Of a stretch of 64,000 nt of DNA, positions 1 through 64,000 are shown piece by piece (position 1 is the stretch's first letter; the number at the start of each line of letters is the position of its first letter). The notes under the pieces were generated by a model. That model did not search any database and was not told the origin of the DNA. It saw nothing but the letters and a program-made list of their open reading frames with translations. Source of the stretch: Ruegeria atlantica (GTDB lineage: Bacteria > Pseudomonadota > Alphaproteobacteria > Rhodobacterales > Rhodobacteraceae); NCBI RefSeq assembly GCF_013032455.1, contig NZ_WQCF01000001.1, forward strand, positions 682,001 through 746,000. Direction: 5' to 3'. The translations under genes were made by a program, and so were the position numbers.

Positions 1-332
1 GGCTGGAGCTTTGCGCGACCAACCCGTCGGTGTATTCTGACACCGTAAGCGCGATCCGTACGCCGAACGGTTTCAACGCCACGGATATCGTTACCCATGC
101 TGCCGACAAATACGGCGTTGCCTTCGGCGTTGGCCTTGGTGAAGTCGCCGGCAAGGTATTCCGCATCGGACACTTGGGCAGCCTGACGGATGTCATGGCC
201 CTTTCCGGGATCGCCACCGCTGAAATGTGCATGGCAGATCTGGGTCTGAACATCGAACTGGGCTCGGGCGTAGCGGCTGCGCAGGAATACTATCGCGGTC
301 ATCCCGCGGCCGTTCAAAAGGACGCCGCATGA
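1..332 (+). CDS. bhcA: aspartate-glyoxylate aminotransferase BhcA, C-terminal part
   Basis: The reading frame is open from the first base, so only the last 109 residues of the gene lie in the window. They match the C-terminal small domain of a fold-type I PLP aminotransferase of the serine-glyoxylate/alanine-glyoxylate group, with the recognisable end motif FRIGHLG. In the beta-hydroxyaspartate cycle BhcA converts glyoxylate to glycine using aspartate as amino donor. The stop codon overlaps an ATG in an ATGA arrangement, and bhcB, bhcC and bhcD follow, which is what assigns this fragment to BhcA rather than to a generic serine-glyoxylate aminotransferase. The catalytic lysine is outside the window. 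Confidence 0.85.
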   Translation, partial: LELCATNPSVYSDTVSAIRTPNGFNATDIVTHAADKYGVAFGVGLGEVAGKVFRIGHLGSLTDVMALSGIATAEMCMADLGLNIELGSGVAAAQEYYRGHPAAVQKDAA

Positions 333-346
333 TGAAGGATTGCAAC

Positions 347-1300
347 ATGTACATCCCTACTTATGAGGACATGCTCGCGGCTCATACCCGGATCGAGCCC
401 TATATCCGCCGCACGCCGGTACGGACATCCGACTATCTCAACGAACTGACCGGTGCGCAGCTGTTCTTCAAATGCGAGAACTTTCAGGAACCGGGCGCCT
501 TCAAGGTACGAGGCGCCACCAACGCGGTGTTCGGGCTTGATGATGAGCAAGCAAAAAAAGGCGTCGCAACCCATTCCTCGGGCAACCATGCGTCGTGCCT
601 GTCCTATGCGGCTATGAAGCGGGGCATTCCCTGCAATGTTGTGATGCCGCGCACGGCACCGCAGGCGAAAAAAGACACAGTTCGCCGCTATGGTGGGAAG
701 ATCACGGAATGTGAACCCTCCACTTCGTCTCGCGAGGCGACCTTTGCCGAGGTTCAGGCGGCCACGGGTGGGGACTTTGTACACCCCTACAATGATCCGC
801 GCGTGATCGCCGGACAGGGCACATGCTCACGCGAGTTCATTGAACAGACCGACGGCCTGGATGCTGTTGTTGCGCCCATCGGCGGTGGCGGCATGGTATC
901 CGGCACCTGCCTGACCTTGTCTACCTTGGCACCGGAAACAGCGATCATCGCGGCAGAGCCTGAACAGGCTGATGATGCCTATCGCAGCTTCAAGGCTGGC
1001 CACATCATTGCGGATGACGCACCGAAAACGATTGCCGACGGGCTGCTGGTGCCGCTGAAGGGCCTCACCTGGCACTTCGTGTCCAACCACGTCTCTGAAA
1101 TCTACACAGCTTCAGAGCAAGAGATCATCGACGCGATGAAACTGACGTGGAAGCACCTGCGGATCGTAATGGAGCCATCCTCGGCCGTGCCGTTGGCAAC
1201 AGTTCTAAAGAACCCGGACACATTCAAAGGCAAGCGTGTCGGCCTGATCATAACTGGAGGCAATGTCGATCTGGACAAGCTGCCCTGGCTGAACACGTGA
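347..1300 (+). CDS. bhcB: beta-hydroxyaspartate dehydratase BhcB
   Basis: A 317-residue fold-type II PLP enzyme of the threonine/serine dehydratase family. In the BHAC it dehydrates erythro-beta-hydroxyaspartate to iminosuccinate. Visible signatures are the PLP-lysine motif GAFKVRGA near residues 50-57 and the phosphate-binding glycine loop PIGGGGMVSG. I chose the ATG at 347 because AAGGA sits seven bases before it and the protein then begins MYIPTYEDM; ATGs at 329 and 332 are in frame but lack this site. It follows bhcA directly. A biosynthetic threonine dehydratase would carry a C-terminal ACT regulatory domain, which is absent here. The assignment to BhcB rests on the four-gene context. 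Confidence 0.9.
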   Translation: MYIPTYEDMLAAHTRIEPYIRRTPVRTSDYLNELTGAQLFFKCENFQEPGAFKVRGATNAVFGLDDEQAKKGVATHSSGNHASCLSYAAMKRGIPCNVVMPRTAPQAKKDTVRRYGGKITECEPSTSSREATFAEVQAATGGDFVHPYNDPRVIAGQGTCSREFIEQTDGLDAVVAPIGGGGMVSGTCLTLSTLAPETAIIAAEPEQADDAYRSFKAGHIIADDAPKTIADGLLVPLKGLTWHFVSNHVSEIYTASEQEIIDAMKLTWKHLRIVMEPSSAVPLATVLKNPDTFKGKRVGLIITGGNVDLDKLPWLNT

Positions 1301-1327
1301 CATCAATCCCGACATAGGAATACGGAA

Positions 1328-2491
1328 ATGAAAGATATGACCAATCTCGACAATTTCGAAGTAGGCTATGACATTCCGGCCAAGCCCGGAATGGATGAAG
1401 TAGATATCCAAACCCCTAGCCTTGTGCTGGATCTCGACGCGCTTGAGCGTAACATCAAGAAGATGGGCGACTATGCCAAGGCGCATGGCATGCGTCACCG
1501 CGTGCATGGAAAGATGCACAAGTCTGTGGACGTGGCCAAGCTACAGGAGAAAATCGGCGGCGCTGTAGGTGTCTGCTGTCAGAAAGTTTCTGAGGCGGAA
1601 GTTTTCGTTCGCGGCGGCATCAAGGACGTTCTGGTTTCGAACCAAGTGCGAGACCCTGCCAAAATCGATCGTCTTGCCAGCCTGCCAAAGCTGGGCAGCC
1701 GCATCATCGTTTGTGTTGATGATCTGGATAATGTTGCAGATCTTTCGGGTGCGGCTGTCGATCACGGGACACAGTTGGAGGTCTTCGTTGAAATCGACTG
1801 CGGTGCAGGACGTTGCGGCGTGACCACGACACCGGCCGTGATCGAGATTGCCAAAGCTGTAGAGGCCGCCGACAACCTGAAATTCACCGGCATCCAAGCC
1901 TATCAAGGCGCGATGCAGCACCTCGACAGCTACGAGGCACGCAAGGAAAAGCTAGATACCGCGATCGCGATGGTGAAAGACGCCGTTGAGGGCCTGAAAG
2001 CCGAAGGCATCGAATGCGAGCTGGTCTCGGGCGGTGGCACCGGTTCCTACTATTTCGAGTCCAACTCGGGCGTATACAATGAGCTGCAGTGCGGGTCCTA
2101 CGCCTTCATGGATGCCGATTACGGCCGTATTCTGGACCAGGACGGCAACCGGATCGACCAGGGTGAGTGGGAAAATGCCTTCTTCATCCTGACCAGCGTC
2201 ATGAGCCACGCCAAGGCGGACAAGGCGATCGTCGATGCGGGTCTTAAGGCGCAGTCGGTCGATAGCGGCCTGCCGGTTGTCTTTGGCCGCAACGATGTCG
2301 AATACATTAAATGTTCCGACGAACATGGCGTCGTCATGGACCCGAACGGGGTGCTGCAGGTGAACGACAAGTTGAAACTGGTGCCGGGGCACTGCGACCC
2401 GACCGCAAATGTACACGATTGGTATGTCGGCGTTCGCAACGGCAAGGTCGAATCCGTCTGGCCGGTGTCCGCGCGCGGCCGCGCTTATTAA
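1328..2491 (+). CDS. bhcC: beta-hydroxyaspartate aldolase BhcC
   Basis: A 387-residue protein of the D-threonine aldolase / alanine racemase-like fold-type III PLP family. In the BHAC it condenses glycine and glyoxylate to erythro-beta-hydroxyaspartate. The N-terminal barrel carries VHGKMHKS near residue 62, matching the PLP-lysine motif of D-threonine aldolases, and the C-terminal beta domain has the metal-site-like stretch PGHCDP. AGGAA lies seven bases before the chosen ATG; a second in-frame ATG at 1337 is possible. It begins 27 bases after bhcB and is followed by two hairpins before bhcD. The family alone would also allow D-threonine aldolase; the operon makes BhcC the better reading. 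Confidence 0.9.
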   Translation: MKDMTNLDNFEVGYDIPAKPGMDEVDIQTPSLVLDLDALERNIKKMGDYAKAHGMRHRVHGKMHKSVDVAKLQEKIGGAVGVCCQKVSEAEVFVRGGIKDVLVSNQVRDPAKIDRLASLPKLGSRIIVCVDDLDNVADLSGAAVDHGTQLEVFVEIDCGAGRCGVTTTPAVIEIAKAVEAADNLKFTGIQAYQGAMQHLDSYEARKEKLDTAIAMVKDAVEGLKAEGIECELVSGGGTGSYYFESNSGVYNELQCGSYAFMDADYGRILDQDGNRIDQGEWENAFFILTSVMSHAKADKAIVDAGLKAQSVDSGLPVVFGRNDVEYIKCSDEHGVVMDPNGVLQVNDKLKLVPGHCDPTANVHDWYVGVRNGKVESVWPVSARGRAY

Positions 2492-2514
2492 TCCAGCCTT
2501 ATAAAGGTAGGGAG

Positions 2515-2582
2515 GTCCGGCTCGGGAGTAGCCGGACAGCCGCCCGTGTGTATGCTCTCCTTCCGGCGGTGGCACACGGGCG
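2515..2582 (+). other. two tandem RNA hairpins between bhcC and bhcD
   Basis: Two perfect inverted repeats lie in the 115-base gap. The first is GTCCGGCT (2515-2522) pairing with AGCCGGAC (2530-2537) around a seven-base loop. The second is CGCCCGTGTG (2541-2550) pairing with CACACGGGCG (2573-2582) around 22 bases. Neither is followed by a T tract, so they do not look like simple terminators. I infer a role in mRNA processing or in setting bhcD expression relative to bhcABC. Confidence 0.6.
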
Positions 2583-2606
2583 CACGAATTTTGAGTGGAG
2601 AAAGAC

Positions 2607-3572
2607 ATGTTGATCGTACCCGAGCGTGAAATCGCTGACCTGATGACCCGCCAAGCGGCCTTTGATGCCGTCGAAAGGGTCTTTGCTGCAATGGCGTCGG
2701 GCGACGCCTATAACTTTCCCGTCGTGCGCGAAGCCATCGGGCATGAAGACGCGCTTTATGGCTTTAAGGGCGGCTTCGACCGCGCGGGCCTGACACTTGG
2801 CCTGAAAGCGGGTGGATATTGGCCGAACAACCTGGAAAAACGCGGGCTGATCAACCACCAATCGACCGTTTTTCTTTTTGACCCCGATACCGGAAAACCA
2901 TCGGCGATGGTGGGCGGCAATCTGCTGACTGCCCTGCGAACAGCGGCGGCCTCTTCCGTGTCGATCAAACACCTCGCTCGCGCAGACGCCAAAGTGATTG
3001 GCATGATTGGCGCTGGCCACCAGGCAGCCTTTCAGCTTCGTGCTGCGTTGGAGCAGCGCGATTTTGAAAAGGTCATAGGCTGGAACTACCACCCTGAGAT
3101 GTTGCCGAATATCGAGAAGGTCGCCAACGAAGCCGGCGTTCCCTTCGAAGCGGTCGAACTGGACGGGATGACAGAGGCTGATGTGATCATCTCGATCACC
3201 TCTGCATTTGCACCGTCGCTGATGGCGGACCATGTCAGCCCCGGAACTCATGTCGCCTGTATGGGAACAGACACCAAGGGCAAGCAAGAGGTGGAAGCAG
3301 CACTGCTGGCCAAAGCAGGTGTCTTCACGGACGAAGTCGCGCAATCCATCACCATCGGCGAAGCACAGCACGCAATGGCGCAGGGCCTGATCAAAGAAGG
3401 CGACGTGGCGCAGCTTGGCGCCGTCATTAACGGCACAAACCCGGGCCGGACATCAGACGATCAGATAACACTGTTCGATGGCACAGGCGTAGGTCTTCAG
3501 GATCTCGCAGTCGCCGCATCTGTGGTTGAACTTGCCGTTCAAAAAGGAATCGCAATCGAAGTCGATTTCTGA
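2607..3572 (+). CDS. bhcD: iminosuccinate reductase BhcD
   Basis: A 321-residue member of the ornithine cyclodeaminase / mu-crystallin family. In the BHAC it reduces iminosuccinate to aspartate, regenerating the amino donor for BhcA. The Rossmann dinucleotide motif IGAGHQAAFQ sits near residue 135, and the conserved KAGGYWPNN stretch lies upstream. I chose ATG 2607, with GGAG six bases before it, over the upstream in-frame GTG at 2595. It is the last gene of the bhcABCD operon and is followed by a strong intrinsic terminator. On family alone it could be annotated ornithine cyclodeaminase; the neighbours argue against that. Confidence 0.9.
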   Translation: MLIVPEREIADLMTRQAAFDAVERVFAAMASGDAYNFPVVREAIGHEDALYGFKGGFDRAGLTLGLKAGGYWPNNLEKRGLINHQSTVFLFDPDTGKPSAMVGGNLLTALRTAAASSVSIKHLARADAKVIGMIGAGHQAAFQLRAALEQRDFEKVIGWNYHPEMLPNIEKVANEAGVPFEAVELDGMTEADVIISITSAFAPSLMADHVSPGTHVACMGTDTKGKQEVEAALLAKAGVFTDEVAQSITIGEAQHAMAQGLIKEGDVAQLGAVINGTNPGRTSDDQITLFDGTGVGLQDLAVAASVVELAVQKGIAIEVDF

Positions 3573-3732
3573 AGGCATCTGAGTGCAACCGGTCCTTGCT
3601 GACAGGTTGCACTGGTTTTAAGAATTCCTGTCTGACGAATGCCTGAAGCCGCGGGCCAACCTGTCACTTCCGCCATTCGAGTTGGTGAAATGATACCGTT
3701 TTCCACAACGGACGGAATTCCGGACAATAAAG

Positions 3733-3760
3733 CGGCGTGCCATGGCGCGCCGTTTTTTTT
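3733..3760 (+). terminator. Rho-independent terminator of the bhc operon
   Basis: CGGCGTGC (3733-3740), loop CATG, GCGCGCCG (3745-3752) with one G-U pair, followed by eight T residues. It lies 160 bases after bhcD and ends bhc transcription before the convergent purine permease gene. Confidence 0.9.
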
Positions 3761-3767
3761 GTCTGTA

Positions 3768-3786
3768 GTGGCGCTCAGAGCGCCAC
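3768..3786 (-). terminator. candidate terminator hairpin of the permease transcript
   Basis: GTGGCGCT (3768-3775), three-base loop, AGCGCCAC (3779-3786), a perfect 8-bp stem starting ten bases past the permease stop on the minus strand. No clear U tract follows, so termination here may be weak or factor-dependent. Together with the bhc terminator it separates the two convergent operons. Confidence 0.5.
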
Positions 3787-3795
3787 CTTCATCCA

Positions 3796-5220
3796 TCATA
3801 CGTGATCATCATGTTCGATGGAGCCAAGGCCATGACCCGCCATGCCACCAGAAACCTCTTCCGTGGCTTCGTCCGAAAGCTCCTCGGGCAGAACCAGGTT
3901 CAAAACAATCGCGATGACCGCAGCGGGAAGGATACCAGATGTGGCCAGAACCTTCAGAGTGCCCGGAAGATACTGCAGGGCACCGGGTTCTAGCTGCAAA
4001 CCCAAACCAAGGCTCAGCGAAATCGCAAAGATCACCATGTTGCGGCGGTTCCAGTTCACGTCCGACAGCATCGAAACACCCGCCGCAACCACCATTCCGA
4101 ACATCACGATGACACCGCCGCCAAGGACCTCGATCGGGATCGACGAAATAATCGCACCAATTTTAGGAACAAGGCCGCACACAATCAGAAAGAGCGCGCC
4201 GATAGTAACGACCATTCGGCTCATCACGCCGGTCATGGCGATTAAGCCAACGTTCTGACTGAACGACGTGTTCGGCAACGCGCCAAAGAGACCAGAAATC
4301 GCGGTGCCGATACCATCGGCGTAAGTAGCACCCTCAATTTCCTTGTCGGTTGCTTCCCGTCCCGCACCCCCTTTGGTGATACCGGATACATCCCCGACGG
4401 TTTCAACAGCCGACACAAAGGACATTGCACAGAAACCAATGATGGCCGCGACCGAGAACTCAATACCGAAATGCAGCGGGTTCGGAAGTGCGAACGACGC
4501 TGCACGACCGACATTGCCCAAATTTACTTGGCCAAGAGCAAAAGCTACGGCGTATCCGACGAGCAGGCCAATCAGAACTGCCGACACCGACAGCATGCCC
4601 CGCGCAAAAAACTTCAGCCCAAGCGTTACGACGATCACAATTCCGGCCATGAACCAGTTTAGGCCCGAACCGTATTCCTCGGTGCCGATAGCTGGCACAC
4701 CACCGGCGGCGTACTGAACGCCGACCTTAACCAGCGCCAAGCCGATCATGGTCACCACTAGACCTGTAACTAAAGGCGGAAGCGCAAAGCGAATACGCCC
4801 AATGAACAAACCAAGGAAGGCGTGAAACAAACCACCAACAACAATGCCCCCCATCAGGACCGCAATGGCATCAACGCCCTTCCCCACCACCAACGGGATC
4901 ATGATCGGGATGAAGGCAAACGACGTGCCCTGCACGATGGGCAGACGGGCACCAACAGGACCCACACCGATAGACTGGAACAAAGTAGCGACGCCCGCAA
5001 AGAACATCGACATTTGGATCATGTAGATCATCTGCGGAAAATCGGGACTGTTCGAACCAAACCCGAACCCGGCCGCGCCGCAAACGATAATGGCTGGCGT
5101 GACATTGGACACGAACATCGCCAGCACATGCTGAATTCCCAGTGGCACCGCCTTTACGAGTGGCGGAGTGTAATTCGGATCGCGGAGTTGTTCCGGCGTT
5201 CCGATGGTTGCATCTGAAAT
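3796..5220 (-). CDS. uracil-xanthine permease family (NCS2) transporter
   Basis: A polytopic inner-membrane protein of the nucleobase:cation symporter-2 family (UraA, PbuX, UacT). It is likely to import xanthine, urate or another purine for the adjacent pathway. The text shows about a dozen hydrophobic segments and NCS2-like signatures such as QGTSFAFIPI and the TM10-type stretch GALPNTSFSQNVG. The first ATG/GTG is the GTG at 5148 (450 residues). Upstream, the frame continues through SDATIGTPEQLRDPNYTPP, which looks like the family's N-terminus, back to an ATT at 5218-5220 preceded by GGGAGGAA. I therefore set the start at ATT 5220 (474 residues) with caution. It is downstream of allA in the same direction. 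Confidence 0.85.
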   Translation of the reverse strand: MSDATIGTPEQLRDPNYTPPLVKAVPLGIQHVLAMFVSNVTPAIIVCGAAGFGFGSNSPDFPQMIYMIQMSMFFAGVATLFQSIGVGPVGARLPIVQGTSFAFIPIMIPLVVGKGVDAIAVLMGGIVVGGLFHAFLGLFIGRIRFALPPLVTGLVVTMIGLALVKVGVQYAAGGVPAIGTEEYGSGLNWFMAGIVIVVTLGLKFFARGMLSVSAVLIGLLVGYAVAFALGQVNLGNVGRAASFALPNPLHFGIEFSVAAIIGFCAMSFVSAVETVGDVSGITKGGAGREATDKEIEGATYADGIGTAISGLFGALPNTSFSQNVGLIAMTGVMSRMVVTIGALFLIVCGLVPKIGAIISSIPIEVLGGGVIVMFGMVVAAGVSMLSDVNWNRRNMVIFAISLSLGLGLQLEPGALQYLPGTLKVLATSGILPAAVIAIVLNLVLPEELSDEATEEVSGGMAGHGLGSIEHDDHV

Positions 5221-5274
5221 TCGGCCGTTCCTCCCTAGAAGTTCGCAAACCGGCTCTTCTTCCGGCCACGAACC

Positions 5275-5760
5275 TCACTCCGTGATTGTAAAAGCCTCCT
5301 CGAACCAATGCTCTTCGAGGTTGGGCCCGGCTCCAATTCGGTCGACCACCGCAAAAAGTCCGGGTGCATGAAGCGGGGTCAGTACGCCATGCCAAGTGTT
5401 GCGATGATAATTCACGCCCTGCCCGGGCGTCGTTTTGAAGGCGATTGGCTGTCCTGGCCTGCCGTCTTGGTCCGGGGCGACAACCACAACAAAAGGCTTA
5501 TCGGACAAAGGCAGAAACGCCTGACTGCCATCTGGGTGGCGCTCGACCATTTCCAGTTTGATCGGAAGGCTAAAGGCTTCGGACTGAAACACGCTGATCC
5601 CAGCGCGTCCGTCGTTGAAATCCAAAGTGGCCCGATCGTGGTACCGCGCACACTTACCCTGATTGATGAATTTATCCACTTGGCCCGCCACCTCGATGAC
5701 ATCTCCAAATGGTGAAAAAGCCTCTGACGTCAGGGGCTGGAGTTTCAAGGCGACTGTCAT
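5275..5760 (-). CDS. allA: ureidoglycolate lyase
   Basis: A 161-residue cupin-fold protein of the AllA family. The enzyme cleaves ureidoglycolate to glyoxylate and urea, the last step of allantoin degradation before glyoxylate metabolism. It opens with LTSEAFSPFGDVIE, the family's typical N-terminus, and carries the metal/substrate motif YHRNTWHGVLTPL near residues 118-130. Length is normal. Its ATG overlaps the stop of the allantoinase/UraD fusion by four bases (ATGA), so the two are translationally coupled. Its glyoxylate product is the substrate of the convergent bhc operon 1.7 kb away. Confidence 0.93.
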   Translation of the reverse strand: MTVALKLQPLTSEAFSPFGDVIEVAGQVDKFINQGKCARYHDRATLDFNDGRAGISVFQSEAFSLPIKLEMVERHPDGSQAFLPLSDKPFVVVVAPDQDGRPGQPIAFKTTPGQGVNYHRNTWHGVLTPLHAPGLFAVVDRIGAGPNLEEHWFEEAFTITE

Positions 5761-7169
5761 TCCGAAAACTTCTCGATCAGGCGAAGTTCTGCAATCCGCT
5801 CAACCTGTCGGCAGGCTTCGGCAAATTCGGTGCCGCGGTCGCTATCAATGCGACGGTGAAAGGCTTCCAAAATACTGGCTTTCGAATTGTCCTTGACCGC
5901 TATGATGAACGGAAAGCCGAATTTTGAAGTGTAGGCCTCGTTCAGCGCCGTGAATGTTGCGCGCTCTTCATCGGTCAACATATCCAGACCAGCCCCGGCC
6001 TGCTCCGCCGTACTTTCCTTTGTCAGACGTCCAGCAGCCGCAAGCTTGCCCGCCAAATCAGGGTGGGCCGTCAGGACGCCGAGGCGTTGTTCCGCAGTTG
6101 CAGATCGGAACACCCGCGCCAGCGCATTGTGAACACCTGCAGCATTGTCATGCGTCGGGCCCAGCTCCAGAGCAAAGGCACCTTCGGCAATCCATGGGCT
6201 GTGTTCGAACACACCGCCAAATTCAGACACAAAGGTTGGCTGATCCATTTCTGAAGGGGTTAAGCCTTGCTTCGGTGGGTGCTCATTTGCCCAGTGGTCC
6301 GCAATCTGTTCGCGTGTGGCAAACCAGACACCGTCATGTTTCATGAAATGCTCCAACGCACGTTTCAGCGCCATTGCGCGGCCAGGTCGGCCAATCAACC
6401 GGCAGTGCAGACCAATTGAGAGCATCTTCGGCGCACCCGCCTCGCCTTCGGCATAGAGCATATCAAAGCTGTCTTTCAGATAGCTCTCGAACTGGTCGCC
6501 ATTGGTAAATCCGGCCTGAATCGCAAAGCGCATATCATTGCAATCCAGGGTATAAGGCATGATCAGTTGATCCTTGCCCCCGGCCTTGGTCCAGTAAGGC
6601 AAATCATCAGCGTAGCTGTCGGCAATATAGGCAAAGTCGCCTACCTCAGCTGCCAGATCGACCGTATTCATAGAACAGCGCCCCGTGTACCAACCGCGCG
6701 GCGGCTGGCCCGTGATCTCTGTGTGCAGCCGGATTGCTTCACGAATCTGGGCGCGCTCTTCTTCTGCGTCCATGTCCTTGTGTTCAATCCATTTCAACCC
6801 GTGGCTGGCAATCTCCCATCCCGCGTGCTTCATCGCTGCAACCTGCGCAGGTGCGCGGGCCAAAGCGGTGGCAACACCATACACAGTGACTGGCAAGTGC
6901 TGTAAAAGATTATGAACCCGCCAGAACCCGGCGCGGCTGCCATATTCGTAGATCGACTCCATGTTCCAGTGTCTTTGCCCTGGCCAAGGGGCCGCTCCGG
7001 TAATCTCGGACAGAAACGCTTCGGATGCCGCATCACCGTGCAGAACGTTGTTTTCGCCGCCCTCTTCATAATTCAGTACGATCTGAATCGCGATTTTGGC
7101 ATCATTTGGCCAGTTTGCTTTCGGCACTTCTTTACCGTAGCCGGTCATATCTCGTGGATAACGCGTCAC
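5757..7169 (-). CDS. puuE: bifunctional allantoinase (PuuE) / OHCU decarboxylase (UraD) fusion
   Basis: A 470-residue two-domain protein. Residues 1 to about 305 form a polysaccharide-deacetylase-like, cofactor-independent allantoinase (PuuE type), with MTGYGKEVP at the start and GWYTGRCSMNT in the core. It hydrolyses allantoin to allantoate. Residues about 310-470 form a 2-oxo-4-hydroxy-4-carboxy-5-ureidoimidazoline decarboxylase with the catalytic-site motif AHPDLAGKLA and the family motif FGFPFIIAVK. The two domains act at consecutive steps. The start is GTG, with AAGGA seven bases upstream. It is divergent from uraH, whose product feeds the UraD domain. The symbol puuE names only the first domain. 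Confidence 0.93.
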   Translation of the reverse strand: MTRYPRDMTGYGKEVPKANWPNDAKIAIQIVLNYEEGGENNVLHGDAASEAFLSEITGAAPWPGQRHWNMESIYEYGSRAGFWRVHNLLQHLPVTVYGVATALARAPAQVAAMKHAGWEIASHGLKWIEHKDMDAEEERAQIREAIRLHTEITGQPPRGWYTGRCSMNTVDLAAEVGDFAYIADSYADDLPYWTKAGGKDQLIMPYTLDCNDMRFAIQAGFTNGDQFESYLKDSFDMLYAEGEAGAPKMLSIGLHCRLIGRPGRAMALKRALEHFMKHDGVWFATREQIADHWANEHPPKQGLTPSEMDQPTFVSEFGGVFEHSPWIAEGAFALELGPTHDNAAGVHNALARVFRSATAEQRLGVLTAHPDLAGKLAAAGRLTKESTAEQAGAGLDMLTDEERATFTALNEAYTSKFGFPFIIAVKDNSKASILEAFHRRIDSDRGTEFAEACRQVERIAELRLIEKFSE

Positions 7170-7315
7170 ATCAATTTCCTTCTTCTTCTTTTGATCAATA
7201 CCCCAGATAATTTGAGATGTTTTTCAAAAAATACAGAAAGCAGCTTCGAATAGACAGCCTTTGCCACCTGGGAAGAAATCAGATTAGTAACTGAATAACT
7301 TGAGGAGTAGCACAA

Positions 7316-7669
7316 ATGACCGGTTACCTTACAACACATGTTCTGGACACGGCGCGGGGTTGCCCCGCTGAAGGATTGAAAGTCGAACTGTTTCGGATTG
7401 AGGGTACGGAACGTACTTTGCTGAAAACTCTGACCACCAATGACGATGGCAGGACGGACGAACAAATCTTGCCCGGGGCCGAGTTTTCAACCGGTGAATA
7501 CGAACTGATCTTCTATGCCGGAGAGTATCTCGATGCCTCTGGCACCCCGCCTGAGGACCCACGTTTTCTGAACGTGATACCGATCCGGTTTGGAATGTCC
7601 GAACACTCGCACTATCACGTGCCGCTGCTTCTTTCGCCCTTCGGGTACTCGACCTATCGCGGTAGCTGA
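7316..7669 (+). CDS. uraH: 5-hydroxyisourate hydrolase (transthyretin-related)
   Basis: A 117-residue transthyretin-like protein that hydrolyses 5-hydroxyisourate to OHCU. It has the N-terminal THVLDTARG motif, the internal [10 protein letters not shown] stretch and the diagnostic C-terminal YRGS tetrapeptide that separates HIU hydrolases from true transthyretins. No signal peptide is present, so it is cytoplasmic. GAGGAG lies nine bases before the ATG. It is transcribed divergently from the allantoinase/UraD fusion, and its 3' end is five bases from the convergent LysR gene, so the enzymes for the three urate-to-allantoin steps are interleaved here. Confidence 0.95.
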
Positions 7670-7674
7670 GCGGC

Positions 7675-8595
7675 CTATCGAGACGTATTTGATGCGGCAA
7701 TCGATGATCCAATGCGTTCTATAATGAACTCCATGAAAAGTCGCGTTTTGGGGTCCTGCATCCGACGGTGCGTAAACAGGCACGCCATCTGAATTGGTTC
7801 CGGGGGCGTTTTTACCGCCACTGGAACTAGGTCTCCGGCTTTAAGATGCTGAGCAATCTCAAATATCGGCTTTAACGCGATACCGTGACCGGCAAGTGCC
7901 CAATCCGTCAATACGTCGCCATCGTCTGACTCGTAACGTCCAGAGACGCGGAACCGTTTTGGTCCCTCATCAGTTCTCAGCAGCCATTGAAACTCGGTCG
8001 CACCCGGAAACCGCAAATTGAGGCATTCGTGCTGATCGGCGATAAGATCATCGCCGCTTTCGGGCTTCCCACGTTTTTTTATGTATTTCGGAGAGGCACA
8101 AAGAACTCTTTCAACATCAGCAATCTTGCGAATACGCAGATTGCTGTCCTCTGGTTGACCAAGAAAAAACGCAAGATCCAAACCTTCAGTGGTCAGGTCC
8201 ACCTTTCGATCCGTCAACCTTAGCCTAACATTCACCTCCGGGTATTCGGCCAGGAACTTTGGCACCTGCGGCGCAATCAATCTTCGTCCAACGCCCAATG
8301 GCGCTGCCACGTATAGTGACCCTTTCAGGTTCTCTGTAATATTGACGATTTGAGCTTCAGCGCGATCGACCGCTTCAAGTATCTCTGCGGCCCCGCGATA
8401 GAAAGATTTCCCCTGCTCAGTCGGCGTCAGGCTGCGTGTTGTACGCTGAAACAAGCGCACTCCAAGATGCTCCTCCAGTTGCGATATTCGGGCCGACGTT
8501 ACGGCCGGTGAAACCCTAAGGTCGCGGCCTGCAGCAGACATGCTGCCCAACTCGTAGACCCGGACAAAAGTTCTGATGTTATCAAGGTAAGACAT
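7675..8595 (-). CDS. LysR-family transcriptional regulator (purine cluster, copy 1)
   Basis: A 306-residue LysR-type regulator with an N-terminal winged helix-turn-helix (residues 1-60, GSMSAAGRDLRVSPAVTSAR) and a substrate-binding domain from about residue 88. It is divergent from puuD across a 101-base gap that contains a partial palindrome. It is clearly paralogous to the second LysR gene at 9994-10896: both begin MSY, share TTRS.TPTE, APLGVGRR, DRKVD and the block DDGDVLTDWALAG. The pair brackets puuD, so regulation of urate oxidation and xanthine dehydrogenase is the likely role. The effector is not visible from sequence. Confidence 0.9.
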   Translation of the reverse strand: MSYLDNIRTFVRVYELGSMSAAGRDLRVSPAVTSARISQLEEHLGVRLFQRTTRSLTPTEQGKSFYRGAAEILEAVDRAEAQIVNITENLKGSLYVAAPLGVGRRLIAPQVPKFLAEYPEVNVRLRLTDRKVDLTTEGLDLAFFLGQPEDSNLRIRKIADVERVLCASPKYIKKRGKPESGDDLIADQHECLNLRFPGATEFQWLLRTDEGPKRFRVSGRYESDDGDVLTDWALAGHGIALKPIFEIAQHLKAGDLVPVAVKTPPEPIQMACLFTHRRMQDPKTRLFMEFIIERIGSSIAASNTSR

Positions 8596-8615
8596 TTTTT
8601 TGCATTTTTTGATAC

Positions 8616-8634
8616 TGCTTGGTCTTTACCAGCA
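8616..8634. promoter_or_regulatory. candidate LysR operator between lysR copy 1 and puuD
   Basis: An imperfect palindrome, TGCTTGGTCTTTACCAGCA, with half-sites TGGT and ACCA, lies in the divergent gap. Position and dyad symmetry fit a LysR-type site, but its sequence differs from the better palindrome before xdhA. Assignment is inference. Confidence 0.3.
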
Positions 8635-8696
8635 ATACCAGAATAAAACAGTCTAGCATAGAGTTGCCGGAACCAAAGAATCTTGGGAGCAAAGCC

Positions 8697-9929
8697 ATGT
8701 ATGACCTTGCCGTAATGTGGGAATGGATCGCATTTTCCGTCCGCTGGCTGCACGTAATCACCGCAATGGCGTGGATTGGGGCATCATTCTACTTTATCGC
8801 GCTGGACCTCATGCTAAAGCCGAACCCCGCTCTGCCGGACGGGGCCTACGGTGAAGAATGGGAAGTACATGGGGGCGGTTTCTACCACACCGTCAAATAT
8901 CTGGTGGCGCCAGCCCGGATGCCTGAACATCTGACCTGGCACAAATGGCAAAGCTATACAACGTGGCTCTCGGGAGCGGCCTTGCTCATGATCATCTATT
9001 GGGTCGGCGGCGAGTTGTTCCTGCTTGATCCGACCAAAGCGGACCTGGCGCTGTGGCAGGGGATTCTGATCTCAGGCGGATCGCTGACGATTGGTTGGCT
9101 GCTCTACGATCAGATGTGCAAATCGAAGCTGAGCGATCACCCAACTGTTCTGATGCTGCTGTTGTTCTTAATCCTCGTGATCATGTCCTGGGGCTACAAC
9201 CAGATCTTCACGGGTCGCGCCGCGCTTTTACATCTTGGCGCCTTCACCGCGACGATCATGACAGCGAATGTGTTCTTCCAGATCATGCCAAACCAGCGGA
9301 TCGTGGTCGAAGACCTCAAGGCCGGCCGGACGCCTGACGCCAAATACGGCAAGATCGCCAAGGTACGCTCTACGCACAACAACTATCTGACTTTGCCGGT
9401 CGTGTTCCTGATGCTGTCGAACCACTATCCGCTGGCTTTCGGTACCGAATATTCGTGGATCATAGCCAGCCTGATCTTCCTGACTGGCGTCACCATCCGT
9501 CACTACTTCAACACTATGCACGCAACCGGGAAGGGCCCGCACTGGACCTGGGCTGTCACGGTTCTGCTTATGGTCGTAATCGCCTGGCTGTCTTCGGTCA
9601 GAAACGGAGAGACATGGGAAGACGCCGAAGCACGTGAGCTGACGCCATATGAGCAGAAATATGCGTCAGCCGCGGGGTTCGAAGAAGCTTACGACACAGT
9701 CTTGGGCAATTGCTCAATGTGCCATGCCCGCGAACCGGTATATGGAACGATGAAATGGGCTCCAAAAAAGGTTTACCTTGAAACACCCGGTGACGTTGCC
9801 CGCCAGGCCGACCAGATCTATCTGCAGGCCGGGATTAGCCACGCGATGCCTCCACCATCAGCGGTTCAGATGGACGAAGATGCGCGTCAAACAATCATCG
9901 CATGGGTGCGTGAAGTCAGGGATCAGTAG
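8697..9929 (+). CDS. puuD: membrane-bound urate hydroxylase with C-terminal cytochrome c
   Basis: A 410-residue PuuD-type protein that oxidises urate to 5-hydroxyisourate in the inner membrane. The N-terminal part has about eight hydrophobic helices with histidines in WLHVITAMAWIGASF and the following helices. The C-terminal part (from about residue 320) is a cytochrome c domain with heme motif NCSMCHAREP and a MPPP methionine-ligand motif, so electrons go to the respiratory chain instead of directly to O2. I chose ATG 8697 (GGGAG seven bases upstream) because MYDLAVMWEWIAFSVRW is the family's start; the frame is open 26 codons further. It ends at a bidirectional terminator. Confidence 0.93.
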   Translation: MYDLAVMWEWIAFSVRWLHVITAMAWIGASFYFIALDLMLKPNPALPDGAYGEEWEVHGGGFYHTVKYLVAPARMPEHLTWHKWQSYTTWLSGAALLMIIYWVGGELFLLDPTKADLALWQGILISGGSLTIGWLLYDQMCKSKLSDHPTVLMLLLFLILVIMSWGYNQIFTGRAALLHLGAFTATIMTANVFFQIMPNQRIVVEDLKAGRTPDAKYGKIAKVRSTHNNYLTLPVVFLMLSNHYPLAFGTEYSWIIASLIFLTGVTIRHYFNTMHATGKGPHWTWAVTVLLMVVIAWLSSVRNGETWEDAEARELTPYEQKYASAAGFEEAYDTVLGNCSMCHAREPVYGTMKWAPKKVYLETPGDVARQADQIYLQAGISHAMPPPSAVQMDEDARQTIIAWVREVRDQ

Positions 9930-9952
9930 ACGCCTCATATCCGAGAAATGAC

Positions 9953-9982
9953 AAAACTGGGTTCTTTGGCCCAGTTTTTTTT
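9953..9982. terminator. bidirectional intrinsic terminator between puuD and lysR copy 2
   Basis: AAAACTGGG (9953-9961) pairs with CCCAGTTTT (9970-9978), with A-rich sequence to the left and T-rich sequence to the right, so it can terminate the convergent puuD and LysR transcripts. The pairing extends through GACA/TGTC outside the core stem. Confidence 0.85.
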
Positions 9983-9993
9983 GTCATTTGAAG

Positions 9994-10896
9994 CTACGCA
10001 AAGAACCGTTTGCTGTGTTGCGCAATATGTTCCACGAAAAGACGCACCTTGGGGTCCTGAAGTTTTTTGTGTGGATAGAGACATCCGAAAATTGTCGGCA
10101 AAGGTGGCGTCTCTGGTAGGACCTCCACCAATCGACCATCGTCGAGATATTCCCGCACGTCAAAGCGCGGCTTGTTGACGACTCCCTTGCCTGCCAAGGC
10201 CCAGTCGGTCAGCACATCTCCATCATCTGCATCGTATTTGCCGCGAACCTCGAGTTTTCGTGGGCCCATATCGGTTCGGAGGGTCCAGAAATATTCCGGA
10301 GACCTTGGATAACGCAACAAAAGGCAGTTGTGGGGCGCATACAACAGGTCGTCTGGTGTCTTGGGTGTACCAAACTTTGATAAGTAATCGGGCGAGGCAC
10401 ATAAAATACGATCACAATCTGCGAACTTCCGCAGTTTCATCGTGGAGTCGCTGGGCTCACCAATGAAAAATGCGATGTCTAAACCATCAGCCAATATGTC
10501 CACCTTGCGGTCGGACAGGCGCATCCGAATCTCTGTTTCCGGGTAAAGATCCGAGAAATCCGGGACCAGAGGCGCAACTATTCTGCGCCCGACACCCAGC
10601 GGCGCGGTGATACGAATGGCACCTCGGGGGGCGTCGGAAAAGCTGGCGACACGCGCTTCGGCGTGATCAAGCGCCAGCAAGACGGCTTTAGCTTCATCAT
10701 AAAAAACCGTCCCGACTTCGGTCGGAGTCATCGACCGGGTCGTTCTATTGAACAGCCGCACGCCCAAATGGTTCTCAAGTTCTTTCAAACGTTTGCTGGC
10801 CACGGCCGGGGTCAAACGCAGGTCGCGCCCCCCTGACGTGATACTGCCCAGCTCCATCACTCTGACGAAGACACGCAGGCTTTCAATGTACGACAT
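9994..10896 (-). CDS. LysR-family transcriptional regulator (purine cluster, copy 2)
   Basis: A 300-residue LysR-type regulator, with HTH in residues 1-60 (GSITSGGRDLRLTPAVASKR) and an effector domain with APLGVGRRIVAP. It is divergent from xdhA across 155 bases, with a perfect 19-base palindrome between them. GGGAGG precedes the ATG by five bases. It is a paralogue of the LysR gene at 7675-8595. I infer control of the xdhABC-permease-guaD operon; whether it activates or represses, and by which purine, cannot be read here. Confidence 0.9.
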   Translation of the reverse strand: MSYIESLRVFVRVMELGSITSGGRDLRLTPAVASKRLKELENHLGVRLFNRTTRSMTPTEVGTVFYDEAKAVLLALDHAEARVASFSDAPRGAIRITAPLGVGRRIVAPLVPDFSDLYPETEIRMRLSDRKVDILADGLDIAFFIGEPSDSTMKLRKFADCDRILCASPDYLSKFGTPKTPDDLLYAPHNCLLLRYPRSPEYFWTLRTDMGPRKLEVRGKYDADDGDVLTDWALAGKGVVNKPRFDVREYLDDGRLVEVLPETPPLPTIFGCLYPHKKLQDPKVRLFVEHIAQHSKRFFA

Positions 10897-10939
10897 TTGA
10901 TCCTCCCGATGGGGAAAGACTGCGCCAAGTCATTTCCTT

Positions 10940-10958
10940 TTTCAACGATCCGTTGAAA
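10940..10958. promoter_or_regulatory. perfect palindromic operator candidate, lysR copy 2 / xdhA
   Basis: TTTCAACG-ATC-CGTTGAAA is a perfect 8-bp inverted repeat with a three-base centre, located 43 bases upstream of the LysR start and 93 bases upstream of xdhA. It contains the T-N11-A arrangement typical of LysR sites. It is the strongest dyad in the gap and is the likely autoregulatory and xdh control site. Confidence 0.6.
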
Positions 10959-11051
10959 GTATTTGCCGATTCTGACAATTTTCTGACCCAATCGTTGCTT
11001 CTATGGTCCTCCCCGATCACCCGTCGAAAGACTGGGCAAAGGGAGAATACC

Positions 11052-12515
11052 ATGACGCATCGCACCGACATCCAGTTTGTCCTCAACGGCAAGGATGTGT
11101 CCGTCCCAAGCGTATCGGCAGACCAGACACTTCTGGATTTCCTGCGTTTGGAACGTCGACTGACAGGAACGAAAGAAGGCTGCGCCGAGGGCGATTGCGG
11201 TGCATGTACCGTACTTGTCGGACGACTTGGCGACGGTGGTTTGACCTATGTTCCGGTGAATGCCTGTATCCGGTTTCTTGCCTCTGTCGATGGCTGTCAT
11301 GTCGTAACGGTGGAACACCTGTCTGGCCCGGACGGTCGTCTACATCCAGTTCAGCAGGCGATGATCGATCATCATGGCAGCCAGTGCGGGTTCTGCACAC
11401 CGGGTTTCGTCATGGCACTATACGCGCTTTGGATGCAAACCCCCGAGCCGACCGAAGCGCAGGTCGAAACCGCGCTGCAGGGCAACCTGTGCCGCTGCAC
11501 CGGGTATGAACCAATCATCCGCGCCGCCGTCGCTGTCAGCCGCTATGGTACCCCGGCATCGGATCACCTGAATATTGAACGAGATGCCATGACCGCGCGT
11601 TTGGCGGCCCTCAAAGACGGACGGCGTGTTGTATCCGGACCCGAGGATAGCCTGAGCATCCTCCCGTCCAGTGTCGATGATCTTGCCGAGTGTCTGCAAA
11701 CCTATCCAAATGCCACGATCGTTGCTGGCGCCACGGATGTGGGTCTTTGGGTGACCAAGTTCCTGCGCAACATCGGGCCCGCTATTTTCACGGGTCACCT
11801 CGAAGACCTGAAAACCGTCAAAAGACAGGGTTCCCTCCTCCTGATCGGTGCTGGCGCCAGCTACACCGATTGCCAGGACCTCCTGTCAGAGCACTTGCCA
11901 CACCTGTCCTCCTACTGGGATCGCATCGCAGGGTGGCAGGTGCGTAATATGGGAACTGTCGGCGGAAACATCGCCAACGGTTCACCCATCGGGGACACGC
12001 CGCCGGTTCTTATCGCGCTTGGGGCGGAAATTACGCTGCGACGTGGTTCAGACAAGCGAACTGTGCCTCTCGAGGAATTCTTCATCGATTATGGCAAGCA
12101 AGATCGCCAACCCGACGAATTTGTCGAAAGCATCCGTGTGCCCCTGCCCGGGTCCAACGATCTGGATGCAGCCTATAAGATTTCGAAGCGCCGTGATGAA
12201 GACATCTCTTCCGTGGCTGCCGGTGTCCACATGACGGTTACCGACGGAGCTATCAGCAACGCCCGCATCGCATTCGGCGGCATGGCCGCCACGCCCAAAC
12301 GCGCAACTGCCGCCGAAGCGGCACTAAACGGCAAACCATGGACGCGTGAAAGTTTTGAAGCGGCGGCGCTGGCGCTGACCGAGGACTACAAACCTCTGAC
12401 AGATTGGCGAGCGTCTTCCGACTACCGAATGCTCACCGCACAAAACCTGCTGCGCCGGTTCTTCCTTGAAAACGACGCCCAGACCGACACCCCCGTTCAG
12501 CTGGCTTTCGCCTAA
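11052..12515 (+). CDS. xdhA: xanthine dehydrogenase small subunit (2Fe-2S/FAD)
   Basis: A 487-residue electron-transfer subunit of a heterotetrameric xanthine dehydrogenase that oxidises hypoxanthine and xanthine to urate. A plant-type ferredoxin domain carries GCAEGDCGACTVL, an alpha-helical 2Fe-2S domain carries GSQCGFCTPGF and LCRCTGYEPI, and an FAD domain (from about residue 190) carries the nucleotide loop VAGATDVGLWV and the later TVGGNIANGSPIGD. I use ATG 11052, preceded by GGGAGA, because the product then starts with the ferredoxin strand; the frame is open 33 codons upstream without support. It is first in the operon xdhA-xdhB-xdhC-permease-guaD. Confidence 0.95.
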   Translation: MTHRTDIQFVLNGKDVSVPSVSADQTLLDFLRLERRLTGTKEGCAEGDCGACTVLVGRLGDGGLTYVPVNACIRFLASVDGCHVVTVEHLSGPDGRLHPVQQAMIDHHGSQCGFCTPGFVMALYALWMQTPEPTEAQVETALQGNLCRCTGYEPIIRAAVAVSRYGTPASDHLNIERDAMTARLAALKDGRRVVSGPEDSLSILPSSVDDLAECLQTYPNATIVAGATDVGLWVTKFLRNIGPAIFTGHLEDLKTVKRQGSLLLIGAGASYTDCQDLLSEHLPHLSSYWDRIAGWQVRNMGTVGGNIANGSPIGDTPPVLIALGAEITLRRGSDKRTVPLEEFFIDYGKQDRQPDEFVESIRVPLPGSNDLDAAYKISKRRDEDISSVAAGVHMTVTDGAISNARIAFGGMAATPKRATAAEAALNGKPWTRESFEAAALALTEDYKPLTDWRASSDYRMLTAQNLLRRFFLENDAQTDTPVQLAFA

Positions 12516-12530
12516 TAGGGAGACGAAAAG

Positions 12531-14849
12531 ATGAAAGATTACGTTTCCATCATTGGGGCGGCCCACACCAACGTGAACCACGACAGCGCGATCAAGCATG
12601 TCACAGGACGGGCTGATTACACTGACGACATTGCTCAGCCCGAAGGCACCTTGCACGCATACCTTGGTGTGTCCGACGTCGCGCATGCCAAACTGATGGG
12701 CATCGATTTCACTGAAGTGCTGGCCACGCCTGGGGTCGTGGGTGTCCTGACCGCTGACGATGTACCGGGGGCCAATGACATCAGCCCAACACACCTGAAC
12801 GACGAACCGGTTTTCCCGACTGACGCTATTCAGTTTCACGGACAACCTTTGTTCGCTGTGGTTGCCGAAACCCGCGACATCGCGCGCCGCGCTGCGGAAT
12901 TGGCGAAGATTGAATACGAAACACTGCCCCATGCGCTGGACCCGATCGCCGCGCAGGAGGCCGGATACCCGCATGTCACAGCACCGCTCAAGCTTGAGCG
13001 CGGTGACGTTACCCCAGCACAGGCGACCGCGCCGAACCGGATCAAGGGCCGGATGAATGTCGGCGGCCAGGATCACATGTACCTCGAAGGTCACATCGCC
13101 TTTGCCATTCCGGGCGAAGACGACGAGGTGGTCGTGCATTGCTCGACCCAGCACCCGTCTGAGGCGCAGCATATGGTGGCGCATGTTCTTGGGGTGCCGT
13201 CCAACGCGGTTGTGGTCAATGTGCGCCGCATGGGTGGAGGATTTGGCGGCAAGGAAAGCCAGATGAACCTGTTCTGCGCCGTTGCAGCTATGGCCGCCAA
13301 AAAGTGGAACCGCGCCGTTAAAATCCGCCCCGACCGGGATCAGGATATGACCGCAACCGGCAAACGCCATGACTTTGTCATCGACTACGATGTCGCCTTT
13401 GACGACGATGGCCGCATTCAGGCCGTCGAAGGCAGTTTTGCCGCACGCTGCGGGTTCTCGGCGGACCTGTCCGGCCCCGTGACCGACCGGGCGCTTTTCC
13501 ATGCGGACAACGCCTATTTCTATCCGAATGTGCGCCTGAACAGCCATCCTATGAAAACCAACACCGTTTCGAACACTGCGTTCCGTGGGTTTGGCGGGCC
13601 GCAAGGCGTGATCGCGGCAGAGCGGATGATCGAAGAGATTGCCTATGCCACCGGACAAGACCCGCTGGATGTGCGCAAGGCCAATTTCTACGGCACCGAG
13701 GACCGCAACATAACCCCGTACCACCAAGAGGTCGAAGACAGCATCCTCGACCGGTTGGTCGGAGAGCTGGAAGAGACGTCCGAATACCGCAAGCGCCGTC
13801 AGGACATCATTGAGTTCAATAAAACATCGCCGATCCTGAAAAAAGGCATCGCGCTGACACCCGTCAAGTTTGGCATCTCCTTTACGGCGACCTGGTACAA
13901 TCAGGCCGGTGCGCTGGTGCATGTTTACAATGACGGTTCGATCCACCTGAACCACGGCGGCACTGAAATGGGGCAAGGCCTCAACACCAAGGTTGCGCAG
14001 GTCGTGGCCGAGGCGTTTCAGGTTGATTTCAGCCGGATCAAGATTACCAAGACGACGACGGAGAAGGTTCCAAATACCTCAGCCACTGCGGCCTCCAGCG
14101 GAACCGATCTGAATGGCATGGCGGCGCTGAACGCCGTCGAGCAAATCAAGGAACGTCTGGTAAAATTCGCCGCTGAAAAATGGGATGTCGCCCCCGAGGA
14201 CGTGACCTTTCACGCCAATCAGGTGCATATTGGCCAAGAGGTTCTGCCGTTCGATGCGTTCATCAAGCAAGCCTATCTGGCGCGTGTGCAGCTGTCGGCA
14301 GCCGGGTTCTACAAAACGCCGAAAATCCACTGGGATCGCGCAAAGGGGCAAGGCCGCCCGTTCTACTACTACGCCTATGGTGCGTCATGCTCCGAGGTGA
14401 CGATTGACACCCTGACTGGTGAGTACCGCGTCGACCGTACAGATGTGCTGCACGATGTCGGGCGCTCGTTGAACCCTGTGCTCGACAAGGGGCAGGTCGA
14501 AGGCGCGTTTATTCAGGGCATGGGATGGCTGACCACCGAAGAGCTTTGGTGGGATGATGCCGGTCGGCTGCGCACTCATGCGCCGTCCACCTACAAGATC
14601 CCGCTGGCGTCCGACCGCCCGCGCATCTTCAATGTGAACCTCGCTGATTGGTCGGAGAACCGCGAGTTGACGATCAAACGGTCCAAAGCGGTTGGCGAGC
14701 CGCCGTTCATGCTGGGCATTTCGGTTCTCGAGGCTCTGTCGATGGCCGTGGCCTCGGTTGCCGACTACCAGGAATGCCCGCGCCTTGACGCTCCGGCCAC
14801 CCCTGAGCGTGTGCTGATGGCTGTTACACGGCTGCAAGAAGGTTCCTAA
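12531..14849 (+). CDS. xdhB: xanthine dehydrogenase molybdopterin-binding subunit
   Basis: A 772-residue molybdenum hydroxylase catalytic subunit. Conserved stretches include the substrate-pocket region QDHMYLEGHIA, RRMGGGFGGKESQ, the arginine-containing NTAFRGFGGPQG, the cofactor loop GGTEMGQGLNTK and the C-terminal catalytic glutamate motif VGEPPFMLG. It oxidises purines at the Mo centre and passes electrons to XdhA. It starts 15 bases after xdhA, with GGGAG upstream. Length is normal for a stand-alone large subunit. Confidence 0.95.
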   Translation: MKDYVSIIGAAHTNVNHDSAIKHVTGRADYTDDIAQPEGTLHAYLGVSDVAHAKLMGIDFTEVLATPGVVGVLTADDVPGANDISPTHLNDEPVFPTDAIQFHGQPLFAVVAETRDIARRAAELAKIEYETLPHALDPIAAQEAGYPHVTAPLKLERGDVTPAQATAPNRIKGRMNVGGQDHMYLEGHIAFAIPGEDDEVVVHCSTQHPSEAQHMVAHVLGVPSNAVVVNVRRMGGGFGGKESQMNLFCAVAAMAAKKWNRAVKIRPDRDQDMTATGKRHDFVIDYDVAFDDDGRIQAVEGSFAARCGFSADLSGPVTDRALFHADNAYFYPNVRLNSHPMKTNTVSNTAFRGFGGPQGVIAAERMIEEIAYATGQDPLDVRKANFYGTEDRNITPYHQEVEDSILDRLVGELEETSEYRKRRQDIIEFNKTSPILKKGIALTPVKFGISFTATWYNQAGALVHVYNDGSIHLNHGGTEMGQGLNTKVAQVVAEAFQVDFSRIKITKTTTEKVPNTSATAASSGTDLNGMAALNAVEQIKERLVKFAAEKWDVAPEDVTFHANQVHIGQEVLPFDAFIKQAYLARVQLSAAGFYKTPKIHWDRAKGQGRPFYYYAYGASCSEVTIDTLTGEYRVDRTDVLHDVGRSLNPVLDKGQVEGAFIQGMGWLTTEELWWDDAGRLRTHAPSTYKIPLASDRPRIFNVNLADWSENRELTIKRSKAVGEPPFMLGISVLEALSMAVASVADYQECPRLDAPATPERVLMAVTRLQEGS

Positions 14850-14852
14850 GCC

Positions 14853-15731
14853 ATGGCTGCCCCGGGTTCCCTGAACGAATTTCTGTCCGCTCAGCGTTGC
14901 GTTATCCAAGTCGCCCTTACGCGTGTGCGCGGGTCTTCTCCGCGCAATGAGGGGACAGAGATGTTCGTGGCTCCGAAGGCGCTTTGGGGAACAATTGGTG
15001 GCGGGCAATTGGAGTTCATGGCTATCAATGCCGCGCGGGACATGCTGCGTGACGGCACGCTGCACCAGAATTTGGATGTGCCTCTTGGCCCTGAAATCGG
15101 GCAATGCTGCGGTGGTCGCGTCGAATTGAAGCTGACTCGTATGCGTGTGTCAGACAAATGGGCAGCAACGGAACGTGCTGCCCGGCGGGACGAAGCTTTG
15201 CCACATGTCTATGTGATGGGCGCGGGCCACGTGGGGCGCGCTTTGGCCAATCAGCTTCAGCATCTGCCAGTGCGCTGCATCCTCGTCGACACCAGACCCG
15301 AAGAGGTCGAACTTTGCACAGCCAATGTCGAAACCCGCGTCAGCGCAATCCCCGAGACGGATATCTGGGGTGCGCCTGCGGGCAGCGCCTTTATCGTTCT
15401 GACTCACGATCACGGGCTTGATTTCCTGCTGACATCCGCCGCGCTGGAACGTCAGGACGCCGCTTATGTGGGGATGATCGGGTCCGCCACCAAGCGGGTC
15501 AAGCTCAGAAACTGGGCGCACAAGAACTGTGACGGACAGTCAATCGAACATTTGAAATGCCCCATCGGGGCTAGCGGTAGCCGCGACAAGCGGCCCAGCG
15601 TCATCGCCGCCTTCGTGGTGGCCGAGGTGATGGCTGAATTGACCTCTGAAACTGCCGCGACCGCCCTGACCGGGGCAACCCAAGCGCCCCTGGTGGGCCA
15701 CCATCACGACCGGAAAGGGAGATCGGCCTGA
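14853..15731 (+). CDS. xdhC: xanthine dehydrogenase accessory protein XdhC
   Basis: A 292-residue XdhC/CoxI-family chaperone that helps insert the sulfurated molybdenum cofactor into XdhB. The N-terminal domain has TIGGGQLEF followed by the cysteine region IGQCCGG, and the C-terminal Rossmann-like domain has VMGAGHVGRAL and YVGMIGSATKR. It begins three bases after xdhB. The stop codon sits inside a perfect hairpin that separates it from the permease gene. Confidence 0.93.
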   Translation: MAAPGSLNEFLSAQRCVIQVALTRVRGSSPRNEGTEMFVAPKALWGTIGGGQLEFMAINAARDMLRDGTLHQNLDVPLGPEIGQCCGGRVELKLTRMRVSDKWAATERAARRDEALPHVYVMGAGHVGRALANQLQHLPVRCILVDTRPEEVELCTANVETRVSAIPETDIWGAPAGSAFIVLTHDHGLDFLLTSAALERQDAAYVGMIGSATKRVKLRNWAHKNCDGQSIEHLKCPIGASGSRDKRPSVIAAFVVAEVMAELTSETAATALTGATQAPLVGHHHDRKGRSA

Positions 15732-15744
15732 CATCCGTCAGGCC
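15725..15744 (+). other. hairpin overlapping the xdhC stop codon
   Basis: GGCCTGAC (15725-15732), loop ATCC, GTCAGGCC (15737-15744), a perfect 8-bp stem with no T tract after it. It covers the xdhC stop and precedes the permease ribosome site AGGAGGAG. It may reduce readthrough or protect the upstream mRNA. Confidence 0.5.
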
Positions 15745-15774
15745 ATTCCGGTCACATCAGAGGAGGAGACCGTC

Positions 15775-17376
15775 ATGGACGGGAGGACCTACGACTACAA
15801 GCTGTTTACCCGCAGCGATTTCAGCGCTTTCTGGGCGCTGTTTACCGACAACCTAGTAAATTTGCTGATCCTGTCAGGGGTCTGCCAGTTCGTGTTTCAA
15901 ATGCCCGCGGAAATCGTCTTTGGCCGCATCGTTCCCGGTGCCGCCGTCGCGATTTTGGCCGGTGTCGCCGTCTACACATACCTCGCCAAATGGGCCGCTA
16001 CTGCTCAAGGTAAAGATGTAACCGCATTGCCTTACGGTATCTCGACACCGGTTATGTTCGTCTACCTGTTTGGTGTTATCGGACCGATCTATTGGGCAAC
16101 CAATGACCCGATGCTTGCATGGCAAGTGGGTATCGGAGCCGGTTTCATGGGCGGCATCGTTGCGGCCTTGGGCGCCATCGTTGGGCCATACCTCAAGCGG
16201 ATCACACCCCGCGCCGGTATGCTGGGTACGCTTTGCGGCATCGCCTTGGTCTTCATCGGTTCAGTGCCACTGGCCGAAGTTTTCGAAAACCCCATCATTG
16301 GTTTTACTTCGCTGCTGTTCATCCTCTGGGGCCTGATCGGTCGTTTCCGCCTCCCGCGCAACGTCCCTGCAGGTCTGGTTGCGATTGCTGCAGGTACGGT
16401 AATCGCTCTTATCCTTGGTGAGTCCAAGATCGACGTGAGCGGCATCGGTTTCTATCCGCCGATCCCCTATATCGGCGACCTCATTGCCGGTGTGCAGTAC
16501 CTCTTCGCAAACCCCGAACTGTTTCTGGTGCTGATCCCTGTGCAAATCTACAACTTCATCGAAACGATGAACAATGTGGAGTCGGCCGAGGCCGCAGGTG
16601 ACCACTACCCGGTCGGACTGTGCCAGGTCACAGATGGCGCGGGCACGATGCTGGGCGCGCTGTTTGGATCGCCCTTCCCAACCACGGTTTACATCGGTCA
16701 TCCGGCTTACAAACGGCTTGATGCACATGCAGGTTACATCGTCGGCGTCGCCGTCGTGATTGCCGCTGCTGCGTTCCTAGGCTTCCTGTCTTTCCTTGCG
16801 GGCCTTATCCCGATTGCCGCAGCTGCTCCGGTACTGGTCTTTGTCTCAGTTAGCCTGATCACCAATACAGCCTGGGCTGTGAAGCCGATGCACATGGCTG
16901 CAGTATCCTTTGCGATCCTGCCCCACATCTCGGCTTTCCTGATGGTTAAGTGGGGATCACTGATGAACGCGTTGCGTAGCACCGGTGTCGAAGGCTTGCC
17001 CTCGCTGGGTGACGAAGGTCTGACCGCAGCACTACTGATGGAAGGTGCTCATTACGAAGGTCACTTGGCGCTGAGCCAAGGCGCGATCATCACCGGTCTG
17101 GTCTGGGGTGCAATCGTGGCTGACGTGATTGACGGCCGTTTCCGGATGGCAGGGGCGTTTGCTGCCGCTGGCGGGCTGATGTCTGCCGTAGGGATCATTC
17201 ACTCCTACACACTGCAGATGCCTCAGTTCGACGGAATCACCATCGGCTACCTGATCATTGGTGCGTTCCTCTACGTTTACCCAATGTTCGCGCCCAAAGA
17301 GGACCTGGAGCATCGCGTCATCGTACCGGATGAGCCCGATCTGATCGACGACGACTCGCCTGCACAACAGGCCTGA
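15775..17376 (+). CDS. purine permease of the xanthine/uracil (NCS2-like) superfamily
   Basis: A 533-residue polytopic membrane protein. It has repeated hydrophobic segments and motifs such as ALPYGISTPVMFVYLFG near the start and GALFGSPFPTTVYIGHPAY in the second half, the latter matching the substrate-site helix of AzgA/NCS2-type carriers. It is likely to import purine bases or urate, judging from its place between xdhC and guanine deaminase. It is unrelated at the motif level to the permease at 3796-5220, so the cluster has two different purine-type carriers. The ribosome site AGGAGGAG is strong. Confidence 0.8.
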   Translation: MDGRTYDYKLFTRSDFSAFWALFTDNLVNLLILSGVCQFVFQMPAEIVFGRIVPGAAVAILAGVAVYTYLAKWAATAQGKDVTALPYGISTPVMFVYLFGVIGPIYWATNDPMLAWQVGIGAGFMGGIVAALGAIVGPYLKRITPRAGMLGTLCGIALVFIGSVPLAEVFENPIIGFTSLLFILWGLIGRFRLPRNVPAGLVAIAAGTVIALILGESKIDVSGIGFYPPIPYIGDLIAGVQYLFANPELFLVLIPVQIYNFIETMNNVESAEAAGDHYPVGLCQVTDGAGTMLGALFGSPFPTTVYIGHPAYKRLDAHAGYIVGVAVVIAAAAFLGFLSFLAGLIPIAAAAPVLVFVSVSLITNTAWAVKPMHMAAVSFAILPHISAFLMVKWGSLMNALRSTGVEGLPSLGDEGLTAALLMEGAHYEGHLALSQGAIITGLVWGAIVADVIDGRFRMAGAFAAAGGLMSAVGIIHSYTLQMPQFDGITIGYLIIGAFLYVYPMFAPKEDLEHRVIVPDEPDLIDDDSPAQQA

Positions 17377-17384
17377 TCCTTAAA

Positions 17385-17406
17385 GGGGCAGTCGCACGAC
17401 TGCCCC
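17385..17406 (+). other. hairpin between permease and guaD
   Basis: GGGGCAGTCG (17385-17394) pairs perfectly with CGACTGCCCC (17397-17406). No T tract follows. It starts nine bases after the permease stop and could be a partial terminator or an mRNA-stabilising element inside the operon. Confidence 0.5.
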
Positions 17407-17439
17407 CTACCCCTCCATTCCGCTATAACGAGACCCTCA

Positions 17440-18789
17440 ATGACACAGAGATTGCTTCGCGGTCGTCTGCTGACCTTTCATCGCGAACCCCAAAGTGGCG
17501 AAGACACCGGCGCTTATACTTATCTTGAAGACGGCGCCCTGCTGATACAGGACGGGATCATCCAAGACACTGGCCCCTTCACCGAGATCAGCGCGAAAGC
17601 TGGGGATGTACCGGTGACGGACCATCGCCCCCACCTGATGATGGCCGGATTCATCGACACACACATTCACTTCCCGCAAGTTCAGGTGATCGCCTCGTGG
17701 GGCGCGCAGCTTTTGGACTGGCTCAACAACTACACCTTCCCGGAAGAAACCCGATTTGCCTCGGACGAGCACAGTGCACTAATGGCACGCGCGTTTTTCG
17801 ATCAGCTTGTCACACACGGCACGACGACTGCGGTTGCCTATTGCTCGGTCCACAAGACATCGGCGGATGCGTTTTTCACCGAAGCGACCAAACGAAACAT
17901 GCGCATGCTTGGCGGCAAGGTACTGATGGACCGCAATGCGCCCGACAGTCTGCAGGACACTCCGCAGACGGGGTACGATGACACCAAGGCCCTGATTGCG
18001 GACTGGCACGGCAAGGGCCGCAATGGTTATGTCATCACACCTCGATTTGCGATCACGTCCTCGCCCGAACAAATGGCGATGGCGCAGGCGTTGGCGCAAG
18101 AACATCCCGACTGCCACATTCAGACTCATCTGTCGGAAAACAAGGACGAGATCGCCTTTACCAAGCAGCTTTACCCGCAGGCGCGCGACTATCTGGATGT
18201 CTACCAGTCCTATGGTTTGCTGTCGCAGAAAACGCTTCTTGGTCACTCCATCCACCTTGAGGCGCGCGAAATAGATGCGCTCGCGGAAACCGGTGCGCAC
18301 CCCGTATTCTGCCCAACCTCAAACCTGTTCCTTGGCAGTGGTCTTTTTGACCATGGAGGGTTGAAAACGCGCGGCATCTCTAACGGCATCGCGACAGATG
18401 TTGGCGCTGGCACCAGTTATTCGATGCTCCAAACTCTCAACGAGGGCTACAAAATTCTGCAATTACAGGGACTTTCCCTGCATCCCCTTCAGGCCTTCCA
18501 TTGGGCGACACTCGGCAATGCAAACGTTCTTGGGTTGGAGGATAAAATCGGAAACCTGAGCCCCGGAACCGAGGCAGATATCGTCGTTCTAAACGCACGC
18601 AGCACTCCTGCCATGGCCTTGCGCATGGACCGCGTGGATAGTCTTGCAGAAGAGTTATTTGTTTTGCAGATGATGGGGGATGACCGCGCGATTGAGGAAG
18701 TCTACATCTCAGGAGCGCCAAGCACCGGAACCCGACCAAATGTGCCGAACGAGAGCTTCGCAAATACTCCGGCCATGACGCGGACGTGA
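17440..18789 (+). CDS. guaD: guanine deaminase
   Basis: A 449-residue amidohydrolase that deaminates guanine to xanthine, feeding XdhAB. The metal motif GFIDTHIHFPQ lies near residue 70, the family-specific NNYTFPEE near residue 97, the third histidine in QTHLSENKDE and the catalytic aspartate in ATDVGAGTSYSM near residue 320. Length and order match bacterial guanine deaminases. It is the last gene of the xdh operon; no clear terminator follows. Confidence 0.94.
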   Translation: MTQRLLRGRLLTFHREPQSGEDTGAYTYLEDGALLIQDGIIQDTGPFTEISAKAGDVPVTDHRPHLMMAGFIDTHIHFPQVQVIASWGAQLLDWLNNYTFPEETRFASDEHSALMARAFFDQLVTHGTTTAVAYCSVHKTSADAFFTEATKRNMRMLGGKVLMDRNAPDSLQDTPQTGYDDTKALIADWHGKGRNGYVITPRFAITSSPEQMAMAQALAQEHPDCHIQTHLSENKDEIAFTKQLYPQARDYLDVYQSYGLLSQKTLLGHSIHLEAREIDALAETGAHPVFCPTSNLFLGSGLFDHGGLKTRGISNGIATDVGAGTSYSMLQTLNEGYKILQLQGLSLHPLQAFHWATLGNANVLGLEDKIGNLSPGTEADIVVLNARSTPAMALRMDRVDSLAEELFVLQMMGDDRAIEEVYISGAPSTGTRPNVPNESFANTPAMTRT

Positions 18790-18845
18790 CATGCAGTAGA
18801 GGAAGCACAGTTCGGTCCAACGTTTGGAAAGTACAGAGAAGTCGC

Positions 18846-18907
18846 ATTTGTTGCGCAAACAGGGTGTTCACAGCCAAGTGCCACACTGACCGTAATGCGC
18901 AACAAAT
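18846..18907. repeat. 62-bp element with perfect 12-bp terminal inverted repeats
   Basis: ATTTGTTGCGCA (18846-18857) and TGCGCAACAAAT (18896-18907) are perfect inverted repeats around 38 bases, in the 208-base gap between guaD and the cyclase gene. The left arm also contains the palindrome TTGCGCAA. It could be a tiny MITE-like remnant, a relic of transposon ends, or a transcription-factor site or long-loop hairpin. No T tract follows. The rest of the gap shows nothing else I can name. Confidence 0.5.
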
Positions 18908-18997
18908 CTGGCCTTCGATTTCTGAACTAGACTAGAGCTACAACTACTCTTCATAGCGGCATAAATCTATTCAAGCGCTACCGTGAAACTCGGGAGG

Positions 18998-21900
18998 TTA
19001 GCCAGCGATGGTGTCACCAAGTAATTCAAGAGCATCACTCACGTCGAGTGTGTGCTCTCCTCCTGTGACCGCCTCCAGGGCAACTCGCAATTCGGCGACG
19101 GCAATGTGTTTGCGCCCAAATTTTTCGCATTGCCTCAAATAATCTATCGCGGTTCGAAGTTCGAACATACTAGCCCGATGTCGACGGGCAACTTCAAAAG
19201 CATCTCGAAACTCTGCTTCGGCAGGTTCATTCTTGGACCTGGCGAGGGCGTATACACGGGCTGTCTCTGATTGGGCCCACCCCTCATTCGAAAGATCCTG
19301 ATCATCGCGGGCTTTGGCCAACAAGTCCAACGCGCCTTCCCGATCACCTGTTTTAAGTCTGAGTTCAGCGATCAGTGTTAGAAAGAATGGCTTGTAGTTC
19401 CCCGCCCCGCTGGACCACCAAGCTTCTGCCGCTTGTTGCAAGGCACCGATTGTTGTCTGGTCAGGTGATACAAATGCGTCCACCCAGCTTCGCCAGAGGA
19501 CGGCAGTCAAAGACATGAATTTGAATGAGTGCTTAGAAGCCAGATCTTCGAGTTGATCCGCCACTTCAGTAACCTGTTCGGGTTCACGTCGCAGTAGATG
19601 AAGCATGCACAGATAGGTGAGCGATTGTGCGATACTATGAGCATGCTCAAGCTCCCGTGCAGCAGCAACTGCTTGCTTTTGGATCTCAAGTGCTTTGTCG
19701 GGTGCCCCACGCATCCAGATAGCCAAACTCAAAAAGCAGGACGTTATCGCCGCATGATCTGATCCGTAAACATAGGCCAGATGCCCATCACGTTCACGGT
19801 TGTAGAGTTCCAGTGCCGTGTTCAAATGCTCATAGGCTGGGCTCAGCTCGCCGATATGGAACAATACTGCGCCCATCGCACGATGAGCGACCATTCGGTG
19901 CTGTGTTTCTCCGGATGCACTCGCCAATTTCAGCAGTTGCCCAGCAACATTCCGAGCCAAATCATATTCGGCACGAACCAAATGAAAGGAATACAGACCG
20001 TTCAATACGGGGAACAAGTGCTCTGTTTCTTCAACGCGTTCACACAGATCTCGTATTCGTGCATAGATGGAACCAGTTTCATCTGCCGCAATTCCAGCCG
20101 TAGATCGCAGAACACCTGCCCTAAGAACTTGTATTTCAATTTCTTTTCGGTCTCGTTCTCTACTCGGATTCTGTTCGCTCAGTTGCTCAATTGCCAGTGA
20201 AAGTTGCGTATTCGCCTCAATATTGGCTGAACGCTTAATTGCACGCTGACCCGCAAGGTATCGGCAGTCGATTGCCTCCTTACCCATCCTAGCCAACGTA
20301 TAGTGGTGGGCCAGAATTTCCGGGCTAGCATCACCAATGTTAGCATCATTGTTTTTTAGCGTTTGTGCGACGCGAGCATGAAGGACCCTACGTTCACTCT
20401 TCAAAAGACTGTTGTAGGCAGTGTCACGAATAAGGGCATGGCGATAGCTGAATATCTCCAAATCTTCTGCTGCGGAGGTTGTAACGATACCCGCGTCCAC
20501 CAGAAGCCTCAAACTCGCGCGCAACGCCTTGGAACTAAAACGGGACACTTCAGCAATCAACGAATAGGAAAACTGGGGGCCAATTACTGCCCCGATCTGG
20601 GCCACTTCCTTTGCCGAACTCAGACGGTCGAGTCGCGCCATCAGCGCATCATGCAATGTGCTGGGAACCGGATTTGCCAGAGAAGGCCCTCCAATCGCGC
20701 CAATTTCTCGGCCTTCGGTCAAAGCCCCTGATTCGAGGAGGTCCTTGGTCACCTCCTCGACATACAGCGGCACACCGTCAGACCTCGCAGCGACCAATTC
20801 ATACACCTCGTCAGAAATCGGCTGGCCTTCGGCAACTTCGTTCACAATGCTTTTGACTTGTTCGAAATCCAGTTGTTTCAAAACAATTTTTGCAAGGTTC
20901 GATTGCAGCGCCCATCCTGGGTCGAATTCAGGCCTGAAGGTAATCACAACCAGAACAGGAAGGTCTCGAACCCGGTCCACGATCTGGTCCAGCAGCAACT
21001 TGGTGGTTGGGTCTACCCAGTGCGCGTCTTCAAACAATAGCAGCACCGGTTTTTCTTTGGCTTCGGAAATCAGACGACCCAAGAACATTCCCAGTGTCTG
21101 CTCCATTATTTGCTGGGGCGTCAGATCCAATGGCCCCAGTTTATCCTCGAACGGAATGGATAGAAGAGAGGCAGCCAGTCTAAGTTCGTTGCTGGATTGA
21201 TTGCCCAATACCGATGAGATCTTTTCAAGTTTTACGTCAATTGGATCGTCGGAACGAAGCCCCGCGGCCATCTCGAATTGACGAATGACAGGGTAAAACG
21301 CACTCGCATAATGGTAAGGAGAACACTGATACCGAATTTGAGTGTGAGAAGCCCCCGAAACATTCTGACGCAGCTCTTCTACCAGTCGAGATTTTCCGAT
21401 GCCTGGCTCGCCCGATACCAGCACAACTTGCCCCTGACCACCGCTAGCCAGCTTCCACTTCCCGTTCAGGGTCTCGTATTCGGCAGAGCGGCCAACCAAA
21501 GGCTTAAACAGCACATCATCTACCGCCAAAAAGCGGCTGACGGTCTCTCGTGTTCCAGTTACCTGCCAAGCTTCAACTTCTTTTGCAAAACCCTTAAGCT
21601 TGAATGCGCCACGTAGAACATACTCAAAAGCGTCACCTGCTAACTGATGAGTGCTTGGAGCAACAATAAGTGTGCCCGGATCTGCCATTGCTTGAAGGCG
21701 TGCGGCCAGATTTGGCGTCTCGCCCATGGCTGTTCCATCCTCAAACATTTTTTCGCCGCGTAGATCGCCGACAACAACTAATCCGGTCGCGATCCCTATT
21801 CGGACATTAAGTTTTGTATGGGTGCGTAAATTTGGCACTTCTTCTATGATGCGCAGACCAGCGCGGACGGCACGTTCTGGGTCATCTTCGTGGGCATGAG

Positions 21901-22318
21901 GAAACCCGAAAAAGACCATGATCCCATCGCCGTAATAACTTGCAATGTGACCATCAAAGGCCACAACAGAAGCAGCACAAGTTTCTTTGAAAAGCCGAAG
22001 AACTTCTGCCAGGTCTTCAGGATCGACACTCTGGGATATTGCCGTCGACCCCACCAAATCAATGAACATGACTGTAAGTTGCCGTCGCTCGGCTACTATC
22101 GCGGGACCTAATGCGGTGTTTTGTGGGCGATGTGCCCCCTCTGTGTCTGCGCGAACTGCCTTCATGAAACGTCGCCTCGGACCAAGAGGAAGCCCGATCG
22201 TTACAAGGTCCTCGTCAGTTAACTCCGTCAGATCACAATGCTCGATTTCGTGCTCAGCAAAGGCCTCAGCGTATTTGGACAACCCGTGTTTATTTAGCCA
22301 GATCGCGATATCGGTCAT
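18998..22318 (-). CDS. SAM-domain / class III adenylate cyclase / AAA ATPase / TPR signalling protein
   Basis: A 1106-residue cytoplasmic protein. Residues 1-60 resemble a sterile alpha motif domain (WLNKHGLSKYAEAFAEHEI). Residues about 78-250 form a class III nucleotidyl cyclase with the metal-binding aspartates in FIDLVGSTA and YYGDGIMVFFG. An ATPase domain follows with Walker A GEPGIGKSRL and Walker B-like VLLLFEDAHW. The C-terminal 450 residues are helical repeats of TPR type. No membrane segment or DNA-binding domain is evident. Related multidomain cyclases occur in rhizobia, roseobacters and others; the signal is unknown. By hand count several 60-base rows are 47-57% GC, below the xdh genes, hinting at acquisition. 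Confidence 0.88.
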   Translation of the reverse strand: MTDIAIWLNKHGLSKYAEAFAEHEIEHCDLTELTDEDLVTIGLPLGPRRRFMKAVRADTEGAHRPQNTALGPAIVAERRQLTVMFIDLVGSTAISQSVDPEDLAEVLRLFKETCAASVVAFDGHIASYYGDGIMVFFGFPHAHEDDPERAVRAGLRIIEEVPNLRTHTKLNVRIGIATGLVVVGDLRGEKMFEDGTAMGETPNLAARLQAMADPGTLIVAPSTHQLAGDAFEYVLRGAFKLKGFAKEVEAWQVTGTRETVSRFLAVDDVLFKPLVGRSAEYETLNGKWKLASGGQGQVVLVSGEPGIGKSRLVEELRQNVSGASHTQIRYQCSPYHYASAFYPVIRQFEMAAGLRSDDPIDVKLEKISSVLGNQSSNELRLAASLLSIPFEDKLGPLDLTPQQIMEQTLGMFLGRLISEAKEKPVLLLFEDAHWVDPTTKLLLDQIVDRVRDLPVLVVITFRPEFDPGWALQSNLAKIVLKQLDFEQVKSIVNEVAEGQPISDEVYELVAARSDGVPLYVEEVTKDLLESGALTEGREIGAIGGPSLANPVPSTLHDALMARLDRLSSAKEVAQIGAVIGPQFSYSLIAEVSRFSSKALRASLRLLVDAGIVTTSAAEDLEIFSYRHALIRDTAYNSLLKSERRVLHARVAQTLKNNDANIGDASPEILAHHYTLARMGKEAIDCRYLAGQRAIKRSANIEANTQLSLAIEQLSEQNPSRERDRKEIEIQVLRAGVLRSTAGIAADETGSIYARIRDLCERVEETEHLFPVLNGLYSFHLVRAEYDLARNVAGQLLKLASASGETQHRMVAHRAMGAVLFHIGELSPAYEHLNTALELYNRERDGHLAYVYGSDHAAITSCFLSLAIWMRGAPDKALEIQKQAVAAARELEHAHSIAQSLTYLCMLHLLRREPEQVTEVADQLEDLASKHSFKFMSLTAVLWRSWVDAFVSPDQTTIGALQQAAEAWWSSGAGNYKPFFLTLIAELRLKTGDREGALDLLAKARDDQDLSNEGWAQSETARVYALARSKNEPAEAEFRDAFEVARRHRASMFELRTAIDYLRQCEKFGRKHIAVAELRVALEAVTGGEHTLDVSDALELLGDTIAG

Positions 22319-22463
22319 ATCAGTCGTTTCGCTTGCTGTTCTGGCAGAGCTTTTGCCTGCGCCTCACCAGCACGCATCTCCTTAATTTCTTTAGCGTATT
22401 TGAACTCCGGGTAGTTTTTAGTCGAAGCACCTAATTCGCATTCTCACAATGAAGAAGGCCGCT

Positions 22464-22705
22464 TTAGTTCTGGTCAAGGGTTTCATTGCCTGTGCTGTCA
22501 GACAAATTCGAGCCAATCTCAGCTAAACCGGTAAAAGACAGATTCTGGGTGAGGTAGTCATAGATAGAAGAAACAGCAGCGGCCAACTTCCGCAAACTTG
22601 GCATGAGCCAAAAGCGCTGCAACGCCCGATCACGACGTTGAAATGGCAGATGGGAATACTCAACTCGATTTATGGGCAACCTGCCCGCCTAAACCCAACT
22701 TCTGT
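22464..22705 (-). pseudogene. IS6-family transposase C-terminal remnant
   Basis: Read on the minus strand, the frame from about 22700 down encodes NRVEYSHLPFQRRDRALQRF, which matches the conserved C-terminal region of IS6-family transposases (NRAENSHLPFRRRERAM...RF, recalled from the family). A TAG interrupts the frame just upstream, and the part holding the DDE aspartates is missing. No terminal repeats or target duplications were found. The 469-base gap between the cyclase gene and tRNA-Ser otherwise shows nothing I can name; it holds the likely promoter of the cyclase gene. Confidence 0.7.
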
Positions 22706-22787
22706 TGACCAGATCAGAAACGGAACCAACAGGAAATGCCACACTATTTCAGGACAGAAAACACCCGTGAAATGAGATTGGCTTAGT

Positions 22788-22877
22788 TGGCGGGGAGACA
22801 GGGATTCGAACCCTGGGAACGCTCTCACGTTCAACGGTTTTCAAGACCGCCGCATTCGACCACTCTGCCACCTCCCC
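22788..22877 (-). tRNA. tRNA-Ser (anticodon UGA)
   Basis: Read on the minus strand, GGGGAGG (22877-22871) pairs with TCTCCCC followed by G and an encoded CCA. The anticodon stem-loop reads GCGGT-CTTGAAA-ACCGT, giving anticodon TGA for UCA/UCG codons. A long variable arm (AACGTGAGAGCGTT) identifies the serine type, and the T loop is TTCGAAT. Length is 90 bases with CCA. Confidence 0.97.
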
Positions 22878-23079
22878 GCGTGATGCCGGGTCTAAGGCCA
22901 ACTTGAAACGGTGGCAAGAGCCAAATCGGGAAAACTCGCCTATGCGTGCGCAGTGGTCTTTCCATGACACCCTACCCCCGTTATGCTTTGCGTGAGGACC
23001 GTAACAGACCGGCAACACAGAACCGGCGACGAACGGTGGGGTTCAGGAAACGAGACCCCTTCAGGCAAGGGATGACAAA

Positions 23080-24258
23080 ATGAAGCGAGCGACTGAGATA
23101 CGTGTAAAACCGCGATCAGCAGCGGTGTTGGCCGTGACGCTGGCGGTGCTGGCAAGTTGTGATGAGAGTCTGTCGACAGATGGCGCCTCGATAGAGGCCC
23201 AAAGTGAAGACGCACAAACAAATGACCCGGTTGAATTGTTCGCAACAGCCCCGTCAGCATCCGACAAAACCGTCGAGGCACCAGATGTTTTCAATGTGAC
23301 CGAGGCTGGCCTTTGGGACGGACGCCCGTCGCTGGGGGGCATATGGGTGGCCCACCCGGATGTGACGCAGCCCGAGCGTGTTGTCATTAAAAATACGACG
23401 AACAACAAATCCATTACCGGCGCTTTGTTCCGGCGGGAAAGACACCTTCCTGGGCCAGCTCTGCAACTTTCATCCGCAGCCGCGGAAAAGTTGGGTATCC
23501 TTGCGGGTTCACCCACTAAGGTCGAGGTCATCGCCCTGCGGCGTAAACCGGTGGAGAAGAAAGTAGAAGAACCGGTAGAGGCTGTTGAACCTCAAACCGC
23601 TGACAGTGCGCCCAAAGAAGAAGAAACCAAACCACAAGAAAACGCGGTCGATACCGCGTCAGCCGAAGAAGACAAGCCAAACAAGCGCAAGTGGTGGCAG
23701 AAGAAAGAAACGGTTGCAGCGGCAGGCGTAGCAGGAGCAGCAGCCGCTACGGCAAGTGAAACCACAGCCGAGGTCGCGACTGCAACGCCTGAAGAGGTCG
23801 TTGAAACCGCAACCGAGACGCCCACGACAGCCGCTCTGTCGGATCCTGAGGTGACACCGCCAGAGGACAAGCCCGAGAAACGAAAATGGTGGCAGAAGAA
23901 AGATCCTGACGAAATCACAGAAACGCCTTTAGACCCCATTGAAGGGGCCGCAGCCGCCATTGAGGCAACAGAACCCACTCCGGTCAGTGCAAACACCGCC
24001 GCCGCAGAAACGGCGGCCAAATCTCTGACCAAGCCGTTTGTTCAGGTTGGAACCTTCAATGTCGAGGCCAATGCCAAAAGCGCGGCGTCAAAAATTGAAC
24101 GAAACGGAATGCCTGCGCGCGTTCGCGAACTTAAGACCGGCGACAAAACGGTCTGGCGTGTGCTGGTCGGACCAGCGGCAAATCGACAGGAACGCAACGC
24201 GATGCAGGCCGACGTCAAAGATCTTGGCTTTACTGACGCGTTTACCGTCAAAAACTGA
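23080..24258 (+). CDS. SPOR-domain lipoprotein
   Basis: A 392-residue envelope protein. The N-terminal signal peptide ends in the lipobox LASC (cysteine near residue 27), so lipidation is expected. The middle is rich in Ala, Glu, Thr and Lys and contains two copies of DKPxKRKWWQKK (23671-23706 and 23866-23901). The last 75 residues form a SPOR domain (PFVQVGTFNVEANAKSAASK...WRVLVGP), which binds denuded septal peptidoglycan. It sits 17 bases before the D,D-carboxypeptidase gene, consistent with a cell-wall role. The part before the repeats resembles the conserved N-terminal region of roseobacter SPOR proteins. Confidence 0.88.
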   Translation: MKRATEIRVKPRSAAVLAVTLAVLASCDESLSTDGASIEAQSEDAQTNDPVELFATAPSASDKTVEAPDVFNVTEAGLWDGRPSLGGIWVAHPDVTQPERVVIKNTTNNKSITGALFRRERHLPGPALQLSSAAAEKLGILAGSPTKVEVIALRRKPVEKKVEEPVEAVEPQTADSAPKEEETKPQENAVDTASAEEDKPNKRKWWQKKETVAAAGVAGAAAATASETTAEVATATPEEVVETATETPTTAALSDPEVTPPEDKPEKRKWWQKKDPDEITETPLDPIEGAAAAIEATEPTPVSANTAAAETAAKSLTKPFVQVGTFNVEANAKSAASKIERNGMPARVRELKTGDKTVWRVLVGPAANRQERNAMQADVKDLGFTDAFTVKN

Positions 24259-24275
24259 AACAAAGGAGGCCCCAG

Positions 24276-25442
24276 TTGCTGTCCTCACTGCGATCATCTG
24301 TTTTGACCCTCGGGTTGGCGTTGTTTGCGCTGCCCGCCCACGCCTTTGATACAACCGCCCGCGCGGCTTACGTGATCGACCAGACGACCGGAACAGTGCT
24401 GTTGTCCAAAGAGGCCGATCAGCCCTTGCCGCCCGCGTCGATGTCCAAGTTGATGACGCTCTATGTTGCGTTCGAAGCGCTGCGCGATGGCCGACTGACA
24501 CTGGACGAAACCCTGCCCGTGTCGGAACACGCGATGAGTTATGGTGGTTCGACCATGTTCCTGAACACACAGGACCGCGTCCGGGTCGAAGATCTGCTGC
24601 GTGGCATTATCGTTCTGTCTGGCAATGATGCCTGCGTTGTGATCGCCGAAGCGCTCAGCCCGGATGGAACCGAGGCCGGATTCGCCCGGTACATGACCCA
24701 GCGCGCCAAACAGATGGGTATGGACAATTCGAACTTTGCCAACTCCAACGGCTGGCCCGCTGCGGGACATATGATGTCGGTGCACGACCTTGCGGTATTG
24801 GCGGATCGCTTGATCGCGGATTTCCCGGAATATTACCCCCTGTTCGCCGAGGAAATTTTTGAATTCGACGGTCGTGCGCCCTCGAACAAGCGGAACCGCA
24901 ACCCACTGCTGAAACTGGGGATCGGTGCCGATGGCCTGAAAACCGGCCACACGCAAGAGGCCGGATATGGCCTTGTCGGCTCGGCCAAGCAAGGGGATCG
25001 CAGGGTAATCTTCGTTCTCACCGGCCTCGACAGCACAGCAAAACGGGCAGAGGAGGCTGAGGCCGTGGTTAACTGGTCGTTTCGAAATTTTGTCGAGAGG
25101 ACAGTTGCCAACGCGGACACGCCAATAGCCGAGGCCAAGGTTTGGATGGGGGCGCAAAAGACCGTGGGATTGGTGCCCGAAGAAGACCTTTCGTTGTTGT
25201 TCCCGGTTCTGGGCGACAAGAATATCGAGGCTGAGGTTGTCTATGACGGTCCGGTCAACGCGCCGATCGAAAAGGGGCAGCAATTGGCTGAACTGGTGAT
25301 CAAGCCGGAAGGTCTGCCGGAAATCCGCCGCCCGCTGCTGGCTGCCGAAGCCGTACCCGCCGGAGGATTCGTAGTACGCATGATGACCGTGGGCGGTATT
25401 GTTCTAACCGATGTGATCGGCAACCCTCTGGATGCACTGTGA
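24276..25442 (+). CDS. D-alanyl-D-alanine carboxypeptidase (PBP5/6 family)
   Basis: A 388-residue periplasmic penicillin-binding protein that trims the terminal D-Ala of peptidoglycan stem peptides. It has a signal peptide ending ALPAHA, the SxxK motif in PASMSKLMT, the SGN motif in LSGNDAC, the KTG motif in GLKTGHT and a PBP5-type C-terminal domain. The start is TTG, supported by AAGGAGG six bases upstream. The stop overlaps the GTG start of tmk. Equivalent to dacA/dacC; I do not choose between the names. Confidence 0.94.
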   Translation: MLSSLRSSVLTLGLALFALPAHAFDTTARAAYVIDQTTGTVLLSKEADQPLPPASMSKLMTLYVAFEALRDGRLTLDETLPVSEHAMSYGGSTMFLNTQDRVRVEDLLRGIIVLSGNDACVVIAEALSPDGTEAGFARYMTQRAKQMGMDNSNFANSNGWPAAGHMMSVHDLAVLADRLIADFPEYYPLFAEEIFEFDGRAPSNKRNRNPLLKLGIGADGLKTGHTQEAGYGLVGSAKQGDRRVIFVLTGLDSTAKRAEEAEAVVNWSFRNFVERTVANADTPIAEAKVWMGAQKTVGLVPEEDLSLLFPVLGDKNIEAEVVYDGPVNAPIEKGQQLAELVIKPEGLPEIRRPLLAAEAVPAGGFVVRMMTVGGIVLTDVIGNPLDAL

Positions 25443-26065
25443 CGGGAACTGGGTTGTTTCTGACCTTCGAAGGTATTGACGGATCAGGCAAGTCATCGCA
25501 GGCGCGCATGCTGGCCGAGCGTTTGCGTGATCTGGGGCATGACGTCGTCCTGACCCGCGAACCTGGCGGCTCAGCCGGGGCTGAAGAGATTCGACGTCTG
25601 GTTCTGGAAGGCGATCCTGACCGCTGGTCCGCCGAGACGGAATTGCTGTTGTTCACTGCCGCGCGGCGGGATCATCTGGAGCGCACCATCGAACCGGCGC
25701 TGGCCGCGGGCAAGGTAGTGATTTGCGACCGTTTCGCTGACAGCACTCGAATGTATCAGGGGCTGTCTCGTGGAAATCTGCGCGATTTGGTCGATCAGTT
25801 GCACACCCTCATGATCGGACGCGAACCCGATCTGACGCTATTGATCGACATGGATCCGCAAACCGGCCTTTCTCGTGCCAAGGGTCGGCAGGGCACTGAA
25901 GAACGCTTTGAGGATTTCGGCATCGACCTGCAGCAAAAGATGCGCGCTGGTTTTCTGGCGCTGGCGGACGAGTTTTCCAACCGCTTCCGTGTGATCGACG
26001 GCAACCGGGACATGGACAGCGTTGCGCTAGATGTGACAGATATCGTCCTGCAAGCACTGCGATAG
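25439..26065 (+). CDS. tmk: thymidylate kinase
   Basis: A 208-residue P-loop kinase that phosphorylates dTMP to dTDP. The P loop is FEGIDGSGKSSQ, the substrate motif is DRFADSTRMYQG, and the lid region has RAKGRQGTEERFE. The start is GTG, overlapping the preceding stop by four bases. The order dacA-like, tmk, holB, tatD, MBL hydrolase is a common alphaproteobacterial arrangement. Confidence 0.96.
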   Translation: MTGTGLFLTFEGIDGSGKSSQARMLAERLRDLGHDVVLTREPGGSAGAEEIRRLVLEGDPDRWSAETELLLFTAARRDHLERTIEPALAAGKVVICDRFADSTRMYQGLSRGNLRDLVDQLHTLMIGREPDLTLLIDMDPQTGLSRAKGRQGTEERFEDFGIDLQQKMRAGFLALADEFSNRFRVIDGNRDMDSVALDVTDIVLQALR

Positions 26066-26072
26066 ACGATAG

Positions 26073-27194
26073 ATGAGCGACGACACCCCGACCCCGGATC
26101 AGGCTCCCGGAGCCCCGCACCCGCGCGAAACCCAGCAAATGTTTGGGCAAGGCGAGGCAGAGAAGGCGTTTCTGAGCGCTTACACCTCGGACCGGCTGCA
26201 TCACGGCTGGCTTTTGACCGGACCTCGTGGGGTCGGCAAGGCAACGCTGGCCTGGCGGATTGCTCGGTTTCTGCTGGCGACCCCTCCGGTCGAGGATGAT
26301 GGACTGTTTGGCGCACCGCCTCCTCCTGAATCACTGGAGGTTGATCCCGAACACCCGGTTGCGCACCGTATTCTGGCAGGGGCCGAACCCGGCCTCGCCG
26401 CAATCACTCGGTCCCTGAACGATCAAGGGCGGTTACGAAACGAAATCGTGGTTGATGACATCCGTAAGCTTGGGAAATTCTTTGGCCTGTCGTCTGCGGA
26501 CGGTGGAAGGCGCGTCGTCATTGTGGATTCAGCGGATGAGATGAACGTCAGCGCGGCCAATGCCCTGCTGAAAATGTTGGAAGAACCGCCTGCACGCACC
26601 ACTTTGCTGTTGGTCTCACATCAGCCCTCGCGTCTGTTGCCTACAATACGGTCTCGCTGCCGAACCCTGCGTCTGTCGCCGATGGGGGCCGAGGACATGC
26701 AGGCCGCCCTTACTCAAACCGGAACTGAACTGCCAGCGCAGACTGATCATCTGGCAGCGCTGGCCGCCGGGTCTGTCGGTGATGCGGTCCGACTGATCAA
26801 TCTGGGCGGGCTGGAAATTTATGCCGAGCTGATCGCCATTCTGGGCACCCTGCCCCGCATGGACCGCCAACGCGCGCTGAGGCTGGCCGAAGCTGCTGCA
26901 CAGCGCGGCGCAGCTGAGAAGTTCGAGCTGCTGCTGACCCTGATCGACGTCGCCCTATCTCGCCTCGCTCTGACTGGCGCAACTGGCGCGCCGCCTATGC
27001 CCGAAGCCGCCCCGAATGAGGCAGAAACATTGTCCCGCCTGTCTTCTTCGCCTCAACAAGCACGGCAATGGGCCGAGGTCGCCGCGACAATCACTGCCCG
27101 CGCGCGACATGGTCAGGCGGTGAACCTTGACCCTGCCGCTCTGGTCCTAGATACGGTGTTCAAGATACAGGAAACCGCCGGTCGGAGCAGATGA
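26073..27194 (+). CDS. holB: DNA polymerase III delta-prime subunit
   Basis: A 373-residue AAA+ clamp-loader subunit. The Walker A motif is GPRGVGKATLAW (residues about 50-60), and the sensor/lid region contains ANALLKMLEEPPARTTLLL and the arginine-finger-type SRCRTLRLSP. The zinc-finger cysteines seen in many HolB/DnaX proteins are not obvious here. It starts eight bases after tmk and its end overlaps tatD by four bases. Confidence 0.93.
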   Translation: MSDDTPTPDQAPGAPHPRETQQMFGQGEAEKAFLSAYTSDRLHHGWLLTGPRGVGKATLAWRIARFLLATPPVEDDGLFGAPPPPESLEVDPEHPVAHRILAGAEPGLAAITRSLNDQGRLRNEIVVDDIRKLGKFFGLSSADGGRRVVIVDSADEMNVSAANALLKMLEEPPARTTLLLVSHQPSRLLPTIRSRCRTLRLSPMGAEDMQAALTQTGTELPAQTDHLAALAAGSVGDAVRLINLGGLEIYAELIAILGTLPRMDRQRALRLAEAAAQRGAAEKFELLLTLIDVALSRLALTGATGAPPMPEAAPNEAETLSRLSSSPQQARQWAEVAATITARARHGQAVNLDPAALVLDTVFKIQETAGRSR

Positions 27195-27997
27195 GCGACA
27201 CCCCCCAAATCACCGACAGCCATTGCCATCTGGACTTCCCTGATTTCGAGGGGCAGCTGGACCAGATCATCGCCAACGCCACCGAGGCAGGCGTGACACG
27301 CATGGTCACGATCTGCACCCGGTTACGTAACGAACCCACTGTCCGCGCCATTGCCGAAGCCCACGCGCCCGTCTTTTACGCCGCGGGCACCCACCCCATG
27401 AGCGCCGCAGATGAGCCGATGGCTACCGTTGACGAATTGGTTGCGCTCTCTCAGCATCCGAAATTCGTTGGCATCGGTGAAACCGGGCTGGATTATCACT
27501 ACACAGCTGACAGCGCCGAAGTGCAGCAGCAGTCGCTGCGCATCCATATCGAGGCCGCCCAGCGCACTGGGCTGCCTCTGATTATCCATGCCCGCGCCGC
27601 CGACGATGACGTGACCCGCATTTTGTCCGAGGAACACCGCAACGCGCCTTATTCCTGCGTCATGCACTGCTTTTCCTCCTCAGCGGAACTGGCCAAGGCC
27701 GCGCTGGATCTGGGCTTTTACCTGTCGATGTCCGGCATCGCCGCCTTCCCCAAAAGCCAGGAGCTGCGCGATATCTTCACCTTGGCCCCGGTCGATCGCA
27801 TTCTGGTGGAAACCGACGCGCCCTATCTGGCCCCGCCCCCATATCGTGGCAAACGTAATGAACCGGCTTACACCGCCCACACAGCCCGGAAAGGGGCAGA
27901 GGTGTTCGGCATGGCCTATGCCGATTTTGCCGCCCAAACGCAGGCCAATTTTGATCGTCTCTTTACCAAAGCCGCGACCTATAAGGCGGCTGCATGA
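27191..27997 (+). CDS. TatD-family metal-dependent hydrolase
   Basis: A 268-residue TIM-barrel hydrolase of the TatD DNase family. It shows the first metal motif DSHCHLDFPDF, the GETGLDYHY motif, IIHARAADDD, VMHCFSSS and the late aspartate motif VETDAPYLAP. Family members act as 3'-5' deoxyribonucleases or related phosphoesterases. It overlaps holB and the next gene by ATGA junctions, indicating coupled translation. Confidence 0.93.
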   Translation: MSDTPQITDSHCHLDFPDFEGQLDQIIANATEAGVTRMVTICTRLRNEPTVRAIAEAHAPVFYAAGTHPMSAADEPMATVDELVALSQHPKFVGIGETGLDYHYTADSAEVQQQSLRIHIEAAQRTGLPLIIHARAADDDVTRILSEEHRNAPYSCVMHCFSSSAELAKAALDLGFYLSMSGIAAFPKSQELRDIFTLAPVDRILVETDAPYLAPPPYRGKRNEPAYTAHTARKGAEVFGMAYADFAAQTQANFDRLFTKAATYKAAA

Positions 27998-28791
27998 CCG
28001 AACTTCGCTGCACCATTCTCGGCTGTGGCTCGTCCGGCGGCGTGCCCCGGCTAGGTGGGCATTGGGGCGATTGTGATCCAAATAACCCCAAGAACATCCG
28101 CCGGCGTTGTTCGATGCTGGTCGAACGTGACGGGCCCGAAGGCACCACGTCCGTCCTGATTGACACACCACCCGACATGCGCAGCCAGCTACTGGACAGC
28201 GGGACCGGACGGCTGGATGGCGTTGTATATACGCATTCACACGCTGACCATGTTCACGGCATCGACGACCTGCGTATGATCGTGTTCAACATGCGTGAAC
28301 GCGTGCCAGTCTGGGCCGATGGCGATACCCAAAACGCGCTGCTGGGGCGGTTCGGCTATGCCTTCATTCAGCCCGAGGGCTCTCCGTACCCGCCGATCCT
28401 CGATCTTAAATCCATAGATGGCCCATTTGAAATCGACGGCCCCGGTGGTCCGATCCCTTTTCACCCGTTCAAGGTCAACCACGGGTCGATTGACTCATTG
28501 GGCTTCCGGATGGGCAAATTGGCCTATCTGCCAGATGTGGCAGATATCTATGACGATGCGTGGTCGGTAATGCAGGGGTTGGACTGTCTGGTCATCGACG
28601 CCCTACGTCGGTCGCCGCATCCGACCCATACACATTTGGAAAAGACGCTTGGCTGGATTGACCAGTTGCAACCAAAACGCGCAGTCCTGACGAATATGCA
28701 TATCGACCTCGACTATGACACGGTCGACGCGGAAACTCCCGAACACATCACCCCCGCCTATGACGGCATGGTGATCCATCAGGCTCTGTAG
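27994..28791 (+). CDS. MBL-fold metallo-hydrolase (PhnP/RNase Z-like)
   Basis: A 265-residue metallo-beta-lactamase-fold protein with the metal motif THSHADHVHGID and an N-terminal LGCGSSGGVPRLG loop. It resembles the PhnP-like/RNase Z-like hydrolases that follow tatD in many alphaproteobacteria. The exact substrate is not known from sequence; phosphodiester hydrolysis is plausible. It is the last member of the holB-tatD-MBL coupled set. Confidence 0.88.
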   Translation: MTELRCTILGCGSSGGVPRLGGHWGDCDPNNPKNIRRRCSMLVERDGPEGTTSVLIDTPPDMRSQLLDSGTGRLDGVVYTHSHADHVHGIDDLRMIVFNMRERVPVWADGDTQNALLGRFGYAFIQPEGSPYPPILDLKSIDGPFEIDGPGGPIPFHPFKVNHGSIDSLGFRMGKLAYLPDVADIYDDAWSVMQGLDCLVIDALRRSPHPTHTHLEKTLGWIDQLQPKRAVLTNMHIDLDYDTVDAETPEHITPAYDGMVIHQAL

Positions 28792-28833
28792 ACCGCTGCG
28801 AAGGGGCCCAGCGATATCCCCTGGGGTAGCAAG

Positions 28834-29766
28834 ATGCTGCAAAGCCTGATCGACGTCATCCTGCCGGTTTTCCTTGTGATCGGAGCGGGCTACGCTGCCA
28901 CTTATTTGGGGTATTTCAAGGAAACCCATATCGACGGTCTGATGAAGTTCACCCAAGGCTTCGCCATCCCGTGCCTGCTGTTTCTTGCTATCGTGCGTCT
29001 GGACCTGAGTACCAGCTTTGATCCTCGGCTGCAGGTCAGCTTCTACACCGCCGCTGCGCTGTGTTTCATCGCTGGTTTGTTCGGTGCCCGCCTTATCTTT
29101 CATCGCGAGTGGGAGGACTGTATCGCCATCGGTTTTTGCTGCCTGTTTTCCAACTCGGTGCTACTGGGCTTGCCGATTACTGACCGAGCCTACGGGCCTG
29201 AAAATTTGGCAGGAAACTATGCGATCATCGCCTTCCACGCGCCGTTTTGCTATTGCATCGGCATCACCGTGATGGAGGTTGTTCGAAACCGCGGCAATGG
29301 CGGCAAACAAATGGCCCGCTCGGTACTATCCGCGATGTTTCGAAACGCACTGATCCTTGGTATTGCTCTTGGGTTTATCGTCAATCTGTCTGGCGTCGGT
29401 GTGCCGCTGGTAGTGGACGAAGCGCTTGGTCTGATAACCGGGGCTGCCTTGCCCGGTGGCCTATTTGCGTTGGGAGGAATTCTGGTCAAATACAAACCCG
29501 AAGGCGATCTGCGCGCTATCGCGTATGTCTGCGGTATCTCCCTGTTGCTGCACCCCAGCCTTACGTGGCTGTTCGGGTCAGTGGCGGGACTGCCGCAGGA
29601 TTTGTTTCGATCTGGCGTTCTGACATCTGCTATGGCACCCGGTTTCAACGCCTATATTTTCGCCAACCTGTATGGCCGGGCCAAACGAGTCGCAGCCTCA
29701 GCGGTTCTGATCGGGACAGCGGCGTCAATCCTGACGGTCTGGTTCTGGCTAACACTTTTGGGCTGA
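28834..29766 (+). CDS. AEC-family transporter
   Basis: A 310-residue membrane protein of the auxin efflux carrier family, with about ten hydrophobic segments in two groups of five. The helix-breaking stretches characteristic of this fold appear around FAIPCLLFLA and the C-terminal TSAMAPGFNAYIFA. It is likely to export or import a small organic acid; nothing here fixes the substrate. It begins 42 bases after the MBL gene on the same strand. Confidence 0.85.
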   Translation: MLQSLIDVILPVFLVIGAGYAATYLGYFKETHIDGLMKFTQGFAIPCLLFLAIVRLDLSTSFDPRLQVSFYTAAALCFIAGLFGARLIFHREWEDCIAIGFCCLFSNSVLLGLPITDRAYGPENLAGNYAIIAFHAPFCYCIGITVMEVVRNRGNGGKQMARSVLSAMFRNALILGIALGFIVNLSGVGVPLVVDEALGLITGAALPGGLFALGGILVKYKPEGDLRAIAYVCGISLLLHPSLTWLFGSVAGLPQDLFRSGVLTSAMAPGFNAYIFANLYGRAKRVAASAVLIGTAASILTVWFWLTLLG

Positions 29767-29837
29767 CAATGGCGCGGTATGGATTGACTTTATTTCATCA
29801 TGAAACACCTATCGGAAAACCAGACTGGACCAATGAA

Positions 29838-30536
29838 ATGCAGCACGCCCTAATTGTCGCCCATGGCCAACCGTCAGATCCGGCCCCAGCCGAACAGTCA
29901 CTTGCCGCCTATGCGGCCGAAGTCGACGCCCTGTGCGAAGATGTAACTGTACGTTCAGCCACCCTCGCTGCGCCGGGCTTGTTCGAAGACCGCGTATCAG
30001 AACTGTCGGATGACGCGGTGATTTACCCGCTTTTCATGGCCAATGGGTGGTTTGTCACCAGCGCCCTGCCCAAACGCCTTGCCGAAAGGAAGCTCCCTAT
30101 TCTCGACCCGCTGGGGGTTGATCCGAACCTGCCAGGGCTGGTCGCCGAAGCTCTGTCTGACGCGCTGAAAGACAACAAATGGGCCCCGCAGGACACCGAT
30201 CTGGTTCTGGCCGCCCATGGCTCGGGCCGCAGCCGCAACCCGTCTGCAGTGGCTCGGACCTTCGCCGCTGAACTGGCACAGCGGCTGGCCTTCAGATCAA
30301 TTCGCCCAGGCTTTGTCGAGGAACGCCCTTCAATTTCCGAAGCAGCCTCTGGACTGTCAGCGCAAGCTCTGTGCCTGCCCTATTTTGCATGCACCGGAGG
30401 TCATGTGCTTGAGGATGTACCGCAAGAGTTAGAGGCAGCCGCGTTCAAAGGTCAGGTCATGCCCGTTGTCGGAGAACTGCCCCAGATCCAGCAGCACATT
30501 GCAACCATCCTGACACGCGCATTTCAAAGGGGTTGA
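29838..30536 (+). CDS. CbiX/SirB-like chelatase family protein
   Basis: A 232-residue protein with two CbiX-type repeats. The first opens ALIVAHGQPSDPAP and the second, near residue 120, opens LVLAAHGSGRSRN, both placing the conserved histidine at the end of the first strand. C-terminal LPYFACTGGHVLEDVP also fits. The family inserts cobalt or iron into tetrapyrroles (sirohydrochlorin chelatases). I start at ATG 29838; ATG 29769 is an alternative. No cobalamin or siroheme genes adjoin, so the physiological metal is open. Confidence 0.75.
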   Translation: MQHALIVAHGQPSDPAPAEQSLAAYAAEVDALCEDVTVRSATLAAPGLFEDRVSELSDDAVIYPLFMANGWFVTSALPKRLAERKLPILDPLGVDPNLPGLVAEALSDALKDNKWAPQDTDLVLAAHGSGRSRNPSAVARTFAAELAQRLAFRSIRPGFVEERPSISEAASGLSAQALCLPYFACTGGHVLEDVPQELEAAAFKGQVMPVVGELPQIQQHIATILTRAFQRG

Positions 30537-30562
30537 CCCCCAACCACTTGGTTTACGCACGA

Positions 30563-31585
30563 TTAGTCCGAAGCAACCCCGGATGTTGCGTCGCCATGAC
30601 AAAGCCCGCCCAGCGCAGAGTACTGACAATGCCGGGACCGGCCCTTCCTTTTCGCCTCATACAAAGCCAAGTCCGCCGCATTCATGATTTCTGCCACTTT
30701 GGGGGACGAAAACTGGGTCGACAACGCGGTACCGATGCTGCCTGAAACCCGGCAGGTGTTATTCTCGAACTGCATCGGTTTTTGCAGCCGGTCGATCAGG
30801 CGCGCGGCTATTGATGACAGAATAACTTCGTCCGACATCCCCTTGAAAATAATAACGAACTCATCCCCACCGATACGAGCAACTGTATCGTCGTTGCGAG
30901 TTTCCTCGATCATAATCCGAGCGGCCTGCTGCAACACAAAATCACCTGCTGCATGCCCGTACTGATCGTTAACTGATTTGAAGAAATCCAGATCCAAATG
31001 CATCAGGGCGAAGGGGGCATTTCCCGAAACCAGATGCCCAAGCAGCACATCCAAGGCGCGTCGGTTTTTCAATCCGGTCAGCATATCGGTAAATGCCTGC
31101 TCCTTGGCCGCCAACATTGCACCCTGCAGGCGCAGATTCAGCGACCGCGAAGCTTCCATTGCGGCAGATTTTGCTTCGACAAGATACAACAGTTCGATCG
31201 CTAGATCAGTACCCGAGAAATCCGCGCTGGTCAGGGCATAATCACGTACCGCATCCAGTATCGAGATACCGAACGATAGGTTAATGACCGCACCTTTTCC
31301 CTGTGGCAGGGGCGCAATCAAGCCCTTAAGTGCCGTGCGTGGCGTGCCATGAAGTTTGAGGTGAAGCTTAGCTCCGGCCAATGACATCAACCCCGAAAGG
31401 GTCGTTACCGACCGTGGTCGAACCAGCTCGAACACTTCCAGAAAGTCTTTCCCCGCCATCGGTTGACCAGGTCGCAGTTTCTGCAAAGTCGGACCCACAC
31501 GCGTTATCCGACCATCTTCGTCAACTAGAACGAACATTGGGCAAAGTGTCTCCAACAAGCCCGCCAGATCACCAGCACCCTTCAT
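30563..31585 (-). CDS. HNOBA-domain diguanylate cyclase (GGDEF)
   Basis: A 340-residue cytoplasmic protein. The first 130 residues match the PAS-like HNOB-associated (HNOBA) domain (PMFVLVDEDGRITRVG). A helical linker (about 125-165) with coiled-coil character follows, then a GGDEF domain with TGLKNRRAL, active-site ARIGGDEFVIIF and an inhibitory RxxD site (RNDD) nine residues before GGDEF. It should make cyclic di-GMP with product inhibition. The start overlaps the stop of the H-NOX-like gene by four bases (ATGA), so the two proteins are probably partners. The end faces the CbiX-like gene. Confidence 0.92.
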   Translation of the reverse strand: MKGAGDLAGLLETLCPMFVLVDEDGRITRVGPTLQKLRPGQPMAGKDFLEVFELVRPRSVTTLSGLMSLAGAKLHLKLHGTPRTALKGLIAPLPQGKGAVINLSFGISILDAVRDYALTSADFSGTDLAIELLYLVEAKSAAMEASRSLNLRLQGAMLAAKEQAFTDMLTGLKNRRALDVLLGHLVSGNAPFALMHLDLDFFKSVNDQYGHAAGDFVLQQAARIMIEETRNDDTVARIGGDEFVIIFKGMSDEVILSSIAARLIDRLQKPMQFENNTCRVSGSIGTALSTQFSSPKVAEIMNAADLALYEAKRKGRSRHCQYSALGGLCHGDATSGVASD

Positions 31586-32169
31586 GACTTGCGCGCTCCA
31601 AGATCGAAATGGCGCCCTTTAGCGAAGGCACTTTCCACAAGCACCACCGAAATCACCTCGGCCTCGCCATCTTGACCGTCATGGGACAACATCGCCAAAG
31701 CGCCGTAATCGTCAGCCATGGCACGCAGTACTCCGACCATGACACTGGAGTATCCGGCCAGCCCCGGATGGCAGAGCAATCGGAATTCTGTCGGGCTAAC
31801 CTCAATCAACTCAAGCGCCGGCAGACAAAGGTCAGAGACGGCCAGCCGGACCCTGTCAGACAAATCGTCCAGTGAATGCAGGAATTCTACATAAGTTACA
31901 CCGCCGAACCGCAGCAGCCGACGCAAGTCTTCCATTTTGGGATGCGAGACCAGATAGGTTCCCAGATCCTCAAGGATTTCGGCACGCGGGCGTTTCAAAT
32001 CGGCACATACTGCATCCAGAACACGGATCGTCACATCGTCATCATAGACAAGCATGGCCTCAAACTCGGTAAAGCCCAGTTCAGCCGCGTCGGCCACGCG
32101 CAACCAGCATGACTGACCGTAAGTCACGCACACAAAAGATTGGACCGCCCGATTGATCAGACCATGCAT
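31582..32169 (-). CDS. H-NOX-like (HNOB) sensor protein lacking the expected heme ligand
   Basis: A 195-residue protein with the H-NOX fold signature: it begins MHGLINRAVQSFV, as H-NOX proteins begin MxGxI, and has EFLHSLDDLSDRVRLAV where canonical proteins have the heme-ligating histidine (pattern LDxxH). Here that position is Ser104. The YxSxR heme-propionate motif also appears lost, with CHPGL at residues 133-137. It may bind a different ligand or act as a protein sensor. I use ATG 32169 from family alignment; an in-frame TTG at 32211 exists. It is coupled to the HNOBA-GGDEF gene, suggesting control of cyclic di-GMP synthesis. Confidence 0.85.
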   Translation of the reverse strand: MHGLINRAVQSFVCVTYGQSCWLRVADAAELGFTEFEAMLVYDDDVTIRVLDAVCADLKRPRAEILEDLGTYLVSHPKMEDLRRLLRFGGVTYVEFLHSLDDLSDRVRLAVSDLCLPALELIEVSPTEFRLLCHPGLAGYSSVMVGVLRAMADDYGALAMLSHDGQDGEAEVISVVLVESAFAKGRHFDLGARKS

Positions 32170-32289
32170 GTGATGCCCCAAATTGGTTTCCACACCAATC
32201 TGATCTGACAATCCTTAACAAACCCCCAAGATGCGCCATAGCGTACGGACAATATGAACAAGATTCGGGATGGACGCCCTAGTGAAAAA

Positions 32290-33849
32290 TTAGAAGTCCG
32301 TCGGTGCCCCGCCCTCGGCCTTTCTGCGAGCCACGAAATCAGCCAGTTCTTCTCGGATTGCATCATCCATCGCCGGAGGTTCAAAGCTGGTAATGATTTC
32401 CTTGAACATGTGATGGGCACGCTCGGCCGTCCAGATGCCGCCCGCGACGTTCCAGCCTTCGTAGTTTTTCCAATCGCTAAGGAAGGGTTGATAAAACGCC
32501 GTAGTGTACCGATCCTGCGTGTGCTGAATGCCAAAGAAATGGCCATCATTGCCCACCGCACGGATCGCATCCAGAGCAATCTCATCCGGGCCGGTCGCTG
32601 TGATCTCTGGTTGCATATAGCGCTGAATTTGCTGCAAAACCTCGCAATCCATGATGAATTTTTCAGGGCTTGCGATCAGGCCGCCCTCAAGCCATCCGGC
32701 GGCATGATAAACCATGTTGGTGCCCGACTGCACCGAAGCCCAGAGTGAATTGGACGTCTCCCAAACAGATTGCCCGTCAGGCACATTCGCAGCACACACA
32801 CCCGACGATCGCATAGGCAGACCGTAAAACCGCGCCATCTGCCCTGTCATCTGAGTGGAACGCATATATTCCGGCGTGCCAAAGGCCGGAGCGCCAGATT
32901 TCATATCCACATTGGATGTGAACGTGCCGATAACACAAGGAATCCCTGGGCGCACATATTGAAACAAGGCGATCGCACACAGCGCCTCGGCCAGCGATTG
33001 CGCCACGGCCCCGGCCATGGTGACAGGTGCCATCGCACCGGCCAATGTGAACGGTGTCACAACAATAGCTTGCCCGCGCCGCGCCAACCGAAGACAGCCA
33101 TCAATCATAGGATGGTCGTGTTTCAGTGGAGACGTTGAGTTGATGTTGGTGTACATCCGGGGCGTTGCTTCGAACTCTTCGTGGGTCAGGCCACCTGCGA
33201 TGCGCACCATTTCCATCACGTCTTCGACCCGCTCTTTGCCCAGAGAATAGGCGTGCATCGCCTTATCTGTCAGGGTTAGCTTATCATAAAGCACGTCCAG
33301 ATGCCGCACACTGGCATGGATATCAACTGGCTCGACCGGATAACCTCCGGCGAAATGAATGCAATTGAAGTACTGTGTCAGCTTCAAAAGATTGCGGCAC
33401 ATGTCTCGGTTGCCAGGCACTTTGGTGCCAATCTCCATATCCCAGTAATTCGGCGGAGAAGACACGTTTCCGAACACCATGTTCTTTCCGCCGATCTCGA
33501 TCCTGTGTTCGATGTTGCGCGGCGTGATCGTGAATGTAGATGGTGCCTTGCCGACCATCTCCATGACAAAGTCCCGGCCCATACGGACATTGTCGCCTTC
33601 GACCGTACAGCCTGCCTTGCGCAAAATACCCTTGGCTTCTTCGTTGTAGAACTCGATCCCGATCTCTTCGAGGATGCGCATCGCCCCCTCGTGGATCGCC
33701 TCGATCCCTTCCGGATTCAGCGGTTCCGTCGGATGATCGATATTGACCGGAGGGCTCCAGGGCATCTGGTCGATTACTGCGCTACCCCGGCGCTCGGCGG
33801 CCCCGGCCCGCCCGCCAGCACGACGCCTACGCGATTTTGTATCTGCCAT
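32290..33849 (-). CDS. trimethylamine methyltransferase (MttB) family protein, non-pyrrolysine
   Basis: A 519-residue TIM-barrel methyltransferase of the MttB/MtgB superfamily. An Arg-rich, low-complexity first 25 residues precede the domain (TEPLNPEGIEAIHEGAMRILEEIG follows). No in-frame amber codon is present, so it is not a pyrrolysine enzyme. Relatives demethylate quaternary amines such as glycine betaine and hand the methyl to a corrinoid protein; no corrinoid protein or corrinoid activator lies nearby. ATG 33849 is preceded by GGAGG at five bases. Such genes are abundant in marine roseobacters. The substrate cannot be told from sequence. Confidence 0.88.
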   Translation of the reverse strand: MADTKSRRRRAGGRAGAAERRGSAVIDQMPWSPPVNIDHPTEPLNPEGIEAIHEGAMRILEEIGIEFYNEEAKGILRKAGCTVEGDNVRMGRDFVMEMVGKAPSTFTITPRNIEHRIEIGGKNMVFGNVSSPPNYWDMEIGTKVPGNRDMCRNLLKLTQYFNCIHFAGGYPVEPVDIHASVRHLDVLYDKLTLTDKAMHAYSLGKERVEDVMEMVRIAGGLTHEEFEATPRMYTNINSTSPLKHDHPMIDGCLRLARRGQAIVVTPFTLAGAMAPVTMAGAVAQSLAEALCAIALFQYVRPGIPCVIGTFTSNVDMKSGAPAFGTPEYMRSTQMTGQMARFYGLPMRSSGVCAANVPDGQSVWETSNSLWASVQSGTNMVYHAAGWLEGGLIASPEKFIMDCEVLQQIQRYMQPEITATGPDEIALDAIRAVGNDGHFFGIQHTQDRYTTAFYQPFLSDWKNYEGWNVAGGIWTAERAHHMFKEIITSFEPPAMDDAIREELADFVARRKAEGGAPTDF

Positions 33850-33969
33850 ATGATCCTCCGGAACTTGCGTCCTTTCATGCAAGCCCCGAAGTTAGGTGTC
33901 TGGCCGTTCTGTCTGCGACAGAGTCTGTCGGTTTTCTATTCCAATGCGGCGAAACTGATCTCTGAAAGA

Positions 33970-34662
33970 TCAGTTTTTGGCCAACCAGCCGGGAATGTGA
34001 CCAATGTCCGGCAAAACGACATCCGCCATCGGTGCCAGAGCTTCGGCCGGCGCGATCCCTGTGAGAACACCGATTGTCGTCATCCCTGCTGCGCGCCCGG
34101 CCTGCAAATCATGCAAGCTGTCGCCAACCATGGCCACCTGTTCCGGATCTACGCCAACATGCGTGGCAAAGGCCAACAACTGACCGGGCCCCGGTTTGAA
34201 CCCGTGGCCGCTGTCGTAACCGGCAACAAAGTCAAAATGTTCCCGGATTCCCACCGATGCCAAGTGCTGCAACGCAGGCATTTCACTGTCGTTGGTCGCC
34301 ACGCCAAGCTTGAATCCCGCTTGTCGCAACCCGTCCAGAAACGGCACCAGAGGCACGGCCTGCGCTTGTGGCGCCGCAGCTGCCTCGGTGTTCAACACAT
34401 CGAGCAATTCCTCAAGTGACATAGCTGAAACATGCTCGATGAGAACCTCGGCGATTTCCTCGACTGTTGCGGCAATCACAATGCTGTCTTCGGCATAGGT
34501 TGCCGTTTCAAGGTCAAATCCGATGACGCGCCCCAATTCGGCCGCTCGTGCATGGTCGCCATCTGCCAGTCGCAGAACCAGATTTCGTCCGAAAGCCCCC
34601 CAAGTATTTGCAAAGTCAAAAAGGGTTCCGTCCTTGTCGAACAGGATCGCGTCAATGGGCAT
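33970..34662 (-). CDS. HAD-family phosphatase, phosphoglycolate-phosphatase-like
   Basis: A 230-residue haloacid-dehalogenase-fold hydrolase with motif I FDKDGTLFDF, motif II-type GVATNDSE and motif III/IV MVGDSLHDLQAG, plus a helical cap. It most resembles Gph-type phosphatases, which make glycolate from 2-phosphoglycolate, but substrate assignment within this family is weak. ATG 34662 has AGGAGA six bases upstream; the frame continues 36 codons further without support. It follows DUF3572 on the same strand. Confidence 0.8.
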   Translation of the reverse strand: MPIDAILFDKDGTLFDFANTWGAFGRNLVLRLADGDHARAAELGRVIGFDLETATYAEDSIVIAATVEEIAEVLIEHVSAMSLEELLDVLNTEAAAAPQAQAVPLVPFLDGLRQAGFKLGVATNDSEMPALQHLASVGIREHFDFVAGYDSGHGFKPGPGQLLAFATHVGVDPEQVAMVGDSLHDLQAGRAAGMTTIGVLTGIAPAEALAPMADVVLPDIGHIPGWLAKN

Positions 34663-34687
34663 GGTTTTCTCCTGCACAGATGTTGAA

Positions 34688-34972
34688 TCAGGTCCAGTGA
34701 ACGTCGGCACCGCCGGACAATACCGCGCGCGCTTGACCCGGCAGATCGTAGGGCACTGAATTCGCGTCACAGAAGGCGATTACCCACGAATCGTCAAGCA
34801 TCAGAAATTCCAAAATCGACCCGAGGAACTCTGGCTCTGCAGCCCGGTCCCGCAAGTCCTGCGCCGATGCACCCGTCGAACCCAAGAAAACTGGTAATAA
34901 CTCTTCATTACCAACCAACCAGCCCAGAGCATTCAGAGCCAATGTTTCAGCAGATTGGGCGGAGATTGACAT
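34688..34972 (-). CDS. DUF3572 family protein
   Basis: A 94-residue soluble helical protein (SAETLALNALGWLVGNEELLPVFLGSTG...), matching the alphaproteobacterial DUF3572 family of unknown function. It is divergent from the PleD-like gene with 66-87 bases between them, and 25 bases upstream of the HAD gene on the same strand. The DUF3572/pleD neighbourhood recurs in Rhodobacteraceae, as I recall it. Confidence 0.85.
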   Translation of the reverse strand: MSISAQSAETLALNALGWLVGNEELLPVFLGSTGASAQDLRDRAAEPEFLGSILEFLMLDDSWVIAFCDANSVPYDLPGQARAVLSGGADVHWT

Positions 34973-35059
34973 AAAGTAGCCCCGGATCAGGTCATGGAAA
35001 GGGTTTGTTAACCAGACTCATAAACACTTTGGCAACGCATGCAATCAACGGTGACTGAT

Positions 35060-36460
35060 ATGTCCGCGCAAGGAACCATCCTTGTCCTCGACGGGACCTC
35101 AACCAATCGCATCATGCTGAAGGTTCAACTGACCGCGGCGTGGTATCACGTCGTTCAAGGCGAACGGCTTCAGGGTTTGGCCGGACTTTTACGGCGCAGC
35201 AAACCTGATCTGGTACTGACATCTCAGTCATTGCCAGATGGCACCGCTGCGGATGTCAAAAAGCTGGTAATGGCCAATCCAGACCTGATTGACGTTCCGG
35301 TTGTTGCCATCGCACCGCAAAACGACAGGGCGGCACGCATCAAGGCTTTGTCGGAAGGGCTGGATGATGTTCTGGCCTACCCTTTCAAAGATACATTCCT
35401 GCTGGCCCGCGTGCGGAGCCTTTTGCGCGCCCGAGCCGAAACACAGGATCTACAGATTGACAGTTCATCGCATCCCATTGGTTTTGCAGAGCCCAGCGCA
35501 GCGCCAATTTTGCCCGCCGCGGCAGCCCGCGTCGCTGTTCTGACGCAAGAGCCTCGTACGGGGGCCCTGTGGCAAAGCGTACTGTCGAAACAAACCCAGT
35601 ACAGTTTGTCTGCGCATACCCCGTCAAACCTTCAGGGGGTTTTGTCAGGTCCCGTACCAGATGCTATCTTGTTTGAGGTCAGCGAAAACCCGTCAGGCCT
35701 CAACCTGCTGGCAGACCTGAAATCACGCGGATTTACACGGCACACCGTACTGATCGGTATTCTGCAAGACGGGAACTCTGAATTGGCATCAGAAGCCTTG
35801 GACCGGGGCGCCGACGCAATATGCATGGCAGGATTCTGCCCCGAAGAGACTTTTCTACGCCTAAAAAACCAGATCGCTCGTAAAAACCGAAGGGATCAGA
35901 TGCGTGCATCACTGCGGCGCGGAGTGGTAGATTCCTGGGTCGACCCGCTAACCGGGCTGCACAACCGTCGCTATGCGATGAGAGCGATGGATCAGATTGC
36001 AAGCCAACCGGCGCAGGTGGGGCGCGGTCTGGCCGTGATGCTGGCCGATCTTGATCATTTCAAGGCGATAAATGACACGTTCGGCCACTCCGCCGGGGAC
36101 TATGTTCTGGCCGAGGCGGCGACACGGATGGCGAAAATCGTCGGGTCCGCCGGTTTCATTGCTCGGATCGGGGGCGAGGAGTTCATGATCGGACTTTCCA
36201 ACACGACACAGGCCAACGCGTTGGAATTGGCGCGGAATCTGTGCGGCTGTATCCGAGAAAACCCGTTCGCGTTGCCGGATACCTCTGAGCCGATTTCTGT
36301 TACCGTCAGCATCGGATTGATGATCACCCACCCCACCGGATCTTCGCAATCACCGCAGCGCGCTCGGCTGGAAGGGCTGATTAAATCGGCCGATTCCGCG
36401 CTATATGCCGCAAAGACCGGCGGACGCGATCAGGTTCAGCTCCAGCAAAGCGCGGCCTAA
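35060..36460 (+). CDS. pleD: PleD-like diguanylate cyclase with two degenerate receiver domains
   Basis: A 466-residue protein with REC-REC-GGDEF architecture. The first receiver-like domain (1-125) begins TILVLDGTST, so the acidic pair is reduced to one Asp, and the phosphoacceptor region reads LVLTSQSLPD, with Ser55 where Asp is expected. The second (about 155-285) has AILFEVSENP at the same place. The GGDEF domain is intact (TGLHNRR, IARIGGEEFMIGL), but the RxxD inhibitory site is GSAG. It should synthesise cyclic di-GMP without phosphorylation control or primary product inhibition. ATG 35060 has GGTGA upstream; ATG 35039 is an alternative. Confidence 0.88.
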   Translation: MSAQGTILVLDGTSTNRIMLKVQLTAAWYHVVQGERLQGLAGLLRRSKPDLVLTSQSLPDGTAADVKKLVMANPDLIDVPVVAIAPQNDRAARIKALSEGLDDVLAYPFKDTFLLARVRSLLRARAETQDLQIDSSSHPIGFAEPSAAPILPAAAARVAVLTQEPRTGALWQSVLSKQTQYSLSAHTPSNLQGVLSGPVPDAILFEVSENPSGLNLLADLKSRGFTRHTVLIGILQDGNSELASEALDRGADAICMAGFCPEETFLRLKNQIARKNRRDQMRASLRRGVVDSWVDPLTGLHNRRYAMRAMDQIASQPAQVGRGLAVMLADLDHFKAINDTFGHSAGDYVLAEAATRMAKIVGSAGFIARIGGEEFMIGLSNTTQANALELARNLCGCIRENPFALPDTSEPISVTVSIGLMITHPTGSSQSPQRARLEGLIKSADSALYAAKTGGRDQVQLQQSAA

Positions 36461-36465
36461 ACCAA

Positions 36466-36939
36466 TTAATCCTTGTGCTTGCGCCCATGTGATTTTCGCT
36501 TCACCACCTCTTGAAGCCGATCCGCATAAACCTGACGTTCAGCGTCTGTCATCGCAGTAACACGTACCAGCCATCTGTCTTGCAGTGCAGCTTGCAACTC
36601 GGCCATTGACTGCGCCTGTTGCTGCAACAAAGCCTGCACAGCAGCCGGATCAAATGGGTCGGCCCGCAAAGCGGCCCCTAGCTTGGCGAAATCCTGAGAC
36701 CGCAGTTTTCCGCCTCTGACATGCCGTTCGGACAGCTCTCCGCGCAAAGCTTTGCGATCCTCCTTGGGCAAGGCGCGATACAGCGCAGGCCCAAATCCAG
36801 GCGGTGCCTTGCCGTGATCCCCGCCCTTGACCCGATAAATTGTACCAACGGCAACCCCGGCCACCAACAGGTTCAGCCCCAGCGACACGGCCAGCAAAAC
36901 CGTCACCCACCGTCTTTTGGGTTTGGCATTATCGCTCAT
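36466..36939 (-). CDS. periplasmic heavy-metal-sensor-like (CnrR/ZraP-type) protein
   Basis: A 157-residue protein with one N-terminal transmembrane helix (VTVLLAVSLGLNLLVAGVAV, residues 12-33) and a helical periplasmic domain with charged, Arg-rich repeats resembling the CnrR/ZraP/CpxP-like family, and a His/Lys-rich end (RKSHGRKHKD). It overlaps the putative anti-sigma gene by four bases and is last in the EF-hand, sigma, anti-sigma, sensor operon. A role in signal perception or repair at the membrane is inferred. Confidence 0.75.
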   Translation of the reverse strand: MSDNAKPKRRWVTVLLAVSLGLNLLVAGVAVGTIYRVKGGDHGKAPPGFGPALYRALPKEDRKALRGELSERHVRGGKLRSQDFAKLGAALRADPFDPAAVQALLQQQAQSMAELQAALQDRWLVRVTAMTDAERQVYADRLQEVVKRKSHGRKHKD

Positions 36940-37286
36940 TCGGCGTCCTCCAGAAATGATGTGTCCAGGCCAAGGTTAGCTACCGCAAAACTGGTATCCT
37001 CTGGATAGAGTATCGTTGCGGGATCTGGCAGAAAATCAGGCGCAGCGAAGCCAATCCAGACACCTGCCGCGCTGGCTGCAACCAGTCCGCCCATGCTTTG
37101 CCACCCTCCGATACCTTCCACCAATCGCGCCCAAACAGAACGCCGTGGCGCAGAGGGCTTCAGCCGTTCAAGACGCACCGCTTCAGCATCTGTCAGAATG
37201 CGAACCGCCAAATTGTCTGACAACGCGGGTTGGGCTTGCCTGGCTTGGGCAAACAACTGATCCAGCTCCATATTGTCTTCAGTCAT
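36936..37286 (-). CDS. small membrane protein, putative anti-sigma factor
   Basis: A 116-residue protein. The N-terminal 60 residues are soluble and helical (MELDQLFAQARQAQ), followed by one probable membrane segment (MGGLVAASAAGVWIGFA, residues 72-90) and a short acidic tail. It lacks the HxxxCxxC motif of zinc-type anti-sigma factors. It overlaps the ECF sigma gene by eight bases and the next gene by four, the usual place of an anti-sigma factor, which is the only basis for the role. Confidence 0.65.
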   Translation of the reverse strand: MTEDNMELDQLFAQARQAQPALSDNLAVRILTDAEAVRLERLKPSAPRRSVWARLVEGIGGWQSMGGLVAASAAGVWIGFAAPDFLPDPATILYPEDTSFAVANLGLDTSFLEDAE

Positions 37287-37890
37287 CTTCGTACCCCAGT
37301 TCGTCCTGCCGCCCGGCCAGTATCGCCGCCAAGCCCCGTTTTCCGCGTGCGGTCAGACTTTCCACCGCTTCTGTCGAAATGCCCATGATCCCGGCGATCT
37401 CGGGATTGGACAATTCCTCGATATGCCGCAAGATAACCGCCTGCTTCTGGCGTTCCGGCAACTGCGACAACGCCGTCTGCAACGCATCCTTGCGCGCTGC
37501 TTCTTGCAACTTCTCAGCTGCGCTAAGATCGTTGTCCTCGGGCTCTGGCACATCGTCCAGACGATCTGGCCTATTCTTGCGTTGCACATCGACACACAGG
37601 TTTAGTGTGACACGGTAAAGCCAAGTGGAAACCTTGGCCTGCCCCGAAACCCATTTCGGTGCCATTTTCCACAGCCGCATCATGGCGTCCTGTGTCACAT
37701 CCTCGGCCTCAGTCCGGTTGCCCAGCATCCGCATAGCAACCGAAAAACACCGCGGTGCCAATCGATCCGTCAGCGCACGCGCTGCACCGGCGTCCCCTTC
37801 CGCGAATTGCCGCAACAACGCATCGTCCGACGCGTCCGCGGCACATTCGGTGCCGCGAACATCCTGTGGCAGGGAGGTCAGATCCTCCAT
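37279..37890 (-). CDS. ECF-type RNA polymerase sigma factor
   Basis: A 203-residue sigma-70 family protein of the ECF group. Region 2 lies at about residues 25-95 (NRTEAEDVTQDAMMRLWKMAP) and region 4 at about 125-185 (LPERQKQAVILRHIEELSNPEIAGIMG). No region 1 or 3 is present. It is followed by a putative membrane anti-sigma protein and preceded six bases earlier by an EF-hand gene. The N-terminal 30 residues are non-conserved; the true start could be slightly internal. Confidence 0.93.
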   Translation of the reverse strand: MEDLTSLPQDVRGTECAADASDDALLRQFAEGDAGAARALTDRLAPRCFSVAMRMLGNRTEAEDVTQDAMMRLWKMAPKWVSGQAKVSTWLYRVTLNLCVDVQRKNRPDRLDDVPEPEDNDLSAAEKLQEAARKDALQTALSQLPERQKQAVILRHIEELSNPEIAGIMGISTEAVESLTARGKRGLAAILAGRQDELGYEDD

Positions 37891-37896
37891 CCTTCA

Positions 37897-38364
37897 TCAG
37901 CTGTCGTCAGAGTCCGCCTTGCCGTGTTTCTTATGCTTGCGACCCAACCGCTCTTTCGCATTGGCATATTCCTGTTCCGAAATCGTTCCGCTGTTATCCG
38001 CGTCGATACGGTCAAACATCTTGCCAGCGCGGCGCGGCTTGGGCAACTCGTCCTCGCTCAGAAAACCATCCTTGTTTGCGTCATGCTCCTCAAACATTTT
38101 GGTCACACGGTCATTGGCTTTCTTCTGCGTGGCGGCTTGCATTTCTTCGACGCTCAGTCTGCCGTCGCCATCTGTATCAGCTTTGGAGAATCGCTGTGTG
38201 CGATGGGCTTCCATTTCTTCCTGCGTTAGCTGACCATCGCCATTGGCGTCCAGTTCCTGAAAGCTCACTGGTTCGCGATCTCTCGGTCCAGCGGCCAGAG
38301 CGGAAGTGCCAGTAATGGCCACGGCCGAGATCAATATGGCCGGAATGAATTTGGAGCTTTTCAT
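37897..38364 (-). CDS. exported EF-hand calcium-binding protein
   Basis: A 155-residue periplasmic protein with a signal peptide ending ALAAGP and four EF-hand loops: DANGDGQLTQEE, DTDGDGRLSVEE, DANKDGFLSEDE and DADNSGTISEQE. The C-terminus is Lys/His-rich (KHKKHGKADSDDS). I chose ATG 38364, with AGGGA upstream, over an upstream in-frame start at 38406. It is the first gene of the sigma-factor operon, so calcium or envelope stress may feed this regulatory unit. Confidence 0.9.
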   Translation of the reverse strand: MKSSKFIPAILISAVAITGTSALAAGPRDREPVSFQELDANGDGQLTQEEMEAHRTQRFSKADTDGDGRLSVEEMQAATQKKANDRVTKMFEEHDANKDGFLSEDELPKPRRAGKMFDRIDADNSGTISEQEYANAKERLGRKHKKHGKADSDDS

Positions 38365-38564
38365 GTCATTTTCCCTTTGCTTTGCGGCCCCATCGCCGCT
38401 GCTCATATAAGTTCAAACGGGGCTGCATTCAGGTTCCGTCGCAAAAACCGAAAAAATTTTGATAACCATTTGCTGCCACCCAGAGACACAAAGCGACGCA
38501 CCCCTCTTTTCTCGGCGGCAAAACAAGCGCATTATCCCGCGCAAACGAACGCGCGAGTTTCAAA

Positions 38565-38963
38565 ATGACAGATCAGACGATCGACACCCCGACCGAGAAT
38601 GAACGCCCGACATGGCCCGCATTGGTCAAAGGCTTTCGCTGCCGCTGCCCGAAATGTGGTGAGGGCAAGGTTCTGCAGGGTTACCTGAAGGTCAAAGATA
38701 GCTGTGACAATTGCGGACAAGAGTTGTTTCACCATCGGGCGGATGACGGACCGGCCTATCTGACCATTCTGCTGGTCGGTCACCTGCTGGCCCCTGCCTT
38801 GCATGTGACATACGTTGAGTTCCGCCCCGAGCCGATGACCATGTTCCTGATCTTTGCGATCGGCTGTACGGCCCTTTCCCTGTTCCTGCTGCCTCGTTTG
38901 AAAGGTGCCGTTGTCGCCTATCAATGGGCGCGGCGCATGCACGGGTTTGAAAAAGCACAGTGA
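38565..38963 (+). CDS. DUF983 family membrane protein
   Basis: A 132-residue protein with an N-terminal zinc-ribbon-like part (CRCPKCGEGKVL and CDNCGQELF) and two transmembrane helices (about 65-85 and 90-112), the arrangement of DUF983 proteins. Function is unknown; in alphaproteobacteria DUF983 genes often lie near cytochrome oxidase genes, though not here. It is divergent from the EF-hand gene across about 200 bases that hold no other feature I can see. It is followed by the NUDIX gene. Confidence 0.88.
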   Translation: MTDQTIDTPTENERPTWPALVKGFRCRCPKCGEGKVLQGYLKVKDSCDNCGQELFHHRADDGPAYLTILLVGHLLAPALHVTYVEFRPEPMTMFLIFAIGCTALSLFLLPRLKGAVVAYQWARRMHGFEKAQ

Positions 38964-38988
38964 TCCGGATCAAAAGATCGCACAGCAG

Positions 38989-39690
38989 ATGAGCGAAGAC
39001 AAAACAGCGATACGGGATGCAGCAACGGTCATCGTCCTGCGGGATCGTATGACCGAGCCTTCTATTCTTATGGGCCAACGCGGCGCAAAAGCCGTGTTCA
39101 TGCCGAACAAGTTCGTCTTTCCGGGTGGCGCAGTGGATGACGCGGATGCCGCCGTGCCTCTGACCTCGGCCTTACCCGCGCTGTGCAGCGAGCGGCTGGA
39201 TGAGAGGTCCGAGCCCGGATTGCAAAATGCGTTGGCCGCTGCAGCGATCCGAGAGCTTTGGGAAGAAACCGGGTTGATCCTTGGCGAGCCGGGCGACTGG
39301 CAGGGATCGCCCCCCGAAGATTGGCAGGGCTTCGCGACACTAGGTTTCCGCCCTTCGGCCCAAGCGCTGCAGTTTGTATTCCGCGCGGTGACACCACCGG
39401 GCCGCCCGCGCCGATTTGATGCGCGGTTCTTTCTGGTTGATGCCGACGCAATTCAGGGCGACCTAGACGATTTTAGCCGCGCGTCGGATGAGCTATCCCA
39501 TCTGCAATGGGTGCCGCTCGACCGCGCACGCGACCTGGATTTGCCCTTCATTACCGAGGTGGTTCTGGCAGAAATCGCGGCCCGGGTCACAAACCCCGAG
39601 CCGCCGGAAACAGTGCCCCTATACCTGCATACCGAAGAACAAAGCCTGTTCCTGCAACTCAAGGGCTATCCGATGCCAGACGCCGACTAA
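38989..39690 (+). CDS. NUDIX hydrolase
   Basis: A 233-residue NUDIX-fold hydrolase. The Nudix box is recognisable as AAAIRELWEETGLILGE, preceded by KFVFPGGAVDDAD. The insert between PGGAV and the box is longer than in short NUDIX proteins, as in the CoA/acyl-CoA pyrophosphohydrolase (NUDT7/NUDT19-like) group. The start is ATG 38989, 25 bases after DUF983. Its end lies three bases from the convergent RNase J gene, with no terminator between them. Confidence 0.88.
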   Translation: MSEDKTAIRDAATVIVLRDRMTEPSILMGQRGAKAVFMPNKFVFPGGAVDDADAAVPLTSALPALCSERLDERSEPGLQNALAAAAIRELWEETGLILGEPGDWQGSPPEDWQGFATLGFRPSAQALQFVFRAVTPPGRPRRFDARFFLVDADAIQGDLDDFSRASDELSHLQWVPLDRARDLDLPFITEVVLAEIAARVTNPEPPETVPLYLHTEEQSLFLQLKGYPMPDAD

Positions 39691-39693
39691 GCG

Positions 39694-41361
39694 TCACTTC
39701 ATCCGGCTGATGACAGCGGTTACTTCGGGCTTTTTGCCGATCTCTGCTTTGGCGGTCTGACGTATGATGCGGCGCATAGCTTCTTCTAGCTTGTCATCGT
39801 CGCGCAGGGTCTTGGCATCCGCTCGCATCAGGAACTGGTTCAGATCCTCTTCCAGAACTTCGACCAATGCGGCCTTTGAGGTTCCAATCTCAGGCAGACC
39901 CATGGTATCGCACCATGGTTCACCCAACGGCTCGTCCTCTTCGTCCAGTATGGCCGTAACGGTTACATGCCCGTTCAGTGCCATACGGACTCGGTCCCGC
40001 ACGATCCCATCCAACGCACCCACCTTGACTGTACCGTCAAGATAGGTCCGGCCAGTTTCAATATAGTCGACCACCCGCGGCGTGCTGCCCGTCAGATCAA
40101 CCATCGTGCCGTTGACCGCCAGTATGCCGGCGCGCCCACCAGCCTCGGCCAGCTTTACGTGTTCGCGCAGGTGCCGATGCTCACCATGCATCGGGATGAC
40201 AAGCTGAGGGTTGATCAGCGCATGCACCTTTTTAAGATCCGGGCGGTTGGCGTGACCGGATACGTGGTATAGGCCCGAGCTGTCATCCACCACATCCACC
40301 CCCTTTTCGCTGAGTTGGTTCATGATGAAAATCACACCACGCTCATTGCCGGGAATGGTCTTCGACGAGAACAGGAACAGATCGCCTTCTTTCAACTCCA
40401 GCCCGCGATACTTGCCGCGCGCCAGTTGCGCACTGGCCGCGCGCCGCTCACCCTGGCTGCCGGTCACAATCAGCATCAGGTTCTGGCGCGGTAGGTCCAC
40501 CGCCTCTTCGGCACTGATAACTTTTGGGAAGCCCGAAAGAATACCCGTTTCAGTGGCCGCCTCAATCATTCGACGCATCGCACGCCCCAGCAGAACGACA
40601 GACCGCCCAGCTCGCGCCCCGGCCTCGGCCAGTGTTTTCACCCGCGCTACGTTCGAGGCAAATGTGGTCGCAACAACCATCCCCTCGGCGCTTTCGACCA
40701 GCTTGGTAATTTCAGGGCCTACTTCCGATTCCGAGCGACCGGCATGGTTGGAAAACACGTTGGTGCTGTCACAGACCAAAGCCTTTACACCGGGCTTGGC
40801 AACCTCGGCCCACAGGTCGGGATCGAATGGTTCACCTACCATCGGATTGGTGTCGAGTTTGAAATCTCCGGTATGTACGATCCGGCCTTCGGGCGTATCA
40901 ATGACCAGCCCTGCGCTTTCGGGAATCGAGTGTGAAACCGGCAGAAACCCAACTGTGAATGGACCAACCGATATCTGCTCAGGCCACGCTGAAACCGTAC
41001 GAACAGCATCCTCCGGATGGCCATGCTCTTCCATCTTGCGACGCGCGATATTGGCGGTGAAGGCACGCGCGTAGATCGGCGCGCCCAGTGCCTCATAGCA
41101 AAGAGCCACGGCACCTACGTGATCCTCGTGCGCGTGGGTGACGAACACGGCATCCAGCCGGTCAGCCCGTTCCTGCAGCCAAGAAATATCGGCGTGGATC
41201 AGATTGACACCCGGCGTTGTGTCCATATCAGGAAAGGTCACACCCAGATCAACAAGGATCAAACGCTCTTGCCCAGGCCTACCATAGCCATAGACATACG
41301 CATTCATGCCAATTTCGCCAGCTCCACCCAGCGGTAGATAGATCAATCGTTCACTGCTCAT
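39694..41361 (-). CDS. rnj: ribonuclease J
   Basis: A 555-residue metallo-beta-lactamase/beta-CASP ribonuclease, with the metal motif FVTHAHEDHVGAV, the N-terminal LGGAGEIGMN, VHTGDFKLD and the beta-CASP region YHVSGHANRPDL and IPMHGEHRHLREH. RNase J is a 5'-3' exo- and endoribonuclease for rRNA and mRNA processing and is typical of alphaproteobacteria. It overlaps coaX by four bases. The start is ATG 41361. Confidence 0.95.
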   Translation of the reverse strand: MSSERLIYLPLGGAGEIGMNAYVYGYGRPGQERLILVDLGVTFPDMDTTPGVNLIHADISWLQERADRLDAVFVTHAHEDHVGAVALCYEALGAPIYARAFTANIARRKMEEHGHPEDAVRTVSAWPEQISVGPFTVGFLPVSHSIPESAGLVIDTPEGRIVHTGDFKLDTNPMVGEPFDPDLWAEVAKPGVKALVCDSTNVFSNHAGRSESEVGPEITKLVESAEGMVVATTFASNVARVKTLAEAGARAGRSVVLLGRAMRRMIEAATETGILSGFPKVISAEEAVDLPRQNLMLIVTGSQGERRAASAQLARGKYRGLELKEGDLFLFSSKTIPGNERGVIFIMNQLSEKGVDVVDDSSGLYHVSGHANRPDLKKVHALINPQLVIPMHGEHRHLREHVKLAEAGGRAGILAVNGTMVDLTGSTPRVVDYIETGRTYLDGTVKVGALDGIVRDRVRMALNGHVTVTAILDEEDEPLGEPWCDTMGLPEIGTSKAALVEVLEEDLNQFLMRADAKTLRDDDKLEEAMRRIIRQTAKAEIGKKPEVTAVISRMK

Positions 41362-42137
41362 GTCGAGCCATTTTCCTTGTTATAGCGATGGATCACGGTC
41401 AGCCCGTGCATCGTCAAATCATCTTCGATCGCGTCAAATCCGACATCTGCCTGATCGAACAGAGGCGCAAGCCCACCAGTGCCGACCACCTTCATCGGCA
41501 TGCCGTATTCAGCTTTAATCCGGTCGATCAACCCCTCGATCAAGCCGGAATAGCCCCAATACACGCCTGATTGGATGCAGCCAACCGTATTTGTGCCAAT
41601 AACTTTTTCCGGGCGGGTAATGTCGATATGCGGCAGGGCCGCCGCCCCCTGATGAAGCGCTTCAAGGCTGAGGTTCACACCCGGAGCGATGATGCCGCCG
41701 ACATAGGCTCCGTCCGAAGCCACCACATCGAAATTCGTCGCAGTTCCGAAATCAACCACCACCACATCACCACCGTGACGGTCAAACGCGCCGACCGCGT
41801 TTGCCAAACGGTCGGGGCCGGGAATTGTGCCTTCGTCAATGCGTGGGGCTACGGGCAAAAGACATTCCGGTTTCCCCACAACCAGAGGTCGGCAGCCAAA
41901 GAAACGGTCCGCAAAGATGCGCAGGTTGAATACCACACGCGGCACGGTCGAGGCGATGACAACGTCGGTGATATCCGCGTCGATTCCGTAGTGCTTCACC
42001 AGCGTCGAATACCAGGTAAAGTAAGCATCCGCTGTGCGGGAATGATGGGTCGAGGTCCGCAGGGTGCACAGAAACTGCTCGCCATCCCAGATCGAGAATA
42101 CGGTGTTGGTATTGCCGCAGTCGATTGCCAAAAGCAT
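41358..42137 (-). CDS. coaX: type III pantothenate kinase
   Basis: A 259-residue ASKHA-fold kinase that phosphorylates pantothenate in CoA biosynthesis. Motifs are the N-terminal phosphate loop LLAIDCGNTNTVFSIWDG, GPDRLANAVGAF, VVDFGTATNFDVV and APGVNLSLEAL. It sits between birA and rnj, an order often seen in Rhodobacteraceae downstream of the nuo operon. Confidence 0.95.
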   Translation of the reverse strand: MLLAIDCGNTNTVFSIWDGEQFLCTLRTSTHHSRTADAYFTWYSTLVKHYGIDADITDVVIASTVPRVVFNLRIFADRFFGCRPLVVGKPECLLPVAPRIDEGTIPGPDRLANAVGAFDRHGGDVVVVDFGTATNFDVVASDGAYVGGIIAPGVNLSLEALHQGAAALPHIDITRPEKVIGTNTVGCIQSGVYWGYSGLIEGLIDRIKAEYGMPMKVVGTGGLAPLFDQADVGFDAIEDDLTMHGLTVIHRYNKENGST

Positions 42138-42148
42138 CTGATTCTCCT

Positions 42149-42898
42149 TCAGAAAAACACATCCGCCGCCGGAATGCTGACACGGCCCTTGGCGGTCTTT
42201 AGGACAAGGTTGCCATTGGTGTCCACGGTTTCAAACGTCCCCACCGTTTCTGATGTCGAAGTCCGGGCAGTGATGACTTCACCCAACCGGGCCGCACGGG
42301 ATAGCCACGCTGTCCGGATCGGTTCGAAGCCATATGTGGTGAACTGGGTTTCATACCTTGCATAAGCCGCCGCGAGCTCGGTCAGGAAATCCTCGGGGAT
42401 TACAGCCGCGCCGGTCTCTGACAGCAGCGAAACAGGACGAACCGCGCTTTGCTCCACAGCATAGGCCGGAGGCGCCTCGGACAGGTTTACGCCTATCCCA
42501 ATGGCAAGATGGGATAAGCCCCTCCCCTGCCCAGTGCTTTCCAGTAGGATACCCGCCAGCTTCCCGCCGTTCAGCAATACATCGTTGGGCCATTTCAGCG
42601 ATAGCCCCGCCGCGCGCCCGGTCACTGCGACACAGGCGTCGAACAGCGCCAGCGCTGCCACAAAGCTGCGAAGCGCCGCTTGTTCCGGGTTGCCCTGGGG
42701 TCGCAGCAAAAGGGTCGCGGCCAAGTTGCCCTTGGGGTTTTCCCAGGTCCGGCCTCGCCGCCCACGTGCTGCTGTCTGATGATGCGCCATGATCCAAACC
42801 GGCCCCGGCGCGGTCGGCGCCAGCCGGGCTGCCTCGTTCAGGGTGCTGTCGACCTCCTGCACGATGTGCAGACCATATCCTTGCGGCCAGGCTGTCAT
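42149..42898 (-). CDS. birA: biotin-[acetyl-CoA-carboxylase] ligase
   Basis: A 249-residue biotin protein ligase with the catalytic loop ARGRRGRTWENPKGNLAAT and KWPNDVLLNGGKLAGILLE. There is no N-terminal helix-turn-helix, so it is a monofunctional ligase and not a repressor. It would biotinylate the carboxyl carrier protein and the LiuD subunit at the far end of the window. Its ATG lies three bases from the U tract of the nuo terminator, so its own transcription arrangement is of interest. Confidence 0.93.
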   Translation of the reverse strand: MTAWPQGYGLHIVQEVDSTLNEAARLAPTAPGPVWIMAHHQTAARGRRGRTWENPKGNLAATLLLRPQGNPEQAALRSFVAALALFDACVAVTGRAAGLSLKWPNDVLLNGGKLAGILLESTGQGRGLSHLAIGIGVNLSEAPPAYAVEQSAVRPVSLLSETGAAVIPEDFLTELAAAYARYETQFTTYGFEPIRTAWLSRAARLGEVITARTSTSETVGTFETVDTNGNLVLKTAKGRVSIPAADVFF

Positions 42899-42901
42899 GG
42901 C

Positions 42902-42928
42902 AAAAAGGCCCGGTCTGGCGACCGAGCC
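42902..42928 (-). terminator. intrinsic terminator at the end of the nuo operon
   Basis: On the minus strand GGCTCGGTC (42928-42920), loop GCCA, GACCGGGCC (42915-42907) form a 9-bp stem with one G-U pair, followed by five T residues. It lies about 25 bases after the nuoN stop and ends directly before the birA start codon. Confidence 0.85.
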
Positions 42929-42952
42929 TCCGAGTTTTGGTTGCGGGATACG

Positions 42953-44395
42953 TCAGTTAACAAGTGTCGCTGCCGCAGCTGCCGCCGCGCCCTCGATACC
43001 GAATTGGTAGATTACGCCCACCAGCATCAGAGCCGCCGACCCCATCAAGGCAACCCACAATACAGGTGTTGAACGCGTCTCGATCGGGTCTTCGTTCTCG
43101 GCCCCGAAATACATGTAGAACACGATCCGCAGGTAATAGAACGCACCGATCACCGAGGCGATGGCCGAGACGATGACCAACCCGGTCAAGCCCGCACCAA
43201 TACCTGCCTGCCAGACACCGAACTTGGCGAAAAAGCCCAGCATCGGCGGCACACCAGCCAGCGAGAACATCAGGATCAGAACGGCAAGGGCCTTGCCCGG
43301 ATCACGCTTGGAATACTGACGCAGCGCATCAATGTCGGTGACAGGCTTGCCGTCGCGTTCCATCATCAGGATAAAGGCGAAGGTGCCGATATTCATGGTC
43401 ACATAGATCGCCAGATACATCAGCATCGCCTTGATGCCCAATTCCGTACCAGCCGCCAGACCGATCAACGCATAGCCCATATGGGCAATCGACGAAAACG
43501 CCATCAGGCGTTTGATGTCACGCTGACCAATCGCAGCAACCGCCCCCAGCAGCATCGACAGCACCGAAAGCAGAACAATCACTTGCTGCCAATCCTTGAC
43601 CACTCCACCGAAGGCATCATGAAGGACGCGCGCGAAAAGCGCCATCGCTGCGACTTTCGGGGCGGTCGCGAAGAAGGCCGTGATCGGCGTGGGCGATCCT
43701 TCGTACACGTCCGGTGTCCACATGTGGAACGGCACAGCCGAGACCTTGAAGGCCAGACCTGAAATCAGGAAGATCAGACCAAACAGCAGCCCGACCGAGA
43801 CGTCCCCGTGATGCACCGTCTGGATGATGCCCGAAAACAGCGTGGTCCCGGTAAACCCATAAACCAGAGACGCACCATACAGCAGCAGGCCCGAGCTGAG
43901 CGCACCCAGAACGAAATACTTCAGACCGGCCTCGGTGGATTTTGCACTGTCCCGGCGCAGGGCGGCCACGACGTACAAGGACAACGATTGCAGTTCCAGC
44001 CCCATATACAGAGACATCAGGTCGCCTGCACTGACCATCATCATCATGCCCACGGCGGCCAATGCCACCAGCAGCGGGTATTCGAACCGTAACAGACCAC
44101 GGCGGGTCATGTATTCCTGGCTCATCACCAGAACAGCCGCAGCAGACAGCAGGATTGCGACCTTGGCAAAGCGCGAGAACCCGTCATCGACGAACATCCC
44201 GTTAAACGCGACATTCACGCCATCGCCGTTGGTGGCAATCCAAAACGCCAACAATGCCATCAAACCCGCAGTCGCCCAGACTAGAACCGGCGCAAGCGCA
44301 TCTTTCGTCGTGTAGACGGCCCCGATCAGAGCGGCCATCGCATATACGGCCAGAACGATTTCCGGCAGGATTATTGTCAGATCAGCCTGGATCAT
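42953..44395 (-). CDS. nuoN: NADH-quinone oxidoreductase subunit N
   Basis: A 480-residue antiporter-like membrane subunit of complex I with about 14 helices. Recognisable stretches include the TM5 glutamate region [34 protein letters not shown] and [10 protein letters not shown]. It ends in a run of alanines before the nuo terminator. It is the last structural gene of the operon, 15 bases after nuoM. Confidence 0.97.
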
Positions 44396-44410
44396 GTCTC
44401 CAAAGCCTCC

Positions 44411-45954
44411 TTAATGCGAAGCGGCCGTCTGGGACGCAGCCTCAGCCGCGGCCAGAGCCGTGTCATAGTTCGAAATCAGCGCAGCGGTCGAATTGCCGAT
44501 CACATCAGTTACCAGAGACGGGTAAACGCCCAACAGGATCGTCATCACGATCAGCGGGGCAAAGATTAGCCGCTCGCGCGAGCTCATGTCGGTCATCGCC
44601 TTCAGGCTTTCCTTGATAAGATCGCCGAACACGACCCTGCGATACAGCCACAGCGCATAAGCTGCCGAGAAGATCACACCGGACGCGGCGACGGCGGTTA
44701 CCCAGGTGTTGACCTGGAACGCGCCCATCAGGGTCAGGAATTCCCCGATAAAGCCTGACGTGCCCGGCAGGCCGACATTGGCCATGGTGAACAGCATGAA
44801 GACCAGCGCATAGGCGGGCATCCGGATCACCAGACCGCCATATGCCTCGATATCGCGGGTGTGCATCCGGTCATAGATTACGCCAACACACAGGAAGAGC
44901 GCGGCCGAAATGAACCCGTGGCTGAGCATCTGGAAGATCGCGCCGTCGATCCCTTGCTGGTTCGCAGCGAAAATGCCCATGGTCACAAAGCCCATATGCG
45001 CAACCGAGGAATACGCGATCAGCTTCTTCATATCCTCCTGCACCAGCGCCACCAGCGAGGTGTAGACCACGGCGATGGCCGACATCCAAAGCACAAGATC
45101 AGTCATTACAGCCGAGCCCACAGGGAACATCGGCAGGCTGAAGCGCAGGAAGCCATAACCGCCCATCTTCAACAGGATCGCCGCCAGCACGACCGAACCT
45201 GCAGTCGGCGCCTGCACGTGTGCATCTGGCAACCAGGTGTGAACCGGCCACATCGGCATCTTCACCGCAAACGAAGCAAAGAATGCCAGGAACATCAGCG
45301 TCTGCATGCCACCGACGACATAGATACCCAGAACGCTGAAGCTTTCGGACGAGAACTGATGGCTCATCAGCGCCTCGATGTCCGTAGTGCCTGCATCCGA
45401 ATACATTGCAACCATCGCCACCAGCATCAGCACCGAGCCGAGGAAGGTATACAGGAAGAACTTGAAGCTGGCGTAGATTCGTTCCTTGCCACCCCAAATA
45501 CCGATTATCAGGAACATCGGGATCAGGCCCGCCTCGAAGAACAGGTAGAACAGCACCAAATCCAGCGCCATGAAGACGCCCAGCATCAGCGTTTCCAGCA
45601 ACAGGAATGCAATCATGTATTCCTTGACGCGGTCGGTGACCTGCCAACTGGCCAGAATGGTCAGTGGCATGATGAAGGTGGTCAGCAGCACGAAAAGAAC
45701 GCTAATCCCGTCAACACCCATTTTGTATTTCAGGCCCAGCAGCCACTCACCCTCTTCCACCATTTGGAAGCCGGTGTTGGATGGGTCAAAGCCCGTGTAG
45801 ATGCCGATCGAGACAAGGAAAGTCACCGTTGTCGCAACCAGCGCAACCCATTTCGCATTGCGCTGCGCGGCCACATCATCGCCATGCAGGAACAGGGCCA
45901 GAATGCCGGCTGCCACTGCAGGGATGAAGGTGACGATGGAGAGGATATTATCCA

Positions 45955-45955
<1 letters not shown>
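44411..45955 (-). CDS. nuoM: NADH-quinone oxidoreductase subunit M
   Basis: A 514-residue antiporter-like proton-pumping subunit of complex I. Key stretches are [20 protein letters not shown] with the TM5 glutamate, [20 protein letters not shown] and [15 protein letters not shown]. Its ATG overlaps the nuoL stop codon (TAATG). An in-frame upstream extension of 62 codons lies inside nuoL and is rejected. Confidence 0.97.
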
Positions 45956-48135
<2,180 letters not shown>

Positions 48136-48141
48136 GTTCCC

Positions 48142-48447
48142 TTACCCCTTCATCATATTGACGTCTTCAACCGCGATGGTGCCGCGGTTGCGGAAGAAGC
48201 AGACCAGAATGGCCAGACCAATCGCCGCCTCGGCCGCCGCTACGGTCAGCACGAACAGCGTAAACACCTGCCCGACCAGATCGCCGAGAAAGCTGGAAAA
48301 CGCTACGAGGTTGATATTCACCGCCAGCAACATCAGTTCGATGCTCATCAGCAGGATGATGACGTTCTTGCGGTTCAGGAAGAGACCGAAGATGCCGATG
48401 ACGAACAGCGTCGCCGCCACAGTCAGGTAATGTTCAAGTCCGATCAT
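48142..48447 (-). CDS. nuoK: NADH-quinone oxidoreductase subunit K
   Basis: A 101-residue, three-helix membrane subunit. It begins [18 protein letters not shown] and contains the conserved glutamates in [16 protein letters not shown] and [11 protein letters not shown]. Length is normal. I chose ATG 48447; the frame is open 25 codons upstream but those lie in another small ORF. Confidence 0.97.
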
Positions 48448-48550
48448 TTTCTTTCGGTCCCATTCGTTTCCTGTTCTTCGCTGCCCTATACCCGACCCAA
48501 GCAAGTACAAAAGGCACCGCAATTAGAATTTTCAGCAGCCAGTACTCCAT
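48434..48550 (-). CDS. 38-residue single-helix membrane microprotein between nuoJ and nuoK
   Basis: An ORF of 38 residues on the minus strand: [20 protein letters not shown] is a transmembrane helix, followed by a Lys/Arg-rich tail ([11 protein letters not shown]...). It starts 20 bases after nuoJ and its stop overlaps the nuoK start region by 14 bases. No strong ribosome site is seen, so translation is inferred from position, hydrophobic pattern and the positive-inside tail. Confidence 0.55.
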
Positions 48551-48570
48551 GGGAAGCACCAGCGGCAAAG

Positions 48571-49173
48571 TCAGAGCCCCTGCCCCGGTTTCACGTCCTT
48601 CAGCTCCATCGCCTTGGCCGGGTCGCGCATCATCTGGCCGACGATGTCCTGACGCTTGATGTCCTTGCGATGGCGCAGGGTCAGCACGATTGCGCCAATC
48701 ATCGCCACCAGCAGGATCAGGCCCGCCAGTTGGAACAGAAGGAAGTATTGATCATAAAGAATGACACCCAGCGCCTCGGTGTTGTGGCGGTCTACCGGGA
48801 CCGGCTGCGCCAGATTGGCCGCCGCGCCCTGCGCGCTGTCCCATGCACCAAAGGCCATGACGAATTGCATCAGGATGACCAGACCGATCAGCAGGGCCAG
48901 CGGCATATAGCGCGCCATCTCGGCCTTGAGCTCGGCAAAGTCCACATCCAGCATCATCACGACGAACAGGAACAGAACCGCGACCGCGCCCACGTAGACG
49001 ATGATCAGCAGCATCGCCACGAACTCGGCCCCCAGCAGCACGAAAAGCCCCGCTGCGGACAGGAAGGACAGGATCAGCCACAGCACCGAATGCACCGGCT
49101 GGCGGCTGATCACAGTGAACAGCCCGCCGGTGATGGCGCTGATGGCAAACAGATAGAAGGCAAAGACGGTCAT
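48571..49173 (-). CDS. nuoJ: NADH-quinone oxidoreductase subunit J
   Basis: A 200-residue, five-helix membrane subunit. It has the conserved pi-bulge helix [24 protein letters not shown] and [15 protein letters not shown]. Its ATG overlaps the stop of the carboxymuconolactone-decarboxylase-like gene by four bases. Confidence 0.97.
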
Positions 49174-49580
49174 TGATCCTCATCCTCGTTGTCGCCCATG
49201 ACCTCTTGCGCCAGTTCCAGCGCGCGGGTCATGGCCGGGATGCCGGCAAAGACCGACATCTGACCGATCGTTTCCACGATCTCTTGTTTCTTGGCACCTG
49301 CCTCAAGCGCGTGACGCACGGTCTGGCGCACCGCCGAATCCGCCTGCGCGCCCTGCATGGTCAGTCCGGCCAGCGTCAGCAACAGGCGGGTCTTGGCGTC
49401 CAGTCCGTCCTTGTTGACGGTATTGCCGAACATCATCTCCATGACTTCTTTGGGCATGGTCGGCCACAACGCCTCAAACCCTTTGGGCGAGAAGCTTTCC
49501 ATCGCCGGGTTCATCGCCTTGGCCATGTCCTGAGCCTGCTTCATCATCAGTTCAAACGGATTTGTCGGGCTGTCACTCAT
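49170..49580 (-). CDS. carboxymuconolactone decarboxylase (AhpD-like fold) family protein without cysteines
   Basis: A 136-residue all-helical protein. [20 protein letters not shown] and [20 protein letters not shown] match the CMD/AhpD-like family. It contains no cysteine, so the CxxC redox site of AhpD peroxidases is absent. It is Met-rich in the first 50 residues. ATGA overlaps on both sides tie it to nuoI and nuoJ, implying a role linked to complex I assembly or metabolism, which is inference. Confidence 0.88.
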
Positions 49581-50071
49581 CTGTACGGCGCGTCCATTTC
49601 CAGATTGCGGGCAATCTCGGCTTCCCAGCGTTCGCCGTTATCGAGCAATTTTTGCTTGTCGTAGAACAGCTCTTCGCGGGTCTCGGTAGCGAATTCGAAG
49701 TTCGGGCCTTCGACGATGGCATCGACGGGGCACGCCTCTTGGCAGAAGCCGCAGTAGATGCATTTGGTCATGTCGATGTCATAGCGCGTGGTGCGGCGGC
49801 TGCCGTCTTCGCGCGGTTCGGCGTCGATGGTGATGGCCTGCGCCGGACAGACCGCCTCGCACAGTTTACAGGCGATGCAGCGTTCTTCGCCATTGGGATA
49901 GCGGCGCAGGGCGTGCTCACCACGAAAACGCGGGGACAGCGGGCCCTTCTCGTGCGGATAGTTGATGGTGGCCTTGGGGGCGAAGAAATACTTCAGACCC
50001 AGTTTCATGCCGACCCAGAAATCCTGCAGCAGGAAGTATTTGGCTGCACGGGTATAGTCTATATTTGCCAT
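49577..50071 (-). CDS. nuoI: NADH-quinone oxidoreductase subunit I
   Basis: A 164-residue 8-iron ferredoxin subunit carrying clusters N6a and N6b. Two CxxCxxCxxxCP motifs are seen: [12 protein letters not shown] and [12 protein letters not shown]. The ribosome site AGGAGG lies directly at the nuoH stop. It belongs to the peripheral arm and passes electrons to NuoB. Confidence 0.98.
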
Positions 50072-50072
50072 A

Positions 50073-51110
50073 TCAGCCTCCTACGGTCCAACGGGCGAAG
50101 ATGCCCCAGAACCATTCGAATTTCGCCGCGAAGGCCACGAAGACCACCCAGGCCAGCGAGAACGGCAGGAACACTTTCCAACCCAACCGCATCAGTTGGT
50201 CATAGCGGTAGCGGGGCGTGATTGCCTTGACCATCGCGAAGATGAAGAAGAAGAACGCCATCTTGCCTACCATCCACAGGACGCCGTCGGGCAGACCCGG
50301 GATAGGTGACAGCCAGCCGCCAAAGAACAGCAGCGAGGTCAGCGCGCACATCAGGAAGATTGCGATGTATTCACCGGCCATGAACAGCAGGAACATGGTG
50401 GCCGAATATTCTACCTGATAACCCGCCACCAGTTCCGATTCCGCCTCGGGAAGGTCGAACGGAGGGCGATTAGTTTCGGCCAGCGCCGAGATGAAGAACA
50501 GGAAGACCATCGGGAAATGCGGCAGCCAGTACCAGCCGAAGAAGCCGTATCCGGTGTCCTGCGCATTGACGATCGCACCGAAATTCATCGAGCCGGTCGA
50601 GATGATTACGCCAATAATAATCAGACCGATCGAGACTTCGTAAGAGATCATCTGAGCGGCAGATCGCAACGAACCCAGGAACGGGTATTTCGAGTTCGAC
50701 GCCCATCCCCCCATGATCACTCCGTAGACCTCAAGAGAGGATACGGCGAAAACGTACAGGACGGCCACATTGAGGTCGGACAAGACCCAACCTTCGTTGA
50801 ACGGGATTACTGCCCAGGCGATCAGAGACAAAACAAAGCTGGTCATCGGGGCCAAAATGAACACGGCGCGGTCGGCCCCGGCGGGAATGACGACCTCTTT
50901 CACCACGTATTTCAGCGCGTCGGCCACCGATTGAAGGATGCCGTAAACGCCAACCACGTTCGGGCCGCGCCGCATTTGAACCGCCGCCCAGATTTTCCGG
51001 TCGCCATAGACAAGGAACAACAGCGAGATCATCACAAAGGCAACGACTGCAAGCACTTGCGCCAGAATGATGATGGCTATTCCGCCTGGGGTGTTAAAGA
51101 ATTCAGCCAT
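50073..51110 (-). CDS. nuoH: NADH-quinone oxidoreductase subunit H
   Basis: A 345-residue, eight-helix membrane subunit forming part of the quinone tunnel. Motifs include [40 protein letters not shown] and [11 protein letters not shown]. Its start overlaps the 68-residue ORF upstream by eight bases. Confidence 0.98.
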
Positions 51111-51309
51111 TGGTCCTCACACCGTGGGTATTCCGTTTTCCGCGAGCGTTGCAAAGGCCAGATGCCTGCGCAAAGAGCGGCTGGGTCGGCGCGTTGGTGT
51201 AAACAGCATACGCCGCCATTGCGCCACCCTTTTTGTTGCGCTCCACGCGCATTTCTTGGGCCACTGCGCTGCAGGGACCCAAAAGCGATATGAAACAGTT
51301 CTGGTTCAT
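51103..51309 (-). CDS. 68-residue hypothetical protein between nuoG and nuoH
   Basis: An ORF of 68 residues that I do not recognise. Its ATG overlaps the nuoG stop (ATGA), and its stop overlaps the nuoH start by eight bases, so it is placed like a coupled gene. The product has two parts: a Cys-containing start ([20 protein letters not shown]) and a soluble Arg/Thr/Asn-rich end. An internal ATG at 51219 gives a 38-residue alternative. Without comparison it could be a chance frame in a 195-base gap. Confidence 0.5.
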
Positions 51310-53327
51310 TCCGCCGCAATCTTCTCGGCTTTGCGGGCCTGCGCCTGCGCCGATAGCTCTGCCATCAATTGCGAAGCGCGGGCGATGGGGTTGGTCAGGT
51401 AGAAATCTTTGACCGCATTGCGGAAAGATGCCTTGCCCAAAGTAGCCGCATCAAGTGCTGCAACCTCATTCTCGATCACTTCATCAATGCGGGCCAAATG
51501 CGGTACCGCCTCGATCAGCACAGTGCGCAGTTGTGCCAGCGAGTCGAAGGGTAACGTTGCCCCCAGCTTAGCCGACAAGGCCCGCAGGATCGCCCAGTTT
51601 TCTTTCGCCTCGCCCGGTGCGAACCCGGCACGCATGGCCAGCTGCGGGCGACCCTCAGTATTCACGAACAGACCGTTTTCCTCGGTATAGGCCGCGCCCG
51701 GCAGGATCACGTCGGCGCGGTGTGCGCCCCGGTCGCCGTGGCTGCCCTGATAGATCACAAAGGCACCGTCGCCGATTTCGACCTCATCCGCGCCGAGGTT
51801 GTAAATGACATCCGCCGCGCTGACCGCATCCATGCCGCCTTCGTTAGTAGCATCCACATCCATTGCGCCGACGCGCGAAGCAGCAGTGTGTAGAACAAGC
51901 AGACCACTTTCGGTATTTGCCGCAATGGCTTGCGCAGCGGCCAAAACAGCCGCGCCGTCCGCCTCTTGCAACGCGCCTTGGCCGACGATGACAAGTGAAG
52001 GCTTGCCCTTGATCTCATCATCGCCGCCCATGTCGACGACTCTCTGCAACGCCGCGCGGTCGTCACCCATGTGATGATACTCATAAGTCAGATCCGCAGC
52101 CGGGCCGACCAGAGCAACCTCGGCCCCATGCGCCCATGCTTTTCGGATACGGGCGTTCAGCACCGGAGCTTCGTCGCGTGGGTTGGTGCCGATCAGCAGG
52201 ATACGCTCGGCACTGTCGATATCTTCGATCGCGGCGGTCCCGGCATAAGCCCCACGGTTGCCAGCTGGCAGCTTGGCGCCGTCGGTGCGGCATTCGACAA
52301 CACCGCCCTGCCCTTCGATCATCTGTTTCAGAGCAAAGATCGCCTCGACCGGGGCCAGATCACCGACGATACCAGCAGGTTTCTCAGCCCCTTTTAGAGC
52401 CTCGGCTGCTTTGGTCAGTGCTTCAGGCCATGTCGCCGGGCGCAGTTTGCCATTTTCACGCACGTAAGGCTTGTCCAAACGCTGGCGGCGCAGGCCGTCC
52501 CAGACAAACCGGGTTTTGTCGCTGATCCATTCCTCGTTCACGCCATCATGGTTGCGCGGCAAGAAGCGCATCACTTCGCGCCCCTTCGTATCCACGCGGA
52601 TGTTCGAGCCCAGAGCATCCATCACGTCGACGCTCTCGGTCTTGGTCAGTTCCCACGGACGCGCGGTAAAGGCATAGGGCTTCGACGTCAGCGCGCCGAC
52701 CGGGCACAGGTCGATGATGTTGCCCTGCATGTTGGAATCGAGCGTCTGGTTCAGATACGAGGTTATCTCGGCATCTTCACCGCGTCCGGTCTGCCCCATC
52801 TGGGTGATCCCTGCGACCTCGGTCGTGAAACGTACGCAGCGGGTACAGCTGATGCAGCGGGTCATGGCGGTGCCAACCAACGGCCCCAGGTCCAGATCAT
52901 CCACAGCCCGCTTTGCTTCCTTGAAGCGCGAGCCCGACAGACCATAGGCCATTGCCTGATCCTGCAGGTCGCATTCACCGCCCTGATCGCAGATCGGGCA
53001 ATCCAGCGGGTGGTTGATCAGAAGGAACTCCATCACACCTTCGCGGGCCTTCTTGACCATGGGTGAGTTCGTCTTGACCACCGGCGCCTGACCTTCAGGC
53101 CCCGGGCGCAGATCACGCACCTGCATCGCACAAGAGGCCGCAGGCTTCGGCGGGCCGCCGACAACCTCGACCAGACACATCCGGCAGTTCCCGGCAATCG
53201 ACAGACGTTCATGATAGCAGAAACGCGGAACCTCGACCCCGGCTTCTTCACAAGCCTGAATCAGGGTCATCGCACCATCGACTTCGATTTCCTGCCCGTC
53301 GATATTCACTTTGCGGAGGTCAGACAT
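51306..53327 (-). CDS. nuoG: NADH-quinone oxidoreductase subunit G
   Basis: A 673-residue iron-sulfur subunit. The N-terminal 2Fe-2S domain has [19 protein letters not shown], followed by the His-containing [18 protein letters not shown] and the CISCTRC...C motif of 4Fe-4S clusters. The rest is a molybdopterin-oxidoreductase-like domain without cofactor-binding function in complex I. It starts three bases after the DUF5333 gene. Confidence 0.97.
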
Positions 53328-53330
53328 GGT

Positions 53331-53735
53331 CTAGTTCGCCCTCAAATACACGCCAATGGCGCTGTTTCTTTCGATTTCCTTCTGTCCCAATGCGCAGAAG
53401 GATTTGGGGTTGTCATAGGAAACACCGCTCTGAGCCAAAAATGCTTCGCCCTTGGCACGCATCCGGTCTTTCTCGGCATCTGATTCCACATACGCCCGGA
53501 TTTCTTTATCCGAGTACCCCAGTTTGTTTGCTTTGGACCGCAGGTCCCACATCACGCCGATTGCCTTTAGCCGACGCCCGCTGATCGACGGGCAGTATTC
53601 CGAAATCTCATTTGCGATAGCGATGTAATAGAGTTCGTCGTCGATCTCTTTGACTTCGCGCAAGGGCGGCTTTGCTTCGGCGACAGTCGGCAAAGCAAGG
53701 ACAGACAGCAAAGCAAGCATTTTCACACCGGACAT
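53331..53735 (-). CDS. exported DUF5333 family protein
   Basis: A 134-residue periplasmic protein: signal peptide MLALLSVLALPTVAEA, then a small helical domain with two cysteines (EYCPSISGR and KSFCALGQ), likely to form a disulfide. It matches the DUF5333 family I recall from rhodobacteral nuo operons. ATG 53735 has AAGGAA upstream. The gene at 54663-55094 is a divergent relative. Function is unknown. Confidence 0.85.
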   Translation of the reverse strand: MSGVKMLALLSVLALPTVAEAKPPLREVKEIDDELYYIAIANEISEYCPSISGRRLKAIGVMWDLRSKANKLGYSDKEIRAYVESDAEKDRMRAKGEAFLAQSGVSYDNPKSFCALGQKEIERNSAIGVYLRAN

Positions 53736-53833
53736 GACTATTCCTTTCGTCTTGGGAAACCCAAGACGGTCGGCAGCCGGGGTGCTATGCAATAACATCC
53801 CCCCTGTCATGGCTTGATATGAAAAAACACGCG

Positions 53834-54202
53834 TCATGGTCGCTGACAGGTTCCTGCAAAAGTCAACTTGTCGTCGGTGATGCGCAGGTTCTGGGGTTCG
53901 GTATCCGGACCAACCTTCCACGCAATGCTGGAGGAACCAAAATTATTGATGCAGAATTTTGTTCCCTCAAAACGACCCGCTTCCCTCGCGCCATCCAAAG
54001 AAGCCGAGACACCGTTCACAACCACAGTAAACTCGGTGGGCATGGCCTTCTTGTCGACATGCTTTGCCTTGGTCCGAAAGAAGTGCCCGTCAAAGAGTAC
54101 ACGGTCACTGGACGAGGTCACAGTGCAGGCGGAAGCCACCGTCAAAGCAACAATTGCACTCAGCGTGGATGCACGGCCGGCAAGGGCCTTTAGCCCCAAC
54201 AT
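53834..54202 (-). CDS. putative lipoprotein of unknown function in the nuo operon
   Basis: A 122-residue protein. The signal peptide (LKALAGRASTLSAIVALTVASAC) ends in a plausible lipobox ASAC, followed by a beta-rich domain with two further cysteines (TKFCINNFG and FAGTCQRP). I do not recognise a family. A perfect tandem 15-base duplication (54191-54205, 54206-54220) repeats the start region, giving ATGs at 54202 and 54217; a third in-frame ATG at 54241 overlaps the MAPEG stop. I chose 54202 because it gives a clean signal peptide and has GGGG upstream. Confidence 0.65.
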   Translation of the reverse strand: MLGLKALAGRASTLSAIVALTVASACTVTSSSDRVLFDGHFFRTKAKHVDKKAMPTEFTVVVNGVSASLDGAREAGRFEGTKFCINNFGSSSIAWKVGPDTEPQNLRITDDKLTFAGTCQRP

Positions 54203-54240
54203 CTGTAGCCCCAACATCTGTTTATTCGTACAAGCCAACA

Positions 54241-54657
54241 TCAGAACGCTGCCACCAATGCCATGATGCCCATTACGAACATGCAGGCCCAACCGACGAC
54301 ATAAAGAACCGAACGTAAACCACTGTGTGGCCTGCCGATTCCGCGAATGTGCACAAACAGCATAACCAGACGGGACACCAGAACGACCGAGGCCAACAGG
54401 TTCACCCAGAACGGACTGACGCCCATCAGAATTGCGGCGACAGTGATCGCTGCATAGGCTGGCAGGGTCTCGGTGCCATTGAGATAGGCGCGATTCAGGC
54501 GGTACGCCTTGTCAGAATAATCTTGCTCAGGCGTCGCCCCCGGAGCCAATCCCTTACCCTGTTTTGCCAGCGCTGACAAAGGCGACAGGAACAGGATGAT
54601 CAGGGTAAAGATCACCAACGAAGCGATGGCGTGGCCATATTCTGCAAAGAGTTCCAT
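54241..54657 (-). CDS. MAPEG family membrane protein
   Basis: A 138-residue protein with four transmembrane helices matching the MAPEG (membrane-associated, eicosanoid and glutathione metabolism) family: an RANR-like RLNRAYLNGTETLPAYAA in the second region, and VVLVSRLVMLFVHIRGIGRP. Some bacterial relatives are glutathione transferases. ATG 54657 is preceded by AAGGAG; the in-frame GTG 54666 is less well placed. It lies inside the nuoF-nuoG interval. Confidence 0.85.
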   Translation of the reverse strand: MELFAEYGHAIASLVIFTLIILFLSPLSALAKQGKGLAPGATPEQDYSDKAYRLNRAYLNGTETLPAYAAITVAAILMGVSPFWVNLLASVVLVSRLVMLFVHIRGIGRPHSGLRSVLYVVGWACMFVMGIMALVAAF

Positions 54658-54662
54658 AACGT

Positions 54663-55094
54663 TCACTCCTTCACCAGAAAGCGCCCGATTGGGTGGCTTG
54701 TTCCGGAGATTTCTTCAATGTAACCACAAAGTTGCTCAGTGCTGACTTCGCCTTCGGAAAAGTCAAATCCAGCCTCTGTTAACCACATTCCAAACGCCTG
54801 AATTGCCATGGTTCGATGTTTGGACGCACGGCGCATTTCCTTCTTATCGTACCCTTCCGAACGCAGCTGATTGTAGCTCGCAGCATAACCAGATTTTCCA
54901 ACCGATGCCCCAGCCCAGGAAACACGACCTTTACAATCTGCCTCAACCATGCTGCGCGCAATCTTCAGGCCGGACATTGCAAGCTCGGCCTCGGTAAAGC
55001 TCTTTGCCTCACCAAAAAAGTCCTGCGCCATCGCGGCAGAGGCGAGGCCAAGCGAAAAGGCGCTGGCAAATATGATGTTAACCTTTGTTGTCAT
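54663..55094 (-). CDS. exported DUF5333-like protein
   Basis: A 143-residue periplasmic protein with signal peptide ending AAMAQD and two cysteines (VEADCKGRV and [10 protein letters not shown]). Spacing and the motifs [13 protein letters not shown] and [10 protein letters not shown] correspond to LGYSDKEIRAYV and SAIGVYLRAN of the DUF5333 protein at 53331-53735, so I regard it as a diverged paralogue. It overlaps the nuoF stop by four bases. Function is unknown. Confidence 0.75.
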
Positions 55095-56392
55095 TCCGCC
55101 GCCATCGCACCCATGCGGCCCGACTTCTGGGCTTTGATACGGTCTTCGATTTCTTCACGGAAGTTGCGGATCAAGCCCTGGATAGGCCAGGCCGCCGCAT
55201 CGCCAAGGGCACAGATTGTGTGACCTTCAACCTGTTTGGTAACGTCGAACAGCATGTCGATCTCTTCCAACTCGGCCTCGCCTCGCACCAGACGGTCCAT
55301 GACGCGCATCATCCAACCGGTGCCTTCGCGACATGGCGTGCACTGGCCGCAGCTTTCATGCTTGTAGAACTTCGACAAACGCCAGATCGCTTTGATGATA
55401 TCCGTCGACTTGTCCATCACAATAACAGCGGCCGTTCCAAGGCCCGAACCAAGCTCGCCGCGCAGGTAGTCGAAATCCATGATCGCATCACGCATGTTTT
55501 CGCCACGCACACAAGGCACCGAGGACCCGCCCGGGATCACCGCCAGCAGATTGTCCCAGCCGCCGCGAATTCCGCCGCAATGGGTCTCGATCAATTCCTC
55601 GAAGGAAATCGACATAGCCTCTTCGACAACGCAGGGGTTGTTCACATGACCCGAGATCGCAAACAACTTGGTGCCCGCGTTGTTCTGGCGGCCAAAACCG
55701 GCGAACCAGTCGGCGCCCCGGCGCAGGATGGTCGGCACAACGGCAATGGATTCCACGTTGTTCACCGTGGTCGGGCAACCATACAACCCCGCACCCGCAG
55801 GGAACGGAGGCTTCATCCTGGGCATACCCTTTTTGCCCTCAAGGCTTTCGATCAGGGCGGTTTCCTCACCGCAGATATAGGCCCCTGCCCCGTGATGCAG
55901 GAACAGGTCGAAATCCCAACCCGAACCGGCTGCGTTCTTGCCCAGTAAGCCGGCGTCATAAGCCTCATCAATCGCGGCCTGCAGCGCCTCACGCTCACGG
56001 ATATATTCGCCGCGCAGGTAGATATAACAGGTATGTGCGTTCATCGCGAAAGAGGCGATCAGGCAGCCCTCGATCAGCGTATGCGGATCGTGGCGCATGA
56101 TCTCGCGATCCTTGCAGGTGCCGGGTTCGGATTCGTCCGCGTTAACGACTAAGTATGCCGGACGACCATCGCTTTCCTTGGGCATGAACGACCATTTCAA
56201 ACCGGTGGGGAAGCCCGCGCCGCCACGACCACGCAGGCCCGAGTCCTTCATCGTCTGGATAATCCAGTCACGGCCTTTTTCGATCAGGCCAGCAGTGCCG
56301 TCCCAATGCCCCCGGGCCTGCGCACCTTTCAGCGTGCGCTCATGCATCCCGTAGATGTTGGTAAAGATCCTGTCCTGATCCTTCAGCATCAT
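55091..56392 (-). CDS. nuoF: NADH-quinone oxidoreductase subunit F
   Basis: A 433-residue NADH- and FMN-binding subunit. It has the NADH site [18 protein letters not shown], the FMN region [20 protein letters not shown] and the 4Fe-4S (N3) motif [12 protein letters not shown]. It receives electrons from NADH and passes them to NuoE and NuoG. Two adjacent ATGs (56392 and 56389) are possible starts; AAGG lies six bases before the first. Confidence 0.98.
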
Positions 56393-56401
56393 TCGTTACC
56401 T

Positions 56402-56623
56402 TCAGCTATCCCGACGCATGCGCCAGAGTTGAAAAATGTTCACGCCCGCATAAATGAACGCCGCCAAGGCAGCGAAATCAAAAAGCAGCGCATGCCGCGC
56501 CGTCAATCCCAGCGCGGGGCCGACAAACAGGTTCATGACAAGCCAAATCGCCATCGTCACCGCAATGACGATGCCAATATGTCGACCCTTTCGGGCTATG
56601 GCCTGTTCCTTGTCCTTGTCCAT
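56402..56623 (-). CDS. DUF5337 family two-helix membrane protein
   Basis: A 73-residue protein with two transmembrane helices (HIGIVIAVTMAIWLVMNLFV and ALLFDFAALAAFIYAGVNIF) and charged ends. It matches the DUF5337 family I recall from rhodobacteral nuo operons. It lies between nuoE and nuoF. It could be an assembly factor or supernumerary subunit, which is inference. Confidence 0.82.
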   Translation of the reverse strand: MDKDKEQAIARKGRHIGIVIAVTMAIWLVMNLFVGPALGLTARHALLFDFAALAAFIYAGVNIFQLWRMRRDS

Positions 56624-56653
56624 CTCATCCTGATGCCCCGTACGGGCACCTGT

Positions 56654-57766
56654 TTAGTCCTCGTAAGTGCCGTCTTTCTTGGCACGTTTGGCAAATTCGG
56701 TCTCTTCCCCAGCCGCCAGCTTCGCCGCCTGTTCGATCCAGCCATCACGTTCGATCCGGCCTTTGAACTTCAGCCGAGCGTCAACCCAAGCCACTTGCTC
56801 TGGCGTCCAGGCAGCGATTTGGTCAAAGTGATAGAAGCCCAGTTCGTTCAGAGTCTGCTCAAGCTTGGGACCTACACCCTTTAACATCTTGAGGTCATCG
56901 GCCTGCCCATCGCGCGCGGCGGCCAATGTCTGAGGTTGATCCTCTTTGACTTCAGCGGGCTTGGCTTTTGCCTCTGACGCCTGTTTCACGGCCGGTTTCG
57001 GAGGTTCAGGCGCTTTCGGAGGTTTCGCCGAAGCCGAAGCTCCGGCTGGTTTGCCGTCCTTACCCAGCCAAGGAGTCAGGATCGGAACCTCAGTTCCGTC
57101 AATACGTTTGACGGTGTCGCCTAGGTCACTCGCCAGTTGCACGCTGGCGTTATATTGGGTTCTACCGCTGTCGTACTCCGTCAGACTAGTCAGCCCTTTT
57201 AGCGGTTCCGCCGCATAGCGCCCGTTCTGAGGGCCCGGGGTCGGCACCTTGCCTGCCGCCAGATCGTCGATGATCCGGCCAAAGCTTTCAGCTGTCAGGT
57301 CTTCATAATAATCCTTGCCGATCTGTGCCATCGGCGCATTCGCGCAAGAGCCGAGGCATTCCACCTCTTCCCAGCTCAGCTTGCCATCGGCAGACAGCTC
57401 ATGCGGCTTGGCGGCGATTTTGTCCTTGCAGACCGCGATCAGATCCTCGGCCCCGCAGATCATGCAGGATGTCGTGCCGCAGACCTGAATATGCGCCACC
57501 GAGCCAACCGGCTGCAATTGGAACATGAAGTAGAAAGACGCTACCTCGAGCACGCGGATATAGGCCATACCCAGCATATCGGCGACGGATTCAATCGCCG
57601 GGCGGCTCAGCCAGCCCTCCTGCTCCTGCGCGCGCCATAACAGCGGAATGACCGCACTGGCCTGACGCCCCTCGGGGTACTTGGTGATCTGCGCTTCGGC
57701 CCATTGCTGGTTAGCAGCAGTGAAGGCAAAGCTTTCGGGTTGTTCGGGATGAAGACGGCGGAGCAT
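56654..57766 (-). CDS. nuoE: NADH-quinone oxidoreductase subunit E with C-terminal helix-hairpin-helix extension
   Basis: A 370-residue protein. Residues 1 to about 165 are the standard 24-kDa subunit with the 2Fe-2S cysteines in CGTTSCMIC and [11 protein letters not shown] Pro/Ala/Lys-rich linker (about 245-300) joins an extra C-terminal domain with [19 protein letters not shown] and the following [20 protein letters not shown], a helix-hairpin-helix fold also found at the ends of some other alphaproteobacterial proteins. E. coli NuoE has 166 residues. Its ATG overlaps the nuoD stop (TAATG). Confidence 0.95.
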
Positions 57767-58989
57767 TAGCGGTCAATCTCTCCAAATACGACGTCCATGG
57801 TGCCAATGATGGCGGCAACGTCGGCCAGTTGGTGGCCCTTGGCGACGTGATCCATGGCTTGCAGGTGCAGGAACCCCGGCGCGCGCAGTTTGGCGCGGTA
57901 GGGTTTGTTGGTGCCATCGGCGACCAGATACACGCCGAACTCACCCTTGGGGGCTTCGACGGCGGCGTAGACTTCGCCCGCAGGGACGTGGAATCCTTCG
58001 GTGTAAAGTTTGAAGTGATGGATCAGGCTCTCCATCGAGGTCTTCATGTCCGAGCGTTTCGGCGGGGTGATCTTGCCGCGTGCCAAAACATCTCCGGGGC
58101 ATTCGCGGATTTTGGCGATGGCCTGGCGGATGATGTGCAGCGACTGGCGCATCTCTTCCATGCGGACAAGGTAGCGGTCATAGCAGTCGCCGTTCTTGCC
58201 GACAGGGATCTGGAACTCAAACTCGTCATAGCATTCATAGGGCTGCGCACGGCGCAAATCCCATGCTAGGCCCGATCCACGGACCATCACGCCCGAGAAA
58301 CCGTATTTCTGGATGTCATCCTCGGTCACCACACCGATATCGGCGTTGCGCTGTTTGAAGATGCGGTTTTCGGTCAGCAGACCGTCGATGTCATCGAGAA
58401 CGGCGGGGAATTCGTGGCTCCACGCCTCGATATCGTCCAGCAGTTCCGGCGGTAGGTCCTGATGAACACCGCCGGGGCGGAAATAGGCGGCGTGCAAGCG
58501 GGCACCACAGGCACGCTCATAAAACACCATCAGCTTTTCGCGTTCTTCAAAGCCCCAGAGCGGCGGGGTCAGCGCACCAACGTCCATCGCTTGCGTGGTC
58601 ACGTTCAGCAGGTGGTTCAGAATGCGCCCGATCTCGGAATACAGAACCCGGATCAGCGAGCCGCGGCGCGGCACTTCCACACCGGTCAGCTTTTCGATGG
58701 CCAGACACCAGGCATGTTCCTGGTTCATCGGTGCCACATAATCCAGACGGTCGAAATACGGCAGGTTCTGCAGATACGTCCGGCTTTCCATCAGTTTTTC
58801 GGTGCCACGGTGCAGCAGGCCGATATGCGGGTCGCAGCGCTCGACAATCTCGCCGTCCAACTCCAACACCAGACGCAAAACCCCATGCGCCGCAGGGTGT
58901 TGCGGGCCAAAGTTGATGTTAAAGTTGCGGATCTTCTGTTCTCCGCTCAGCGCGTCTGTGCTGCCGTCATCGTATCTTGAGCCGTCCAT
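57766..58989 (-). CDS. nuoD: NADH-quinone oxidoreductase subunit D
   Basis: A 407-residue 49-kDa-type subunit forming the quinone site with NuoB. It shows [21 protein letters not shown] and [14 protein letters not shown], and the C-terminal [13 protein letters not shown]. It is a stand-alone NuoD, not fused to NuoC as in E. coli. ATG 58989 overlaps the stop of the upstream 41-residue ORF (TGATG). Confidence 0.97.
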
Positions 58990-59114
58990 CAACGCCCTCG
59001 TTTCTTCTTTTTCGCCTCGGCCCGTACCCGGACCTTTTCGGCTTCGGCTGCTTTGACAGCAGCCCCTGCAAGCAAGACGCCCAACGCGCCCAAAACGATC
59101 AGTTCGCCCATCAT
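58989..59114 (-). CDS. 41-residue single-helix membrane microprotein upstream of nuoD
   Basis: [20 protein letters not shown] forms one transmembrane helix, followed by a coiled, strongly basic tail ending KKKKRGR. It starts one base after the stop of the 57-residue ORF, and its stop overlaps the nuoD ATG as TGATG, so it is placed as a coupled gene. I know no family name. Confidence 0.65.
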
Positions 59115-59115
59115 G

Positions 59116-59289
59116 TCAACGGCGCTCCATCTCTTGCAGCTTCATCGCCATCATCCACAGTAGGACAATCACAACCGGAGAGATGATGCATGCAAACGCC
59201 CAGTTCTTGTTGATCCCGAAATGCGGTAGCAGCTTGATCATCGGAACGACCGTTGCAACAACCAGAATTATCCAGATCAGGAACTCCAT
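59116..59289 (-). CDS. 57-residue two-helix membrane microprotein downstream of nuoC
   Basis: MEFLIWIILVVATVVPMIKL is the first helix; a short loop HFGINKNW and a second helix (AFACIISPVVIVLLWMMAM) follow, with a charged end LQEMERR. Its ATG lies two bases after the nuoC stop. Amphipathic, regularly spaced codons and tight coupling make a real gene likely. Family unknown to me. Confidence 0.7.
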   Translation of the reverse strand: MEFLIWIILVVATVVPMIKLLPHFGINKNWAFACIISPVVIVLLWMMAMKLQEMERR

Positions 59290-59291
59290 GA

Positions 59292-59894
59292 TTACGTCTC
59301 CTGTTTCTCATCCCCTGGCAAAATGTAGTTCGCACCTTCCCATGGAGACATGAAATCAAACTGCCGGTATTCCTGCACCAGACTGACCGGTTCGTAGACC
59401 ACGCGCTTCTGCGCTTCGTCATACCGAACCTCGGTATAACCGGTGGTTGGGAAATCCTTACGCAGCGGATGGCCGCGGAACCCATAGTCGGTCAGAATAC
59501 GCCTCAGGTCCGGATGGCCCGAGAACAGGATGCCGAACATATCGAACACCTCACGCTCGAACCAGTTAGCCGAGGGGTGCACATCCACGATCGAAGGCAC
59601 CATGTCCTCTTCACGAACCGATACCCGCAAGCGGATACGCTGATTCTGGTACATCGACAGCAAGTGGTAGACCACGTCGAACCGCTTGGCCCGCTCGGGG
59701 TAATCCACGCCTGTGATGTCTACGAGGGTCGAAAATCTGCAGTTCTGATCCGACTTCAGAAATTCCACAAACTCGACAAGGTTCGACGGGGCCACATCGA
59801 TGTTCAGTTCTCCGTGGGTCACGTCCCAAGACAGAACGCAATCGACTCGTTTCAGTTCCAGTTGCGCGCCGAGTTCCTTGAGTGCTTCGCTCAT
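59292..59894 (-). CDS. nuoC: NADH-quinone oxidoreductase subunit C
   Basis: A 200-residue 30-kDa-type subunit of the peripheral arm. The C-terminal signature [19 protein letters not shown] is clear, as is [19 protein letters not shown] 59894 has GAGG upstream; the frame is open 32 codons further inside nuoB, which I reject. It starts 11 bases after nuoB. Confidence 0.97.
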
Positions 59895-59905
59895 CTGCCC
59901 TCTCC

Positions 59906-60430
59906 TCAGCGTACAATGGTGCCGGTACGGCGAATTTTGCGTTGCAGCTGCATCAGCCCGTACAACAGAGCCTCGGCAGTCGGGGGACAACCGGGCACAT
60001 AAATATCAACCGGAACAATGCGGTCGCACCCGCGCACTACGGAATAGGAATAGTGATAATACCCGCCGCCATTCGCACATGACCCCATCGAGATCACATA
60101 GCGCGGCTCAGGCATCTGGTCGTACACCTTGCGCAGCGCGGGGGCCATTTTGTTGGTCAGCGTACCAGCCACGATCATAACATCGGACTGACGTGGAGAG
60201 GCGCGCGGAGCGATACCAAACCGCTCTGCATCGTAACGCGGCATCGAGGTGTGCATCATCTCAACCGCACAGCAGGCCAGACCAAATGTCATCCAGTGCA
60301 GCGAGCCGGTGCGCGCCCAGTTGATGATGTCCTCAGTCGAGGTCAGCAGGAACCCTTTGTCCTGCAGCTCGGCATTCAGGGCCTGAGTGGCGACTTCCTT
60401 GTCGACACCAGCGGTGTTTGCGCCCGTCAT
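59906..60430 (-). CDS. nuoB: NADH-quinone oxidoreductase subunit B
   Basis: A 174-residue subunit carrying the terminal 4Fe-4S cluster N2. The tandem cysteines are in [12 protein letters not shown], with others in [14 protein letters not shown] and [15 protein letters not shown] 60430 overlaps the nuoA stop as TGATG and gives the roseobacter-type start [11 protein letters not shown] 60439 is an alternative. Confidence 0.97.
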
Positions 60431-60795
60431 CACTCCCATTCCAGGGCCCCCTTCTTCCATTCATAGGCAAAGCCGATGGTCAGCACCGCCAGGAACACCA
60501 TCATGGACCAGAAACCCACATCGCTGATGTCCTTGAAGCCCACGGCCCAAGGGAACAGAAAGGCGATTTCCAGATCGAAGATGATGAAGAGAATCGAGAC
60601 GAGGTAAAATCGGACGTCGAATTTCATCCGCGCATCATCGAAGGCGTTGAAGCCACACTCATATGCGCTGACCTTTTCGGGGTCGGGATTGCGGACTGCC
60701 AGAACCACAGCCGCCAGAATCAGGACGATTCCAAGGCCGACAGCAACGGCCAGAAACACCAGGATCGGGAGATATTCCCGCAACAGGTCTTCCAC
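60430..60795 (-). CDS. nuoA: NADH-quinone oxidoreductase subunit A
   Basis: A 121-residue, three-helix membrane subunit, first gene of the operon. The loop motif [20 protein letters not shown] and the acidic helix [14 protein letters not shown] are diagnostic. The start is GTG 60795, supported by AAAGGAG six bases upstream. Confidence 0.97.
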
Positions 60796-60859
60796 GAATA
60801 GCTCCTTTCCCGCGCACCTCAAATCGGGAGCGCCGTCAATTGGCGTGTTGACTGGACAT

Positions 60860-60888
60860 TCTCTATCCGCGCCGGGTCAGAGGGTCAA
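60860..60888 (-). promoter_or_regulatory. candidate sigma-70 promoter of the nuo operon
   Basis: On the minus strand TTGACC (60888-60883) is followed after 17 bases by TAGAGA (60865-60860). The start site would be near 60853, giving a leader of about 58 bases to the nuoA GTG. It lies in the 191-base gap between liuC and nuoA, which holds no other feature I can name. Confidence 0.5.
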
Positions 60889-60986
60889 CCGAACACAAAC
60901 GCGCAGGGCTGAATATTCCGCTTGCCAAGGCTTGCCGAAAACTAAGGAGATTGGCGAATCTGTAGCGGGGTATCTTTGAATTAAAC

Positions 60987-61769
60987 CTAACTATTCCATG
61001 CAGGTTTTCGCTTTTCGAAAAAGGCACTTATGCCTTCTTGCGCTTCTTCAGTTTCCCAGCGGTCGACCAGTGCCTGGATCGTTTGATCGATCACCTTATT
61101 GTCAATGGTCGGTCCCAGTGCCCGCACTAATCCCTTGGCCGTGCCCACGGCCCCCGGCGCGCAGGATAAATAGGGCAGAATTTCAGCTTCGATAGCCTCG
61201 TGCAGATCGGTGACCGGGACAGCTTTGGCCAACAGCCCAAGCTCGACCGCTTCGGCAGCTTCGAACACCCGCGCGGACATAAACACGCGCCTCGCACGGG
61301 CCTCGCCCATACGCGCGATAACATAGGGGCCTATGGTTGCTGGAATCAGGCCAAGCCGCGTTTCGGTCAGAGCCATCTTTATTCCGTCCACACCGATTGC
61401 CACGTCGCAGACCGCAGCCAGACCGACGCCGCCGCCGAAGGCATTGCCCTGTAAAGCTCCGATCAATGGACGGGGCATGGTGTTCAGCGCCTGCAACATT
61501 TCCGCCAGCTTGCGTGCTTCGGAGAACCGGGTATCGGGATCTGCGGCCATTTGGTCCTGCATCCAGCCCAGATCTCCGCCAGCGCAGAAACTCTTACCCG
61601 CGCCAGTCAACACAACGGCGCGAACCTTGTCATCGGCACCCAACCGGTGCGCTGCCTGTGTCAGTTCAGAGATCATCTGCGCCGACATCGCGTTGTGCTT
61701 TTCCGCCCGGTTCAGGGTAAGGGTTGCAACCCCACGCGCATTGGTAGTGACCGAAATCGTTTCAAACAT
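60987..61769 (-). CDS. liuC: enoyl-CoA hydratase family protein, likely methylglutaconyl-CoA hydratase
   Basis: A 260-residue crotonase-fold enzyme. The oxyanion-hole stretches are SFCAGGDLGWMQ and GNAFGGGVGLAAVCD, and the second catalytic glutamate region is LTETRLGLIPATIGPYV. With HMG-CoA lyase and a biotin-dependent carboxylase upstream, the likely reaction is hydration of 3-methylglutaconyl-CoA in leucine catabolism. ATG 61769 has GAGGG six bases upstream. It is the last gene of the liu group here. Confidence 0.88.
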   Translation of the reverse strand: MFETISVTTNARGVATLTLNRAEKHNAMSAQMISELTQAAHRLGADDKVRAVVLTGAGKSFCAGGDLGWMQDQMAADPDTRFSEARKLAEMLQALNTMPRPLIGALQGNAFGGGVGLAAVCDVAIGVDGIKMALTETRLGLIPATIGPYVIARMGEARARRVFMSARVFEAAEAVELGLLAKAVPVTDLHEAIEAEILPYLSCAPGAVGTAKGLVRALGPTIDNKVIDQTIQALVDRWETEEAQEGISAFFEKRKPAWNS

Positions 61770-61778
61770 GCCCATCCC

Positions 61779-62633
61779 TCACTCTGGCCTCATGGCCCGC
61801 GCCATCTGCGCAGCCTCGTCCACAATCCCCAGATCAAGCCCAGTTTGGTAGCCCAACCGCTCAAGATGGGCGGCCACGGCTTCGGTGGCGACATTCCCGG
61901 CGGCTCCGGGCGCATATGGACAGCCACCAAGACCACCTACGGCGGCATCAAAGGTCCGCACGCCCAGCGCCAGCGCGGCGTCGATATTGTCGATGGCTCG
62001 ACCGTTTGTGTCGTGGTAATGACCGGCGAGGCGCGTCACTGGCACACGCTCACGCACCGCCAAAAGCATATGCGCGATGGTATCCGGCGTGCCCTGCCCA
62101 ATCGTGTCGCCCAGCGAGATCTCATAACAACCAAGCGAGAATAGTTTGTCGGCCACCTCGGCCACCTTCTCGGGCGGCGTCGGGCCATCGTATGGGCAAT
62201 CAGTAGCACAGGAGACATAGCCCCGTACCGGCAGGTCAATATGACGCGCGGCTTCAAGGATCGGCGTGAACCGTTCAATGGACTCTTCAATTGTCGCGTT
62301 GATATTTGCTTTTGAAAATCCCTCGGAGGCGGACGCAAAAACAGCGATTTCATCCGCTTTGGCCGCCAGGGCGTCCTCGTAGCCACGCATATTCGGTGTC
62401 AGCGCGGCATATCGCACCCCGTCTGCCCGCTTGATCCCGGCAAGCACCTCTGCGCTGCCTGCCATCTGCGGCACCCACTTGGGAGAAACGAAACTGGCCA
62501 CCTCGATGCGGTTGAAACCGGCACGGCTGAGGCAATCGACCAGCGCCACCTTTTCGGCCACCGGAATCTCACGCTGCTCGTTCTGCAAGCCGTCGCGCGG
62601 CCCTACTTCGAAAATCTCGACCCGCTCGCCCAT
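61779..62633 (-). CDS. liuE: hydroxymethylglutaryl-CoA lyase
   Basis: A 284-residue TIM-barrel enzyme that splits HMG-CoA into acetyl-CoA and acetoacetate. It starts EIFEVGPRDGLQNEQ, has SFVSPKWVPQMAG, the metal histidines in HYHDTNGRAIDNI and the catalytic cysteine loop GGLGGCPYAPGAAGNVATE. ATG 62633 has GGGAGGAG upstream. It lies nine bases before liuC, completing the leucine route to acetyl-CoA. Confidence 0.95.
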   Translation of the reverse strand: MGERVEIFEVGPRDGLQNEQREIPVAEKVALVDCLSRAGFNRIEVASFVSPKWVPQMAGSAEVLAGIKRADGVRYAALTPNMRGYEDALAAKADEIAVFASASEGFSKANINATIEESIERFTPILEAARHIDLPVRGYVSCATDCPYDGPTPPEKVAEVADKLFSLGCYEISLGDTIGQGTPDTIAHMLLAVRERVPVTRLAGHYHDTNGRAIDNIDAALALGVRTFDAAVGGLGGCPYAPGAAGNVATEAVAAHLERLGYQTGLDLGIVDEAAQMARAMRPE

Positions 62634-62711
62634 GGCTGCGCTCCTCCCGGTTTTGTCACGTTCTTCAAATGGATGACCTGACTGTGCCACGTGATGTTGC
62701 GCAGGAACAGG

Positions 62712-64000
62712 TTACTCTTCCTCCAACCTGATCAGGGCAGCTCCGGCTTCAACCTGAGCACCATCATCAGCCAGCACTTCGGCAACGATGCCATCACGGG
62801 CGGCTAGCAGAGAATGCTCCATCTTCATGGCTTCCAGAATGGCAAGCCGGTCGCCTTCCTGCACCGTCTGTCCCACGGTAGCAAACACAGCCTTGACCAG
62901 GCCTGGCATGGGTGCCTCGATCACATTGGTATCACCCGCGGCGCTGGTATCGCGGTCGAGTGGATCAACGACGTCAAACGCCTGCCCATAGTTTTCAAAT
63001 ACCGTGACCCGCCCGCCTGAAATCGCAACACGCGGCATCGGCGTCCCATCAATGGACCAGGTACCGCCATTACGCTCGGCAATGACGGTTTCTCCTCCCA
63101 CCGTCCAAGTCTGACGGTTCGGACCTTCAACCTGCACATCCAGATCAATGACGTCCCCGGCCGCCAATTGGACCGCCCGGTGCAATGGAGCCCAGAGGTA
63201 AAAGCCGGTCTGTTCAGTTGTCTCGATAAGATCCAACGCCGTCATTGCAGCGGCCACGCTGGTCGCAGCCGAGACACGAGCGCCCCGCGTCAATGCCTCA
63301 AGATCGCGTCCGATCAGCCCGGTATCCACGTCACCTGTTGCAAATCCTGCATGCCGGGTCAGCGCACCCAGAAAGGCAAGGTTCGTGACGGTGCCCGCGA
63401 CTTCGGTCTGATGCAAGACGCGGTGCAACTGCTCCAGCGCAACCGCGCGCGTGGGACCGTGGACGATAACCTTTGCGATCATTGGATCATACCACGGGCT
63501 GATCGTGTCCCCCGCACGTACACCACTGTCGGCGCGGCATGCTGGCGGAAACTGCAGATGGGTCAATGTCCCGGTCGCAGGCAGGAACCCCTTGGGTACA
63601 TCCTCGGCGTAAAGCCGGGCTTCGAACGCATGGCCATTGATCGACAATTTATCCTGCGATTTCGGCAGCGTCTCACCCGAGGCGACCCGCAATTGCCACT
63701 CGACAAGATCGACGCCGGTGATCGCCTCGGTCACCGGATGTTCGACCTGCAGGCGGGTGTTCATCTCCATGAACCAGAACCGATCCGGGCGCAGACCGTC
63801 CGAGGCATCGACGATAAACTCAACCGTCCCTGCCCCTTTGTAGCCAATCGCCTCAGCCGCGCGCACGCCAGCCTGCCCCATCGCCTCGCGCATCTCGGCT
63901 GTCATACCGGGGGCTGGAGCTTCTTCGATCACTTTCTGATGGCGGCGCTGCAGCGAGCAATCGCGTTCAAACAGATGCACAGCATGGGTGCCGTCACCAA
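62712..64000 (-). CDS. liuD: methylcrotonoyl-CoA carboxylase biotin-containing subunit, 3' part
   Basis: The frame is open to the window edge, so only the last 429 residues are present. They contain the end of the biotin carboxylase domain (HLFERDCSLQRRHQKV, MNTRLQVEHPVTE), a central BT-type linker domain, and a C-terminal biotinyl domain with PMPGLVKAVF and the biotinylation motif EAMKMEH. Acetyl- or propionyl-CoA carboxylases share these parts; liuE and liuC downstream favour the leucine-pathway enzyme. Confidence 0.88.
   Translation of the reverse strand, partial: GDGTHAVHLFERDCSLQRRHQKVIEEAPAPGMTAEMREAMGQAGVRAAEAIGYKGAGTVEFIVDASDGLRPDRFWFMEMNTRLQVEHPVTEAITGVDLVEWQLRVASGETLPKSQDKLSINGHAFEARLYAEDVPKGFLPATGTLTHLQFPPACRADSGVRAGDTISPWYDPMIAKVIVHGPTRAVALEQLHRVLHQTEVAGTVTNLAFLGALTRHAGFATGDVDTGLIGRDLEALTRGARVSAATSVAAAMTALDLIETTEQTGFYLWAPLHRAVQLAAGDVIDLDVQVEGPNRQTWTVGGETVIAERNGGTWSIDGTPMPRVAISGGRVTVFENYGQAFDVVDPLDRDTSAAGDTNVIEAPMPGLVKAVFATVGQTVQEGDRLAILEAMKMEHSLLAARDGIVAEVLADDGAQVEAGAALIRLEEE

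Follow-up and report, generated by a model that had tools for sequence, protein, structure and literature searches.

An H-NOX-like protein lacking the proximal heme histidine is encoded beside a diguanylate cyclase in Ruegeria atlantica and belongs to a Rhodobacteraceae subfamily

Results

The stretch of DNA analyzed here, called the window, is a 64,000-nucleotide segment of Ruegeria atlantica (assembly GCF_013032455.1, contig NZ_WQCF01000001.1, positions 682,001 to 746,000). On its minus strand, the open reading frame that begins at the ATG at position 32169 (31582 to 32169) encodes a 195-amino-acid protein, which its Pfam match and predicted fold mark as H-NOX-like (HNOB) and which has no proximal heme histidine. 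The Pfam HNOB profile (PF07700) matched this protein with an E value of 2.2e-20 and 73.6 bits, against a curated cut-off of 25.5, and it also matched all 86 subfamily members scanned (E ≤ 0.001). In a phmmer comparison, Nostoc Alr2278 aligned with residues 1 to 153 with a single one-residue gap, located around residue 35, and with no gap across helix F or the YxSxR stretch. At the position of the proximal histidine on helix F, the protein has Ser104 (codon TCT; 31858 to 31860, minus strand), and the Y-x-S-x-R heme-propionate motif, Y-Q-S-T-R in Alr2278, is replaced by C133-H134-P135-G136-L137 (31759 to 31773, minus strand). Ser104 is not a single-sequence error, since each of the 30 genus relatives that were read has one of two residues there, Ser (22) or Ala (8). 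Met1 aligned on the canonical Met1, and a Met was found there in 102 of the 106 subfamily rows described below; because the alignment with Alr2278 showed no N-terminal extension of the type that occludes the pocket in soluble guanylate cyclase (sGC) alpha, nothing visible plugs the pocket.

The AlphaFold2 model of the 195-amino-acid protein, built with 86 subfamily sequences, had a pLDDT of 90.5, and its top Foldseek match was Nostoc H-NOX (4iae; E value of 9.1e-14). VIA-align placed it on human sGC beta1 (8hbf_B) with a Z score of 21.8 over 177 residues and an rmsd of 2.0, with Nostoc H-NOX tied at 21.1. On the strength of this model, the protein is predicted to keep the H-NOX fold while its heme ligand is lost, a combination like that of sGC alpha.

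The next gene on the minus strand (30563 to 31585) encodes a diguanylate cyclase of 340 amino acids, identified by Pfam and by its model, in which an HNOBA domain, a long helix, and a GGDEF domain follow one another. Its start codon and the stop codon of the H-NOX-like gene overlap in an ATGA (31582 to 31585, minus strand). An earlier note on this DNA had described this overlap with a GGDEF protein bearing HNOBA, as well as a strong H-NOX fold signature, Ser104, and CHPGL in place of YxSxR; the two substitutions were exact, and the fold signature and gene arrangement were likewise borne out. The HNOBA match (residues 11 to 79; 31349 to 31555, minus strand) had an E value of 2.2e-5 and 24.5 bits, just above the cut-off of 23.4, and the domain was matched in 53 of 65 cyclase homologues scanned (E ≤ 0.001). 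HNOBA is a PAS-like domain. The GGDEF domain (residues 164 to 318; 30632 to 31096, minus strand; E value of 2.2e-40) has an intact GGDEF active site at residues 239 to 243 and an intact R230-x-x-D233, which we take to be the inhibitory-site motif; across the 106 rows, GGDEF was intact in 106, R230 in 106, and D233 in 104. In the cyclase model (pLDDT 93.9), an N-terminal part made up of short helices and strands reaches to about residue 116, and it is followed by a helix at residues 128 to 164 and a GGDEF domain that matched 3ign with a Z score of 25.1 over 161 residues (rmsd of 1.5).

The cyclase gene lay directly downstream of the H-NOX-like gene, in the same direction in the window, in 106/106 subfamily rows and in 110/110 loci read later, a set that takes in the locus of the window itself and some genomes read before. 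Within the genus, median dN/dS was 0.085 for both genes (usable pairs with dS of 0.1 to 1.5, 77/465 for the H-NOX-like gene and 48/465 for the cyclase); purifying selection acts on the H-NOX-like gene. A gene for a 530-amino-acid MTTB-family (trimethylamine methyltransferase) protein (32293 to 33882, minus strand) lies just upstream of the pair in the same orientation, and the opposite-strand neighbors encode CbiX, Mem_trans, and a metallo-beta-lactamase-fold protein. None of 240 upstream stretches of 200 bases contained a full CtrA motif; TTAAC occurred in 82 of the 240, whereas single-base shuffles averaged 26.

The genome of the window has one HNOB protein above the cut-off and one HNOBA protein above the cut-off, the latter being the paired cyclase, and a profile search of this genome found no FIST (NosP-type) protein. 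HNOB matches were found in 54/54 genus genomes searched and in 221/295 Rhodobacteraceae genomes, and they split into canonical proteins with high scores and a divergent subfamily containing the window protein. With the subfamily profile, 317/390 genomes of an order sample matched at 1e-15, canonical proteins counted in, and 10/385 genomes of a class-wide sample matched at 1e-12. Four of these 10 matches scored below 1e-84, all from Rhodobacteraceae; one more was a canonical protein from Rhodobacteraceae, and five came from other families, all with both the histidine and YxSxR. The best 80 matches of a broader scan beyond the class belonged to Rhodobacteraceae genera or to less precisely named Rhodobacterales or Alphaproteobacteria bins. 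Among the genomes sampled, the subfamily was thus seen only in Rhodobacteraceae.

For a closer reading of the heme site, 106 subfamily rows were aligned: the window protein, 30 genus genomes (the best-scoring ones among the 53 others), and 75 family loci, a non-random sample drawn from the matches listed, with broadly higher scores. His104 was missing in 98/106 rows, which supports, on a wide scale, the earlier note's suggestion that roseobacter relatives lacking the histidine may form a subfamily. The residues found at site 104 were Pro (54), Ser (24), Ala (11), His (8), Gln (2), Arg (2), Asn (2), and one each of Thr, Glu, and Gly; in the 75 family loci alone, they were Pro (54), His (8), and others (13). 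In a set of 80 named loci selected for their resemblance to the Dinoroseobacter shibae protein, the residue was His in 14, Pro in 46, Ser in 8, and a different one in 12. Neighboring positions were steadier than site 104, with Leu100 in 104/106 rows, Leu103 in 101/106, Arg106 in 103/106, and Ala110 in 104/106. One genus (g24; loci L264 to L269, L271 to L277, L279, L280, and L282) carries subfamily members that have diverged further and show a short gap around residue 76; the 16 proteins read there have Pro (12), His (3), or Gly (1) at site 104.

We then pooled 241 H-NOX/cyclase pairs and thinned them at 88% identity, which gave 195 rows: 3 canonical (histidine and YxSxR), 23 with the histidine and without YxSxR, and 169 without the histidine. 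Y-x-S-x-R was present in only 5/241 pairs, all of them canonical with the histidine, and in none of the subfamily rows. R83, R84, R106, R149, D153, D154, and Y155 were conserved in His-keeping and His-less members alike, whereas canonical rows differ at these sites; this is the pattern expected of an interface that is kept while the heme site drifts. Two HNOB proteins were found in 21 genomes among the matches listed, and both were read in 14. In 13 of the 14, a subfamily member, His-less in 13/13, is accompanied by a paralogue of canonical type, which has His in 12 genomes and Gln in 1; in the remaining genome (G070), both proteins fall outside the subfamily. The paralogue with Gln (G138, locus L060; Gln in ELQAEV) is a canonical-type H-NOX outside the cyclase pair that also has no heme histidine.

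Several states of the heme site can be found within the family. Canonical H-NOX proteins with the same type of cyclase occur inside Rhodobacteraceae at four loci (L033, L278, L281, and L283), where, as in the window, an HNOBA-GGDEF-type gene lies directly downstream, and where, unlike in the window, the heme histidine and YxSxR are both present. An intermediate state, His104 without YxSxR, often has Trp at the position of the motif's serine (12/23, compared with 16/169 His-less rows); a comparison of 12/20 His104 rows with 15/159 His-less rows gave a raw Fisher p of 7e-7 among 1,750 tests, kinship being ignored. The D. shibae protein is in this intermediate state. On joined-protein trees, His versus not-His changed 7 times in 106 rows, 2 of these changes being forced by strongly supported branches, and 13 times in the 195-row tree, in which many branches are weak and loss is indistinguishable from regain. 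A count of 36 losses, obtained on the 195-row tree with regain forbidden, was dropped, as the tree is too weak to carry it. A single base change turns the serine codon TCT into Pro CCT, and two are needed to reach His CAT; the Ser/Ala rows of the genus belong to a starred group of 41 that also holds 9 Pro rows, and a few other Ser/Ala rows fall outside it; codon distance and grouping together fit a His to Pro to Ser course in the lineage of the window protein.

The genome of the window also carries a norB-like gene, beside genes for a norC-like c-type cytochrome and a norQ-like ATPase (G000:C12, about 51600 to 54300, locus L310). We found norB (NO reductase) through the broad family PF00115 and named it by inspection of sequence and neighbors. 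The organism thus probably handles or reduces NO, although its sole HNOB protein above the cut-off has no heme ligand, and the presence of norB-like genes suggests that loss of the histidine does not simply reflect loss of NO from the organism's life. Across 80 genomes, norB was found in 10/19 that keep the histidine and 17/61 that do not (Fisher p of 0.056), and 8 independent pairs showed no significant association between norB and His104. Lost exposure to NO as the reason for the loss of the histidine thus draws no significant support from norB, which the genome of the window itself has.

Discussion

A pair like that of the window is found in D. shibae (genome G088, which we take to be strain DFL12), whose H-NOX belongs to the same subfamily (46% identity), has no YxSxR, and is also directly followed by an HNOBA-GGDEF cyclase; it differs in keeping His104 (locus L103) and in having Trp at the position of the YxSxR serine. 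Two papers list D. shibae H-NOX as a heme-based NO sensor whose NO-bound form inhibits the cyclase Dgc1 (PMC8846402, PMC7232146), and one of them extends this result by BLAST to a homologue in Rhodobacter capsulatus (PMC7232146). Using a light-harvesting protein as the marker, we did not find the R. capsulatus genome, to which this homologue (rcc02630) belongs, among the 295 family genomes (best identity of 85%). Farther afield, canonical H-NOX genes next to cyclase genes are mentioned for Shewanella woodyi and Legionella (PMC8846402).

The heme-less condition itself has a counterpart in the pseudo-H-NOX of sGC alpha, which likewise combines an H-NOX fold without heme ligand with a PAS-containing nucleotide cyclase, the fold and the heme-free state of the window protein being predictions; in sGC alpha, the histidine is described as lost in the human protein and YxSxR in that of a moth (PMC8196705). 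There, however, the pseudo-H-NOX is a domain within a eukaryotic guanylate cyclase and an N-terminal extension fills the pocket, whereas the window protein, with its start at the canonical Met1, is a free-standing protein of 195 residues encoded beside a diguanylate cyclase.

We consider it reasonably probable that the window protein is a pseudo-H-NOX that is probably free of heme and continues to regulate its diguanylate cyclase, through protein contact or a different ligand. The ancestor would have been an NO-sensing H-NOX paired with an HNOBA-GGDEF cyclase; the lineage would have lost the propionate clamp (YxSxR) first and the heme histidine afterwards, with the fold and the cyclase-contacting surface retained throughout. 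We infer from the residues at the heme site that the 195-residue protein most likely has no heme, at any rate none ligated by a histidine at the proximal position. Gene order and the sister system in D. shibae suggest that it may still bind the cyclase of the neighboring gene, at the sensor half of that enzyme, so that cyclic di-GMP output would be set by protein contact.

Binding of NO in H-NOX proteins breaks the Fe-His bond, and the histidine swings away (PMC8196705). It follows that a protein without the histidine is always "His-off" in that one respect, and it may be fixed in the NO-induced state. The model of the window protein taken alone matched NO-activated chains of human sGC (Z scores of 21.1 to 21.8) slightly better than unliganded or inactive ones (19.9 to 20.3), a preference that fits such a predicted "His-off" state and is near the tie margin. 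As a first guess, then, the protein would act on the cyclase constantly and independently of NO, and the direction of this regulation would presumably be inhibition if the polarity reported for D. shibae holds.

An alternative that we think rather unlikely is that the emptied heme cavity binds and senses another ligand, such as a lipid, a fatty acid, another tetrapyrrole, or a quinone-like molecule. The polar heme anchors are gone while the residues presumed to line the pocket remain hydrophobic and for the most part unchanged in His-less rows (Pro117 in 169/169, Leu73 in 160/169, Val143 in 142/169, and Ile5 in 131/169). Pro117, presumably the conserved heme-site proline (Pro118 of Nostoc H-NOX), is also kept in 23/23 His-bearing rows and in canonical rows; its retention may point to a cavity that still has a use, which would count against a heme-free regulator. 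Bet3 proteins matched the model at Z scores of 8.8 to 9.5, and the title of one entry names bound palmitic acid, but this match may reflect just a common arrangement. Conservation of a hydrophobic core is, however, expected from folding alone; no polar residue that has newly become invariant and could point to a particular ligand was seen in the subfamily, and a broad range of residues occupies site 104 (P, S, A, Q, N, R, K, G, T, E, and V).

It is less probable still that heme is bound through His2, His76, or His98, so that NO or O2 is sensed in a changed way. All three are candidate ligands, being present in 154/169, 128/169, and 113/169 His-less rows, respectively, and in the five canonical rows Tyr stands at position 2 and Phe at position 76. 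The same histidines are nevertheless common where His104 is kept (His2 in 20/23, His76 in 12/23, and His98 in 13/23), so apparently no replacement ligand moved in, and the earlier idea of His98 as a displaced ligand falls with this comparison. YxSxR has been lost as well, and all three histidines are absent from 8/169 His-less rows.

A thiol redox sensor is a precedent from Vibrio cholerae, whose heme-free H-NOX is described as acting on a kinase of the cyclic di-GMP pathway when oxidized, via a Cys-zinc site (PMC7108781). We hold such a mechanism to be very improbable here: the window protein has five cysteines, and Cys133 occurs in 74/106 rows, but the others are less frequent (Cys14 in 43, Cys21 in 28, Cys55 in 37, and Cys115 in 2 of 106), and the lack of a conserved Cys set in the subfamily speaks against a zinc-thiol switch of this type. 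V. cholerae H-NOX differs, too, in keeping its histidine and in being able to bind heme. The idea of a decaying, functionless remnant of an NO sensor, to which the lost heme anchors and, in one genus genome, a gene matched in two overlapping pieces (G032:C2:184019-184487), as a frameshift or an assembly error would give, might seem to point, is strongly disfavored by the matches in all 54 genus genomes, the dN/dS equal to that of the cyclase, and the pairing with the cyclase at the loci examined.

A survey of 598 H-NOX sequences states that the proximal histidine is absolutely conserved (PMC7108781). This survey began from V. cholerae H-NOX, and we infer that it did not reach the Rhodobacteraceae subfamily. 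Our literature search, which found no report of a His-less bacterial or roseobacter H-NOX subfamily, did not cover two papers: Bedrunka 2018, reportedly the original paper on D. shibae H-NOX/Dgc1, and Iyer 2003, said to be the founding paper of the domain; the subfamily may therefore have been noticed before.

Returning to a pseudo-H-NOX that regulates its cyclase, we offer a wider proposal tentatively, as possible rather than probable: in the majority of Rhodobacteraceae, the pair would no longer be an NO switch. Heme would have been shed repeatedly, and the pocket would serve a different ligand or the protein would act as a fixed partner, making this a new class of cyclic di-GMP input on the H-NOX scaffold; D. 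shibae and a few others would keep the ancestral NO sensing as a natural control.

H-NOX proteins encoded beside cyclic di-GMP genes are read as NO sensors. If the heme ligand is missing across most of Rhodobacteraceae, as it is among the genomes sampled, that inference fails for most of them, and the subfamily would be a bacterial pseudo-H-NOX for which His-keeping and canonical relatives with the same cyclase serve as controls. An old question about the pseudo-H-NOX of sGC, namely what the H-NOX fold does for a cyclase once the heme is gone, would then be testable with small bacterial proteins.
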